A stretch of DNA of 56,050 bases from Maribacter sp. (lineage in GTDB: Bacteria > Bacteroidota > Bacteroidia > Flavobacteriales > Flavobacteriaceae). Under the pieces are notes generated by a model. The model was not told where the DNA came from and searched no databases. It worked only from the letters and a program-made list of their open reading frames with translations. The stretch's first letter is position 1. Every line of letters starts with the position of its first letter. The position numbers and the translations under genes are program-made. The stretch is from the NCBI GenBank assembly GCA_024228355.1, contig JAAETN010000333.1:1-56050 (forward strand). Reading direction: 5' to 3'. This document shows, piece after piece, positions 1 through 56,050 of the stretch.

Positions 1-102
1 GCCATAATTCAGCGCATCCTAAAATCATCCCCTAATAATTATGAACATAGGAAATTGAATATTCTTCTAATTTGAATATATTTAAGGATTCAAAAAAATG
101 GC

Positions 103-645
103 ATGCCAAGATCAGTAAAATTCCTCTCCCTAATTAGTTTCATTTTTTGTATTTCACTCTCATCGCAAACTAAAAATTCAGGCCCAATAATTACCGGTTT
201 TGGGGAAGTTTGGGAAATTAATGCCCCTGATTTCGAATTGGACAAAACCAAGGAACTCAAAGCTGTTTTTGATATCATGAGTTCACCGGAAGATCATAAT
301 CAAATAAATGCGACTATTGAAACCGCAGCCCGTTTTTTGAACATGCATGCCCAAAGTGGCGTCCCAGCAGATCAGCTAAAAATTGCATTGGTAGTGCACA
401 ACACTGCATCAAAAGATATAATTACAAATGAGGCGTACAAAAAACGTTATGGCACCAACAATCCAAATTATGAACTTGTACAGGCTTTATTGAATACTGG
501 GGGGCAAATTATTTTTTGCGGACAATCATCCATATCCCGGGGTTTTCCTAGAGAAGAACTTATAAATGGGGTACAATTGTCACTTTCGGCAATGACTGCA
601 TTGATTCAACTACAAGATGAGGACTATAGACTTATTAAATTTTAA
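103..645 (+). CDS. DsrE/DsrF-like exported protein
   Basis: A 180-residue protein with a short hydrophobic leader at residues 5-21 (FLSLISFIFCISLSS), so probably periplasmic. Residues 45-175 fit the DsrE/YchN fold: an alternating beta/alpha pattern, a stretch reading KIALVVHNTA, then GGQIIFCGQS with a single cysteine, and a C-terminal helix with LSAMTALIQLQ. Proteins of this fold act in sulfur relay or are uncharacterised periplasmic members; the exact substrate cannot be read here. The ATG at 98 is followed by a stop after six codons, so the ATG at 103 is used. It is 11 bp upstream of the M20 amidohydrolase and is likely co-transcribed with it. The family call is by pattern and the function is unknown. 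Confidence 0.7.
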   Translation: MPRSVKFLSLISFIFCISLSSQTKNSGPIITGFGEVWEINAPDFELDKTKELKAVFDIMSSPEDHNQINATIETAARFLNMHAQSGVPADQLKIALVVHNTASKDIITNEAYKKRYGTNNPNYELVQALLNTGGQIIFCGQSSISRGFPREELINGVQLSLSAMTALIQLQDEDYRLIKF

Positions 646-656
646 ATCAAATACTT

Positions 657-1931
657 ATGAATAAATATGTTAGTATTGCACTGCTTCTATTTGGAAGTTT
701 TGCCGTAGCTCAAAACTCTAAATTTGAAAAGGACTACACCGCTATTGAAGGCAAGGTTATAGAATGGCGAAGAGACATTCACCAAAATCCTGAACTGTCA
801 AACCGTGAGTTCAAAACTGCAGAAAAAATAGCCAAGCATTTAAAATCCTTGGGCATTGCAGTACAGACTGGTGTTGCACATACCGGAGTTGTAGGTGTAT
901 TAAAAGGAGGGCAAGACGGTAAAGTTGTTGCACTTAGGGCAGATATTGACGCCCTACCTGTAATGGAGCGCAATGATCTTCCTTTTAAATCCAATGTTAC
1001 CTCAGAATTTTTAGGTGAAAAGGTTGGAGTGATGCATGCTTGTGGCCATGATACCCATACCGCGATATTGATGGGTGTAGCCGAGGTTCTTTCCAAAAAC
1101 AAGGATAAGATAAAAGGAACGGTAAAGTTTATTTTTCAACCAGCCGAAGAAGGACCGCCTCCTGGTGAGGAAGGTGGTGCATTATTGATGGTAAAAGAAG
1201 GGGTATTGAAAAATCCTGATGTTGATGCCATATTCGGACTTCATATTAATTCGCAAACTCCGGTTGGTGTTATTCGTTATAAATCTGGGGGAACCATGGC
1301 CGCCGCACAGAGTTTCACAATAAACGTGAAAGGTAAGCAAAGCCATGGATCACAGCCATGGTCGGGTGTGGATCCTATTTTAATCAGTGCTAAAATCATT
1401 GACGGATTACAGACCATTATTAGTCGGGAAACTAATTTAACGAATGAGGCTGCCGTCATCACTGTTGGAAAAATCAAAAGCGGTGTACGCTTCAATATCA
1501 TTCCAGAAAGTGCTGAAATGATTGGGACAATCAGGACCTTGGATTATGATATGAAGGACCATATCAATAAAAGAATGGAGGAAATGGTTCCGACTATTGC
1601 ACAAGCCTATGGTGGTGATGCTACTATTGAAATCAGGGATGCTACAGACATTACCTATAATGACCCGGCATTGGTCGAACAAATGTTGCCAACAATGAAA
1701 CGAACTGCAGGTGATGCCAATATACAAACACAAAAAGCTATTACTGGGGCAGAGGATTTTTCCTATTTTCAAAGAGAGGTACCTGGTTTCTTCTTTTTCT
1801 TAGGTGGTATGACTCCTGGGAATACTGAATCTTTTCCTCACCATACCCCAGATTTTCTTATTGACGATAGTGGTTTACTGTTAGGAGTAAAGACACTTAC
1901 CGAGATGAGCTTGGATTACCTTAACCAGTAA
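657..1931 (+). CDS. M20D family amidohydrolase, exported
   Basis: A zinc-dependent amidohydrolase of the IAA-amino-acid/hippurate hydrolase type (M20D), 424 residues, with a signal peptide ending near AQ at residues 18-19. Visible signatures are ALRADIDALP at about residues 92-101, the metal-binding MHACGHDTH with Cys129 and His131, the acidic QPAEEG stretch, GLHIN, and the C-terminal ITGAEDFSYF. The dimerisation domain sits in the middle of the chain, as in the family. It probably removes N-acyl groups from amino acids or deacylates small peptides in the periplasm. Length is normal for the family. It follows the DsrE-like gene by 11 bp. Family is confident; substrate is not. Confidence 0.92.
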   Translation: MNKYVSIALLLFGSFAVAQNSKFEKDYTAIEGKVIEWRRDIHQNPELSNREFKTAEKIAKHLKSLGIAVQTGVAHTGVVGVLKGGQDGKVVALRADIDALPVMERNDLPFKSNVTSEFLGEKVGVMHACGHDTHTAILMGVAEVLSKNKDKIKGTVKFIFQPAEEGPPPGEEGGALLMVKEGVLKNPDVDAIFGLHINSQTPVGVIRYKSGGTMAAAQSFTINVKGKQSHGSQPWSGVDPILISAKIIDGLQTIISRETNLTNEAAVITVGKIKSGVRFNIIPESAEMIGTIRTLDYDMKDHINKRMEEMVPTIAQAYGGDATIEIRDATDITYNDPALVEQMLPTMKRTAGDANIQTQKAITGAEDFSYFQREVPGFFFFLGGMTPGNTESFPHHTPDFLIDDSGLLLGVKTLTEMSLDYLNQ

Positions 1932-2019
1932 TCAAAAAGGGATAAACAGGTAACTGTTAGTAGTTTTAAATTTGACTTTTGGTGGTTGTAGAATTTGAGG
2001 TAACAGTATTTATAAGGGC

Positions 2020-3591
2020 ATGGAGCAAATAATCAATGTACTAGGTAATATTCCTTGGTGGGGGTGGCTGTTGATTGTTCTTTTAATTGTCGCCCTACGG
2101 GATATTTTTTTTCAGCGTTCCCACACCATTTCACACAACTTTCCTATAGTTGGGCATATGCGTTATTGGTTCGAAAGTATTGGTCCTGAAATGCGGCAAT
2201 ACTTCGTGGCGAATAACAGGGAAGAGCTTCCATTTAATAGAATTGAGCGAAGTTGGATATATGCGTCTGCCAAAAGGGAGAATAATTACGAGGGTTTTGG
2301 TACGGATCGCGATATCTATGCCCACCAACATATTTTTGTGAAAAACCAGTTGATGGCCTACAAGGTTGCGCAGAATCATCCCAATAAAAAGGATAAGACC
2401 TTTTTACCCTGTGCAAAGGTTATGGGCGCTTATAACAAACGTCAAAAACCCTATAGACCGGCATCTGCCATAAACGTTTCTGCAATGAGCTTTGGCTCCT
2501 TATCTGCCGCAGCTGTGGAATCATTGAATGTAGGAGTTCTCAAAGCCGGTGCTTACCATAATACAGGCGAAGGTGGGCTATCCCCTTATCATCAAAAAGG
2601 TGGGGATGTGATATTCCATTTTGGGACGGGTTATTTTGGAGTACGATCTAAGGATGGGAATTTTTCTATGGAAAAATTGAAAATACTCGTAGAAGAAAAT
2701 CCCTTTATCAAAGCCATCGAGATAAAGCTATCGCAGGGAGCAAAGCCAGGAAAAGGCGGAGTATTGCCAGGGGCTAAAATCACCCCTCAAATTGCAAAGA
2801 TTAGAGGAGTTGAAGTTGGCAAGGATGTCCTCTCCCCTGCTACCCATAAAGCTTTTAGTACAATTCCTGAATTACTGCAACTTATCGAAGACATCGCCCA
2901 GCAAACAGGATTACCCGTTGGCATTAAAGGTGCCATCGGAAAATTGGATCAATGGGAGGAATTAGCTAATCTTATGGTTGAAACCGGTAGAGGTCCTGAC
3001 TTTATCACTGTAGATGGCGGGGAAGGCGGTACAGGCGCAGCTCCTCCTAGTTTTGCCGATCATGTATCACTGCCCTGGGTTTATGGATATTCAAGCCTTT
3101 ATAGATTGTTCTTAGACAAGAACTTGACTGATAGAATTGTCTTTATTGGCAGCGGTAAACTGGGCTTTCCGGCAAAAGCCGCCATGGCCTTCGCTTTAGG
3201 TGCCGATTGTATAAATGTTGCTCGTGAGGCGATGATGAGTATTGGTTGTATTCAAGCGCAAATTTGCCATACGAATCGCTGTCCATCTGGTGTGGCCACC
3301 CAAAGTAAGTGGCTACAGGCAGGAATAAGCGTACCATTAAAATCAGATAGATTGGCACAGTATTTCAGGACTTTTCGAAAAGAGCTGGTTGAAATAACAC
3401 ATGCTGCAGGTTACGAGCACCCTTGTGAATTTACAATGGATGATATTCAGGTAAATGTAGATGACGATTTTCTTCACAGTGATCTACAGTCAACCTACGG
3501 ATATGAAAAGGCAAAAGTTAATTTCAACGGAATGCAAGAACTTCAAGATTGCGAATACTTGGGGGGAAAGCATTTCCGAGAGAACAATTAA
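2020..3591 (+). CDS. FMN-binding glutamate synthase-like protein
   Basis: A stand-alone GltB-type FMN domain of 523 residues with one N-terminal membrane helix (residues 11-27). Key segments are NVSAMSFGSLS, NTGEGGLSPYH, IEIKLSQGAKPG and FITVDGGEGGTGAAP. A cysteine triplet C-x5-C-x4-C followed by PSGVATQ is the 3Fe-4S site known from glutamate synthase. The glutaminase domain and the GXGXG tail of full-length GltB are absent, as is usual for this family (PF01645 only). A role in amino-acid oxidoreduction is plausible, but whether it makes glutamate is unknown. It is separated by 88 bp from the M20 gene; a TAAATTTG at 1977-1984 resembles a flavobacterial -7 element, but no good -33 was found. 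Confidence 0.88.
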   Translation: MEQIINVLGNIPWWGWLLIVLLIVALRDIFFQRSHTISHNFPIVGHMRYWFESIGPEMRQYFVANNREELPFNRIERSWIYASAKRENNYEGFGTDRDIYAHQHIFVKNQLMAYKVAQNHPNKKDKTFLPCAKVMGAYNKRQKPYRPASAINVSAMSFGSLSAAAVESLNVGVLKAGAYHNTGEGGLSPYHQKGGDVIFHFGTGYFGVRSKDGNFSMEKLKILVEENPFIKAIEIKLSQGAKPGKGGVLPGAKITPQIAKIRGVEVGKDVLSPATHKAFSTIPELLQLIEDIAQQTGLPVGIKGAIGKLDQWEELANLMVETGRGPDFITVDGGEGGTGAAPPSFADHVSLPWVYGYSSLYRLFLDKNLTDRIVFIGSGKLGFPAKAAMAFALGADCINVAREAMMSIGCIQAQICHTNRCPSGVATQSKWLQAGISVPLKSDRLAQYFRTFRKELVEITHAAGYEHPCEFTMDDIQVNVDDDFLHSDLQSTYGYEKAKVNFNGMQELQDCEYLGGKHFRENN

Positions 3592-3652
3592 TGATTTATT
3601 TTTGTGCTTAGTGAATCAATAATAAATCGCAAAAAACAATATACTCAAGCCT

Positions 3653-4429
3653 ATGAAGCGAATTTTACTTTCTTTGTCCATATTATTAATATCCTCCTCT
3701 TTTTTGTTTGCACAGCGAAAAAGTGATCTTATTGCCCAGATCGATGCACTAAAGACTGAATTGGATTCTACCAAAGCTATAGTTACCGAAGCTAAAAAGA
3801 ATGAGAAAATTGGTTTAGCGCGAGCCGAATCTTTTGAGTCACAAGTACAAGAACTCCAAGATGCGAATGCCACCTTATTAAAAAACCTCAATAGTTTTGC
3901 AGAAGTATCTAACAAGAACTCCGAAAACATAAATAAGGTAATGGCAAAGCTAGAGGAGAAAGAGAATCAGTTAAAGGTTATTAACAATACAATTGCCTCC
4001 AACGATTCAACTGCGATCGTCGTTTTGACCAATGCCAAACAAACACTTGGTGAGAATGCCAAAATTGGTGTTAGTAATGGTTCTGTGATCATAGCATCAA
4101 AATTGGAATCACTTTTCGGCACTACAACAGGAGTTGCAATAACACCAGAAGCTACAACATGGCTAGAAAAGATAGCGAGTATCCTAAACGCAAATCCTAA
4201 GGTTTCAATAACCATAGAAGGCCTTAGCATGACCGGTGAATTGGATGCCGCCGCCAATCAGGCATCAGCTGTCGGGGCAGTACTTCAAAATCAATTTTCA
4301 ATAGACCCCAATAGAATAAACTCATTAGGGAAAGATGGTAATTTCAAAGAGGGCATCAATTTTAATCTCCATCCAAATTACAACGAGTTTTATGAGATGG
4401 TGAAGGAGAATATGAAGTCTTCGAATTAA
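3653..4429 (+). CDS. OmpA-like exported protein with coiled coil
   Basis: 258 residues. A signal peptide (LLSLSILLISSSFLFAQ) is followed by a long heptad-rich helical region at residues 20-120, rich in Glu, Lys and Ala, that looks like a coiled coil. The C-terminal half (about residues 140-235) has the alternating pattern of an OmpA/MotB peptidoglycan-binding domain: GVAITPEATTWLEKIASIL, VSITIEGLS, and AANQASAVGAVLQ, where OmpA has NxxLSxxRA. The classical GHTD motif is degenerate (IEGLSMTGE), so peptidoglycan binding is uncertain. Likely periplasmic. It is 61 bp after the GltB-like gene and 83 bp before the next small membrane protein. Confidence 0.6.
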   Translation: MKRILLSLSILLISSSFLFAQRKSDLIAQIDALKTELDSTKAIVTEAKKNEKIGLARAESFESQVQELQDANATLLKNLNSFAEVSNKNSENINKVMAKLEEKENQLKVINNTIASNDSTAIVVLTNAKQTLGENAKIGVSNGSVIIASKLESLFGTTTGVAITPEATTWLEKIASILNANPKVSITIEGLSMTGELDAAANQASAVGAVLQNQFSIDPNRINSLGKDGNFKEGINFNLHPNYNEFYEMVKENMKSSN

Positions 4430-4512
4430 AATATTGCCTAATTGAAATAGGAAATACTTTTTCAAAAAAACCTGCGTTCTAATTGCGTAAACCAAACTAA
4501 ATACCAATTATA

Positions 4513-5031
4513 ATGACCGGAGATCAAATCTTTCAATTATTCGCATATTTAATACCTTCCGTAGTCGTAGGGGCCATTGCCTTTTATTTTTTTAGGATGC
4601 ACACCAATAATGAGGAGGGTAGACGACGGTTTCTTTTACATAAGGATTCACAACAGAATACACTTCCCATTCGTCTTCAAGCTTATGAAAGAATGGCCTT
4701 GTTTTTGGAACGAATCTCAATACCTAGTTTGGTGGTGCGTGTTGCGCCAAAATCAGCCGATAAGAATGATTATGAAAGCTTATTGATAAAGACCATCGAG
4801 AATGAGTTTGAACACAACTTGTCACAACAGATATACTTGTCTGATGATTGTTGGAACATAATCAAAGCAGCGAAAAGTGCCACTATTCAAATGATTCGTA
4901 AAGCAGCCATGAGTGAAACTGATTCTGCCGATAAGTTGCGTGAGGATATCCTGAACCAAACGATGGACAAACAATCGCCATCGGCCACTGCACTATCGTA
5001 TGTAAAAAGGGAAATAGGTGGACTTTGGTAG
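4513..5031 (+). CDS. small membrane-anchored protein, DUF7935-like
   Basis: 172 residues with one N-terminal transmembrane helix (about residues 9-26), then a basic segment and a largely helical cytoplasmic part. The pattern LPIRLQAYERMALFLERI followed by a conserved-looking FEHNLSQQIYLSDDCW is typical of a small conserved Bacteroidota family without known function; the DUF7935 label is my recollection rather than a search result. It is the last gene of the plus-strand run, with no clear terminator after it, and converges on the patatin gene. Function unknown. Confidence 0.7.
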   Translation: MTGDQIFQLFAYLIPSVVVGAIAFYFFRMHTNNEEGRRRFLLHKDSQQNTLPIRLQAYERMALFLERISIPSLVVRVAPKSADKNDYESLLIKTIENEFEHNLSQQIYLSDDCWNIIKAAKSATIQMIRKAAMSETDSADKLREDILNQTMDKQSPSATALSYVKREIGGLW

Positions 5032-5131
5032 TTTTTAAAGTTCAAGCTCAAGAATCAAGTGCAAATTAAATCCTATTTACAACTGAACATTAAATAAGGA
5101 CTTCCATTTTCTGTCTTATGGCATATAAAAA

Positions 5132-6043
5132 TCACTCCAATGTCAGGTCCAATTGAGAGGTTTCCAAATTCTTGTATTTCGCAAAATTGAATCCGCTTTC
5201 CCACCAAGTCGTCATTTTTTCTTTGTTGAATATCAATGAATTGGTTGTCAGCACAGCAGGGGTATAATAAAAATTGATTACCGCATCATGGTGATTTGCA
5301 ACATATTTACCAATACGAATATTTTGATGTTCAATCCGATCCAGCATAAAAGCGAACATTGCAGTTAATAGGGCGAAGGCATTCTTTGACGGCATTCTAT
5401 TAAAAAGGGTTGTTTCAGTCTGTAAAATAATGGCATCAATTTCGGTTGCACCACGTTTTATTGCCTCTTCAATAGGTACCATGGAACCTAACCCTCCATC
5501 AGCATACTCGCATCCATTTTTCTTGACTAAACTCATAAAGGGCGTATAATTACAAGAAATCCAAATCCATTCGCAGAATTCATCGTAAGTGAAATCGTTG
5601 ATCGATTTATACTCCACTTGGTTTAGTGAAAGGTTTGATACCGTGACCACAATATCCTTAGGTCCGTTTTTTAAAGTATGAAACTCCTCTTCAGTCAAGG
5701 TGTTACGTATTAGTTTCAGCAGATTCTTGCTTTCTCCGAAGGTCTTGCTACCATGATAAAAGTTTTTGAATACATTCCAGTGGTCTATGGCAATGCTTTC
5801 AACCCCATGCTTTCTTTGAATTACAAATGGGCAGTTGCTAAAAATACTTTCCTGGTTTACAGACGTGTAAACCTCTTTGATTTTCTCAATTTTTTGGAGG
5901 GCTAAATGGGCAATCAACAAACTGCCTGTAGAGGTACCCAAAAATAGGTCATAATTGTAGTTAAGACCTTGCATCAAATATTGTGCAACTCCACCAGCAA
6001 AAGCACCTTTGCTTCCACCACCTGAAATGACCATTGCCCTCAT
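5132..6043 (-). CDS. patatin-like phospholipase
   Basis: A 303-residue lipid acyl hydrolase of the patatin family. The oxyanion-hole loop GGGSKGAF (residues 8-15), the nucleophile elbow GTSTG with Ser38 and the catalytic Asp in ADGGLG (about residue 177) are all present, so the Ser-Asp dyad is intact. No signal peptide or membrane helix is seen, suggesting a cytosolic or peripheral enzyme acting on phospholipid or neutral lipid. Its ATG overlaps the stop of the upstream M1 aminopeptidase gene by 4 bp (6040-6043), so the two are probably translationally coupled. The biological link between them is not evident. Confidence 0.9.
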   Translation of the reverse strand: MRAMVISGGGSKGAFAGGVAQYLMQGLNYNYDLFLGTSTGSLLIAHLALQKIEKIKEVYTSVNQESIFSNCPFVIQRKHGVESIAIDHWNVFKNFYHGSKTFGESKNLLKLIRNTLTEEEFHTLKNGPKDIVVTVSNLSLNQVEYKSINDFTYDEFCEWIWISCNYTPFMSLVKKNGCEYADGGLGSMVPIEEAIKRGATEIDAIILQTETTLFNRMPSKNAFALLTAMFAFMLDRIEHQNIRIGKYVANHHDAVINFYYTPAVLTTNSLIFNKEKMTTWWESGFNFAKYKNLETSQLDLTLE

Positions 6044-8130
6044 TGCGAATTCAATTTAGTATTAATATAACGAAGTTCGTCATCTTTTAGTTGTTTTGAA
6101 AGGTTTATGATTCGTTTTCTTTGATCATCCTCTTTCAATAGCTCATCCAGCATGTTCCTTGCGAATTTTTTAAATTGCCATGAATGATGTATGGTGGCAT
6201 TGATCAAATCCAACAGGTTTTGGTCCGAAAACTTGAAAATCCCATTGATCAAACCAAAAGCCGTCTGACGCGTATCCATATCATATTTGGGTGAGGTGTA
6301 TTCGAATAACTGGGTCATAAAGGCTTCTTTCAAGTCAGTTGTGCCATAATCCTTGGTTAGAACAGCAAATAACAACCAAAGCATTCGCACATTTCTATTG
6401 GGCAGACCTATGATATTTTTTGTTTTATCCAAATACATAGTTCTATCCTTAGGAAAAGAAACCCAAAGTTTGTACAAGGCGTTTTCAATGGTTATATAGC
6501 TTTTATCATTTAATAGGGATTCAAACTCGGCCATTAACGCGGGGGGTATCTTATCAAAGGTAGTCGCCAATGCTTGACGAATCTTTAAGGAATTACTATC
6601 AAAAGCCTTACGAATAAAATCCATGGAAAGTGATTTGTGATACTCTAAAATGATTCTAGCTTTTAACGCTTCGGATGTAGTCGCATCCCAATAGCGTTGG
6701 ATCACCTTCTGATTATCCTCTAAGCTAGTGGTTAGTTCCCATTTTAGTTTTAATAAGTCGTTTACGGCTATTGAATTCCCGATCAAGTGTTCTTTCGCTT
6801 TTTCAAATGGGAAGATGGAAGAATTTAACCATAGTTCTTTAAAATCCGTTAAATCCTGACTGCTTACCAGTTCCATTTCACTTAAGAAATCCTGAATCGT
6901 TACGTTCTTAAATTGATGTTTTTTTAAATACCTTATCATACCCTCTTTAAACCCGGCACCCCCTATTTCTTCCCGTAGCATAAGTAAGGCCCAAGCCCCT
7001 TTTTCATAAAAGGTAAAACTACTCGCCTTGGGATTGGTCAGTGCCTCCCCTTCCCCTTTTTTAGAGAGCTCATGCAATTGCTTGGCCGAATCATAAAGTT
7101 TCCAATAGAAATACTCGTCCCCAAAGATTTCCTTTTCAGCCAAATAAGCATAATAGGTGGCAAAACCTTCATGCAGCCAATGGTGGTTGCCATCTTTTTC
7201 GGTCACTAAATTTCCGAACCACTGATGGGCAAGTTCATGGGCATTAACATTGACATAGTTTTTATCGTTAAAAGCCGTAGGATCTATAACATAACTATCC
7301 GAGAAAATTGTCGCTCCCGTGTTCTCCATGCCGGCATATAAAAAATCCTTGACGGGAAGTTGTTTATAGTTCTGCCAAGGATAAGGTACGCCAATTTCAT
7401 CTTCAATAAAATCAAAAATCTGTTTAGTATACCTATACGTGGATTCAACTTTTTGGTGGTCTGTAGGATAATAATAATTTTCAATTGGGATACCACTCGC
7501 AGATGTCAACTCTTTCTTATCATATTCTCCAATGGCAAATGCAAGAAGGTAGCTACTCATTGGTTTTTGCATATCATAGGACCAGGTTTTGAGTCCTTCA
7601 GCCTCCTTAATGTTTTGAAGTTTTCCATTGGCAACAACTTTGTAGGTTGAGTCAAAAGTGATGTCTAAATCAAACTCGATCTTCTCCTCCATCGAATCAA
7701 TACTGGGCAGCCAATGGCTGGTGTACTTTCCTTGACCTTGGGTCCAAATCTGCTCGTTCCCATCAATATCATCTTCATACCCAACAAAATAGACAGCTTG
7801 TTTGGGTTTAGCCTTGTACCTAAGGATTAATGCATAGGTCTTCCCTTTTTTAAGCTTTTTATAAATGGAAAGTGTTTTACCATTGTTATTGAATTTGACT
7901 TTCTTATTGTCCAGCCTTATTGAAAAAAAATCCATGTTTCGTGCATCCAAGAAAACCGAATCCACCTTCCCCAATACTTCGAAAGTATAAATAACTTCTG
8001 CGACAACTTCCCTTGCATCGGGGTTTATTTGAATGGCAACTTCTGTATGTGTAAAATCTACTTTATCTTGATGTTGGGCCAGCAACAAAGATGAAATAAG
8101 TAAAAAGGAGAAAAGTATTAATCTTTCCAT
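6040..8130 (-). CDS. M1 family metallo-aminopeptidase, exported
   Basis: 696 residues with a signal peptide (LILFSFLLISSLLLAQ). The exopeptidase motif is present as AGMENTGAT, and the zinc site HELAH (298-302) plus Glu321 in HEGF fits HEXXH-x18-E exactly. The N-terminal third is the beta-rich domain of the family, and the C-terminal third is helical and ARM-like. It should trim N-terminal residues from peptides in the periplasm. It is the first gene of a two-gene unit with the patatin gene and is divergent from recG across an 81-bp spacer. The start is supported by the signal peptide immediately following it. Confidence 0.93.
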   Translation of the reverse strand: MERLILFSFLLISSLLLAQHQDKVDFTHTEVAIQINPDAREVVAEVIYTFEVLGKVDSVFLDARNMDFFSIRLDNKKVKFNNNGKTLSIYKKLKKGKTYALILRYKAKPKQAVYFVGYEDDIDGNEQIWTQGQGKYTSHWLPSIDSMEEKIEFDLDITFDSTYKVVANGKLQNIKEAEGLKTWSYDMQKPMSSYLLAFAIGEYDKKELTSASGIPIENYYYPTDHQKVESTYRYTKQIFDFIEDEIGVPYPWQNYKQLPVKDFLYAGMENTGATIFSDSYVIDPTAFNDKNYVNVNAHELAHQWFGNLVTEKDGNHHWLHEGFATYYAYLAEKEIFGDEYFYWKLYDSAKQLHELSKKGEGEALTNPKASSFTFYEKGAWALLMLREEIGGAGFKEGMIRYLKKHQFKNVTIQDFLSEMELVSSQDLTDFKELWLNSSIFPFEKAKEHLIGNSIAVNDLLKLKWELTTSLEDNQKVIQRYWDATTSEALKARIILEYHKSLSMDFIRKAFDSNSLKIRQALATTFDKIPPALMAEFESLLNDKSYITIENALYKLWVSFPKDRTMYLDKTKNIIGLPNRNVRMLWLLFAVLTKDYGTTDLKEAFMTQLFEYTSPKYDMDTRQTAFGLINGIFKFSDQNLLDLINATIHHSWQFKKFARNMLDELLKEDDQRKRIINLSKQLKDDELRYINTKLNSQ

Positions 8131-8211
8131 TAATGGTAGAATACAAAATCTAGACCAAATTTAGCAATTTCGTATGTTGCAGTTGTATATGCTAACCCCT
8201 ATTTTTATCCT

Positions 8212-10752
8212 ATGAATGCCAATTATCTACAAACTCCCATTACCTATTTAAAAGGTGTTGGTCCATACCGGGCCAATAAATTGCAATCGGAGTTGGGCAT
8301 TGCAACATACCAAGACTTACTCAATCTCTTCCCAAACCGATATATTGATAAAACCCAGTACTATAAAATCGGGCAATTGCAACGAAGTAATGCAGATGTG
8401 CAGATTGTTGGGAAAATCATCCATATTAAAACCGTGGAACAGAAAAAAGGGAAACGGTTGGTCGCGACATTTGTTGACGAAACCGGAGAAATGGAATTGG
8501 TTTGGTTTCGGGGCCAAAAATGGATCCGTGATAACCTAAAACTCAATACACCCTATGTCATCTTTGGCCGTTGCAATTGGTACAGTGGTAAATTCTCAAT
8601 GCCGCACCCAGAAATGGAGTTGCTGACCGAACATGAGCAAGGAGTCAAAATACAAATGCAACCTGTATATCCTTCCACCGAAAAATTGGGTAATAGTGGT
8701 ATTACCAATCGAGTCATTAATAAGTTATTGCAACAACTGTTCGTAGAGACCAAGGGCAAGTTCATTGAAGCCCTTTCCGAAAGTATTTTACATGACCTGA
8801 AATTGATTTCAAAAAGTGAGGCATTGTTCAACATACATTTTCCAAAGAATCAGGAATATTTGGCCAAAGCCCAGTTTCGATTGAAGTTTGAAGAGCTTTT
8901 TTACATTCAACTCCAGTTGATTTCAAAAAAGATGCTCCGTAAGCAAAAGATAAAAGGTTTCAACTTTGACCAAGTTGGTGAACATTTCAATAATTTCTAT
9001 AAGAATCACCTACCTTTTGAACTGACCAATGCCCAAAAACGTGTCATCAAAGAAATCAGGGCCGATTTGGGCAGTAATGCCCAAATGAATAGATTGCTTC
9101 AAGGCGATGTTGGCTCAGGAAAGACCATAGTGGCCTTAATGACAATACTACTTGCCATTGATAATGGTTACCAAGCCTGTTTGATGGCCCCAACTGAGAT
9201 ACTTGCCAATCAACATTTTAATGGTATCAAAGCCTTATTGGACAATATTGGGGTGAACATAGCATTATTAACGGGATCGGTGAAAAAGTCCTCAAGAAAT
9301 ATAATCCATGAACAACTCGAAAGCGGTGAGCTTCATATCTTGATTGGAACCCATGCCCTCTTGGAAGATAAGGTGCAGTACAAAAACCTCGGCCTGGCCA
9401 TAGTGGATGAACAACATCGTTTTGGAGTGGCGCAGCGTTCCAAACTTTGGCATAAAGGAAGCCCACCCCAAACCCCTCCCAAAGGGAGGGTGAATGAAAT
9501 TCACCGCAAATACCAAACTGCAAAACCTTCTGCCTATCGTCTTTTAAAACAAAATCAGCTGGAAAGAAAAAAACAAACGACAGAAGCCGAAAGAATTCTA
9601 TGGGAGCAGTTAAAGACCAAACAACTGGGAGTAAAGTTCAGAAGGCAGCATGTAATTGACGAATTTATCGTTGACTTCGTATGCTTATCTAAAAAGATTG
9701 TAATTGAAGTAGATGGTGCATATCATAATACCCCCTCTCAATTAGAAGCCGATGAAATAAGAACTAAGATCTTAAAAGAATTGGGATATAGCGTAATACG
9801 GTTTAAAAATCAAGAAGTAATCGGTGCGATTGATTCTGTTCTCAAAAAAATACAAGCAAGATTGGATAGCCTCCCCTTCGGGGAGGTTGGAGGGGCTTTT
9901 CCACCCCATATCCTGGTAATGACCGCCACCCCTATTCCCAGAACACTTGCTATGAGTCTGTACGGCGATTTGGACATTTCAGTAATCGATGAGCTTCCTC
10001 CAGGAAGAAAAGCCATAAAGACTGTACACAGGTACGATTCCAATCGTTTAAAGGTTTTTGGATTCATTAGGGATGAAATAAAAAAAGGAAGACAGATCTA
10101 TGTAGTTTATCCCCTGATTCAAGAATCAGAAGCTTTGGATTATAAAGATCTGATGGATGGTTATGAAAGCATAGTACGGGATTTTCCCCTACCCGATTAT
10201 CAGATTTCGATTGTTCATGGTAAGATGAAATCGGCCGATAAGGATTATGAAATGGAACGCTTCGTAAAGGGTGAAACCCAAATCATGGTAGCTACGACGG
10301 TTATTGAAGTTGGGGTGAACGTACCCAATGCATCGGTAATGATCATAGAAAGTGCGGAACGTTTCGGTTTATCACAATTACATCAGCTTAGAGGACGCGT
10401 TGGAAGAGGTGCAGACCAGAGTTATTGCATTTTAATGACCAGTCATAAACTATCATCTGAAGCAAAAACCCGATTAGAAACCATGGTTAGCACCAATGAC
10501 GGTTTCGAAATCGCCGAAGTGGACTTAAGACTTAGAGGCCCTGGTGATTTAATGGGTACCCAACAAAGTGGGGTGCTAAATTTAAAGATTGCAGATATTG
10601 TTAAGGATAATGATATTCTTAAAACTGCTCGGTGGTATGCAATTATGATCTTAAAGGAAGATCCAACATTGGATACCCAAGAGAATCTGGTCATCCGACA
10701 TACCTATACCCAATTAATAAAGCATAAGAATATTTGGAATTATATAAGTTGA
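8212..10752 (+). CDS. recG: RecG helicase with in-frame DUF559 insertion
   Basis: ATP-dependent branch-migration helicase that remodels stalled forks and Holliday junctions. The N-terminal wedge (OB) domain spans about residues 1-200. Walker A GDVGSGKT is at 298-305, motif II DEQH at 399-402, motif III MTATPIPRT at 570-578, and motif VI QLRGRVGRG near 730. At 846 residues it is about 145-150 longer than usual because residues about 416-564, between motifs II and III, are foreign: a complete DUF559/Vsr-like endonuclease domain with Asp488-x10-Glu499-x-Asp501. The frame is open throughout, with no stop and no frameshift. No intein splice motifs are seen, so the product should be a fusion unless it is processed. 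Whether helicase activity survives is unknown. Divergent from the M1 peptidase gene. Confidence 0.95.
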   Translation: MNANYLQTPITYLKGVGPYRANKLQSELGIATYQDLLNLFPNRYIDKTQYYKIGQLQRSNADVQIVGKIIHIKTVEQKKGKRLVATFVDETGEMELVWFRGQKWIRDNLKLNTPYVIFGRCNWYSGKFSMPHPEMELLTEHEQGVKIQMQPVYPSTEKLGNSGITNRVINKLLQQLFVETKGKFIEALSESILHDLKLISKSEALFNIHFPKNQEYLAKAQFRLKFEELFYIQLQLISKKMLRKQKIKGFNFDQVGEHFNNFYKNHLPFELTNAQKRVIKEIRADLGSNAQMNRLLQGDVGSGKTIVALMTILLAIDNGYQACLMAPTEILANQHFNGIKALLDNIGVNIALLTGSVKKSSRNIIHEQLESGELHILIGTHALLEDKVQYKNLGLAIVDEQHRFGVAQRSKLWHKGSPPQTPPKGRVNEIHRKYQTAKPSAYRLLKQNQLERKKQTTEAERILWEQLKTKQLGVKFRRQHVIDEFIVDFVCLSKKIVIEVDGAYHNTPSQLEADEIRTKILKELGYSVIRFKNQEVIGAIDSVLKKIQARLDSLPFGEVGGAFPPHILVMTATPIPRTLAMSLYGDLDISVIDELPPGRKAIKTVHRYDSNRLKVFGFIRDEIKKGRQIYVVYPLIQESEALDYKDLMDGYESIVRDFPLPDYQISIVHGKMKSADKDYEMERFVKGETQIMVATTVIEVGVNVPNASVMIIESAERFGLSQLHQLRGRVGRGADQSYCILMTSHKLSSEAKTRLETMVSTNDGFEIAEVDLRLRGPGDLMGTQQSGVLNLKIADIVKDNDILKTARWYAIMILKEDPTLDTQENLVIRHTYTQLIKHKNIWNYIS
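9457..9902 (+). mobile_element. DUF559 cassette with hairpin-ended inverted repeats
   Basis: The foreign segment in recG is bounded by imperfect terminal inverted repeats. The left end reads GGAAGCCCACCCCAAAC followed by a perfect 7-bp hairpin (CCCTCCC-AAA-GGGAGGG, 9474-9490). The right end read on the opposite strand is GGAAAAGCCCCTCCAAC followed by CTCCCCGAAGGGGAG, also a perfect 7-bp hairpin (CCTCCCC-TTC-GGGGAGG, 9870-9886). The interior encodes one domain, in the same direction and frame as recG, with PD-(D/E)xK-like residues. No transposase is present. I infer a mobile or once-mobile cassette; the exact insertion points need an uninterrupted homologue. Confidence 0.75.
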
Positions 10753-10776
10753 GACTCAATTGAAGGATAAAGGTAT

Positions 10777-10874
10777 AATGTGATTTCTCAGTCTTACATC
10801 CTTCGAAATGACTACGATCGTCATATCGACCCCTTCAACAAATGCCCAGGACAGGCTCCAGGAGAAATCACATT
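10777..10874. repeat. 98-bp palindromic intergenic element
   Basis: Ends are a perfect 13-bp inverted repeat, AATGTGATTTCTC (10777-10789) and its complement (10862-10874). Inside is a second, nearly perfect inverted repeat, TCGAAATGAC then GTCATATCGA. It resembles the dispersed 'TTTCTC...TCGAAATGAC' palindromes common in Flavobacteriaceae intergenic regions. Non-coding; it lies 25 bp after the recG stop. Confidence 0.7.
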
Positions 10875-10943
10875 AATAGGGTAAAACATATCCTATTCTT
10901 CATAATTTATGGTGAGCATTGTATTATCAATGCTTAAAGACAA

Positions 10944-10981
10944 CAAAAAACCCTGACAGAATCGTCAGGGCTTTTACTTTT
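10944..10981. terminator. bidirectional intrinsic terminator
   Basis: Stem CCCTGAC (10951-10957), loop AGAATC, stem GTCAGGG (10964-10970), flanked by A6 on the left and CTTTTACTTTT on the right. It can serve recG on the plus strand and the DUF2911 gene on the minus strand, where the tail is TTTTTT and the signal is stronger. Confidence 0.8.
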
Positions 10982-11006
10982 CATGCAATTCGCTTTTTAA
11001 TTGATG

Positions 11007-11070
11007 AGATTTCTCCGCAGCGAGCTGCGGGGTTCCTTTAAAACTGTCATTCCCGCAAATGCGGGAATCT
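11007..11070. repeat. small double-hairpin repeat element
   Basis: Two perfect hairpins, CCGCAG-CGAG-CTGCGG (11015-11030) and ATTCCCGC-AAAT-GCGGGAAT (11049-11068), inside outer ends AGATTT and AATCT. The second hairpin matches the widespread 'ATTCCCGC...GCGGGAAT' intergenic repeats of many bacteria. It lies between the terminator and the 3' end of the DUF2911 gene, so it would be in that gene's 3' untranslated RNA. Together with the 98-bp element and the terminator it fills the 348-bp gap 10753-11100. Confidence 0.6.
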
Positions 11071-11100
11071 AATTAAAGAATTTCGTTTTAATAAATTTCT

Positions 11101-12210
11101 TTAATTGATGTCTTCACCATTCTTTAGTTTTTCAAGATAGCCAGCAATAGCATCTTTGTTTGGCTGGTCCGGAGCCCTAGTGGCTGCAATTTTTAAGTGT
11201 TTTAAAGCGGTTTTATAATTACCCATTGCCGAATTCGCTCTTGCTAACCCAAAATCGACAGGCCATTGCCCCTTGTTCTTTTTGGCATTCATTTTAAATA
11301 CTTCCATGGCTTTCTCTTTCTGTCCTTGACCAATCAATTGTCTACCATACCCATGAATTTGAAATACAGTGGCATATTCCATTGCCTCGTCCATGATTGC
11401 AGAAGCTTCTCCTGCCTTCCCTTGTTTTGCAAGGATTTGTGATTTTGTGCTGAGGTTATTAAAATTCTTTTGGCTAAAGAACATTCCAGAAATAGTAGAA
11501 TTAATCCACCCAAGGGCCTCATCAAGGTCTCCTCCATTGTTCAGTGAATAATTAGCAGCTTGTTCCCAAGTTTGTCTATTGAACCCAGGTGAATCCTGCA
11601 ATTTTTCGCGAATATCGGCAAGAACAACATTGGATACATCTACTTCAATCTTAAAAGGAATTTTCTTTTTTCCCCAGCTGAGGGTAGCGGTAGTCGAATT
11701 GGCAGTTACATCCTCAAAAGTAAAGGTTAGCTGTTCGGTATGTGAAGTATCCATCATGTTCACATCAACTTTTAATGCATCCTCATTGGGATCATAAAAA
11801 TAACTGCCCCAGGCATTGGAGTTTTTCGAAAAGACCACTGTGGCTTTATCTCCCTCATTGATGATCATGTGAAGCCCATACTTACCGGCTGGCAACGCCT
11901 TACCTTCGATTTTTACATCATCCTCAAATTTGATAACTGTATTTTCATTGGCACCTGCTCTCCATGGGGATTCTTTTGCAGTTCCAAAGCCTAAATTGTT
12001 CATTCCATAGGGAACCAACTTCCCCCAAACTTCGCGATCGTTAACACTAGGCCTGGAATATTTGATCGAGATATCCGATATTCCTACACGCTGGGAAACC
12101 TTGGCCATTTGACTTCCTCTGGGAAGATCTAATTGGGCCGATACATTTACAAAACAGAACATCATTACCAATGATATTCCAAAAACACATTTTGAGTACA
12201 TTTTTTTCAT
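11101..12210 (-). CDS. DUF2911 and TPR domain exported protein
   Basis: 369 residues. A signal peptide ending in VSAQ (about residue 26) is followed by a DUF2911 domain (about residues 28-170) with its usual opening QLDLPRGSQMAKVSQRVG, the VPYG and PWRAGANENT stretch, LPAGKYGLH and NSNAWGSYFY. The C-terminal 150 residues are TPR-like helices (EALGWINSTI, KEKAMEVFKMNAKKN, YKTALKHLKIA). It is a common Bacteroidota periplasmic protein of unknown function. It is divergent from leuC with a 189-bp spacer and ends at the recG-side terminator; monocistronic. Confidence 0.88.
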   Translation of the reverse strand: MKKMYSKCVFGISLVMMFCFVNVSAQLDLPRGSQMAKVSQRVGISDISIKYSRPSVNDREVWGKLVPYGMNNLGFGTAKESPWRAGANENTVIKFEDDVKIEGKALPAGKYGLHMIINEGDKATVVFSKNSNAWGSYFYDPNEDALKVDVNMMDTSHTEQLTFTFEDVTANSTTATLSWGKKKIPFKIEVDVSNVVLADIREKLQDSPGFNRQTWEQAANYSLNNGGDLDEALGWINSTISGMFFSQKNFNNLSTKSQILAKQGKAGEASAIMDEAMEYATVFQIHGYGRQLIGQGQKEKAMEVFKMNAKKNKGQWPVDFGLARANSAMGNYKTALKHLKIAATRAPDQPNKDAIAGYLEKLKNGEDIN

Positions 12211-12369
12211 TTGATTGATTTTTTAGTTGTTGTTTCACAAGGTATTGATAGTTGAAGTCCTATAAAGTTACAATTGTGTTAAAGTGGCATTAGAACATGT
12301 TAAACTGTTATATCTGTTTGAACATCGTAATTTTTATGTACAATAATTTCCTATAATCACTACTTTTAA

Positions 12370-12377
12370 TAGTTTTG
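12370..12377 (+). promoter_or_regulatory. candidate -7 element upstream of leuC
   Basis: TAGTTTTG fits the Bacteroidota -7 consensus TAnnTTTG, 22 bp before the leuC ATG. No convincing TTG -33 is seen at the expected spacing, so this is weak. Confidence 0.3.
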
Positions 12378-12399
12378 CCAACTTAGAATTAAATGCAAT

Positions 12400-13815
12400 A
12401 TGAGTTCAAAAAAGACACTGTTTGACAAGGTATGGGATTCCCATGTTGTACAACATATTGAAAATGGTCCAGATGTATTGTTCATTGACCGCCACATGGT
12501 ACATGAAGTAACGAGCCCGGTTGCATTTTTAGGGTTAAAAAATAGAGGAATCAATGTTTTACATCCTGAGAAGACCTTTGCTACTGCAGATCATAACACC
12601 CCGACCATAAACCAACATTTGCCAGTAGAAGATCCGCTTTCGGCCAATCAGCTCAAAGCTTTGGAGGAAAATGCTGCGGCCCATGGCATTTCATATTGGG
12701 GTTTGGGGCATGAGAAAAACGGAATTGTACATGTGGTTGGTCCGGAATACGGAATAACCCAACCTGGAGCAACAATTGTTTGTGGTGATTCACATACCTC
12801 TACCCATGGTGCTTTTGGTGCCATCGCATTCGGTATTGGAACTTCAGAGGTAGAAATGGTTTTGGCCACCCAGTGTATTATGCAGGCGAAACCGAAAAGT
12901 ATGCGGATAAATGTTGAAGGATCTTTGAGTAAAGGAGTTACTCCCAAGGATGTTGCCCTCTATATTATTTCCCAGCTGACTACTTCCGGCGCAACTGGAT
13001 ATTTCGTGGAGTATGCAGGACAAGTTTTCAGGGATATGACCATGGAAGGAAGAATGACCGTTTGTAACCTTAGTATTGAAATGGGCGCCCGTGGTGGTAT
13101 GATTGCACCAGATACAAAAACCTTTGAATATGTGAAAGGGCGCGAGTTCTCGCCTAAGAGTGCTACTTTGGAAAAAGCAACCGCATATTGGGAAACACTG
13201 TACACCGATGAAGGTGCCGAATTTGATAAGGAGATCACTTTTAATGCTGCGGATATAGAACCTATGATTACCTATGGAACGAATCCAGGTATGGGTATCG
13301 GAATTACTAATGATATCCCAACCGCCGATGCCGTTGAGGGTGGTGAGGCCACGTATAAAAAATCACTTCAATACATGAATTTCAATGAAGGTGATAGCAT
13401 GATGGGCAAGGCAATAGATTTTGTGTTCCTTGGAAGTTGTACCAATGGCCGGATTGAAGATTTCAGGGCATTTACCTCAATAGTGAAAGGAAGAAAAAAA
13501 GCTGACAATGTAACTGCTTGGTTGGTTCCGGGATCACACCAAGTTGAAGCAGCTATCAAAGAAGAAGGATTGCTAGCTATTCTTCATGAATCAGGGTTTG
13601 AATTAAGAGAGCCTGGTTGCTCCGCTTGTTTGGCAATGAACGATGATAAGATACCTGCGGGTAAGTATGCAGTAAGTACGTCAAACAGAAACTTTGAAGG
13701 CCGTCAAGGCCCGGGATCTCGAACCTTATTGGCGAGTCCATTGGTTGCTGCTGCGGCAGCTGTGACCGGCAAGGTAACTGATCCAAGGAAACTCATGGTG
13801 ATTGAAACTGTATAA
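12400..13815 (+). CDS. leuC: 3-isopropylmalate dehydratase large subunit
   Basis: Isomerises 2-isopropylmalate to 3-isopropylmalate in leucine synthesis, working with LeuD. 471 residues, full length. Visible aconitase-family motifs are [26 protein letters not shown] with the first Fe-S cysteine, and [11 protein letters not shown] with the other two, plus the late [17 protein letters not shown]. The C-terminus (LMVIETV) is normal, so the repeat array that begins 2 bp after the stop has not damaged the protein. First gene of the leu operon, divergent from the DUF2911 gene. Confidence 0.98.
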
Positions 13816-13816
13816 A

Positions 13817-14241
13817 GCTGAACGCAATACGCTGTACGCCAAAGGTATTGAAATGAAGGACTATCGCAAATATGATGTTTGGAAATTGGGGCACGAGATA
13901 ACATTACAGATTTATGCTTTGACTGAGGAATTCCCAAAGGAAGTGCAATTTGGAATTATAAGTCAAATGCGAAGAGCTGCTTATTCAATACCTTCGAACA
14001 TTTCTGAGGGTTGTGGTAGGGAGTCGGATGCCGAGTTTAAGCGTTTTTTGACCATATCTAGAGGTTCAGCGTCAGAACTTGAATATTTTACAGTTCTTGC
14101 CAGAGACTTAGGATTTTTAAATCAAACGTCATATACTAAAGTAAATGATAATGTAAATAAGGTAAAACGGAGTTTGAATAATTTAATTCAGAAAATATAA
14201 TATAATCAGCGCATAGCGTTACGCGTTTTGCGCTTAGCAAT
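13817..14241 (+). mobile_element. IVP cassette flanked by inverted heptad arrays
   Basis: The leuC-leuD spacer is filled by a four-helix-bundle gene with inverted repeat arms. The left arm is GCTGAACGCAATACGCTGT then ACGCC (13817-13840). The right arm (14207-14238) on the opposite strand begins GCTAAGCGCAAAACGCGTAA. Each arm is an array of about 7-bp units of the type nnACGCn or nnGCGCn. The left arm begins directly after the leuC stop and the right arm ends next to the leuD start. No transposase is seen; mobility is inferred from the repeats and from the known intervening-sequence habit of this gene family. Confidence 0.65.
13853..14200 (+). CDS. four-helix-bundle protein (S23/IVP family)
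   Basis: 115 residues from the ATG at 13853. An in-frame extension to 13802 would read through the repeat arm and is unlikely. The sequence matches the family found in 23S rRNA intervening sequences: DVWKLGHEITLQIYALTEEF, then SQMRRAAYSIPSNISEG, then EFKRFLTISRGSASELEY. The family forms pentameric four-helix bundles, and its molecular role is unsettled. Its position inside the leucine operon has no metabolic logic and is best explained by insertion of the repeat-flanked cassette. The reading frame is intact, which suggests recent arrival or selection. Confidence 0.92.
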   Translation: MKDYRKYDVWKLGHEITLQIYALTEEFPKEVQFGIISQMRRAAYSIPSNISEGCGRESDAEFKRFLTISRGSASELEYFTVLARDLGFLNQTSYTKVNDNVNKVKRSLNNLIQKI

Positions 14242-14248
14242 CAAAAAA

Positions 14249-14845
14249 ATGGCATACGATAAATTCGATATATTGACTTCTTCTGCTGTTCCCCTTCCAA
14301 TTGAGAATGTGGATACAGATCAGATTATTCCTGCCCGTTTTTTAAAGGCAACGGAACGAAAAGGATTTGGTGACAATCTTTTTAGGGATTGGCGTTATAA
14401 TGCTGACAATTCCCCAAAAAGGGATTTTGTGCTCAACAATCCGATTTACAGTGGCAAGATTTTGGTTGGCGGTAAAAACTTCGGTTCTGGTTCTTCCAGG
14501 GAACATGCAGCATGGGCTGTTTATGATTATGGATTCCGTTGTGTTGTCTCCAGCTTTTTTGCAGATATTTTTAGAAACAATTGTTTGAATATAGGTGTTT
14601 TACCTGTTCAGGTAAGTCCAGAATTCCTTCATAAGATCTTTACTTCGATTGAATCGAAACCAGAATCACAATTGGAAGTGAATCTACCAGAACAATCGAT
14701 TACTATTTTAGCCACAGGAGAAAAGGAAAACTTTGTAATCAATGATTACAAAAAAGCAAATATGTTGAACGGTTTCGATGATATCGATTATCTATTGAAT
14801 ATCAAGGGCCAAATTAGCGAATTCGCAAAAGACACTCCCCTTTAA
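14249..14845 (+). CDS. leuD: 3-isopropylmalate dehydratase small subunit
   Basis: 198 residues from the ATG at 14249 (MAYDKFDILTSSAVPL). A TTG start at 14228 would translate the repeat arm and is rejected. The motifs NVDTDQIIPARFL and GKNFGSGSSREHAAWA (swivel-domain substrate loop) are intact. It partners LeuC. The repeat cassette ends about 8 bp before the start, separated by an A-rich stretch, so translation initiation may be altered compared with uninterrupted leuCD operons. leuA follows after 19 bp. Confidence 0.97.
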   Translation: MAYDKFDILTSSAVPLPIENVDTDQIIPARFLKATERKGFGDNLFRDWRYNADNSPKRDFVLNNPIYSGKILVGGKNFGSGSSREHAAWAVYDYGFRCVVSSFFADIFRNNCLNIGVLPVQVSPEFLHKIFTSIESKPESQLEVNLPEQSITILATGEKENFVINDYKKANMLNGFDDIDYLLNIKGQISEFAKDTPL

Positions 14846-14864
14846 TAATACCTTTCAAGTACCA

Positions 14865-16382
14865 ATGAAAAAGAGACAGATTGAAATAATGGACACTACG
14901 CTTCGTGATGGGGAACAAACCTCTGGGGTGTCCTTTTCTGTTTCCGAAAAATTGACTTTGGCAAAATTGCTACTGGATGAACTCAAGGTAGATCGCATTG
15001 AAATTGCATCAGCAAGGGTTTCTGAAGGTGAATTGAAAGCTGTTCAGGAAATTACGGAGTGGGCAGCGGAGCAGAGCTATCTTGATCGTGTTGAAATATT
15101 GACTTTCGTTGATGGTGGTGTTTCATTGAAATGGATGAAAAAAGCAGGTGCGAAAGTTCAAAACCTGTTGACCAAAGGCTCATTGAACCATTTGACACAC
15201 CAACTTAAAAAAACACCGGAACAACATTTTAAGGATATTGCCCAAACATTGGATCTAGCGAAAAAACAAGGCATCAAAAGCAATGTGTATCTGGAGGATT
15301 GGAGCAACGGGATGCGAAATTCAAAGGAATACGTGTTCCAATATTTGGATTTCCTCACAAAACAGCCTATTGAGCGCATTTTGTTACCTGATACCTTGGG
15401 AATATTAACATATACGGAAACATTTGGTTTTCTTTCTGAAATAATACAACGTTATCCTAATTCGCATTTCGATTTCCATGGCCATAACGACTACGACCTA
15501 GGCGTTGCAAATGTTATGGAAGCTGTTAAAGCCGGGTGCCACGGAATACATCTTACGGTGAACGGTATGGGCGAACGGGCTGGAAATGCCCCTATGGCCA
15601 GTGCGGTTGCCGTAATCAATGACTTTTTGCCTGAAGTAGGGATTAGTGTCAATGAATCTTCACTTCATAAAGTAAGTAAATTGGTGTCAGCCTTTACGGG
15701 GTTTGGAATTCCTGCGAACAAACCTATCTTGGGTGATAATGTTTTTACACAAACTGCTGGAGTACATGCTGATGGAGATAGTAAACGAAATCTTTACTTT
15801 AATGATTTATTACCCGAAAGATTTGGTAGGAAACGCAAATACGCCTTGGGAAAAACATCAGGCAAAGCGAATATACAGAAGAATCTTCAGGAACTTGGAT
15901 TAACCCTCAACGATGAAGAACTAAAGAAAGTCACTCAACGCATTATTGAACTTGGGGACAAAAAAGAACGGGTTACAAAAGATGATTTACCCTATATTAT
16001 CTCAGATGTTTTGAATAGTGGGGATTATCAACAAAAGGTATTCGTGAAATCTTATGTTCTCACCCACTCCAAAGGATTAAAACCATCTACAACTGTAGCT
16101 GTCGAAATAGATGGTGAACGATATGAAGCCAATGCACAGGGAGACGGACAATACGATGCGTTTATGAATGCCCTTCGAAAGATATACAAATCAAAGAAAA
16201 AAGATTTTCCATTGCTTACCGATTATGCAGTACGAATACCGCCAGGGAGTCATTCGGACGCTTTGTGTGAAACCATCATCTCATGGGACAATAACGGACA
16301 GGAATTTGTGACCCGAGGATTGGATTCAGATCAAACGGTATCGGCAATTAAAGCAACGGAGAAAATGTTGAATATAATTTAG
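14865..16382 (+). CDS. leuA: 2-isopropylmalate synthase-type enzyme
   Basis: 505 residues of the DRE-TIM metallolyase family. Visible features are MDTTLRDGEQT near the N-terminus (catalytic Arg and metal-binding Asp), FHGHND with the metal-binding histidines, NGMGERAGNA, and a C-terminal LeuA-type allosteric domain (about residues 370-500). Position between leuD and leuB supports condensation of acetyl-CoA with 2-oxoisovalerate. The active-site region (DRIEIASARVSEGE) diverges from classical LeuA and shares features with citramalate synthases, so a citramalate or dual role is possible, though ilvA in the same window argues against needing it. Family sure, exact substrate less so. Confidence 0.85.
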   Translation: MKKRQIEIMDTTLRDGEQTSGVSFSVSEKLTLAKLLLDELKVDRIEIASARVSEGELKAVQEITEWAAEQSYLDRVEILTFVDGGVSLKWMKKAGAKVQNLLTKGSLNHLTHQLKKTPEQHFKDIAQTLDLAKKQGIKSNVYLEDWSNGMRNSKEYVFQYLDFLTKQPIERILLPDTLGILTYTETFGFLSEIIQRYPNSHFDFHGHNDYDLGVANVMEAVKAGCHGIHLTVNGMGERAGNAPMASAVAVINDFLPEVGISVNESSLHKVSKLVSAFTGFGIPANKPILGDNVFTQTAGVHADGDSKRNLYFNDLLPERFGRKRKYALGKTSGKANIQKNLQELGLTLNDEELKKVTQRIIELGDKKERVTKDDLPYIISDVLNSGDYQQKVFVKSYVLTHSKGLKPSTTVAVEIDGERYEANAQGDGQYDAFMNALRKIYKSKKKDFPLLTDYAVRIPPGSHSDALCETIISWDNNGQEFVTRGLDSDQTVSAIKATEKMLNII

Positions 16383-16383
16383 T

Positions 16384-16486
16384 GCTAAGCGCTAAACGCT
16401 GTGTGTAACGCGCCAAACGCAGTGCGCCAGTTTAAATAATTTTAAATCAAAGCTTTGCGATTAGCGCAGGGCAGTTAGCGTAAAGC
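16384..16486. repeat. heptad inverted-repeat array without a gene
   Basis: The 111-bp leuA-leuB spacer holds the same repeat type as the leuC-leuD cassette arms. The left part is GCTAAGCGCTAAACGCTGTG and onward (16384-16429). The right part (16452-16486) on the opposite strand begins GCTTTACGCTAACTGCCCTG. Units recur at about 7 bp (TAAGCGC, TAAACGC, TAACGCG). There is no open frame between the arms, so this looks like a gene-less, MITE-like or deleted copy. Confidence 0.65.
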
Positions 16487-16493
16487 AAAAAAA

Positions 16494-17549
16494 ATGAAAT
16501 TAAACATTGCCCTTTTAGCAGGAGACGGAATTGGTCCTGAAGTGATAGACCAAGCAGTAAAAGTATCGAATGCGGTAGCAAAAAAATTCAACCACGAAAT
16601 CAATTGGACCCCAGCATTAACTGGGGCTGCAGCCATTGATGCTGTGGGCGAGCCATATCCTGATGAAACCCATGAAATTTGTGCAAATTCCGATGCGGTG
16701 CTTTTTGGCGCTATCGGACATCCTCGTTTTGATAACGATCCCTCAGCCAAAATAAGACCTGAGCAGGGATTGCTGAAAATGAGACAAAAATTAGGTCTTT
16801 TCGCCAATGTTAGACCAACTTTTACCTTTCCATCATTAATAGACAAATCCCCTTTAAAACGTGAGCGCATCGAAGGTACCGATTTGATTATCCTTAGGGA
16901 ATTAACGGGAGGTGTATATTTTGGTGATAGAGGTAGAAAAGATGATGGGGATACTGCGTACGATACTATGACCTACCAAAGATTCGAAATACAGCGATTG
17001 GCAAAAAAAGGATTCGAAATGGCCATGAAGCGTTCCAAAAAATTATGTTGTGTTGACAAAGCCAACGTATTGGAATCTTCACGTTTGTGGCGAGAAACAG
17101 TTCAGGCCATGGAAAAAGACTATCCAGAGGTTGAGGTCACCTATGAATTTGTAGATGCCGTTGCTATGCGATTGGTACAATGGCCAAGTGCTTATGATGT
17201 CATGATAACCGCGAATCTCTTTGGGGATATTCTGACAGATGAGGCATCTGTTATATCAGGATCTATGGGATTAATGCCATCTTCTTCTGTTGGAAGCGAT
17301 GTTTCCTTATATGAACCCATTCACGGTTCTTATCCACAGGCAGCAGGTAAGGACATTGCAAATCCATTGGCAACCGTTTTGTCCGCTGCCATGCTTTTTG
17401 AGGATATGGACTTGAACGAAGAAGCAAAAGCCATTCGTGATGTGGTTAATAAATCATTGGCCGAAGGGATCGTGACAGAAGATCTATCAGAAGGTGGGAA
17501 AGCCTATAAGACCAGTGAGGTTGGTGATTGGTTGGCTCAAAACATCTAA
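16494..17549 (+). CDS. leuB: 3-isopropylmalate dehydrogenase
   Basis: Oxidatively decarboxylates 3-isopropylmalate with NAD. 351 residues. LLAGDGIGPEV at the N-terminus, the substrate-binding RELTGGVYFG, the Lys/Asn of VDKANVLESSRLW and the metal-binding NLFGDILTDEAS are present, followed by EPIHGSYPQAAGKDIANP, which binds NAD. Last gene of the leu operon. Its ATG lies 7 bp after the heptad repeat array, behind an A8 stretch. The 71-bp spacer to the convergent serine hydrolase has no clear terminator. Confidence 0.98.
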   Translation: MKLNIALLAGDGIGPEVIDQAVKVSNAVAKKFNHEINWTPALTGAAAIDAVGEPYPDETHEICANSDAVLFGAIGHPRFDNDPSAKIRPEQGLLKMRQKLGLFANVRPTFTFPSLIDKSPLKRERIEGTDLIILRELTGGVYFGDRGRKDDGDTAYDTMTYQRFEIQRLAKKGFEMAMKRSKKLCCVDKANVLESSRLWRETVQAMEKDYPEVEVTYEFVDAVAMRLVQWPSAYDVMITANLFGDILTDEASVISGSMGLMPSSSVGSDVSLYEPIHGSYPQAAGKDIANPLATVLSAAMLFEDMDLNEEAKAIRDVVNKSLAEGIVTEDLSEGGKAYKTSEVGDWLAQNI

Positions 17550-17620
17550 CAATTTATTTGCTAAATCGGGAGAAAGAACATGATCTTGTAATAGCTTAAT
17601 CAATATTACCTTTTAAATCT

Positions 17621-18892
17621 TTAGGGTTTGATCTCGGAAGACTCCCTAGAGCCCGTTGTAATAATTTCGTACAGGTCGGGAATAACGGTTTGTGCCAATC
17701 GAGATTGGCCATTGAGCAGTACGCAAATGCCCAGGTCCGCTTCCGGATAGAGTGCGATTTCATTTCTGTAATTGTTAACGCTGCCTCCATGATGCCAAAT
17801 CGTTTTTTCGGTGCCTGCTCCATCATCCTGAAACGTATGTATGCGCCATCCCATTCCATAATATGATTGTGCATGCCCAGGCCAACGCTGGTAATATTTA
17901 TTGTTGTTCCCTATTTTCACAATTGGGGTAAAGGCTTTTTCAATGTTCGCATGTTGCAATACCGTTGTATTGTGGCCTAATAAAAAATGCATCCATTTTC
18001 CCATATCCAAGGCACTAGCGTTAATGCCACCGGCAGCCACTGCATTGTAATAGTGCTTGTTCAAAGGCAGGATTTTCCATCCACCTTTTCGTTTTGAATG
18101 CGGTAATGCGACATTTTCTGCTTGGTTCAAGGTCAAATAGTCCGTAGAGGCCGTGGTCATTCGCAAAGGCTTAAAAAACCGATCTCGTAATAAGGTATTG
18201 ATTTCTTTACCTGTAGCCTCGCGCATCACTTCTTGGGAAAGGGCGAACATGGCATTTTGATAGCTATACATTTTACCGGGTTCACTAATCGGATTAACTT
18301 CCTTAAACCGCTTGGCTATGTTAGCCATAGGTAATCCGGCCTCTACCAGATTGGTGTAGCTGTGATAGGGCGTACCTGAAGTATGTGACAGAATATGTGC
18401 CAAGGTGACTTTTTGGGTATTCCTTTGATCGCCTAAGCGAAAATCAGGAATAAAATCGACCACCTTATCATTCCAGTTCAAGGTACCTTCAGCTTGTAAA
18501 CTTGCCGCCAATAATCCTGTAAAACCTTTGGATAGCGATCCTAATCGAAATATCGTTTGTCCATCAATTTCGGCCGTTCCTTTGATATTGCGTTTCCCAA
18601 ATCCTTCTGAGATCACAATGGAATCGCCTTGAACAATACTAACTCCGGCTCCTACTATAGTTCCAGAGGTAATGGCGTTATCAAAATAGTGTCGTATGGC
18701 ACTTTCCAATTGTTGTTTTCTTAGTCCATAACGTTCCGCCGCCCTTAATTCAGCAACATTAACCTTAGGCTTCACTACCGCGGCTGTTTCCGTTTTGGTA
18801 GCCAAATCAGTGCTAGCTACCCGAAATGCAATGACCACAAAGAAAGTAAGTAAGAAAAGTGAAGTTCCGCCAAAGATTTTCAATCTACGCAT
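17621..18892 (-). CDS. class C beta-lactamase-like serine hydrolase
   Basis: 423 residues with an N-terminal membrane helix or signal (about residues 8-24). The nucleophile motif S119-L-S-K122 is followed by the second-triad YxN in SYQNAMF and by a HHGG motif (WHHGGSVNN) replacing KTG, as in class C/esterase-type members. It may hydrolyse D-amino-acid peptides, esters or beta-lactams in the periplasm; this cannot be decided from sequence. It lies on the same strand downstream of ilvA but is separated from it by 234 bp without recognisable signals, so it is probably an independent unit. Confidence 0.88.
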   Translation of the reverse strand: MRRLKIFGGTSLFLLTFFVVIAFRVASTDLATKTETAAVVKPKVNVAELRAAERYGLRKQQLESAIRHYFDNAITSGTIVGAGVSIVQGDSIVISEGFGKRNIKGTAEIDGQTIFRLGSLSKGFTGLLAASLQAEGTLNWNDKVVDFIPDFRLGDQRNTQKVTLAHILSHTSGTPYHSYTNLVEAGLPMANIAKRFKEVNPISEPGKMYSYQNAMFALSQEVMREATGKEINTLLRDRFFKPLRMTTASTDYLTLNQAENVALPHSKRKGGWKILPLNKHYYNAVAAGGINASALDMGKWMHFLLGHNTTVLQHANIEKAFTPIVKIGNNNKYYQRWPGHAQSYYGMGWRIHTFQDDGAGTEKTIWHHGGSVNNYRNEIALYPEADLGICVLLNGQSRLAQTVIPDLYEIITTGSRESSEIKP

Positions 18893-19126
18893 AGGATGGC
18901 AAGAGTTAAGATTCGGGTTTAGTTTAAATTACATTGTTATTCAATTAACTGGAAATTAGGCATTTTATTTTATGTAAAGTATCAATGTGTTCCAAACTTT
19001 TCATATATAGGTCGAATATTAGAAGCCCAATCCAATAATTGTAAATCTAAAAATCTATGTACAATTAATCAAGCGTCAGCCCTAAAATGTTGACTAAGGT
19101 CATAAATACGCACATTTGTGATAGGA

Positions 19127-20377
19127 TCATACCAAATACTGAAATAAATCTGGTTTGTCATTGAGGTAATCACCATAAAAGTTATTTGCTTTCATGCGTT
19201 GGATCAACGGTTGCAGATCATCCGGACTTTTCAGCTCGATACCTACGATTGCTGGGGCATTTTCTTTACTTGACTTTTTTGAATATTCAAAATGGGTAAT
19301 ATCATCATCAGGACCTAAAATCTCCGCAACAAATTGTTTTAAGGCACCCGGACGTTGTGGAAAACGAACAATAAAATAATGTTTTAACCGACCGTATAAT
19401 AATGCACGTTCCTTTATTTCAGCAGTTCTAGTAATATCATTATTGCCACCACTAACGATACATACTACATGCTTATCTTTTATTATATCCTTATAATCAT
19501 CAAGTGCTGAGATAGTCAATGCACCGGCGGGTTCCACAACGATAGCATCCCGATTATATAAATCTAGGATGGTTTGGCAAACTTTACCTTCAGGTACTGT
19601 CACCATTTCGTGCAGATACTTTTGGCAAATAGGAAACGTCAAGTCCCCTACTCGCTTCACAGCGGCCCCATCAATAAACTTATCAATCTGTTTTAGCCTA
19701 GTATTCTTACCTTTTTCGATGGATGTTTTCATTGATGGTGCACCTTCAGGTTCTACACCGATTATTTTGGTTTCCGGAGACAATGCATTGAATATGGAAC
19801 ATAGCCCAGAAGCAAGTCCTCCACCACCGATGGCGACAAAAACATAGTCTATTGGTTCATTTAATTGTTGCAATAGCTCTAATCCTATAGTACCTTGACC
19901 CTCTATTACTTTTTCATCATCAAATGCATGTACGAAAGTCATGTTATTTTCCTCACAAAAATTTAAGGCAGCCTTGGACGAATCATCAAAGGTGTCTCCT
20001 TCTAGCACCACAGCGATATTATCACCACCAAACATTTTGGTCTGCTCTATTTTCTGTTTAGGGGTAACCGACGGCATAAAAACCGTGCCATTGATACCTA
20101 AATGATTACATGCAAAGGCCATCCCCTGTGCATGATTTCCAGCACTGGCACATACCACACCTTGGGATAGTTCTTCCTTGGTAAGTGAACATATTTTATT
20201 GAATGCCCCTCGGATCTTATAAGAACGCACCCGATGTAGATCTTCTCTTTTTAGATATATATGGGCCTTATATTGCTTTGAAAGCCGAATGCTTTCATCT
20301 AATGGAGTAACACGGGCGACTTCGCGGATTGTTTCCGCAGCGGTCTTAATGTCTTCTATTTTTGGAAAATATGCCAT
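19127..20377 (-). CDS. ilvA: threonine dehydratase, biosynthetic
   Basis: Converts threonine to 2-oxobutanoate for isoleucine. 416 residues from the ATG at 20377 (MAYFPKIEDIK). The longer frame starting at 20401 translates a palindrome and is rejected. The PLP lysine is in VRSYKIRGAFNK, the phosphate loop is AIGGGGLASGL, and a single C-terminal ACT-like domain (HYFIVRFPQRPGALKQF, about residues 325-405) suggests isoleucine feedback control, as in the shorter IlvA form. Last gene of the ilvDBNCA operon. Confidence 0.95.
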   Translation of the reverse strand: MAYFPKIEDIKTAAETIREVARVTPLDESIRLSKQYKAHIYLKREDLHRVRSYKIRGAFNKICSLTKEELSQGVVCASAGNHAQGMAFACNHLGINGTVFMPSVTPKQKIEQTKMFGGDNIAVVLEGDTFDDSSKAALNFCEENNMTFVHAFDDEKVIEGQGTIGLELLQQLNEPIDYVFVAIGGGGLASGLCSIFNALSPETKIIGVEPEGAPSMKTSIEKGKNTRLKQIDKFIDGAAVKRVGDLTFPICQKYLHEMVTVPEGKVCQTILDLYNRDAIVVEPAGALTISALDDYKDIIKDKHVVCIVSGGNNDITRTAEIKERALLYGRLKHYFIVRFPQRPGALKQFVAEILGPDDDITHFEYSKKSSKENAPAIVGIELKSPDDLQPLIQRMKANNFYGDYLNDKPDLFQYLV

Positions 20378-20382
20378 AATCC

Positions 20383-20411
20383 ACTCTCCCCATCTCTCCA
20401 TGAGGAGAGAG
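20383..20411. repeat. solo hairpin at the ilvA start
   Basis: Perfect 7-bp hairpin TCTCTCC-ATGA-GGAGAGA (20393-20410) preceded by a pyrimidine run ACTCTCCCC (20383-20391). The layout (pyrimidine run, 2-3 bp, short palindrome) parallels both ends of the recG cassette, so it may be a solo end or a diverged relative. On the transcribed strand its GGGGAGAG lies just upstream of the ilvA ATG and may act as the ribosome-binding region. Confidence 0.5.
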
Positions 20412-20427
20412 CAATTTTAGCTTTTAC

Positions 20428-21903
20428 TTATACGATGGGCTTCATGGCCGTCATAGATGCACGCAAACGAGCCCCAACGATTTCAACATCGTGATCTCTT
20501 AATGCCTTATTTACAGTGATTAATTTGGCATTATCCACACCGTTGTCTTTTCCTTCACCATAATGTTTCCCAATAACATCAGAATCTATACCTCTCATGA
20601 AATCAGCCAAAAGAGGCTTACAAGCATGATCAAAAAGATAACAACCATATTCCGCTGTGTCAGAGATTACGCGGTTCATTTCAAACAATTTCTTTCTGGC
20701 TATGGTATTTGCTATCAAAGGAGTTTCGTGCAATGACTCATAATATGCAGATTCCCCAATGATTCCAGATTCGGTCATAGATTCATAGGCCAATTCAACA
20801 CCTGCCTTAACCATGGCTACCATTAACACACCATTGTCGTAGTATTCCTGCTCACTAATATTTGCATCACCGGCCGGTGTTTTCTCGAAAGCAGTTTCAC
20901 CAGTAGCAGCTCTCCAGTTTAAAAGGTTTTTATCATCATTAGCCCAGTCTTCCATCATGGTTTTAGAGAAATGACCACTCATGATATCGTCCATATGCTT
21001 ATGGAATAATGGACGCATAATATCTTTCAATTCTTCAGATAGTTCAAAGGCTTTTATTTTGGCAGGATTTGACAAACGATCCATCATATTGGTGATTCCT
21101 CCGTATTTCAAGCCTTCAGTAACAGTTTCCCAACCGTATTGAATCAATTTTGAGGCATAGCCAGAAGCAATGCCTTTCTCGATCATATTATCAAAGCAAA
21201 GAATAGAGCCTGTTTGAAGTAGACCACAAAGAATAGTCTGTTCACCCATAAGATCAGATTTCACTTCAGCAACAAATGATGATTCCAATACTCCAGCTTT
21301 GTGCCCACCGGTACCGGCAGCATATGCTTTTGCCTGTTCCAAACCTTTTCCATGAGGATCATTGTCAGGATGTACGGCAATTAATGTTGGCACACCAAAG
21401 CCTCTTTTATACTCCTCACGTACCTCAGAACCCGGACTCTTTGGAGCAACCATGATCACGGTCAAATCTTTTCGTATCTGCATTCCTTCCTCAACGATAT
21501 TGAAACCATGGGAATAAGATAAGGTCGCACCTTGCTTCATCAGTGGCATAACAGCGCCAACAACATTGGTGTGCTGCTTATCAGGGGTCAAATTAATGAC
21601 CAAGTCTGCAGAAGGCACCAATTCTTCGTAAGTACCAACTGTAAAACCATTCTCCTTTGCATTTTTAAAGGATTGTCTTTTTTCCTTGATTGCAGCTTCG
21701 CGTAAAGTGTATGAAATATCAAGACCGGAATCCCTCATATTCAAACCTTGATTAAGACCTTGTGCCCCACAACCTACAATTACGATTTTCTTACCCTTTA
21801 AAGCCGATACACCATCTGAAAACTCAGAAGAATCCATAAACCTACATTTTCCCAGTTGGGTTAGTTGATCCCGTAATGATAGTGTATTAAAATAATTTGT
21901 CAT
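20428..21903 (-). CDS. ilvC: ketol-acid reductoisomerase, class II
   Basis: Makes 2,3-dihydroxy-isovalerate and -methylvalerate from acetolactate or acetohydroxybutyrate with NADPH. At 491 residues this is the long class II form with a duplicated C-terminal domain, like the Escherichia coli enzyme and unlike the roughly 330-residue class I. The Rossmann motif is [20 protein letters not shown]. Mg-binding acidic residues lie in [12 protein letters not shown] and in [11 protein letters not shown]. It is 23 bp after ilvN and 50 bp before ilvA. Confidence 0.97.
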
Positions 21904-21926
21904 TTTATATTCTCGTTTTTAGATGT

Positions 21927-22457
21927 TTATTTTTCTTGATAAGATTCGTTCAATATTTTACTAATCGGCATTTCTTCTTTTGTAACGGCCAATCTTCCTG
22001 AGCGCACAAATTGCATTATACCATAGGGCTCCAAAGCATCGTGCATCTCATCTATCTCATGCCTTCTACCAGTTTTGGCCAACACGAAAAAGTCTCTGGA
22101 AACAGTTACGATCTGTGAATTGCTTTCTTTGATTATATTTTGAATTTGACGTTCATCGAAAAGTAAGTGTGATTCTATTTTGAAAAGTGCCGATTCTTGA
22201 TAAATAATCTCATCAACAGTGTGATAATAAGCTTTGATTACCTCGATTTGCTTTTCTATTTGTCCAACAATTTTTTTTGTCCAATCTTTCGTTGTGTTCA
22301 CTACAATAGTGAATTTGGAAACATGCTCTATTTCTGATTTTGAAACGTTTAAACTTTCTATATTAATGTGTCGCTTTAAGAATATACCAGATATTCTATT
22401 TAATAATCCCACGTTATTTTCGGAGTAAACCGAAATTGTAAACCATTGTTTTTCCAT
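21927..22457 (-). CDS. ilvN: acetolactate synthase regulatory subunit
   Basis: 176 residues. The N-terminal ACT domain is clear (WFTISVYSENNVGLLNRISG, then INIESLNVSKSE), followed by the C-terminal ALS small-subunit domain (residues 90-165). It binds IlvB, raises its activity and confers valine inhibition. The N-G-L type loop of the ACT domain (NNVGLLNR) is intact, so feedback binding is plausible. Positioned between ilvB and ilvC with 84 and 23 bp spacers. Confidence 0.95.
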   Translation of the reverse strand: MEKQWFTISVYSENNVGLLNRISGIFLKRHINIESLNVSKSEIEHVSKFTIVVNTTKDWTKKIVGQIEKQIEVIKAYYHTVDEIIYQESALFKIESHLLFDERQIQNIIKESNSQIVTVSRDFFVLAKTGRRHEIDEMHDALEPYGIMQFVRSGRLAVTKEEMPISKILNESYQEK

Positions 22458-22541
22458 AAGTCGTTCTTAGAGACTCTTTAATTAGTAATCCTAGTTATAC
22501 TCAATGCTTCTTTGTTGTCATAATCAGCTCTGTGGACCAAT

Positions 22542-24275
22542 TTATTTTAATCTAATGTCTGATACAGATGCTCCTGAAGGAATCATAGGAAAGACATTAT
22601 CCTCCTTTTCTACCTTCACTTCCAAGAAATAAGCTTCTTTGGAAGCTATCATTTCTTCCACACTTGCTTTTAAATCTTTTCTTTCCGAGACCCTTTTAGA
22701 AGCAATGTCATACCCTTGCGCGATTTTTACAAAATCCGGATTGCTCAAAACTGTTGATGCATACCTGCTTTCAAAAAATAGTTCTTGCCATTGCCGAACC
22801 ATGCCCAAATGACCGTTATTCAATACTACGATTTTAACAGGGGTCTTATTTTGGTATATGGTCCCTAGTTCCTGAATGGTCATTTGATAACCTCCATCTC
22901 CTATTATAGCTACTACTTCTCTATCCATAGCGCCCATTTTAGCTCCAATAGCGGCTGGTAAAGCAAAACCCATGGTCCCTAGACCGCCAGATGTAATATT
23001 GCTTTTAGATTGTTTGAATTTTGAATATCTACATGCAATCATCTGATGCTGACCAACATCACTAACAATAACAGCCTTATGTTCACTTGCTAAATTGATT
23101 TCCTTTATTACCTCCGCCATTGTCAAACCATCCTTGGTCGGATGCAATTCGTCTTTTATGACAGCATCATATTCTATCTTATATTTTTCCTTGAATGTGT
23201 TATGCCATTCCTCATGTTTGTTCTCTTTGATCTTTGGCAAAAGCAGGTTTAAGGTTTCCTTGGAATCCCCTAATACTGCAATATCCGCTGTAACGTTTTT
23301 ATTGATTTCTGCAGGATCGATCTCAAAGTGAATTACCTTGGCCTGTTTGGCATAGGTATCCAAACTTCCAGTTACGCGATCATCAAAGCGCATACCGATG
23401 GCCACTAGAACATCGCATTCATTGGTCAAAACGTTAGGTGCATAATTACCATGCATCCCTACCATTCCAACATTTAGCGGATGATCTGTATCCATCGCCG
23501 ATAGGCCCAGGATAGTCCATGCTGCCGGTATTCCCGCTTTCTCTACTAAAGCTCTCAATTGTTCCTCAGCTTCACCAAGTATTACACCCTGACCAAAGAC
23601 GATAAATGGTTTTTTCGCTGAATTGATCAATTTTGCCGCAGTATCGATAGCCTCCAAATTGGGTTGAGGAACTGGTTTATAACTACGTACTCCTGTACAA
23701 TGTTCATAGCTAAAATCCAATTCGTCAAATTGTGCATTTTTTGTAATATCTACCAAAACGGGACCTGGACGACCAGATTTTGCCAAGTAAAATGCTTTTG
23801 CCATTACTTCAGGAATCTCCTCGACAGTTGTAATTTGATGATTCCACTTGGTTACAGGAGTTGATATTCCAATAATATCTGTTTCCTGGAAGGCATCAGA
23901 ACCGAGCAAATGTCTTGGGACCTGACCGGTTATACAAACTATTGGCGTTGAATCTATTTGGGCATCGGCCAAACCAGTTACTAAATTGGTAGCTCCGGGA
24001 CCTGATGTAGCTATAGCCACACCAACCTTGCCAGAAACACGTGCATAACCTTGCGCTGCATGGGTAGCTCCTTGTTCGTGACGGGTTAATATGTGTGTCA
24101 ACTTATCTTGGAACTTATAAAGTTCATCATGAACCGGCATAATGGCCCCTCCCGGATAACCATATAGAATATCAACACCCTCGGCCAATAAACAATGTAT
24201 GATTGCTTCGGCACCACTAATTCTGATTGTCGTCGGTTTTTTGGTTTCCTCTTTTTTCTCTCTCAATGTTTCCAT
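22542..24275 (-). CDS. ilvB: acetolactate synthase catalytic subunit
   Basis: Thiamine-diphosphate enzyme, 577 residues, condensing pyruvate with pyruvate or 2-oxobutanoate. The N-terminal YGYPGGAIMPVHDEL, the catalytic Glu in HEQGATHAAQGYAR, the FAD-domain region in the middle and the ThDP motif GDGGYQMTIQELGT ... VLNNGHLGMV are present. Works with IlvN, encoded 84 bp downstream. The upstream spacer to ilvD (89 bp) carries a GC-rich palindromic patch. Confidence 0.97.
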   Translation of the reverse strand: METLREKKEETKKPTTIRISGAEAIIHCLLAEGVDILYGYPGGAIMPVHDELYKFQDKLTHILTRHEQGATHAAQGYARVSGKVGVAIATSGPGATNLVTGLADAQIDSTPIVCITGQVPRHLLGSDAFQETDIIGISTPVTKWNHQITTVEEIPEVMAKAFYLAKSGRPGPVLVDITKNAQFDELDFSYEHCTGVRSYKPVPQPNLEAIDTAAKLINSAKKPFIVFGQGVILGEAEEQLRALVEKAGIPAAWTILGLSAMDTDHPLNVGMVGMHGNYAPNVLTNECDVLVAIGMRFDDRVTGSLDTYAKQAKVIHFEIDPAEINKNVTADIAVLGDSKETLNLLLPKIKENKHEEWHNTFKEKYKIEYDAVIKDELHPTKDGLTMAEVIKEINLASEHKAVIVSDVGQHQMIACRYSKFKQSKSNITSGGLGTMGFALPAAIGAKMGAMDREVVAIIGDGGYQMTIQELGTIYQNKTPVKIVVLNNGHLGMVRQWQELFFESRYASTVLSNPDFVKIAQGYDIASKRVSERKDLKASVEEMIASKEAYFLEVKVEKEDNVFPMIPSGASVSDIRLK

Positions 24276-24300
24276 AGGTCTTATCGCTAATAATTGATTC

Positions 24301-24346
24301 GGCGTAGAGGCCCCTCGGCCTATCGGCTCCTCGCACAGGAAGCCAA
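24301..24346. repeat. GC-rich palindromic patch in the ilvD-ilvB spacer
   Basis: A GC-rich island in an AT-rich spacer containing AGGCC-CCTC-GGCCT (24308-24321) and further imperfect pairing such as GGCTCCT with AGGAAGCC. It could be another small palindromic repeat or a processing site. No T-run follows, so a terminator is unlikely. Confidence 0.3.
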
Positions 24347-24364
24347 TTTTAAATTTTTAAACTA

Positions 24365-26041
24365 TTAAAACTCGTCTGTTACACAACCTTGGGCTGCTGA
24401 TGAAACAGAACGGGCATATTTATACAACACTCCTTTTTTATATTTCAACTCTGGCTGTATCCAAGCAGCCTTACGCTTCGCTAGTTCCTCATCTGACACC
24501 TCCACATTTATGGAATTGGTTTTTGCATCTATTATAATAATATCTCCATCTTTAATCAGACCTATAACACCACCTTCCTGTGCTTCAGGCGAAATATGCC
24601 CAACAACAAAACCATGGGTACCACCAGAAAAACGACCATCGGTAATCAAAGCAACTTCCTTACCTAAACCAGCACCCATTATAGCAGCGGTAGGTTTTAA
24701 CATCTCAGGCATTCCCGGTCCTCCCTTAGGTCCTTCATAACGTATAACTACTACATCCCCTTTCTTTACAAGTCCAGTACGTATCCCGTCATTGGCATCA
24801 TATTCGCTATCAAATACTTTTGCCGTGCCTTTAAACAACAGACCTTCTTTACCCGTAATCTTAGCGACTGAACCATTTCTTGCGAGGTTCCCATAAAGCA
24901 TTCGTAAATGCCCCGTCGCCTTAATAGGCTTATCCAAAGGCATAATAACATCCTGCCCTTCTTCCAAGTCAGGAACATCTTCTAAATTCTCCGCTAAAGT
25001 CTTACCAGTTACTGTTAAACAATCGCCGTGTAAAAGACCATTCTTTAACAAATACTTCAATACTGCGGGAATACCACCGACGCGGTGTACATCTTCCATT
25101 AAGTATTTACCGCTTGGTTTTAAATCAGCAATAAATGGCGTGGTATCACTTATATGTTGAAAATCCTGTAAGGTAAACTCTATATCAGCAGCTCTAGCAA
25201 TTGCCAAGAAATGTAATACAGCATTCGTAGATCCACCCATAATCGTTACCAAGCGAATGGCATTTTCCAAAGACTTTCGCGTAACAATATCAAGAGGTTT
25301 TATATCATTTTCAATTAGATATAGCATTTTCTTCCCTGCCTCAATACACTCATTTTCTTTGAGATAATTGTCTGCTGGATTGGAAGAATTATATGGCAAA
25401 GACATACCTAATGCCTCGATGGCTGAAGCCATAGTGTTTGCCGTATACATACCTCCACAGGCACCAGCTCCCGGGATTGATTTTTTAATGATACATTTAA
25501 ATTCATCTTCTTCCATCGTACCTGCCACTTTCTCTCCCCATGCTTCAAAAGCAGATACTATATCCAGCTTTTTGTTATTATGACATCCTGATGCAATCGT
25601 ACCGCCATACACTAAAATAGAAGGACGGTTTAAACGCAACATAGCCATTAATGCTCCAGGCATGTTCTTATCACATCCAACAACAGTAACCAAAGCATCA
25701 TAAGACATTCCTTGTACCACCGTTTCCATTGAATCTGCAATTATATCCCTTGATGGCAATGAAAAACGCATTCCTGGCGTTCCCATGGAAATACCATCAC
25801 TAATCCCAATGGTATTGAAAATTAAACCTACTGTCTCTTTGGAATTAACCCCCTCTTTAACCAATTTGGCCAAATCGTTCAAATGCATATTACATGGGTT
25901 CCCCTCGTATCCAGTGCTGGCAATACCGACTAATGGTTTATTAAAGTCTTCATCCTTAAAACCAATGCCATATAGCATTGCTTGAGCAGCTGGTTGCGTT
26001 GGGTCTTGGGTAACATTTTTACTGTATTTATTCAATTCCAT
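24365..26041 (-). CDS. ilvD: dihydroxyacid dehydratase
   Basis: Fe-S dehydratase, 558 residues, forming 2-oxo acids in valine and isoleucine synthesis. The three cluster cysteines are visible in [23 protein letters not shown] and [13 protein letters not shown]. The C-terminal [20 protein letters not shown] is also typical. First gene of the operon, with a 406-bp upstream region shared with the divergent LytTR gene. The start is supported by the normal N-terminus ([14 protein letters not shown]). Confidence 0.98.
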
Positions 26042-26447
26042 TAGGAAGGATGTTGTCGTTGCTTAACGCTTTTAGATATGATTTATCAATCAAATATAAT
26101 TGTTTCGCAAAAGCTATATTTTTAACATTTAGTGCTGCTCTAAATCCAAGTGTAACATAATCTATTCAAGCTACTGTTTATCAAGGTTTTAAATGTACTT
26201 TTTATACCATATCCAGTACTTTTATTGCAGCTTGGTTAATCAACTATGGGCAGATAGAAATTAACAAGGTAAGTAGTAAATACAGTTGTCTTCTAAATCA
26301 ACTTGATAATTAATAAGGATTAAACATAATCTGATAAACTTCCATTTTATTATTTATTTGATAGATATTTTTTTAACTTGTTTAAGAGTAACGAATAACG
26401 GATCATCCACATAGAAATAGATTCTTTGTGATAGCCATAATATTAGG
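26042..26447. other. 406-bp divergent intergenic region ilvD/LytTR
   Basis: AT-rich and without a credible open frame. On the minus strand TATATTTG (26091-26098) fits the flavobacterial -7 consensus TAnnTTTG and could drive ilvD, about 50 bp before its ATG. No TTG at the expected 17-23 bp was found, so the promoter is tentative. No leader peptide rich in branched-chain codons and no T-box-like element was recognised. Nothing convincing was seen for the LytTR gene's promoter. Confidence 0.4.
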
Positions 26448-27305
26448 ATGTTTAAAGAAATAGGCCAATTTTTAAAGCAAGATTTCACCTTGCTCGATTC
26501 TACGATAAATAAGCTGATCCTTATTGGTTTTATCGGACTGTATTCCGCTTTTTTCATTAGTGTTTATACCCCATTTAATATTAATACTTGGGGACAAAAC
26601 TCTTATATGAAATATGTTCTTCTTGGTATAGCTGTTATTTCTTTTTCCCAGTTTGTCCTTAGACCTGTATTTGGCTTCAAAACGTTTAATAACTCTACTT
26701 TAATACTTTGGGGCATCTTTGAGCTGATAGTCATGGCGACAGTCTTGCATCTGGCTTATGCTCCAAGCACCGCCAGCAATACTTTTGAAGCTAATTTTTT
26801 TGATTACTTAGATACTATAAGAATTGTTATTTTGGTTGCGACAATACCATATGTGCTGGTTGTACTATATCTTGTTTTCAAAGAAAAATTGTCTACCCTC
26901 AAGGATTTAAAGGATAACAGTCAAGGGACAATCATTAATAAAGGTGACAAACTACTGACACTCACCGGTGAAAATAATAAAGTAATCCTTGCAATTAAGT
27001 ATCATCAATTGCTGTACGTTAAGTCTGCCGGAAACTATCTAGAGCTTTACTATTTAAAAGGTGAGAATCTAGCAAAAGAACTGGTCAGGGAACGATTGAA
27101 AGAACTGGAAAAAAAAATTATCAATACCAATGTGGTTAAAGTACATCGATCCTACCTCGTGAATGTTAGACATATATCCTCTTTAAAGAAAACCAAGAAA
27201 AGCTATGAAATAATCGTACAACATATTCCCGATGTTATCATACCTGTTTCCTCAGGTTTTAAAGCATCTTTTGAAGAAGCATTAAAACAAAAAGTGTCCC
27301 ATTAG
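26448..27305 (+). CDS. membrane-bound LytTR transcription regulator
   Basis: 285 residues. Four transmembrane helices in the first 150 residues (about 25-46, 56-80, 86-108 and 118-142) are followed by a C-terminal LytTR DNA-binding domain (about 170-280) with LLYVKSAGNYLELYY and VVKVHRSYLVNVRHISSL. There is no receiver domain, so it is a one-component membrane regulator that may sense a membrane or redox signal. It lies 175 bp upstream of the peroxidase/SusCD operon, in the same direction, and the spacer contains a direct repeat, so it is the best candidate regulator of that operon. Confidence 0.9.
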   Translation: MFKEIGQFLKQDFTLLDSTINKLILIGFIGLYSAFFISVYTPFNINTWGQNSYMKYVLLGIAVISFSQFVLRPVFGFKTFNNSTLILWGIFELIVMATVLHLAYAPSTASNTFEANFFDYLDTIRIVILVATIPYVLVVLYLVFKEKLSTLKDLKDNSQGTIINKGDKLLTLTGENNKVILAIKYHQLLYVKSAGNYLELYYLKGENLAKELVRERLKELEKKIINTNVVKVHRSYLVNVRHISSLKKTKKSYEIIVQHIPDVIIPVSSGFKASFEEALKQKVSH

Positions 27306-27331
27306 TCACAGCATAGCCTTAATTCGTCACA
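27302..27331 (+). promoter_or_regulatory. candidate LytTR operator, tandem repeat
   Basis: ATTAGTCACA (27301-27310) and ATTCGTCACA (27322-27331) are direct repeats with GTCACA at a 21-bp period, two helical turns. Tandem half-sites about two turns apart are the usual LytTR target layout. The first overlaps the LytTR gene's stop codon; the pair lies about 150 bp before the peroxidase gene. Confidence 0.4.
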
Positions 27332-27480
27332 AAATCCACTGATTATAACATCTGAGGCGGAGCAACTCTTTTTATTTGTATTTACCCCGACTTTAAGTTC
27401 CTCTTTTAACGATTACTGTAATTTGAATAAAGACAGTGCTTTTTTCTGGCAATAAGAATAAATGAATTGGAGATTTATCA

Positions 27481-28668
27481 ATGAAAAAAAATAGCATTAT
27501 AAAATCTAGCTTATATGGAGTTACATTGTTTTTGATGTTGTTGGTTCTATATTCTGGCAAGGTTTCTTCTTCTTACACTCCCATACCTTTACTAAATTGT
27601 AATTGTCCCCCTGGTTTCAAATTGAATACGGATAACAAGTGCATTTCAAAGAATTTATACAATCAATATGCTGTACGAAATAATGCCGGTGTTGGCGGTT
27701 TAAAATCTGCATTGCCGGAAATTAGGGATGGCTTCACCCCTCAGGAAATTGATTTAGGTAGGTATTTGTTTTTTGATCCTGTCCTTTCCGCTGACCAGAC
27801 AATTTCATGTGCTACATGTCATGATCCGAATAAGGGATTTAGTGATGGACTTGCTGTTAGTCAGGGCATAGACAAACATAAATTAAAAAGAGGGGCTCCC
27901 ACTCTTTGGAATGTTGGGTATCTTAAAAAACTGTTTTGGGATGGCCGGGCTTTAACATTGGAAGAACAAATGCAAGGCCCACTTTTTTCTGAGGAAGAAA
28001 TGGGCAATACCCCTGAAAATTTGATTAAAACCATTAACGATATAGAAAATTACAGGAAACTGTTCGCCGAGGCTTTTGTAGATCGGAATAAAAATGCCCC
28101 CATTGAACTTAATGAGATTCTTAAAGCGATAACCGCTTTTCAATCATCGTTGGTATCATTAAATAGTAAATACGACCAATATGCACATGGATTCCACGGT
28201 GCGCTTAATCAAAATGAAATTGAAGGACTCAATGTTTTCAGATCTTTCGTTGCTAGGTGTGCGGAATGCCACACACCACCACTATTCACTAACCAGCAAT
28301 TTGCCGTTATAGGTACCCCCGAACCTGACGGCTTACCTTTAGATCCAGGTGCAGAAGTACCTTTCAATGACAAAACATTACGTGGAGCTTTCAAGGTGCC
28401 CAGTCTCAGAAATATTGAAAAAACAGCACCATACATGCATTCTGGTAAGTTTGAAACGTTGCGTGAAACTGTTCAATTTTATACAGATGGCAGAGGACAT
28501 GCAGTACCGGAAGGTGAAGATTTATTGATTCACTGGCATATTTGGGAGCCAAATTTAACGGACTATGAATTAGATAGATTGGTTGATTTCCTCGGAACCT
28601 TGACAGACGAATCGTTTACTCCCAAAGTTCCTGCGCAACTGCCCTCTGGACTTAAAGCATCAATTTAA
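27481..28668 (+). CDS. di-heme cytochrome c peroxidase-like protein
   Basis: 395 residues, exported (hydrophobic helix at about 12-25). Two c-type heme sites, C110-A-T-C113-H114 and C260-A-E-C263-H264, define the MauG/CcpA family. The family's PSLRN and YMHSGKFETLRETV motifs follow, the latter near the axial ligand region. Before the heme domain is a short cysteine motif, C40-N-C-P-P-G-F then C54, resembling half an EGF module, which is unusual for the family. It would reduce peroxide or oxidise a partner in the periplasm or at the cell surface. First gene of the operon, with the next gene 18 bp on. Confidence 0.92.
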   Translation: MKKNSIIKSSLYGVTLFLMLLVLYSGKVSSSYTPIPLLNCNCPPGFKLNTDNKCISKNLYNQYAVRNNAGVGGLKSALPEIRDGFTPQEIDLGRYLFFDPVLSADQTISCATCHDPNKGFSDGLAVSQGIDKHKLKRGAPTLWNVGYLKKLFWDGRALTLEEQMQGPLFSEEEMGNTPENLIKTINDIENYRKLFAEAFVDRNKNAPIELNEILKAITAFQSSLVSLNSKYDQYAHGFHGALNQNEIEGLNVFRSFVARCAECHTPPLFTNQQFAVIGTPEPDGLPLDPGAEVPFNDKTLRGAFKVPSLRNIEKTAPYMHSGKFETLRETVQFYTDGRGHAVPEGEDLLIHWHIWEPNLTDYELDRLVDFLGTLTDESFTPKVPAQLPSGLKASI

Positions 28669-28686
28669 TATAATCAATTTAAAAAA

Positions 28687-30195
28687 ATGAAGAAAAAATC
28701 ACCCTTACTAAAAATCCTTGGATCCATTGTTCTTTTGGCCGCTGGAATATTCTTAGGAAAGACCTTTTTTGGACAAAAAAGTGTTGATACTGTTCCTATG
28801 CCTTCAACAATAAAATATAGAAATGTTGGATTAACAAAAGATACTACCCGAGTAGCTTCAAATCAAGGATTCAATGGAAAAATTATTGAAGTAAAAGAAG
28901 GAGCTTCAATTCAAGAAGCGGTGAAAGAAGCAAATCCCGGTGATTTGATTCGCGTTTATCCTGGCAACTATTCCGAAAACGTTTATATTGATAAAGACGA
29001 CATTAGCCTTCAAGGGGTTGTTATCAATGGTGAATGGCCAACTCTCGATGGGAAGAAAGAGATCAATGATGCATTCTTATATTCTGGTAATGGAATTCTT
29101 ATTGAGAATTTTAAGATCATCAATTATAAAGGTAATGGCGTTATGGGCCAAGCGGGCAACAATTTTGTTATTCGTAATAATTGGATTATTGATACGGGTG
29201 TTTATGGTATTTTTCCCCAGTATGGTATAAATGGACTTATTGAGCATAATGTGCTCAGTGAAATAGAGGATGCCGCCATTTATGTGGGTATGTGCGATAA
29301 TGTTGATGTTTTACACAATGAGGTGTTCGATAATGTGGCCGGTATTGAGATTGAGAACTCAAGACATTGCCTGGTAGAGAATAATTATGCACATGATAAC
29401 ACAGGGGGACTTTTAGCCTTCATTACTCCTGGTCTTCCCATAAAAACCACATTTGATGTGATTTTTCGAAATAACTTCGTAGTTAACAATAACCATGAGA
29501 ATTTTGGCGCTCCGGGGTCTACCGTTGCTGGTGTTCCGGCAGGAACTGGAATACTGATTATGGCGGCGGATGATGTCATTATTGAAAATAATATCATTAC
29601 AGGAAATAACAATACCGGTATAACTATAGTTGATTTAGCTACAGGAGCTCCAAGAGCCAATGATCCAAGTTCGGAAGGGAATCCTGACAGGGTTGTGATT
29701 CTTGATAACATTATGTTCGATAATGGTAATGATCCAACGGGTGAAATCAAGACCATAATGCTTACCCAAATGGATAGCAAAGGTCCGGATATTTTCGCCT
29801 TCGGAGGTGGCACAGGAAGTACGATCAGGGATAAAAACAGGTACCGAACATTTGGCCTTGATGGTTATGGTACTGCACAAATTTCGGATACTAAGGATAT
29901 ACCCACGATGATGACTCCTTCACCTGTACCGCCAAGATCAGTTTCAAAAGAGGAGTTGGGTGAGTTAACCTATTATGGTGTTTGCGCCGGTTGTCATGCC
30001 TTTGGTACCAGATTGATCGGTCCGCCAACTGAGATTTTACAGGCAATCCATCATAATAATCCACAGGGCATGGTAGATTACATCAACAACCCTAAAAACC
30101 TAAGGGAAGAATATCCCGAAATGCCACCTCAGGATTATTTATCGGATGAAGCTAAAATGGCTGTTGCGGAATATATCTTGGCACTAAAAGAATAA
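28687..30195 (+). CDS. beta-helix/cytochrome c fusion protein
   Basis: 502 residues with an N-terminal membrane helix (about 9-25). Residues about 75-390 are a right-handed parallel beta-helix of NosD/pectate-lyase type, with many repeats such as NGILIENFKI, NNFVIRNNWI, NGLIEHNVL and DDVIIENNII. The last 80 residues are a monoheme cytochrome c with C433-A-G-C436-H437 and probable axial Met479 in YPEMPPQ. The helix may bind a polysaccharide or other polymer while the heme passes electrons to or from the adjacent peroxidase. Substrate unknown. Flanked at 18 bp and 38 bp by the peroxidase and susC genes. Confidence 0.88.
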   Translation: MKKKSPLLKILGSIVLLAAGIFLGKTFFGQKSVDTVPMPSTIKYRNVGLTKDTTRVASNQGFNGKIIEVKEGASIQEAVKEANPGDLIRVYPGNYSENVYIDKDDISLQGVVINGEWPTLDGKKEINDAFLYSGNGILIENFKIINYKGNGVMGQAGNNFVIRNNWIIDTGVYGIFPQYGINGLIEHNVLSEIEDAAIYVGMCDNVDVLHNEVFDNVAGIEIENSRHCLVENNYAHDNTGGLLAFITPGLPIKTTFDVIFRNNFVVNNNHENFGAPGSTVAGVPAGTGILIMAADDVIIENNIITGNNNTGITIVDLATGAPRANDPSSEGNPDRVVILDNIMFDNGNDPTGEIKTIMLTQMDSKGPDIFAFGGGTGSTIRDKNRYRTFGLDGYGTAQISDTKDIPTMMTPSPVPPRSVSKEELGELTYYGVCAGCHAFGTRLIGPPTEILQAIHHNNPQGMVDYINNPKNLREEYPEMPPQDYLSDEAKMAVAEYILALKE

Positions 30196-30233
30196 AAATT
30201 TAATAACAACACAAACAACCTAACTCAATCTAT

Positions 30234-33200
30234 ATGAAAAAACTATTTCTAATTTTAGTCGCAATTGGTTTTTCAATTACGACCTACGCCCAACAAACTG
30301 TTTCGGGTACTGTACTCGAAGAAGGTACAGATATACCGTTACTAGGCGTTAGCGTGCTGGTTAAAGGTACCAGTTCTGGTGCCTCGACAGATTTTGATGG
30401 AAACTACTCTATTTCTGATGTTGACAACGATGCAACTTTGGTATTTTCCTATCTCGGTTATAAAACCCAGGAAGTTCTAGTCGCTGGGCAATCAACAATA
30501 AATGTTTCTTTAGAAACTGATGCCCAAGGTCTTGACGAGGTGGTAGTGACTGCTCTTAACATTCAAAGAGATAAGGAATCGTTGGGTTATTCAATATCCC
30601 AAGTATCGTCTGAAGAAGTAAATGTCGCGCGTGAAAACAATGTAATGAATTCCCTTTCCGGTAAGGTGTCTGGGTTACAGATCACTCAATCCAACACTGG
30701 TGTTGATGGATCTAGCAGGGTACTTTTAAGGGGAATTACCACAATCAGTGGTTCTAACAGACCATTGGTAGTGGTTGATGGTATTCCCATTAGCAATGGT
30801 TCAGGTGGTGCTGGCGGTGGCGGCGGAATTGATCGAGGTGATGCCTTATCCGATATCAATCCAGATGATGTCGCTTCAATCAGCGTATTGAAAGGTGCCG
30901 GCGCAGCTGCAGCTTATGGATCTCTGGGTATGAACGGGGTGATATTGGTCACTACCAAATCTGGTGCCAAAAAAGATGGTGTAGGAATTTCACTGAATTC
31001 ATCCTTCTCATTTACTGATGTGGCCTTGACACCAGATTTTCAAAATGAGTATGGTTCAGGTGCTTTTGGTGATTTTGCACCAATTAATGCAGATGGACGA
31101 CCCGTATTGGATTATCCTTTCTCATGGAGTTGGGGACCAAAAATGGAAGGGCAAACCTATACAAATTGGTTGGGACAACAAGACACCTTTTCTCCAAACC
31201 CGAAAAAGAATCCATATAAAGAGTTTTATCAAACTGGTTTTACAATGTCGAATACCGTTGCTTTTGAAGGAAGATCGGACAAAGGTTCTTTTAGACTGGC
31301 GATTACCGATGAAGATGGGCAGGGAATAGTTAGAAACAATACGTTGGCCAAGCAAACCTTCAGCATTAGAGGTACGACCAAACTAAGCGACAAATTTAGT
31401 GTTGATGGTAAAATGACCTATTTAACATCTAAAGTGCGTAACAGACCTCAATTGGCAGAAGGTAGTGGCAACACAGCTTTACAACTTTCCTTAATGCCTC
31501 GTGATATTCGCCTGGAAGATGTTGCCAACAACACAATTAATGCAAGTGGTGAAGAAATTAAATGGAATTTGGATAATACGTTCAACAACCCTTATTGGGC
31601 TTTAGAGAATGCTGGCAATCTTGATGAGAAAGATCGTTTTCAAGGTTTTCTTTCAGCAAATTGGGATTTGGGTAGCAAATTTAATATTACTGCCAAATCA
31701 GGTATGGACTATATAGTCTACGATTTTACAAATTGGGGAGCAACAGGAGCGAGGGCTATAAGCAATGGTTTAGGTTCTTACAGCCATGATAGTGGCAAAA
31801 GTAGAATATGGAATTCTGATATTCTTGCCACCTACTCTACCAACATATCCGATTTTAAAATAACAACAAGTGTCGGTTCTACATACAGAAATGAATTCAA
31901 TAGCTCCAGGAATATTTGGGGGAACGATGCAAAGGTTGACGATTTCTATAGAATCAGTAATTACAAAAACAGCTTTAGCAATGAAAACGTTAGCAAAAAA
32001 GGAATTTACTCCTTTTATGCATTAGGACAGTTTAGTTATGGCGGTTATCTTTATTTTGACGCTACCATTAGAAATGATAATTCATCAGCGTTACCCAAGG
32101 CCAATAATTCGTATTGGTACCATTCAGAAAACATGAGTGTTTTATTCTCCAAAATGTTGGGAATTAGTTCAAACATTCTTAGTCAAGGCAAGTTGAGAGG
32201 TTCATTCGCCAAGGTAGGTAATGATACCAGTCCTTATCGCACACAAGCGGTTTACAATGTTGACCAAACGGTTACCTTACCTTATACAGTGGCTTCTATT
32301 TCTGGAAGTCTCCCCTCATTTGATTTAAAACCGGAAACTTCAGAATCTTGGGAAGTTGGAGCAGATTTAGGATTTCTGAATAACCGTATTCAATTGGATT
32401 TCACTTATTACGAAACCAATACCACGGATCAAATCATGGCCGTTCCCATTTCTGGAACTACAGCATATTCATCAAAAGTCATCAATGCAGGTAAGATTCA
32501 AAACAAGGGATATGAAGCACAATTGAACTTGGTACCCATTGATTCAGATGATTTCACCTGGGATTTAGGTCTTAATTTTACGAAAAGTAATTCCAAAGTT
32601 ATATCCTTAAATGAAGGTTTGGAACGAATCTCTTTAGGTTCCTTGTGGACAGCCTCCGTTGAGGCAAGACCCGGTCAGGAATTCGGGACTATTTATGGCA
32701 ACGACTTTTTAAGGGATAATTTTGGAAGAAAAATAATTGGTAATGATGGCCTCGCGAAACGAGGTGATCGCATTGCATTAGGAAATATAAATCCGGATTG
32801 GTATGGTGGTATTTCCAGTAAATTCAGATATAAAAATATTTCCTTGAGTTCCTTGATCAGTATTCAGCAAGGCGGTGAATACTATTCCTATGGAAGAGGA
32901 TACCGTATGTTCTTTGGAACAGACGAACGTAGTTTGGTTGGAAGGGAATCTGGGATTGTCGAAAATGGAATCAACGAATTTACTGGTTTCGAAAATGATG
33001 TTGCGGCCAGTGCTTTCCTAAAACAATTCACGGATATCTTTGCTAATGAAGTTGCCACTGATTTAATCATGGATGCCAGTAATGTTAAATTGAGGGAAGT
33101 GGCATTGACCTATGATTTTCCGCAAACAATGCTGAGAGGCTCATTTATTCAATCAGCAAGCTTATCAGCGGTGGGTAGAAATCTATTCTTCCTATATAAT

Positions 33201-33320
33201 GCGGCAGGTGATATCGACCCAGAGGCAACCTATAGCAGTGGCCCTACTAGTACGGCCTTTGAACATTCATCATTACCGTCTACTAGAAGTTACGGCGTTA
33301 ACTTAAAAATCAACTTTTAA
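30234..33320 (+). CDS. SusC/RagA-type TonB-dependent transporter
   Basis: 1028 residues. A signal peptide ending AQQ (about 20) is followed by a CarboxypepD_reg-like domain (about 22-95, [19 protein letters not shown]), then the TonB-box region [10 protein letters not shown], a plug domain with [12 protein letters not shown] and [18 protein letters not shown], and a 22-strand barrel ending in a typical aromatic C-terminus (YGVNLKINF). It imports a ligand captured by SusD across the outer membrane. No carbohydrate enzyme is encoded nearby, so the substrate is not obviously a glycan; the heme-protein neighbours suggest a redox-linked ligand. Confidence 0.96.
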
Positions 33321-33325
33321 TAGAG

Positions 33326-34804
33326 ATGACTATGAAAAATATAAACAACATAATTAAGAATACAGTAGTTATCGCAGTTATTGGAATGCTCTTTATTTCT
33401 TGCGAAAAGCATTTAGAGGATTTGTATGATAATCCCAATGCAGTAACTACCATTGATGACTCAGCCTTATTCACTAAGGCGGTCAGAAGTTTGTTTCAAG
33501 GAACCACTGATAATGGCTCTTCCCACTTTGCAGGAATGCATGCACATTACTATGTTGCGGGAAGTACGTGGAGAGCTCCGGATCAATATGGTGACGGACA
33601 CGACGGTGACTATAATAGTATTCTAAATGGAGGATATAGCGGAACCATAAGACATATTGAAGAAGTGTTACAGCTAACCACTACAGAAGGTACACAAAAC
33701 AATGTACGCAATGCAATGGCCAATGTTATTGCGGTATTAGGATATGCAAAGATAACTGATGCTTTCGGTGATGTCCCCTATACAGAAGGTGGTAAAGGAA
33801 AGTCCGAGGATATTTTACAGCCTAAATATGATACGCAAGAAAGTATCTATAAGGATTTGATTTCAAGATTAACTAATAGTATTTCCATTTTGAAGTCAGC
33901 AGATCCTGCATTGGGCTATCCAGATTCTGACCCGATCTTTAATAATGATCTGGACAAATGGGTGCGATTTGCAAATAGCGTTAGATTGAGATTAGCAATG
34001 CGTTTACGTTTTGCCGATAGTGCATTATCCCAATCTACGGTAACTCAATGTCTTTCCAATCCTTTAATGGAAGGGCCAGAACATGATGCCTTTATGATTG
34101 AAACCGAAGGAACTGGTAATGCTTGGTTTACAAGACGAACTGGATTTCCTTCCATAAAAATGTCTACTATGTTGATCGATCAATTGCAAGGTACCGCTGA
34201 TCCAAGACTATCCGTATTTGTCAGTGAGGATGGGAACGGCCAATATTCAGGTATGGTAAATGGTCTGACCGACGTAGCATTTGGAGGTTCGGATTTTGCG
34301 AATAAATCAGATATGGGTCTGGCATTGTCTTCCTCTGATAGTAAACTATATATGATCACTGCTGCCGAAACATGGTTATTAAGAGCCGAAGCAGTTTTGG
34401 CGTATGATAATGATCCAGTAGCCGCAAATGCAATGTTTAGAATGGGAATAGAAACCTCGCTTGAACAATGGGAAGTTGACCCTGCTGATATTGCCACATT
34501 TTTGGCATCACCTGCGGCTTCTTTAGCAGGTATAAACGACGAAGAGCAAATTGGAACACAAATGTGGTTGGCACTTACTCCAAATTATTTTGAATCCTGG
34601 ACCCATATTCGACGAACTGGTTATCCTGCGATTCCGGTTAGGACCGCACCAGAATTGCACCAAGGAGTCACTAATGGCATCATGCCATCTAGGTTCTTAT
34701 ATTCTTCTTTTGAATTGGGTTCCAATAGTGCAAATGCCCAAGAGGCCATTTCAAGACAGGGCGCGAATAAAATTGACACGCCAGTTTGGTGGGATAAAAA
34801 TTAA
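33326..34804 (+). CDS. SusD/RagB-type surface lipoprotein
   Basis: 492 residues of the SusD-like family (SusD_2 type by its opening). The lipobox is in MLFISC, followed by [12 protein letters not shown], a common SusD opening. TPR-like helices follow, with [17 protein letters not shown], the usual substrate-binding neighbourhood, and the C-terminal [12 protein letters not shown]. Two ATGs, 33326 and 33332, are possible; the first is 5 bp after the susC stop. It forms the lid of the SusC transporter on the cell surface. Confidence 0.95.
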
Positions 34805-34829
34805 AAGATCAAATTAAAAATATAGCAAG

Positions 34830-35735
34830 ATGAAATATATAAGAATAATAAGCCTTTTATTGCTCACCATTAGCCTGGTAAATTGTAGTGAAGATGATGA
34901 TCCACTATTGCCATTGGCAGATTTTCAATTTCTGGTTGATGGTTCTGTAGTTACTTTTAATGGTACGGTTGAGAATACATCTTCGATCACATGGGATTTT
35001 GGCGATGGTGCAACTAGTTCTGAAGAAGATCCTGTTTATGCGTTTGCAAGCCCAGGTACTTATAATGTGGTTATGACCGCTAGTGGCGAAAATGGTACGT
35101 TCTCCGAATCGAAAGAGGTAACCATCCTTCCCTCATTAGAAATTCTATTAACAGGTGGACCAGCAAAACCTGATGGTAAGACCTGGAGGTTAAAAAGAGC
35201 ATACACGGCTGGTAAAGAAGGTGCAGGAATTATTGAAAATGACCTAGGCCTCTTAATTGCTTCCTTTGATAATTTGTTGGATGCAGTCGGTTTGGGTGCA
35301 TCATATGATGATGCCTTTACATTCGTACATGATGGTACTTATAAAGTCGATAATGTTGATGGTCAAAGTCTGATGGGGGTTATTCATGCCAGTGCATTTC
35401 ATGGCGCCAATATTACTGCCCTTTCCGCAGATCTCAATAATGTACCGCTGGCACATGCGATATATGATCCAGTAACGAATGCAACTTGGGAGGTGAGTGA
35501 AGAAGATTTTACCGTCGATACACTTTATCCTGGTGTAGGCCCTGTAAATGTGCAATTCACTGGAAAACAACGCCTTATTCTAGGGGAATATCTTGGTTTT
35601 AAGGAAACCACTAATATTGTGATTCTGAAGGAGTTGACTGAAACAACAATGAACGTTGCTTTGGGGATCCATACAGAACAGGCCTTTTTTGATACCCCAA
35701 CATTATTCTTTCATTTGACTTTAGAGTCATTGTAG
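34830..35735 (+). CDS. PKD-domain surface lipoprotein
   Basis: 301 residues. The lipobox is in SLVNC (Cys about 20). A PKD domain spans about 30-100 (ITWDFGDGATSSEEDPVYAF then SPGTYNVVMTA). The C-terminal 190 residues (starting GGPAKPDGKTWRLKRA) resemble the beta-barrel domain found in many SusE/F-position lipoproteins whose first motif is a K-T-W-x-L. It is the last gene of the operon and probably an accessory ligand-binding lipoprotein for the SusCD pair. Ligand unknown. Confidence 0.85.
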   Translation: MKYIRIISLLLLTISLVNCSEDDDPLLPLADFQFLVDGSVVTFNGTVENTSSITWDFGDGATSSEEDPVYAFASPGTYNVVMTASGENGTFSESKEVTILPSLEILLTGGPAKPDGKTWRLKRAYTAGKEGAGIIENDLGLLIASFDNLLDAVGLGASYDDAFTFVHDGTYKVDNVDGQSLMGVIHASAFHGANITALSADLNNVPLAHAIYDPVTNATWEVSEEDFTVDTLYPGVGPVNVQFTGKQRLILGEYLGFKETTNIVILKELTETTMNVALGIHTEQAFFDTPTLFFHLTLESL

Positions 35736-35794
35736 TAGTAAAAAAAATAGTTTTTTAGTTGTTTGTTTTAATACTTTATGTATTGAAAAATAGA

Positions 35795-35826
35795 TTGTTG
35801 AAGATATCCCCAAATGTTTAAGTTTG
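35795..35826 (+). promoter_or_regulatory. candidate promoter of the aldehyde dehydrogenase gene
   Basis: TTGTTG (35795-35800) followed after 18 bp by TAAGTTTG (35819-35826) fits the flavobacterial promoter TTG-N17-23-TAnnTTTG. The predicted start site is about 35 bp before the ALDH ATG. The -7 element overlaps a hairpin. Confidence 0.45.
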
Positions 35827-35832
35827 GGGATA
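35805..35832 (+). terminator. terminator-like hairpin after the SusCD operon
   Basis: Perfect 10-bp inverted repeat TATCCCCAAA (35805-35814) and TTTGGGGATA (35823-35832) with an 8-nt loop, followed by CTCTTATG rather than a clean T-run. It could terminate the SusCD operon or be an operator for the overlapping promoter. Confidence 0.45.
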
Positions 35833-35869
35833 CTCTTATGACAAAACTAAATTAGATCAGTCATAACCT

Positions 35870-37234
35870 ATGGATATTTTACAAAATCAACGCCGTTTTT
35901 TTGCCACCCAGCAAACAAAAGATGTATCATTTAGAAAAAAAGCCTTAAAGCGTCTACAGAAGGAAATTATAGTCAAGGAAGATGCAATTTGTGATGCAAT
36001 TTATGCTGATTTTAAAAAACCCAAGTTTGAGACACTAGCGACTGAAACTCAATTTGTGCTCGCTGAGTTAAAACTAGTTCTTAAAAATATCAGTGTTTGG
36101 GCACGCCCACAAAAAAAGTCCGCCACATTAATGAACTGGCCTTCATCCGACTGGATCTATAATGAGCCATATGGGACCGTTTTAATCATTGCGCCGTGGA
36201 ATTATCCTTTTCAGTTGGCCCTAGCCCCATTGATAGGCGCCATAGCAGCTGGGAATACTGTTGTTGTAAAACCCTCAGAGGCAACCCCTAATACATCCAA
36301 AATAATTTCCGAAATTATAAGTGTGGTTTTCACTGAAGAACATGCGACGGTTGTTGAAGGTGGTGTCGAGGTCTCACAAAATCTTTTGGCACAAAAATGG
36401 GATTATATCTTTTTTACGGGTAGCACCCGTGTTGGCCAGATTGTTTATGAAAGCGCTGCAAAACATTTGACCCCAGTTACTTTGGAACTTGGAGGTAAAA
36501 ACCCTTGTATTGTAGATGAAACTGCATCGGTTTCATTGGCTGCAAAGCGCATTGTATGGGGCAAATTCATAAATGCAGGACAAACATGCATCGCCTCTGA
36601 TTACATACTTGTTCATAAAAGCATAAAAGAAAAGTTGATTCATGCCTTAAAGCATAACATAACAAAATCCTATGGTGAAAATATTGAATCATCGCCCGAT
36701 TTTTCCCGTACAGTGAATCAAAAACATTATAACAGTTTGAAGGCTATGCTTGAAGGGCAAGAAATCATTTTTGGTGGAAATACGAATGATGATGACAACT
36801 ATGTATCTCCTACTCTGGTCAACGAACCGAAATTGGATAGTAAGCTAATGCAAGGGGAAATATTTGGTCCTATTCTACCAATCATTGGGTACGAAACCGA
36901 AGATGATATTCATAAACATATTATGAACTACGGAAAACCCTTGGCCACCTATGTTTTTTCCAACAATAAAAAATTCCAGAAAAGAATCATCAACAATTAC
37001 AGTTTTGGAGGTGGTGCCATTAACGACACTGTAATTCAGATTACCAATAAAAAGCTTCCTTTTGGCGGGGTTGGTGCCAGCGGCATCGGGGCCTATCATG
37101 GGAAAACATCTTTTGATGTTTTTTCGCATCAGAAAGCCATAATAAAAAAGTCGAATTGGATGGATGCCCCATTGCGTTACCCTCCGTATAATTTGCCAAT
37201 GAAGTTGGTTAAGAAGGTAAAACACCTATTTTAG
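35870..37234 (+). CDS. NAD(P)-dependent aldehyde dehydrogenase
   Basis: 454 residues, the length of the short class 3-like ALDHs. The nucleotide-binding IIAPWNYPFQLALAPL, FFTGSTRVGQ, catalytic Glu206 in LELGGKNP and nucleophile Cys240 in GQTCIASDY are intact, followed by the C-terminal PFGGVGASGIGAYHGKTSF. The C-terminal basic/hydrophobic tail (KLVKKVKHLF) may touch the membrane, as in fatty-aldehyde dehydrogenases. Aldehyde substrate not known. The nitroreductase gene follows after 4 bp. Confidence 0.94.
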   Translation: MDILQNQRRFFATQQTKDVSFRKKALKRLQKEIIVKEDAICDAIYADFKKPKFETLATETQFVLAELKLVLKNISVWARPQKKSATLMNWPSSDWIYNEPYGTVLIIAPWNYPFQLALAPLIGAIAAGNTVVVKPSEATPNTSKIISEIISVVFTEEHATVVEGGVEVSQNLLAQKWDYIFFTGSTRVGQIVYESAAKHLTPVTLELGGKNPCIVDETASVSLAAKRIVWGKFINAGQTCIASDYILVHKSIKEKLIHALKHNITKSYGENIESSPDFSRTVNQKHYNSLKAMLEGQEIIFGGNTNDDDNYVSPTLVNEPKLDSKLMQGEIFGPILPIIGYETEDDIHKHIMNYGKPLATYVFSNNKKFQKRIINNYSFGGGAINDTVIQITNKKLPFGGVGASGIGAYHGKTSFDVFSHQKAIIKKSNWMDAPLRYPPYNLPMKLVKKVKHLF

Positions 37235-37238
37235 CCAA

Positions 37239-37967
37239 ATGGAAAAAACCGTTACCGAAGCAATTCAATACAGAAGATCAGTACGCGTTTATAAAGATGA
37301 TGTCGCATTGGACGATGAAAAGATTCGTCAGTGTGTGTTAAATGCCTCTCTTGCTCCTAACAGCAGCAATTTACAGTTATGGGAATTTTACCATATTACC
37401 AACGATGTGAAACTTGTAGAACTATCTAAAGCTTGTTTTGACCAGCCAGCTTCGAAAACTGCCAAGCAATTGGTGGTGGTGGTAACAAGAAAAGATCTCT
37501 GGAAGAAACGGGCGAAGGCCAATTTGGATTTTATACAGGATAGTTTTGCCAACAAAACATTAGACCAATATACCCAACGGGATAAGTTTGCACTCAACTA
37601 CTATAAGAAGTTGATTCCTACACTATACACCGACTTTTTGGGACTATTCGGTGGCATAAAATATTGCTTCTTTCAAATTGTTGGTTTGTTTAGACCTATC
37701 TATCGACAAGTCCGTAATTCCGATATGCGAATTGTAGCCCATAAAAGTGCGGCGTTGGCGGCTCAAAATTTCATGATAAGTATGGCGGCAATAGGTTATG
37801 ATACTTGCCCTATGGAGGGCAGTGACACCCTTAGGATCAAAAAAGTCTTAGGACTACCACGAGGAGCAGAAATAAATATGGTCATAGCCTGTGGTGTTCG
37901 CGATGAACAAGGTATTTATGGACCAAGGTTTAGAGTTCCTTTTGAAGAGGTCTACAGGAAAGTTTAA
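37239..37967 (+). CDS. nitroreductase family FMN oxidoreductase
   Basis: 242 residues. The opening AIQYRRSVRVYKDD with the FMN-binding RRSVR and the region LNASLAPNSSNLQLW fit the family, as does the late AAIGYDTCPMEG. A middle insertion (about residues 100-145, LIPTLYTDFLGLFGGIKYCFF) is hydrophobic and makes it longer than the usual 200 residues. It reduces nitro compounds, quinones or enones with NAD(P)H. Probably co-transcribed with the aldehyde dehydrogenase. Its stop overlaps the convergent pxpC stop by 4 bp. Confidence 0.88.
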   Translation: MEKTVTEAIQYRRSVRVYKDDVALDDEKIRQCVLNASLAPNSSNLQLWEFYHITNDVKLVELSKACFDQPASKTAKQLVVVVTRKDLWKKRAKANLDFIQDSFANKTLDQYTQRDKFALNYYKKLIPTLYTDFLGLFGGIKYCFFQIVGLFRPIYRQVRNSDMRIVAHKSAALAAQNFMISMAAIGYDTCPMEGSDTLRIKKVLGLPRGAEINMVIACGVRDEQGIYGPRFRVPFEEVYRKV

Positions 37968-38803
37968 ATCAATTTAAAGGTAACCTTATCCCCAAATTTC
38001 TTCTGGGCTAGAATAGAAATGGCCTTATCCGATAACTGGAGAATTCTTGGATACCCCCCAGTTGTTTGACCGTCTTTCATTAGAACAATCAATGTGCCAG
38101 AAGGGGTTATTTGTACAGTTCCTGGCAAGGTTGCAGAAGTTATCATTGATGTTTTATAACCTTTGATCTTTTCTTCAAACTGATACCCCATTCTATTATA
38201 TTCTTTTGCAACAGAAAACTCCTTAAAGAAGATATCTTCCAAATGATCATTATCCAATAGTCCGTATTCTGGCCCCTTGGAAACTTCAAGTCCAGTTTCC
38301 CCTAATTGCGGATCTATCTTAAGCTCTGATATTTTGGGATCAAACGAACTTACTTCCAAATACTCCAATTCATCCCCATCCTTTAAACTCCCCGAGGTAG
38401 TAATGGGAAAGTATTGGGATTGACTTCCCAAGATGTTATCGGATTTAAATCCATCCTTTAGGGCCAAATAACCCCTAAATCCTTCGGTTAACCTGCCGTA
38501 AGAAAGAATGTCCCCAGCACTGACTTTATATACTCTGTAATTGTATATGGGTTGATTGTTTAGCGTTGCGGACATCTCGGCTCCACCCAGAACAATAAAA
38601 GTATCCTGCTCAAATTGAAGTGTAGGGCCTGTCATTGTGATTTCCAGTACAGATGCATCGTCTTCATTTTCCAAGAGTCTATTTGCCTTGCGTACCGTAC
38701 TTACATCCATAACCCCAGAAACTGGCACCCCCTTATCGCGATACCCGAAACGCCCCTCATCTTGGAGCGTAGTGTAAAAACCGGATTTTAACACTTTAAG
38801 CAT
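37964..38803 (-). CDS. pxpC: 5-oxoprolinase subunit C
   Basis: 279 residues of the KipA/biotin-dependent carboxyltransferase-like family. The family opening SGFYTTLQDEGRFGYRDKGVPVSG is plain, as is the C-terminal QTTGGYPRILQLS. With PxpA and PxpB it cleaves 5-oxoproline to glutamate using ATP. It overlaps pxpB by 8 bp. It is the last gene of the operon and overlaps the convergent nitroreductase gene by 4 bp. Confidence 0.93.
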   Translation of the reverse strand: MLKVLKSGFYTTLQDEGRFGYRDKGVPVSGVMDVSTVRKANRLLENEDDASVLEITMTGPTLQFEQDTFIVLGGAEMSATLNNQPIYNYRVYKVSAGDILSYGRLTEGFRGYLALKDGFKSDNILGSQSQYFPITTSGSLKDGDELEYLEVSSFDPKISELKIDPQLGETGLEVSKGPEYGLLDNDHLEDIFFKEFSVAKEYNRMGYQFEEKIKGYKTSMITSATLPGTVQITPSGTLIVLMKDGQTTGGYPRILQLSDKAISILAQKKFGDKVTFKLI

Positions 38804-39533
38804 CCAATTTTATTTTTTCAAATTGATAAATTCCAACTTCACCCTCAATCTTATGTAATTTGTATTCTGCCCTTGAGATTGAATAGAATTGTATTTTATC
38901 TCCGACATTCACGAGACAAGGCTCATCTCTTTTGGCATCAAAAATTGGTACAGAACAATTACCAATAATATTCCAGCCTCCCGGAGATTCTTGCGGGTAA
39001 ATGCCTGTCTGTTTACCAGCTAGACCTACTGCACCCTTAGCTACCTTTGGCCTTGGTTCAGCCCTCCTGGAGGCCTCCAAAGATTCTGGCAAGCCTCCCA
39101 AATACATAAACCCAGGCAAAAATCCTATTCCGAAAACAGTATAAATATGGGATGTATGCAATTCAATGATTTTCTCAACGGATACTGCTAATTCTTTTGC
39201 TACTTTTTCCAAGTCAATTGCAAAATCCAAATCATAACAAACTGGAAGTTTCCATAAATATTTATCCTTTTGGTGAGCCCCCTCCCTTTTTGAATACCAG
39301 ATTGCCAATTGCTTTATAAATGGTTCGAAATTGATTCTTCTCTTTCTTTGGATCAGTGTTAGGGAATTATAAGCCGAAACAAGTTCCCATTCGTTGGAAT
39401 CGAGACATTCCATCTTTAGATGTGAACTGAATTGAAGTATATCCAATAAGATGTCCTCATCTACTTTATTGGGCCATTCCACTAAAATAGCATGTTCGCC
39501 AAAAGGTCGTATGGAGATGGGATAATTCGTCAT
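38796..39533 (-). CDS. pxpB: 5-oxoprolinase subunit B
   Basis: 245 residues of the KipI family. FGEHAILVEWP at the N-terminus, GFLPGFMYLGGLPE in the middle and the proline/glycine-rich PRPKVAKGAVGLAGKQTGIY then PQESPGGWNIIG are hallmarks. Forms the kinase part of 5-oxoprolinase with PxpC. It overlaps pxpA by 4 bp and pxpC by 8 bp, indicating translational coupling. Confidence 0.94.
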   Translation of the reverse strand: MTNYPISIRPFGEHAILVEWPNKVDEDILLDILQFSSHLKMECLDSNEWELVSAYNSLTLIQRKRRINFEPFIKQLAIWYSKREGAHQKDKYLWKLPVCYDLDFAIDLEKVAKELAVSVEKIIELHTSHIYTVFGIGFLPGFMYLGGLPESLEASRRAEPRPKVAKGAVGLAGKQTGIYPQESPGGWNIIGNCSVPIFDAKRDEPCLVNVGDKIQFYSISRAEYKLHKIEGEVGIYQFEKIKLDA

Positions 39534-40273
39534 TTTTGAATATAGATCCGTTTTTTGGGCAATTCTTGGGAAAGGTACATTAATATTTGCAATGCATTGG
39601 GTGTATCACCATGCAAGCAATACGTTTGAGCTTCTATAGGTGATTCTTTGCCATTGATTGTAACCACCTTATTTCTATACACCATATTTACCAAATGATC
39701 CAAGACCAACTGCGGTTCATTTAATACGGCATTGGGCAACTTCCGAGATACCAAACTCAAATCCTCATTATAGCTTCTATCAGCAAAAGCTTCGAACTTA
39801 ACTTTAAAACCCTGTTTTATCGCTTTTTGGGCAATCACGGAACTAGGAGGGCAATAAAGAATAATGGTCTCTCTATACGAAGCGATGGCTTTTAAGAATA
39901 TTTCAGCCAATGCTTCATTCTTTGCCAAATCATTGTACAAAGCACCATGCGGTTTAATGTGGTGCAGCGAAACCTGTTCATTGGCAATAATGTTTTCCAA
40001 TCTATGTATTTGAGTCTCTATACTACTCACCAGATCATCTGATTCAATATCCATAGAAGCTCTGCCAAAATTTTCCTTATCTGGATACGAAGGATGTGCG
40101 CCAATATGCACCTTGAATTGTTTGGCCAATTTCGCAACTTGGGTCATGGACTCCTCATCTCCTGCATGTCCACCACAGGCAATATTGCAAGAAGAAATTA
40201 AGGGCAGCAATTCCGTTTCATTGCCAACCCCCTCACCTACATCACAATTTATATCAATATAAATACCTTCCAT
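39530..40273 (-). CDS. pxpA: 5-oxoprolinase subunit A
   Basis: 247 residues of the LamB/YcsF family. The opening IDINCDVGEG, ISSCNIACGGHAGDEESM and the HIKPHGALYNDLA segment are diagnostic. It supplies the hydrolase part of the 5-oxoprolinase complex. The ATG directly follows the stop of the Nramp-like transporter gene. Same gene order transporter-pxpA-pxpB-pxpC as in the Bacillus ycsG/ycsF-kip region. Confidence 0.95.
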   Translation of the reverse strand: MEGIYIDINCDVGEGVGNETELLPLISSCNIACGGHAGDEESMTQVAKLAKQFKVHIGAHPSYPDKENFGRASMDIESDDLVSSIETQIHRLENIIANEQVSLHHIKPHGALYNDLAKNEALAEIFLKAIASYRETIILYCPPSSVIAQKAIKQGFKVKFEAFADRSYNEDLSLVSRKLPNAVLNEPQLVLDHLVNMVYRNKVVTINGKESPIEAQTYCLHGDTPNALQILMYLSQELPKKRIYIQK

Positions 40274-41467
40274 TTAAAAAAGACCTAAAACCTTAAAAAT
40301 GCTTTTCGCTCCGAGTACCACCGCTAACACAATAATCACAAGTCCTAAAATATTTTGCATTTTAGTGTTTCTATATTTGCCCATTATCGAAGACTTGTTG
40401 ACAATCCATAAAAGAAAGATAGCAATTACAGGAAGCAGTATTCCATTGGCTACTTGGGCAAATTTTATAATTTCAATAGGATTAATACCGAAGGAAAGAA
40501 AAAATATTCCCAATCCCAAGATAAGCATCCAAACAATCCTAAATTTATATTCTTTCATCCCGGCATTCCATCCAAAACAACTATTGGCCACATAAGCCGC
40601 CGCCAAAGGTGCGGTTATCGCAGAAGTAACTCCAGCAGCAAAAAGTCCAATGCCCATAAAGTATTTGGCAGTATCGCCATATAATGGTTCCAATCCCTTT
40701 GCAAGGTCCATAACATTGGTTACTTCCTTTCCAGGAATCGCAGCGGCGGCGATTACAATAGCCATTGAAACCATTCCGCCCAGCGCAATTGAAATTATTG
40801 TGTCCTTTCTTGCAGTTTGAAGATCCTGTTTATTCTTCCATTTCTCTTTTACCAATGATGCGTGGAGAAATAAGTTATAGGGTACAACCGTAGTGCCTAC
40901 CAAAGCTATGATCATTAATATACTTCCCTTAGGAACCGTTGGGACGAACATGCCTTTCAGAATTTCCAAAATATTGGGTTTAGTAATTACAGCGGTCAAA
41001 ATGAAAGAAAGGCTCATAACCAAGACTAATGTCACAAATACTTTTTCCAATGTTTTATAATTTCCAAAGAATAGAAGAATAAATGCCAGACCTCCAATAA
41101 CCAAAGGATAATAACTGGAATATTCAGTACCAAAGAGCGCATCCATTCCCAAGGTAGCACCACCGATATTACCTGCTTCGTATGCAGCATTCCCTATAAC
41201 TATAGCAGCCAGGACAATACCAATTAAGATAATTCGAATCCAAGGTGTTTTCAATTCATTTTTAATAGCATCTGCCAAACCATTTTGGGTGATTACACCT
41301 AATCTAGCAGACATTTCCTGCAATACTATTGTGGCAATAATCGATAATAGCATTGCCCATAATAAGGCATACCCATAGCCAACTCCGGCCAAGGTACAAG
41401 CAGTAACAGTGCCAGGGCCAATAAACGCAGCAGCTACCAGTACTCCCGGTCCAATTTTTTTAAACAT
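40274..41467 (-). CDS. Nramp-like transporter lacking metal motif
   Basis: 397 residues with about 11 membrane helices of the Nramp (LeuT-like) fold. The canonical metal site in helix 1, D-P-G-N, is G17-P-G-T20 here, and the helix 6 MPH motif is V195-P-Y197, with Asn198 kept. The ligands used for Mn or Fe are therefore missing. It is immediately upstream of pxpA, touching it, as YcsG is in Bacillus. The best reading is an uptake system for 5-oxoproline or a related acid, or an Nramp-related transporter of unknown substrate, rather than a metal pump. Fold confident, substrate inferred. Confidence 0.88.
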   Translation of the reverse strand: MFKKIGPGVLVAAAFIGPGTVTACTLAGVGYGYALLWAMLLSIIATIVLQEMSARLGVITQNGLADAIKNELKTPWIRIILIGIVLAAIVIGNAAYEAGNIGGATLGMDALFGTEYSSYYPLVIGGLAFILLFFGNYKTLEKVFVTLVLVMSLSFILTAVITKPNILEILKGMFVPTVPKGSILMIIALVGTTVVPYNLFLHASLVKEKWKNKQDLQTARKDTIISIALGGMVSMAIVIAAAAIPGKEVTNVMDLAKGLEPLYGDTAKYFMGIGLFAAGVTSAITAPLAAAYVANSCFGWNAGMKEYKFRIVWMLILGLGIFFLSFGINPIEIIKFAQVANGILLPVIAIFLLWIVNKSSIMGKYRNTKMQNILGLVIIVLAVVLGAKSIFKVLGLF

Positions 41468-41468
41468 A

Positions 41469-42587
41469 TTATTCGGTTTGACTTAATGCATACAAGGCAA
41501 AGGTTCCAAGCCAATGTGTACCTTCATAGTTGCCATCAACAATACTTGGTAGGGAATAGCTTATGTGTTCGTTTGCAATTTGTTTTAAATGGGAGTATTC
41601 GGGTAATGACTCAGCAATACCATACAGACACCAGGCACGACTGAAGTTAAGTCCATCAATATGTACCAATTTGCCATCGGTCCTATCAGATACTTTTCCG
41701 GTCTGCAGAGCGAACGATGGTTCAGTCAATTGTGGTAGGAATTCGCCAAACCAAGATCCAAATTCGTCAGGCGATAAAACCTTTCGAATTAAATTGGCTT
41801 CTTCAAGACAAGGGGATAAGAAATCAAATCCGCTGGGCTCCCAATTAAGTGGACAACCCTTGTCATTCAAATAAAAGCGGTCAACACTACCCACTATGAC
41901 CTCTTGCAAGTCTGTATGTTTCATAGTGCTGGCGTAATCCCAAGCCAATGACATCCCAAAAGCTGTATTACTGTGTTCTCCCACCCTAATAGGATAATTT
42001 AATTTAGGAAGAAAGTCAATATAACCTTGAATTACAATTTCAACCAATGGTTGCAGATTTGTACTAAGTTCTTTGGCCAAGGGATCGTCCCAAGTATTAA
42101 GTTCTTCTGCCAGTTTTAATAACCAGGCCCAACCATAAGTGCGTTCATAGGTCTTATTTCCTTTCATACTAAAATAAGCCACTTCAGTAGTGATGTTCTC
42201 CTTGGATATATTCTCACTTAGCTTTTTACGAATTAAAACAGCTTCATCCAAATTGGGAAATCGCTTTAGTAAAGCAACCAAGGACCAGTGCCCGTGAACT
42301 GAAGAGTGCCAATCAAAACAACCAAAAAATGCTGGGTGCAATGCCTTTGGGTTTTGAATATGGGTCGAATCATTCAAAGTTTGTCCCAGTTTATTGGGAT
42401 ATTCAACCTGCATACAGCCAAAAGGCAAACTTGCCAATCTGTTGGCTTCAGCAATATTCAATTCGGGTAAGGTAATCTCATTTCTCTCGGGAATTTGCGT
42501 TTGAGGTTCACTCTTACAACCATTTTGAAGCAAAATACAAACAAGCCCTATTAGGAATGCATACTTGTTACATCTCATATTCTTCAT
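41469..42587 (-). CDS. DUF2891 lipoprotein or exported protein
   Basis: 372 residues. The N-terminal hydrophobic stretch ends in LLQNGC, so it is a probable lipoprotein. The DUF2891 body begins LPELNIAEANRLASLPFGCM and contains ALHPAFFGCFDWHSSVHGHW, the family hallmark, and later GEHSNTAFGM and LNFSRAWCLYGIA. The alpha/alpha toroid-like helix pattern suggests a carbohydrate-active or similar enzyme, but the function is unknown. It is 1 bp upstream of the Nramp-like gene and so heads the pxp operon. Confidence 0.88.
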   Translation of the reverse strand: MKNMRCNKYAFLIGLVCILLQNGCKSEPQTQIPERNEITLPELNIAEANRLASLPFGCMQVEYPNKLGQTLNDSTHIQNPKALHPAFFGCFDWHSSVHGHWSLVALLKRFPNLDEAVLIRKKLSENISKENITTEVAYFSMKGNKTYERTYGWAWLLKLAEELNTWDDPLAKELSTNLQPLVEIVIQGYIDFLPKLNYPIRVGEHSNTAFGMSLAWDYASTMKHTDLQEVIVGSVDRFYLNDKGCPLNWEPSGFDFLSPCLEEANLIRKVLSPDEFGSWFGEFLPQLTEPSFALQTGKVSDRTDGKLVHIDGLNFSRAWCLYGIAESLPEYSHLKQIANEHISYSLPSIVDGNYEGTHWLGTFALYALSQTE

Positions 42588-42702
42588 TTAATTAATACAG
42601 GAACTAAAGTTAAAAATAATAGGGTAATCAAATAGGAATAATCCTATCTAAAAGAAGCATAATTAGAATTTCGTTTTTCACCACAGTTTTAACATTTTTT
42701 GA

Positions 42703-42737
42703 TGCAGTTCATCTAAAAATTTGCAGTTCGTCTAAAA
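42703..42737 (+). promoter_or_regulatory. tandem direct repeat, candidate LytTR site
   Basis: TGCAGTTCATCTAAAA (42703-42718) and TGCAGTTCGTCTAAAA (42722-42737) differ at one base and repeat at 19 bp. GCAGTTCRT resembles the LytTR half-site pattern (GTT with flanking constraints). It lies 84 bp before the plus-strand gene at 42822 and about 115 bp before the divergent DUF2891 gene. The 234-bp gap 42588-42821 contains nothing else notable. Confidence 0.5.
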
Positions 42738-42821
42738 GTGGGGTGTCATACATCGATGTTATATAATAATAAAAAAAGTATAGGGTTATAATAGTCCCAA
42801 ATCAAAATCAAAACCTATTAC

Positions 42822-43265
42822 ATGACATGTTTAGAATGTAACAAAACTCTCGATTATCTAAGACACAAAAATTCAATGGACCTGTTAGGTGTTGAACTAT
42901 GTGAACAACACCAGACCCGAATGGTGAAGCTGATCAGGACGAATGAAACACCAGTTGAAGCAGTACAATTGTATTACGGATTAAAAGAAGCGGGTGTAAA
43001 AGGAATGCTGGAATGGTGGGATGGAAAGAAATCTGTTGATATCGCCATCTCGCGAGTTAAACTGAATATTGAGATTGATGCAGAATATCATATGCTTACC
43101 CATGAACAGGCAATCAATGATTTAGAGAGGACAATGCATTCGTTTAAGAATGGATTTACCACCATTCGCATACCCCATGTATTGATCAAAAATTATTTAA
43201 AGGAGACAGTAAACAATATTCTGGGAATAATGGAAGGATTAAAAGCCAATATTAAGGTGATTTAA
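42822..43265 (+). CDS. zinc-finger plus PD-(D/E)xK nuclease-like protein
   Basis: 147 residues, not a family I can name. The N-terminus has a CxxC...CxxH zinc-binding pattern (Cys3, Cys6, Cys27, His30). Residues 65-125 align by eye with the DUF559 domain in recG: D73-x10-E84-I-D86 followed by AEYH, then a helix and an IR-I strand (D488-x10-E499-V-D501-GAYH in recG). So it is probably a Vsr/DUF559-fold nuclease, or a nuclease-like protein. No repeat arms flank it. The membrane protein gene follows after 38 bp. Confidence 0.65.
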   Translation: MTCLECNKTLDYLRHKNSMDLLGVELCEQHQTRMVKLIRTNETPVEAVQLYYGLKEAGVKGMLEWWDGKKSVDIAISRVKLNIEIDAEYHMLTHEQAINDLERTMHSFKNGFTTIRIPHVLIKNYLKETVNNILGIMEGLKANIKVI

Positions 43266-43303
43266 ACGTTAAAGCACTTTAAACGAGTAATAAACATTAT
43301 GCT

Positions 43304-43867
43304 ATGAGCACTTATAAAAAGATCTTGACAATGCCATTAAGGCTTGCAATAGTCGTTTTATTAATTGGCATGCTGATGAAAGTCCTGGAGTGGCCAATGG
43401 CCACACAGATAATGTTCGTATCATTTGCCGTTATTGGTTTGCTCTATGTTTTTCGTTTTTTCAAGAAAACATCGAGACATTTTGTTGACTATGTAAAAAT
43501 GGTACTTGTCTTTTTCTGGACAACCAATGGAATTTTCAGAATCATGGATTTTCCTTATACTATATTATTCCAGGTAATCATCGCAATATCTTTCGTTTTA
43601 TGGTTTATTCTGGAAGGAACTGCCTACTTTCTTGACGAAGACCGAAGAGCAAGAAATAGTACAAAGCAATTAATTTGGAATTTTGCCATGGTTGCTGGTA
43701 CTTTAGCCATTATAGTAGGTAGTATACTAAAGATATTGAATTGGGAATTTGGGTTGCCCCTACTCATTTGCGGAATTGTAATTCTAGCAGCTTATATATT
43801 AAAAGACGTCTTCGTCGCAGATAAAATCGCTAATGAAGATCGAAATAATGAGGAATTTCAATTGTAA
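43304..43867 (+). CDS. multi-pass membrane protein, GldL-like
   Basis: 187 residues with about six hydrophobic helices (for example LAIVVLLIGMLMKVLEWP, IMFVSFAVIGLLYVF and LIWNFAMVAGTLAIIVGSIL). Two similar halves each carry a G-x-(I/L)-(L/M)-K-(V/I)-L-(E/N)-W motif (residues about 22-30 and 139-147), as seen in the membrane part of GldL-type proteins. Charged C-terminal tail. Function unknown. It may be co-transcribed with the nuclease-like gene 38 bp upstream. Confidence 0.7.
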   Translation: MSTYKKILTMPLRLAIVVLLIGMLMKVLEWPMATQIMFVSFAVIGLLYVFRFFKKTSRHFVDYVKMVLVFFWTTNGIFRIMDFPYTILFQVIIAISFVLWFILEGTAYFLDEDRRARNSTKQLIWNFAMVAGTLAIIVGSILKILNWEFGLPLLICGIVILAAYILKDVFVADKIANEDRNNEEFQL

Positions 43868-43928
43868 TTTGCTTTTTTAGCATCTCTCTATCATCGGTTT
43901 TCGTACCTTATTTCTCTAAGAAGAAGAT

Positions 43929-45044
43929 ATGAGAAATATAGATAGAAGAAAATGGTTGAAAACTGTTGGACTTACTGGCAGTTTTGCCCTACTAGGAGGG
44001 TTTGAAGCTCTTTCATACCCATTGCCCCAGAATCCAATTATAAATGACTCATTGGCTAGGCTCAATGCCAATGAAAATCCGTACGGACCATCAAAACGGG
44101 TTAGGGAAGTGATATCCAAAAATTTTGATTTAGGATGTCGTTATCCTTTCAGAACATTATCATCCCTCACTGTAAAGATTGCTGAAAAAGAAGGAGTTTC
44201 TAAGGACCATGTTGTAATTACAGGCGGTTCTACCGAAGGATTAAAAGCTGCTGGTTTAACTTTCGGCGGTTTTGGAGACGGCGAAATCATCGCTGCAGAC
44301 CCCACCTTTCAAGCAATGCTCCGTTATGCCGAGACTTTTGGAACAAAGGTTCATAGAGTGCCCGTTAATTCTAAAAAGGAGCATGATTTAGATGCCATGG
44401 CCGGTAAAGTTAACAACAAGACCAAATTGATATTTATTTGCAATCCCAATAACCCAACAGGAACGATATTGGATAAAAATAAATTGATGGATTTTTGTAA
44501 AACACATGATACTAATGCAGTGATATTCAGTGATGAGGCATACTACGACTTTATTACTGAACCTAGCTATCCCTCGATGGTCGAACTGGTCAAAGAGGGA
44601 CGTAATATTATCGTTTCCAAGACTTTCTCAAAGATATACGGATTGGCAGGTATGCGGGTAGGTTATCTTATAGCTAGGCCAGATATTGCCACCAAGCTTA
44701 AGGCCAGTGTAATGGCCAATACCAATACTTTGGCTATAGAAGCTGCAAAAGAAGCTTTAGAGGATGATGAATTCTATAAATTCGGGATATTGAATAATAT
44801 AGAAGCTAAAAAACTTATATATAGTACTTTAGATGATCTTGAGCTTGAATATATTAAATCACATACGAATTTTATTTTCTTTAAAACAGGCAGGCCAATA
44901 AACAAGATGATAAGTGCAATGCTACATGAAAATGTTTTAATTGGCAGACCCTTCCCACCTTTTAATAATTGGGCCCGAATAAGTACAGGAAAGATGTCTG
45001 ATGTTGAACGATTTAGTAGTGCACTAATGAAAATAATGAGCTAA
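43929..45044 (+). CDS. HisC-like aminotransferase with Tat-like leader
   Basis: 371 residues of PLP fold type I, similar to histidinol-phosphate aminotransferases. The motifs LNANENPYGPSKRVR, ICNPNNPTGT, DEAYYDF, PLP-binding Lys235 in FSKIYGLAGMRVGY, and the C-terminal arginine region IGRPFPPFNNWARIS are intact. The N-terminus DRRKWLKTVGLTGSFALLGG is a plausible twin-arginine signal, unexpected for a histidine-pathway enzyme, and the context has no his genes. It is therefore probably an exported aminotransferase of other specificity. Standalone gene. Confidence 0.9.
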   Translation: MRNIDRRKWLKTVGLTGSFALLGGFEALSYPLPQNPIINDSLARLNANENPYGPSKRVREVISKNFDLGCRYPFRTLSSLTVKIAEKEGVSKDHVVITGGSTEGLKAAGLTFGGFGDGEIIAADPTFQAMLRYAETFGTKVHRVPVNSKKEHDLDAMAGKVNNKTKLIFICNPNNPTGTILDKNKLMDFCKTHDTNAVIFSDEAYYDFITEPSYPSMVELVKEGRNIIVSKTFSKIYGLAGMRVGYLIARPDIATKLKASVMANTNTLAIEAAKEALEDDEFYKFGILNNIEAKKLIYSTLDDLELEYIKSHTNFIFFKTGRPINKMISAMLHENVLIGRPFPPFNNWARISTGKMSDVERFSSALMKIMS

Positions 45045-45197
45045 ACGGAATAGTTTTTTATCGATAAACTGTTGTATTTAAAGGTTTTACAGGTTTTATA
45101 AAATTTACTTTGATAGATAAAATGTGCATTTAAACTGATTTAAATCCCTACATCGATTATTCCAACCTCTTCTCGATGAGTAAATATTTAATGTAAG

Positions 45198-45235
45198 CAT
45201 AAGACTGTTATTTATATATAAAACCCAGTCTTATG
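45198..45235 (+). promoter_or_regulatory. inverted repeat covering a start codon
   Basis: CATAAGACTG (45198-45207) and CAGTCTTATG (45226-45235) are perfect complements around an 18-nt AT-rich loop. The right arm ends in the ATG of the small ORF at 45233, so in RNA the start codon would be paired. It could be a translation-control hairpin or a dimeric operator. Confidence 0.5.
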
Positions 45236-45325
45236 AATAAGAAATCTACTTTATCATACATCTTGTATGTTTTTTGTGCTTTTTGCTTTATGTGGGCATT
45301 GTATGTATTACTGTTCACAAAGTAA
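45233..45325 (+). CDS. 30-residue membrane peptide, candidate
   Basis: The ORF reads MNKKSTLSYILYVFCAFCF then MWALYVLLFTK and stop: a basic N-terminus followed by one membrane helix and a terminal lysine, the profile of small bacterial membrane proteins. No strong ribosome-binding site, and the start lies in a hairpin. Could be chance; no homologue is known to me. Confidence 0.3.
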   Translation: MNKKSTLSYILYVFCAFCFMWALYVLLFTK

Positions 45326-45434
45326 ACATTCAGAACATAACAACCCAACTATCATCCTGCCTCATTAAATATCCGGTAAATCGAGATTACATAAAGCTAC
45401 AATCTGTCAATTTCTGGAGAATTTTGGAGCAGGT

Positions 45435-45790
45435 ATGAATCTCAAATTGAAAAGTCATTTGCAGTCCAGGTTTCTACTGGTTTCACTTACAGCAATAATC
45501 CATTTTCTTCACTATTACAATTATCGTACTATTGTTCACCAATCACCTCAGCAATAAGAACGAATATAAAGGTACAGATTGAATGCTTTGAAATACCATC
45601 TGTCTCATTCTTGATCTTTAAGATATCTTGACACCAATCGAGATGGAATTACTGATGTTTTGAAGCCATTGGAGAATTTCTTTTAGATGTTGAAGTAGAT
45701 TGTATTTCGTATTAAAAGATGGTCAAGCAATTTAACTCTTTTACAGCCCAATTTACCAGTAATATGCTGAAGTCATTCTTGATGATAACA
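45435..45790 (+). pseudogene. decayed sensor-protein fragment
   Basis: From the ATG at 45435 the frame gives MNLKLKSHLQSRFLLVS. A one-base shift near 45501 then opens a frame giving the membrane helix FFTITIIVLLFTNHL and NKNEYKG before a stop. Further shifts recover DTNRDGITDVLKPLENF, LDVEVDCISY and KDGQAI. The sum looks like the N-terminal membrane and sensor part of a histidine kinase-like protein with several frameshifts; the kinase part is missing. This is inferred by joining frames by eye. Confidence 0.45.
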
Positions 45791-45868
45791 CATGACACCG
45801 ACTAATTTGGTATATTGTACTATAACCAGTACTACAATAGAGCCTTTCATTAATGTAACAACCAAATT

Positions 45869-47338
45869 ATGAGTCACCTGAAAAGAAGAACTTTTATGAA
45901 GAATGTGGTCACAGCAGGAGTTGGAGCCACAGTTTTACCTATTAATTCATTAACCGCAAGTGATGAGCAAGAGAAGCAGGTATTTGAATGGCCAAAACCT
46001 TCAGCAGCTGCAAAAAAAGTTATCGTTGGGGGAGCGGGAATCGGTGGCCTGTGCTGCGCATATGAACTTATGAAAAAGGGACATGAGGTAGTTGTACTTG
46101 AAGCTTCTGGAAGGCATGGAGGGCATGTGTATACTACAAGAGATGAATTATCTGATGGCCTATATGGGGATTTTGGTCAGGAGCATATTGTAAAACCTGG
46201 GTATGAAAGATATTGGGAATACCTTGCGGAATTCAATATTACAGCGCTACCCTACCCTCGGAGAAAAAATTTAAAACGAAATATCAATGGGAAGTTCTAT
46301 ACAGAACAAATGCTCAATGACCCTGCGGTATTGAAAACTTTTGGATTTAATAAAAGAGAAATAGAATATCTTTCCTCGAATCCATGGGCTGATTTAAAGT
46401 CGCTTTATACCAAGCCATACTTAGATGCTTTCAAAGATGAATATCAACCTTTTTCTGTAGGATATGACGCATTGGATAAAGTTCCAATGTCAGATATTTA
46501 TAAGAAAGAAGGTGCTTCCTCTGCCGCCCTGAATTTTTTAGGGGGAAATAACTCCTCCGCGCTTTATGAGTTGTGGTATGCCTCAATCCTGAAAATGCGA
46601 GGAGTGGCTACTTACCCTACAGAAGTTTTTCGGTTAAAAGGTGGCAACCAAATGTTACCGAATGCCTTTGCTAAAAGATTGGGTTCAAAAGTTTGGTTGA
46701 ACTGCCCCATTACTTCAATTGCCAATGGGGACACAGGGGTAAAAGTTACCTATAAACAGCAAAAAGAAATGAAGGAAATTCAGGGTGATTATTTTGTGAA
46801 TTGCATTCCATTGCCTACCCTAAAAAATATTCCTATACAGCCTGCATTGTCTGAGAAAAAGCAATATATCAATGAAAATATCACCTATGATTCTTACCAG
46901 CGATTTGTATTTCAAGCGAGCTCGAAATTTTGGGAAAATGACGGTTTCAAGGACATTAACATGGGTTTGGGCCATCCAGACCTCTGGGATGTTTGGCAAT
47001 CAGCAGAAGAAGTAGATACCCATAGAGTTATTGTACTCGGGACAGGACCTGGAGGTGTTTCACCAAAAAGGGCATTGGCTGCTTTTCGTGAGGCCTATCC
47101 AGGTAAAGGAGATTCCATTGAACTGGCCGTTGGTCGGGACTGGACGAAACAAAAATATTCGTCAAATTGTGAACGAACTGCCTTTCCTATTGGGGAACTT
47201 CATAAGTTTTGGCCCCATATAATAGAACCTGAAGGACGCATACATTTTGCAGGTGCTTATGCGGATAATCTTAATTGGGGTACTGAAGCAGCTACTAGAT
47301 CCGCTAATCGAGTTGCAGAGACCATAGATAGGCTTTAA
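45869..47338 (+). CDS. FAD-dependent amine oxidase, exported
   Basis: 489 residues. A Tat-like leader (KRRTFMKNVVTAGVGATVLP) precedes the FAD dinucleotide fold VIVGGAGIGGLCCAYEL with VVVLEASGRHGGH, the flavin amine oxidase family pattern. The C-terminal FAD motif is IHFAGAYADNLNWGTEAATRSA. Export of a flavoprotein by Tat is chemically sensible. A monoheme cytochrome gene begins 10 bp after the stop and is its likely electron acceptor. Substrate not known (amine, amino acid or carotenoid-like). Confidence 0.9.
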   Translation: MSHLKRRTFMKNVVTAGVGATVLPINSLTASDEQEKQVFEWPKPSAAAKKVIVGGAGIGGLCCAYELMKKGHEVVVLEASGRHGGHVYTTRDELSDGLYGDFGQEHIVKPGYERYWEYLAEFNITALPYPRRKNLKRNINGKFYTEQMLNDPAVLKTFGFNKREIEYLSSNPWADLKSLYTKPYLDAFKDEYQPFSVGYDALDKVPMSDIYKKEGASSAALNFLGGNNSSALYELWYASILKMRGVATYPTEVFRLKGGNQMLPNAFAKRLGSKVWLNCPITSIANGDTGVKVTYKQQKEMKEIQGDYFVNCIPLPTLKNIPIQPALSEKKQYINENITYDSYQRFVFQASSKFWENDGFKDINMGLGHPDLWDVWQSAEEVDTHRVIVLGTGPGGVSPKRALAAFREAYPGKGDSIELAVGRDWTKQKYSSNCERTAFPIGELHKFWPHIIEPEGRIHFAGAYADNLNWGTEAATRSANRVAETIDRL

Positions 47339-47348
47339 TCCTCTACTG

Positions 47349-48074
47349 ATGCGACAAAATATATTCCTTGGTTGTATAGGTTTGGCCTGTTTTTATTTTC
47401 TCTTGGGTTTTACAGCAAATCTTCAAGAAAATAGGCCTCCCAAGATTAAGATAATTGCACCTATTGATAATAGTTCATTCCGATGGAATTCCATAATACC
47501 TTATACCATCCATGTTTCTGATTATGAGGACGGAAATTCCGATTATGATGAAATTTATCCCAACGAAGTTATACTAATAGTGGAATATTTGAAGGATTCT
47601 CCCAATCTAAAAACATATTTGTCCAACGAATCCAAAAATGATAATAGTCCATTGGTCCAGATGGGCAAATCAACATGTTTCAGTTGCCATAAAGCTAAAG
47701 GCAAATTAATCGGCCCATCTTTCGAACTAATTGCCAACAAATATCAGAAAAACGCAAAGTCCATCGAATCCCTGACCAACAAAATAATGACTGGGAGCTC
47801 AGCCACTTGGGGAGATGAGGAAATGCCACCACATCCTGATTTGGACAAAAAACAGGTTGAAAAAATGGTTAATTGGATTCTAGATAACAATACTAATCCT
47901 TATAAAAATTATTTAACTGGAATTGAGGGCGCATTAAGGACCAAGGAAAAGCCCGAATCAAACTACGAAAAAGGGGTTCTTGTTTTGACTGCCAGCTATA
48001 CAGATCATGGTGTAAACGATAATATGCATACCCCAAAACAAGTCCAAAAGACAATTGTATTAACAAGCTACTGA
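47349..48074 (+). CDS. monoheme cytochrome c with beta domain
   Basis: 241 residues with an N-terminal signal (about 8-22). Residues 30-90 form an Ig/cadherin-like beta segment (IKIIAPIDNSSFRWNSIIPY). The heme site is C110-F-S-C113-H114, with a GPSFELIANKY helix and probable axial Met159 in EEMPPHP. The C-terminal tail (VLVLTASYTDHGVNDN) resembles that found on cytochromes attached to PQQ or sugar dehydrogenases in Bacteroidota. It is 10 bp after the amine oxidase gene, so a dehydrogenase-cytochrome pair is inferred. Confidence 0.88.
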   Translation: MRQNIFLGCIGLACFYFLLGFTANLQENRPPKIKIIAPIDNSSFRWNSIIPYTIHVSDYEDGNSDYDEIYPNEVILIVEYLKDSPNLKTYLSNESKNDNSPLVQMGKSTCFSCHKAKGKLIGPSFELIANKYQKNAKSIESLTNKIMTGSSATWGDEEMPPHPDLDKKQVEKMVNWILDNNTNPYKNYLTGIEGALRTKEKPESNYEKGVLVLTASYTDHGVNDNMHTPKQVQKTIVLTSY

Positions 48075-48221
48075 TTTTGTGAATTACATTTCTTTAATTG
48101 ATTTAATTCTTTCCTAAAATTCACTTATAACTATTTATCGAAAAAATACAGATTAGCATATTTGATTTTTTAATTGATATATTTAAAAATAAAACCAGAA
48201 GTAGGCAATACTTAATAATCC

Positions 48222-49655
48222 ATGAAAAACAACATTGGCATCTTTGTCGTATTACTTGTTTGTACGCTCTTCATAAACTGCTATCGGGATAAACCCCCTA
48301 CAAAACAAGTCGCGATTAAACAATTTACGAGGGATCTTAAAGAAATAAAAAAAGATGGTAAGCTAAAGGTGTTGCTAGCCTACAGTGGTACCAGCTATTT
48401 TTTATATAGAGGTAAACCCATGGGTTATGAATATGAATTGCTGCAACGCCTAGCGGATCATTTACAACTGGAATTGGAAATCAAGATTTCCAGCAACTTG
48501 GATATGTTGCTTAACAACTTGATCAGGGGACAAGCCGATATTGTGGCATATGGCCTGGCGATTACCGATGATAGGAAAAAAGTAGCTGCGTTTACAGACT
48601 ATTTATATTTGACCAAACAGGTATTGGTTCAAAAAAAACCTGCTAACTGGCGGAAAATGACCCTGGATAATATAAAAAAAAGTATCGTTCAGGATCCTTT
48701 AGAACTTATTGGAGACACGGTTTCTGTTCGAGAAAACTCCTCCTACTTTAAAAGACTTGAAAACCTGTCCAAAGAAATGGGCGGGAGAATCATTATTGAC
48801 ACATTAGAAGGCAACCTATCCACAGCAGAAATAATCCAAATGGTAGCGGATGATAAGATCAAATATACCATTGCTGATAAAAACTTGGCCAACATAAATT
48901 CTTCTTATTCCCCAATCTTGGATACCAATGTACCGGTAAGTTTTTCACAAAGAATAGCTTGGGCAATACGGCCTAACTCCCCGCAGTTATTGGAAGCTAC
49001 CAATAAATGGATAAAGCAATACAGAAAACAACCCGAATATAATGTGATATACAACAAGTACTTTAAAAATAAGAGAGGTTTTAAAAATCGAATGAAAAGT
49101 GAATTTTATAGTGTAAATACGAATGAAATTAGCCAATTCGACGAGATAATAAAAACCAATGCCAAAAGAATGAATTGGGACTGGCGGCTTTTGGCTGCAC
49201 TCATTTATCAGGAATCCAATTTTAAAAATGAAGCCAGTGCATGGTCCGGAGCAGTGGGATTGATGCAAATGATGCCTGGCACAGCTAAGGACATGGGAAT
49301 AAAAAACAGATTGGATCCCAAAGACAATATTCGTGGTGGCACTAAATATTTAAAAACAATACATGATGCATTTTATGATATTACAGATAGTGTACAGCGC
49401 GTTAAATTTACGTTGGCAGCATATAATTGTGGGTATTTCCATGTAAAGGACGCACAAAAACTGGCAGCCTTAAATCAATTAGACCCCAATGTTTGGGATG
49501 GGCAGGTAGACCAGATGATTCTGGCGCTTACTTATCCTCAAAACTATAACAAGGAAGAAATAAAATATGGGTATGTGCGTGGTCAGGAACCTTTTAATTA
49601 TGTTGTCGATATATTTAAACGCTATGACCACTATATTCGATTCATAGATGAATAA
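48222..49655 (+). CDS. MltF-like lytic transglycosylase lipoprotein
   Basis: 477 residues. The lipobox LFINC (Cys about 20) gives an anchored protein. Residues about 45-275 are a family 3 solute-binding domain (GYEYELLQRLADHL, ADIVAYGLAITDDR). Residues 310-470 are an SLT domain with catalytic Glu331 in YQESNF, then GAVGLMQMMPGTA and the AAYNCGYFHV motif. This is the MltF arrangement: it cleaves peptidoglycan glycan strands, with a ligand-sensing domain controlling activity. Monocistronic; the 147-bp AT-rich upstream gap shows no clear promoter. Confidence 0.93.
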   Translation: MKNNIGIFVVLLVCTLFINCYRDKPPTKQVAIKQFTRDLKEIKKDGKLKVLLAYSGTSYFLYRGKPMGYEYELLQRLADHLQLELEIKISSNLDMLLNNLIRGQADIVAYGLAITDDRKKVAAFTDYLYLTKQVLVQKKPANWRKMTLDNIKKSIVQDPLELIGDTVSVRENSSYFKRLENLSKEMGGRIIIDTLEGNLSTAEIIQMVADDKIKYTIADKNLANINSSYSPILDTNVPVSFSQRIAWAIRPNSPQLLEATNKWIKQYRKQPEYNVIYNKYFKNKRGFKNRMKSEFYSVNTNEISQFDEIIKTNAKRMNWDWRLLAALIYQESNFKNEASAWSGAVGLMQMMPGTAKDMGIKNRLDPKDNIRGGTKYLKTIHDAFYDITDSVQRVKFTLAAYNCGYFHVKDAQKLAALNQLDPNVWDGQVDQMILALTYPQNYNKEEIKYGYVRGQEPFNYVVDIFKRYDHYIRFIDE

Positions 49656-49789
49656 GGATTGGATTTTATGTCGTCTTAACCATATATTCTTGATCTGACC
49701 ATCAGAATTGAATGACTTCAGTAAAGCAATCTAAAATGTTCTTCTTTTTTCTTTCATTGGTTCATGGTACTACATTATTTTAAGGATAA

Positions 49790-49811
49790 TTCAGTACCTT
49801 GTTAAGGTACT
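49790..49811. repeat. palindrome and 13-bp motif before the PLP gene
   Basis: AGTACCTT-GTT-AAGGTACT (49793-49811) is a perfect 8-bp inverted repeat. Its TTCAGTACCTTGT (49790-49802) recurs exactly at 53185-53197 before the alkaline phosphatase gene. A regulatory role is possible but unproven. Confidence 0.35.
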
Positions 49812-49877
49812 ACCAGTCCTAATAGTATGCTTAATTTCTTCAGTATAATCAACAATTAAAGAAATATCCGTTTAGAC

Positions 49878-51104
49878 ATGAAACTAGATTTACCATTTGT
49901 ACGTGCACAATTTCCTGCATTTTCAGAACCTACACTGGAAGGGTTTGCATTTTTCGAGAATGCAGGAGGGTCTTATCCTTGTGTGCAATTCATTGAAAAA
50001 TTGACATCTTTTTATATGAAAAACAAGGTGCAACCCTATTATCCTTATCCTGCTTCTACCAAGGCTGGAGAAATGATGGATACTTCATATAGGAGAATGG
50101 CCGAATACCTGAATGTGGATGAATCAGAAATCCATTTTGGCCCTTCTACGACCCAAAACGTTTATGTCTTGGCACATGCTATGCGCCCTATGTGGGAGGT
50201 GGGAGACGAAATCATAGTGTCCTGTCAAGATCATGAAGCCAATGCTGGTGCATGGAGGAGGTTGTCAAAATCGGGTATTAAAGTGATAGAGTGGCATGTA
50301 GATTCAGAGTCAGGATTGTTAGCTATAGAAACTTTAGAGAAACTTTTCACTAACCGCACAAGGATGGTTGCTTTTCCGCATTGCTCAAATGTAATTGGTC
50401 ATATAAATCCTGTTAATGAAATTAGCCAAATAGCACATAAATATGGGGCGCTTTCAGTGGTAGACGGTGTTGGTTATGCACCTCATGGTTTTCCGGACAT
50501 AAAATCCCTGGGAGCAGATATCTATCTTTTTTCCTTATATAAAACATTTGGTCCTCATTTAGGTTTGATGTATGTTGATAATGAATTGATATTGCAAATG
50601 GAAAATCAATCTCATTTCTTCAAGGAAGGTATTTCGGGAAGTATGTTAACTCCTGCAGGACCCGATCATGCACAAATTGGCTCGGCCCATGGAATACTGG
50701 ATTATTTCGATACGGTTTATGAGCACCATTTTGATAAGGAAGCAGATCCCACTCAAAGAAACAAGGCTTTGAATAAACTCTTTAAGGAACATGAGAATGC
50801 CTTGCTTGAGCATTTGCTTGCTTTTTTAAGATCCCGTTCTGATTTACGGATTGTGGGACCTGATACTACCAAGAACAGGTTGCCTATTGTTTCTATTATT
50901 CCACGCGATAAAACCATAGCAGAAGTGTATGCCAAATTAACCGAAAACAAATTAATGTTGGGTACAGGTGATTTTTACGCCGTAAGGCCTTTGATGGATA
51001 TGGGTATTCCCCTAGAACCCGGGGTTTTAAGAATGTCTTTTGTGCATTACACGAGTAAGGAGGAAATTGACCAGTTGATAGCGGGTTTGCAGAAGGCCCT
51101 TTAA
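49878..51104 (+). CDS. class V aminotransferase / desulfurase-like PLP enzyme
   Basis: 408 residues, no signal peptide. The class V fold shows FENAGGSYPCVQF at the start, the SCQDHEANAGAWRRL cofactor region, VVDGVGYAPHG with the PLP-interacting Asp, and Lys222 in SLYKTFGPHLG. The opening resembles selenocysteine lyase/cysteine desulfurase-like proteins, but no catalytic cysteine loop is evident, so desulfurase activity is doubtful. No neighbouring gene suggests a pathway. Confidence 0.9.
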   Translation: MKLDLPFVRAQFPAFSEPTLEGFAFFENAGGSYPCVQFIEKLTSFYMKNKVQPYYPYPASTKAGEMMDTSYRRMAEYLNVDESEIHFGPSTTQNVYVLAHAMRPMWEVGDEIIVSCQDHEANAGAWRRLSKSGIKVIEWHVDSESGLLAIETLEKLFTNRTRMVAFPHCSNVIGHINPVNEISQIAHKYGALSVVDGVGYAPHGFPDIKSLGADIYLFSLYKTFGPHLGLMYVDNELILQMENQSHFFKEGISGSMLTPAGPDHAQIGSAHGILDYFDTVYEHHFDKEADPTQRNKALNKLFKEHENALLEHLLAFLRSRSDLRIVGPDTTKNRLPIVSIIPRDKTIAEVYAKLTENKLMLGTGDFYAVRPLMDMGIPLEPGVLRMSFVHYTSKEEIDQLIAGLQKAL

Positions 51105-51273
51105 TTTGGATGTTATCAATTAGGAACCTTACGAAAAAGGCTGTAAAGGTAGACTAATGGAAAAATAAAAAATTAATTGAAAAATTCAATGAAATAATAT
51201 CGAAAGGCCAACAACTTAAGGATTTACTGTATTTTGATTTTGAACGAACGTATCATTGCTCTGGTAGAATTAT

Positions 51274-53058
51274 ATGAAATTTAAACGTATCATATGGGAA
51301 CTCAAAAGGCGGAACGTGCCAAAGGCCGCCCTTGCATATTTGATAGTAGCCTGGATGATTGTACAGGTTTCCTCTATAATCCTGCCTACTTTTGATGCCC
51401 CCTCCTACGTAATGCGATTAATTGTAATTTGCCTCCTTATAGGATTTCCTATTTGGGTAGTGTTTTCATGGATTTATGATATTTCATCAAAAGGCATTTA
51501 TAAAACAAAGATAGGAACAGACACAATACCTTCTGAAGCTGATACTGAAATTGGGCAGCGACTCAATAAAATTATTATTGTATCGCTCATCATAGTTGTG
51601 ATTCTATTATTGTATAATCAATTTAGCAATCAATCCTTGATCCCATCCGAAAATTCCCTGGTTTATAATGAATTAGATGGAACTGTTGCCGTATTGCCAT
51701 TTATTAATAATAAGCCCAATCCTGAAACTGATTATTTTGGATTTGCAATTGCCAATCAGATAATCGGTGATCTCAATTATTTACAAAACATAATTGTAAG
51801 ACCTGCAAGTACAATTCGTAAATATGACAAGAAAGAAATAGACCTCACCAAGATCAAGGAAGAGCTGAATGCAGAATATGTATTGATTGGCAACTACCTA
51901 AGTGAGGATAATCGCATTAGGCTTAATGTAGAGTTAATAGAACTCGAAGCACAGTCCATGTTGTGGAGAAGTGATGATATTGAAGTATCTTTTAGCAATA
52001 CATTTGCATTACAGGATATTGTTGCCAAAAAAGTGATAAATGGCTTAAATATCAAATTTTCAGAAAAAGAACTGGACTGGATATCAAAGGATATCCCTAA
52101 AAGTCCACTTTCTTATGAGTTTTATTTAAGGAGTTCTTCTTACCCCCTAAATTCCGAAGGCGACCAGTTGGCCATTGAAATGCTTAAAAAGTCAATTGAT
52201 ATTGATAGTACCTATGCTCCAGCTTATGCAGACTTGGGTTTTAGGAAACAACGCCTTGCACAGTTTGAAATGCTGGATAGGGAAACCTTCATTGCGACAG
52301 AAGAATACTATTTAAAAGCACTGGAATTAAATCCTGAACTGTTAAGTGCCTTAGGATATTTGGCAGTTCTTTATATAGAAACAGCTAAAACAGAGGATGC
52401 CCTTGAGATTCTTAGAAGAATGATAGCTATTAATCCAAATAACGCATCCGCGCGATTTTCACTTGGATATTGGTATCGATATATTGGCATGATCAATGAA
52501 TCGATCAGTGAGATGGAAATGGCCGTTAAAATTGATCCAAAAAACTCTAATTATGCCAGAATAGGTGTTTCCTATTTAAGTGCATATGAATTTGAAAAAG
52601 CGTTAAACGCTTTTAAATTGGGTGAAAATTCCTCGTATTTCTTAGTATGGCAGGGTATCACCCTGTACCGCATGGGGAAATTTGATGAAGCACTGCACTA
52701 TTTTGATCAAGTCACTGAGAAGCAAATTGAACCCTATATCTACGAATCCGGTATTGCGTTTAAATCTGCTATTTTGGGTGATAATGAAGAAGGCTTGAGG
52801 GCTGTCCAAGATTTAGTGGAGACAAATTCAGCTGATTCTGAGGGCTGGTTTTACTGGTCTACCATGTTTATGGCCTTAGGAGATACAGAGAGTGCTTTAC
52901 TGTGCCTTAATGAAGCTGTAGATCGGGGATATTACAATTATCCGCTAATTATTTCCGACCCTTCTTTAGAGCCAATTAGGGATAATCCGGAATATGAAAG
53001 GATAATTAACATTGCAAGAGACAAGCATCTGTATTTCAAGGAAAAGTTTTTTGATTGA
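51274..53058 (+). CDS. membrane protein with TolB-like and TPR domains
   Basis: 594 residues. Three hydrophobic helices in the first 120 residues (AALAYLIVAWMIVQVSSII, VICLLIGFPIWVVFSWIY and IIIVSLIIVVILLLY) precede a TolB N-terminal-like domain (about 135-250: VAVLPFINNKPNPETDYF, AEYVLIGNYLSEDNRIR). TPR repeats follow from about 260 to 580 (AIEMLKKSIDIDSTYAPAYA, AEEYY-type repeats, EMEMAVKIDPKNSNYARIG). This layout is common in Bacteroidota proteins linked to adenylate cyclase-like or regulatory functions. No catalytic domain is seen. Role unknown. Confidence 0.87.
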   Translation: MKFKRIIWELKRRNVPKAALAYLIVAWMIVQVSSIILPTFDAPSYVMRLIVICLLIGFPIWVVFSWIYDISSKGIYKTKIGTDTIPSEADTEIGQRLNKIIIVSLIIVVILLLYNQFSNQSLIPSENSLVYNELDGTVAVLPFINNKPNPETDYFGFAIANQIIGDLNYLQNIIVRPASTIRKYDKKEIDLTKIKEELNAEYVLIGNYLSEDNRIRLNVELIELEAQSMLWRSDDIEVSFSNTFALQDIVAKKVINGLNIKFSEKELDWISKDIPKSPLSYEFYLRSSSYPLNSEGDQLAIEMLKKSIDIDSTYAPAYADLGFRKQRLAQFEMLDRETFIATEEYYLKALELNPELLSALGYLAVLYIETAKTEDALEILRRMIAINPNNASARFSLGYWYRYIGMINESISEMEMAVKIDPKNSNYARIGVSYLSAYEFEKALNAFKLGENSSYFLVWQGITLYRMGKFDEALHYFDQVTEKQIEPYIYESGIAFKSAILGDNEEGLRAVQDLVETNSADSEGWFYWSTMFMALGDTESALLCLNEAVDRGYYNYPLIISDPSLEPIRDNPEYERIINIARDKHLYFKEKFFD

Positions 53059-53184
53059 AACCGTTAAGAAGGCCCAATGACAAGTAGTTTACAATCCTAT
53101 AAATAAAAACCACTTCGGTAATGGAATTAGAGGTAAAGTGAATGCTTTTTTTTAGTTTTTACAGAGAAAAGACATACTAGATAT

Positions 53185-53197
53185 TTCAGTACCTTGT
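53185..53197. repeat. second copy of the 13-bp motif TTCAGTACCTTGT
   Basis: Identical to 49790-49802, here without the full palindrome, 83 bp before the alkaline phosphatase ATG. The rest of the 221-bp gap 53059-53279 shows nothing else. Confidence 0.3.
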
Positions 53198-53279
53198 ACA
53201 GGAAGGATTAACCGATGCTTAAGACGAGCGGATTATTAAAAACGATTGTTGCATTTGGTCTTTAACAAATTTATATCAT

Positions 53280-54404
53280 ATGAAAATTAAAAGGATTGTT
53301 TTGGTTTGTCTTGTAATAGTGCTGTATGGCTGTAAGGCTCTAAAAAATGCTAACAAAGAGGCCAATATAGCTAAGAATGTTATCCTTCTAATCAGCGATG
53401 GAACTGGATTGTCACAGGTTTCTTCCGCTTTCTACTTCAAAGAGTCTTCACCTAACTATTCTCGATTTAAGAATATAGGTCTAATAAATACTTCGTCCTC
53501 CAGAGAGGATGTCACTGATTCAGCCGCTGGAGCTACAGCGTTCGCCTGTGGTGTTAAAACCTACAATGGCGCAATTGGAGTTGCAGATGATTCGACCGAG
53601 GTAAGGAATTTAGTAGAGATAAGCTCAATGAAAAAAATTAATACGGGAATGATTGCCACTTCTTCTATCACCCATGCCACACCAGCAAGTTTCTATGCAC
53701 ATACCCCTAACAGAGGTTCAGCGGAGATAATTGCCTCGCACTTGGCACAATCCGAAGTAGATTTTTTCGCTGGTGGAGGACTGCAGTTTTTTAACAACCG
53801 AAAAGATGGGCGGAATTTGTTGCATGAATTAACCGAAAATCAATTCAAAATTGATACTACTTCCTTAAATGATTTCTCTACGATCAAGTCGAGTGAAAAG
53901 GTGGGGTATTTATTGGCAAAAGATGCTATGCCTACTGTCACCAAGGGAAGAGGGGACTTTCTTTCCAAAGCAACAGAAATAGCCATACAATTTTTAAGCA
54001 AAGATAATTCTGGGTTTTTCTTAATGTCTGAAGGTTCTCAAATAGATTGGGGAGGCCATGAGAACAATGCACCGTACCTGGTTTCTGAACTTATTGATTT
54101 TGATGACGCGGTGGGCAAGGCATTGGATTATGCCGAAAAAGAAGGTAATACCCTCGTAATCGTCACTTCTGATCATGAAACCGGTGGCTTTACGTTGGCC
54201 GCAAAGAAAAAGAAAACTGAAGATGGTGAAGCGTATAGTGATTATAGTGAAATTGGAATGACCTTTTCAACTACTGGCCATTCTGCGACTTTGATCCCGG
54301 TTTTTGCCTATGGTCCTGGGTCCGAAGAGTTTGCAGGAGTTTATGAAAATACCAATATTTTTGAAAAAATATTGAAAGTAACAAAATGGGGAAGTTTGGA
54401 ATAA
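53280..54404 (+). CDS. alkaline phosphatase, lipoprotein
   Basis: 374 residues with a lipobox (VLYGC, Cys about 18). Metal and active-site motifs are present: LLISDGTGLSQ with the first Asp, D80-S81 in DSAAGATAFACG (phosphorylated Ser), THATPASFYAH, EGSQIDWGGHEN, TSDHETGGF and the final TGHSATLIP. Hydrolyses phosphate monoesters at the cell surface or in the periplasm. Slightly shorter than typical PhoA-type enzymes. No pho box was identified. Monocistronic. Confidence 0.94.
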   Translation: MKIKRIVLVCLVIVLYGCKALKNANKEANIAKNVILLISDGTGLSQVSSAFYFKESSPNYSRFKNIGLINTSSSREDVTDSAAGATAFACGVKTYNGAIGVADDSTEVRNLVEISSMKKINTGMIATSSITHATPASFYAHTPNRGSAEIIASHLAQSEVDFFAGGGLQFFNNRKDGRNLLHELTENQFKIDTTSLNDFSTIKSSEKVGYLLAKDAMPTVTKGRGDFLSKATEIAIQFLSKDNSGFFLMSEGSQIDWGGHENNAPYLVSELIDFDDAVGKALDYAEKEGNTLVIVTSDHETGGFTLAAKKKKTEDGEAYSDYSEIGMTFSTTGHSATLIPVFAYGPGSEEFAGVYENTNIFEKILKVTKWGSLE

Positions 54405-54716
54405 GTGCCAGAAAAGATGCAGTCAACAAAGTGTACGATTGCCCTTTCTTTTTTCCTCCGCGAACATTGTTAAGAAAATCAACCACTACTTTTTTGTTAA
54501 TTCGTGATTACCGCCGTCCGGACCAACATTCACGATCCAACCATGGTATTGAATTAATTCATCGTATTTTCTTGAGATGGTAAGGATTGTGATTTGAATA
54601 ATTTAGGTGTTGATTTGTGTACGGAAAGTATGGTATAATATTGCTATATTTAAGATGCAATATTTGGCACCTTTATCAAGCATATAGTACTATCAATTTC
54701 CTTTAACTAGATATTT
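54405..54716. other. 312-bp gap with possible gene remnant
   Basis: On the minus strand, between about 54607 and 54492, an ATG-less frame reads SRKYDELIQYHGWIVNVG then PDGGNHELTKK and stop; a second frame beyond it continues VVVDFLNNVRGG. The composition is protein-like, so it may be a decayed coding end. An inverted repeat ATATTGC/GCAATAT (54638-54663) lies near the next gene. No intact gene or strong promoter is seen. Confidence 0.3.
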
Positions 54717-56024
54717 ATGCATAGACGAAAATTCATTAAATCGAATGCTCTTGGAGCAGTAACTTTGGGCGGTTCCTCTTTGTTTCCTGATTTTCTTCAA
54801 GGTAGTAACAGAAAGAATGGGGGAAAATCCTATGCGGAATATCTTAGAAATAGTGCTGTGCCGAAAGAGGAACTTGAAATTTTTCTCAATAAGAATTCTT
54901 GGGCCCAGTTCGATTCCGAAGTCGGTTATATTTTGGGTAACTACATGCCGCATGATGGGATAGATAAGAGTTTTACTTTGTCTACCGTGATGTATGATGG
55001 TAAGAGGACCAATACCGTATATAATGAAAAACCATGCCGAATCAATACTTATGGTGATAGTTTTACGCATTGCCATCAGGTAAGTGATGCTGAAACCTGG
55101 CAAGAATATCTTGCAGGTCATTTGGGTGAACCCATTCAAAATTTCGGTATGGGCGGGTTTGGGGTATACCAGGCGTATAGGAGGCTGATGAGAAGGGAAA
55201 AAGTTGATAAAGATTCTAAATATGTAATGCTGTATATGTGGGGTGATGATTATGTGAGAAGTGTTTTTAGATGTCGTTATGCAACCTATTATAAACACTG
55301 GAACGATTATGGTGGCTATATGTTTCATGGTAATTTTTGGTCTAATATTGAAATGGACCTGGATTCCGGAAAACTGGTTGAAAAGGAAAACAGAATAGCC
55401 GTCAAGGAAGATGTGTACAAAATGTCAGATCCAGAATTTATGTATGATAATCTAAAAGATGATCTGATGGTACAGCTTCACTTGCTAAGTGCTGATATGG
55501 TAAATTCAGATGTCGATACGAAAGGATTAAAAAAACTGGCCCATATATTGAAACTGCCGGAAATGGATTTTTCCAGCCCTGAAAAAATGATAAAGACAGC
55601 TACTGCCTTAAAGAACAAATATGCCTTTGAAGCTACAAAGTACATTTTAAAAAAAACCGATGCATTTTGTAAGGAACATGGAAAAGAACTCCTACTCATT
55701 CATTTTGATCCCTCTGGGGTGTTTAAACCAATGGTTAGGGGTGAATCTCGATATGATCAGGAAATTGTCGATTTTATCGAATCCAATGGGTATAGATTTT
55801 TTGATATGAACGCAGTACATCTGGAAGACTTTAAAAGTTTCAACCTCACTTTGGAGGAATATATGAAACGATATTTTAATGGTCATTATACCCCTTCAGG
55901 AAATCACTTTTTCGCCTATGCCATTAAGGATATTGTAGTCAACTGGTTAAATCCCAAACCTATAACCTATCAACAAGATGATAGCAAATATATTAAGTTT
56001 GAAGGCTATTTACCCAAACACTGA
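54717..56024 (+). CDS. SGNH/GDSL hydrolase-like exported protein
   Basis: 435 residues. The N-terminus (HRRKFIKSNALGAVTLGGSS) is a plausible twin-arginine signal. The block I motif NTYGDSFTHC has Ser115; block III may be NFGMGGFGVYQ, giving the oxyanion Gly and Asn; and the C-terminal NGHYTPSGNHFFAYA carries a candidate catalytic His about where the family D-x-x-H lies. It may de-esterify a polysaccharide or lipid. The second domain (about 200-330) is helical and unassigned. Complete; the stop is 26 bp before the window end. Confidence 0.8.
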   Translation: MHRRKFIKSNALGAVTLGGSSLFPDFLQGSNRKNGGKSYAEYLRNSAVPKEELEIFLNKNSWAQFDSEVGYILGNYMPHDGIDKSFTLSTVMYDGKRTNTVYNEKPCRINTYGDSFTHCHQVSDAETWQEYLAGHLGEPIQNFGMGGFGVYQAYRRLMRREKVDKDSKYVMLYMWGDDYVRSVFRCRYATYYKHWNDYGGYMFHGNFWSNIEMDLDSGKLVEKENRIAVKEDVYKMSDPEFMYDNLKDDLMVQLHLLSADMVNSDVDTKGLKKLAHILKLPEMDFSSPEKMIKTATALKNKYAFEATKYILKKTDAFCKEHGKELLLIHFDPSGVFKPMVRGESRYDQEIVDFIESNGYRFFDMNAVHLEDFKSFNLTLEEYMKRYFNGHYTPSGNHFFAYAIKDIVVNWLNPKPITYQQDDSKYIKFEGYLPKH

Positions 56025-56050
56025 CTTGTTCTGTATAAACATGTTAAAAC

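Follow-up and report, generated by a model that had tools for sequence, protein, structure and literature searches.

A hairpin-ended DUF559 nuclease cassette carried in frame within recG of Maribacter and within many other conserved genes of Bacteroidia

Selfish DNA that carries a nuclease is generally held to be tolerable within conserved genes through its splicing out, in the form of introns or inteins. An intein may be recognized at its C-terminal junction by the residues H-N/Q followed by C, S, or T, and homing often leaves co-conversion tracts. Inteins with a homing endonuclease lie in frame in conserved housekeeping genes, at the same site across hosts. According to PMC3943268, homing endonuclease genes (HEGs) are free to invade conserved genes through association with self-splicing sequences, and I-Bth0305I, an EDxHD (Vsr-like) homing endonuclease called a 'mobile intron protein' in its PDB entry (3r3p), is a long enzyme of several domains that includes DNA-binding regions, such extra regions being a feature of the characterized EDxHD enzymes. 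A different precedent is provided by Rickettsia palindromic elements (RPEs). PMC2229807 describes them as 105–146 bp long, inserted without loss of frame into protein genes that are conserved, and tolerated there (a guanylate kinase carrying one is translated and active); its passages on them mention no nuclease. DUF559 domains themselves occur in standalone genes, such as NGO0050 (PDB 3hrl), mostly as frames of their own of about 115–180 aa.

The locus considered here lies in Maribacter sp. (assembly GCA_024228355.1, contig JAAETN010000333.1), and I will refer to the whole 56,050-nucleotide stretch analysed as the window. Its recG gene (8212–10752, plus strand) is a single open frame of 846 aa, as an earlier note on this DNA had read it, with DEQH at residues 399–402, MTATPIPRT at 570–578, and D488, E499, and D501 all where that note had placed them. 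Pfam recognizes in the protein RecG_wedge, tRNA_anti-codon (OB), DEAD, Helicase_C, and RecG_dom3_C, and between motifs II and III the domain that the note had called DUF559-like proves to be a complete DUF559 (PF04480; residues 449–551, nucleotides 9556–9864, plus strand; E 2.3e-31, 108.3 bits against a curated cut-off of 20.6). Within the insert, the Pfam scan lists DUF559, MTES_1575, and DUF2726 as the sole families. The host codons are under strong constraint, with RecG dN/dS of 0.02–0.20 in the listed pairs where it is computable. The chimera is the only RecG seen in its genome: of the six RecG matches there, the others that are listed fall on two parts of a single 1133-aa ORF (40% and 37% identity), and three weaker matches lie outside the listing. 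In a structural model of the full RecG with its insert (14 sequences), quality was insufficient for locating the insert (pLDDT 55.9, pTM 0.31).

The genus contains RecG proteins both with and without the extra stretch. A comparison of same-genus genomes, run on both strands, found an empty site, reading LWHK-NEx-PPHILVMTATP, in six of them (G002, G003, G005–G008) and a filled RecG in five (that of the window, G004, and G009–G011); one more, G001, which is 68% complete, gave no RecG match. The stretch between DEQH and TATPIPR measures 34 aa at the empty sites versus 179 aa here and at the other filled sites where measured. By comparison with the empty sites, the cassette consists of 148 codons (416–563; nucleotides 9457–9900, plus strand) that replace three, a net gain of 145 aa; the earlier note had put the extra residues at about 149. 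The nearest filled recG genes are those of M. arenosus, M. luteus, and Maribacter MAGs, and the frame through the insert is open also in these two species and in two further Maribacter MAGs, which makes a sequencing error very unlikely. The alignment with close relatives that the earlier note had proposed turned up the empty site, and neither of the readings that it had set against its own claim survives: a frame broken by a sequencing error is very unlikely, the frame being open in other Maribacter as well, and the domain is not one that most related RecG proteins carry by vertical descent with no repeat ends, since there are empty relatives and repeat ends are present.

On a tree of host RecG proteins (44 rows, with two partial RecGs excluded and second copies of one locus unused), the filled or empty state requires nine changes, at least seven of them forced by supported branches. 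The two states are nevertheless clustered, nine changes comparing with a mean of 14.9 when the labels are shuffled (1–3 of 500 shuffles were as low), and this clustering indicates vertical persistence as well.

The cassette is bounded by an imperfect terminal inverted repeat, each end of which is a GC-rich hairpin. It starts with AAGCCCACCCCAAACCCCTCCCAAAGGGAGGG (9459–9490, plus strand; stem 9474–9480/9484–9490) and ends with an inverted relative, GCCTCCCCTTCGGGGAGGTTGGAGGGGCTT (9869–9898, the inverted copy lying on the minus strand; stem 9870–9876/9880–9886). Both hairpins are picked up by hairpin scans and are present in the centroid of the DNA fold of a 486-nt piece, whose folding as a whole is only modestly better than that of shuffled sequences (z −1.74, 4 of 100 shuffles as good). 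The repeats are coding at the same time, specifying the linkers SPPQTPPKGR and SLPFGEVGGA. A repeat search at the insert ends gave no match, because the termini match imperfectly. (The end hairpins, at 9474–9490 and 9870–9886, had not figured in the earlier note.)

Hairpin ends are common in the 127 internal cassettes from various genes described below. An imperfect GC hairpin was found at the 5' end of 88, at the 3' end of 82, at both ends of 68, and at either end of 102, as compared with 44 of 1655 control windows, which were taken from these host ORFs at a distance of 350 nt or more. A stricter scan for perfect stems, whose 3' window lies too far out for the RecG cassettes, found 37 (5'), 31 (3'), and 17 (both) of the 127, against 24 of 1694 controls. 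By the imperfect-hairpin scan 25 cassettes, ten of them in RecG or MetH, have a hairpin at neither end; two of the 25, L116 and L053, were positive in the stricter scan. In having palindromic repeats in frame in conserved genes, the cassettes resemble RPEs as described.

The age of the insert relative to its host gene can be judged from synonymous differences per site. Between the window and M. arenosus these amount to 0.753 in the RecG flanks and 0.117 in the insert; the corresponding values are 0.717 and 0.117 for the window and L038, and 0.769 and 0.179 for L037 and L038. In all three Maribacter pairs the DNA of the insert is 94–96% identical, 30-nt bins of the flanks are 60–93% identical right up to the insert, and differences restart 3–15 nt beyond its ends; no co-conversion tract longer than about 15 nt was seen in these pairs. 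That the insert is nearly identical while synonymous sites of RecG are near saturation up to the borders shows that the cassette moved alone into the same site. These values come from a first calculation, in which 20 pairs were listed (those with host pS below 0.66 or insert pS below 0.5). The window and L039 make a milder case (flanks 0.582, insert 0.441), and the two measures are 0.584 and 0.563 for L043–L044 and 0.539 and 0.606 for L081–L084.

A wider test took in 165 same-gene pairs that passed a similarity filter, with host windows 40 aa off the junction. The insert was younger than its host at p < 3e-4 (the level after correction for 165 tests) in six pairs: the three from Maribacter (window–M. 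arenosus, p 3.6e-26; window–L038, 1.6e-26; L037–L038, 6.7e-23), L041–L043, L004–L003, and the RecJ pair L145–L124 (4.5e-7), whose borders are less sharp than those in Maribacter, since the linkers adjoining the hairpins differ. In two pairs, L182–L187 and L182–L181, the insert was older or faster than the host, and most of the remaining pairs are near saturation. The cassette has therefore spread horizontally into the same site in some pairs, and the two marks of a homing element, presence or absence at a single site and transfer of the insert independently of the host, are both found, the transfer being clear in only 6 of the 165 pairs. Insert pN/pS lies between 0.09 and 0.58 in every one of the 165; the nuclease is under purifying selection.

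The cassette is not peculiar to RecG but is a hairpin-ended mobile element that has spread through Bacteroidia. A search of 299 Flavobacteriaceae genomes with the insert gave matches at E ≤ 1e-10 in 106 of them, and in at least 32 of these a match lies within a frame of at least 800 aa (a hand count of the matches listed). A profile of embedded cassettes, used with up to ten candidates scored per genome, matched 111 of 395 Bacteroidia genomes at E ≤ 1e-28. By hand count, 77 of the 81 listed matches of at least 140 bits fall in frames of at least 350 aa, from 61 genomes, and the other four in short, standalone-like frames of 129–235 aa. Once domain hits above 1e-10 and DNA duplicates had been removed, 156 cassettes remained, of which 127 are internal (more than 60 aa of frame on either side), 17 are terminal or other long fusions, and 12 stand alone; the search requires a shared frame and is blind to out-of-frame copies. 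The DUF559 domains that the earlier note had suggested looking for inside unrelated ORFs are thus there, in over a dozen host genes.

The hosts were named by running NCBIfam models on 29 representatives, some of which score below a model's curated cut-off. They comprise LeuRS, ValRS, RecG (in L111 at a second site), MetH, AcsA, RecJ, MutS, TsaB, TsaD, IcmF, PurL, HutU, HsdR, an HsdM-like protein, and an AddA/RecB-like helicase. Pfam adds an M23 peptidase, a phosphatase of the SpoIIE type, and a CoA-transferase. Two further presumable hosts, IleRS and guanylate kinase (Gmk), were assigned by motif only. Terminal fusions involve HisF, HisD, HutG, and an RluA-type synthase, and L189 gave no named family outside the insert. 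One MetH ORF, in G240, carries two cassettes. LeuRS accounts for 45 rows, and in all 17 of the genomes tested among those with a cassette in LeuRS the chimera is the sole frame over the LeuRS cut-off among the matches listed. LeuRS is essential, so these chimeras, the only LeuRS seen, should work. Searches of plasmid and phage proteins returned 39 and 2 records, respectively, all below 60% identity, and no vector was identified among them; a scan of viral contigs gave one match, at 57% (L212).

Similar hairpins are also found away from the nuclease. A strict pattern for the 3' repeat, searched in 12 genomes, matched in six. In three filled Maribacter genomes there was one match each, at recG, and a reversed control pattern matched once in two of the three, because the site is nearly palindromic; in the genome of the window the pattern and its control each match once. 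In G329, G416, and G534 the pattern matched four, four, and five times and the control not at all. No match was found in G008 (empty recG), G240, G273, G345, G378, or G506; embedded cassettes are present in at least four of these genomes, G240, G273, G345, and G506. The 13 hairpin copies in G329, G416, and G534 all lie in 3-kb loci that gave no DUF559 hit. Four of these nuclease-free hairpins are translated in frame, in MutS (L201), GatA (L204), thymidylate synthase (L202), and an HsdM-like protein (L205). Two lie in large frames without a named family (L199, L208), four apparently just 5' of a start codon (L200, L209–L211), and two in short frames (L203, L206).

The nuclease belongs with known enzymes by both sequence and fold. 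The acidic columns E, D, and E-x-D (E460, D488, E499, and D501 in RecG) are invariant in all 127 embedded cassettes, and a histidine is present in 126. A model of the insert (pLDDT 79) retrieved with Foldseek first the Neisseria DUF559 protein 3hrl (1.3e-7) and then I-Bth0305I, 3r3p (3.2e-5), with Vsr (1cw0) further off (E 0.061, TM 0.55). A profile search gave 7.2e-30 and 9.9e-8 for 3hrl and 3r3p, and the best PADLOC model (2.7e-7) is one named homing endonuclease. The domain is therefore the same as that of standalone DUF559 genes, here inside host ORFs, and the catalytic fold is homologous to that of EDxHD/Vsr-like homing endonucleases, with I-Bth0305I the nearest solved enzyme of known role. 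Unlike the characterized EDxHD enzymes, the cassette has no extra DNA-binding regions, and unlike the 'mobile intron protein' it comes without an intron. Embedded cassettes often carry an N-terminal extension with the consensus YxTARPSxYxLLK, seen also in some standalone genes, e.g., L063. In the 35 codons around the start of the core, 46 of the 127 cassettes have no Met and 14 have no ATG, GTG, or TTG.

The earlier note's likening of the cassette to an intein without splicing motifs stands. The resemblance lies in the in-frame position within conserved housekeeping genes, the constancy of site across hosts, and the endonuclease inside, whereas the cassette consists only of linkers and nuclease. 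Identity with an intein is rejected: the C-terminal motif is found in none of the 127 cassettes in the 50 aa or so around the 3' junction, and the Pfam scan of RecG contains no intein family. A group I or II intron is likewise rejected, for the frame is open throughout and a search of 8900–10400 against Rfam found no intron family at E ≤ 1. (Rfam gave two matches below threshold, one of them, to an sRNA family of Yersinia, lying on the minus strand of recG.) Pfam finds no Y1 transposase in the insert, which speaks against an IS200/IS605 or REP/RAYT element. RPEs are also short, palindromic, in frame, and tolerated, but the cassette has a nuclease. Searches of open-access PMC, in which subscription papers are mostly lacking, listed no description of such DUF559 cassettes inside other genes, and novelty is accordingly provisional.

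Insert lineages are largely tied to host genes. On a tree of 152 inserts (four shorter ones excluded), 33 host-gene labels, assigned by motif expressions and NCBIfam, need 45 changes, where the minimum is 32 and shuffled labels average 99.7 (0 of 200 shuffles as low). Twenty-two of the 24 inserts at the RecG site form one clade (support 98/96), and their hosts do not. Single clades are formed also by the inserts of RecJ (three rows) and of MutS, TsaB, IcmF, HisF, and Gmk (two rows each), with imperfect clustering in LeuRS (45 rows at more than one site, 13 changes), MetH (17 rows, five changes), and AcsA (eight rows, five changes). This is the pattern expected of site-bound homing with occasional jumps, and target-specific transposition could also give it.

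The best explanation of these observations is probably a homing-like element without splicing that survives as a tolerated in-frame passenger. The earlier note's proposal of a selfish nuclease cassette lodged in frame in a helicase core gains support from the polymorphism, from the youth of the insert, and from the many unrelated host ORFs. The element would be autonomous, translated, non-splicing, and selfish, about 440 bp long, and would consist of a predicted DUF559 (Vsr-like/EDxHD-type) endonuclease framed by two hairpin-forming, linker-coding repeats, presumably expressed as part of the host protein. Its nuclease would most likely cut whichever allele of the host gene lacks the cassette (in recG, between motifs II and III), and the break would then be repaired on an allele that has it, so that the element is copied in, as in homing. 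The element would owe its persistence to an in-frame arrival in a loop, probably at the surface, that tolerates a folded domain, rather than to splicing of the intron or intein kind, the fusion staying unspliced; now and then a lineage may jump to a new gene, presumably with the help of the hairpin ends.

A site-specific transposition could account for much of the same evidence. The hairpin ends would then be recognition sites, for DUF559 or for an enzyme acting in trans, with no homing between alleles, and the recurrence of the same sites would reflect target specificity together with the survival of only those insertions that are in frame and tolerated. The precise ends without long co-conversion, the enrichment of hairpin repeats at cassette ends, the nuclease-free hairpins translated within MutS, GatA, and thymidylate synthase, the two cassettes in one MetH ORF of G240, and the switches between host genes that the insert tree implies all fit such a process. 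It is nonetheless harder to reconcile with a single clade of 22 of the 24 RecG inserts in hosts that are not a clade, a fidelity to site greater than loose transposition would give, with a 3' hairpin pattern that matches its own genome just once, and with an insert that has neither a Y1 nor a DDE transposase domain, so that I consider transposition unlikely, though a serious contender, and homing the better reading.

Far less probable is a chance insertion of the domain that was spread by ordinary homologous recombination of alleles of recG and other genes, with the nuclease as passive cargo. Bacteria do recombine housekeeping genes, and host and insert are similarly diverged in many pairs, but the flanks of recG are near saturation right up to the insert, like cassettes recur in over a dozen genes, and four acidic columns are invariant in 127 of 127. 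I would give marginally less credence still to domestication, that is, to a nuclease useful to its RecG, RecJ, or MutS host and kept by vertical descent. Repair genes are indeed among the hosts, the nuclease is under purifying selection, and there is some vertical persistence; the same domain, however, sits in LeuRS, MetH, AcsA, HutU, and PurL, is present or absent within one genus, and is younger than its host in several pairs. There is a fair chance that the cassette, as a homing-type selfish element, deserves a class of its own. I lean slightly toward the fuller proposition of an autonomous class (about 440 bp, one nuclease domain, two hairpin ends) that colonises essential genes of Bacteroidota by tolerated in-frame homing without splicing and of which the nuclease-free hairpins would be the MITEs.

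Here, then, a nuclease-bearing element enters core genes, among them LeuRS, MetH, RecG, and MutS, and seems to remain in the protein. Confirmation of this would point to an enzyme that mobilises translated palindromes, to a role for part of the DUF559 family, and to a very small homing system, and it would offer a natural catalogue of sites where essential enzymes can accommodate a domain of about 140 residues. For annotation it carries a warning: where a synthetase or repair protein of Bacteroidota bears a nuclease domain, that domain may be a passenger.

Downstream of recG, at 11048-11069 of the window, lies a second palindromic repeat, CATTCCCGC..GCGGGAATC, which has 12 matches in the same genome when up to two mismatches are allowed, as compared to none for the reversed control. 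Within recG itself, Rfam reports a match to the Yersinia small RNA Ysr141 on the minus strand (9038-9245), at 42 bits well below the cut-off of 196. Elsewhere in this genome, two standalone DUF559 genes (L033 and L034) are found on contig C196, separated by about 3.8 kb, and a palindrome of the CATTCCTGC type is situated between them.

The insertion site in RecG proteins that lack the cassette holds short extra peptides in two otherwise empty relatives, 10 amino acids in L018 and 7 in L029. These may be either scars or natural variation in the loop.

The LeuRS genes L182 and L187 depart from the pattern of the three Maribacter pairs, in which the insert is far less diverged than the host RecG at synonymous sites. 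Here the relationship is the opposite: synonymous divergence is 0.363 in the host and 0.728 in the insert. The reversal could reflect independent gain, a faster evolving insert, or replacement of the host flanks.

Hairpins without a nuclease occur in frame within two large open reading frames, L199 and L208, neither of which matches any NCBIfam entry at 1e-10. The MetH reading frame (methionine synthase) of genome G240 (L088) contains two in-frame DUF559 cassettes, each at its own site. The cassettes of L052, L085, and L169 carry additional translated copies of hairpin-type repeats adjoining the nuclease, as if repeats had accumulated beside it.
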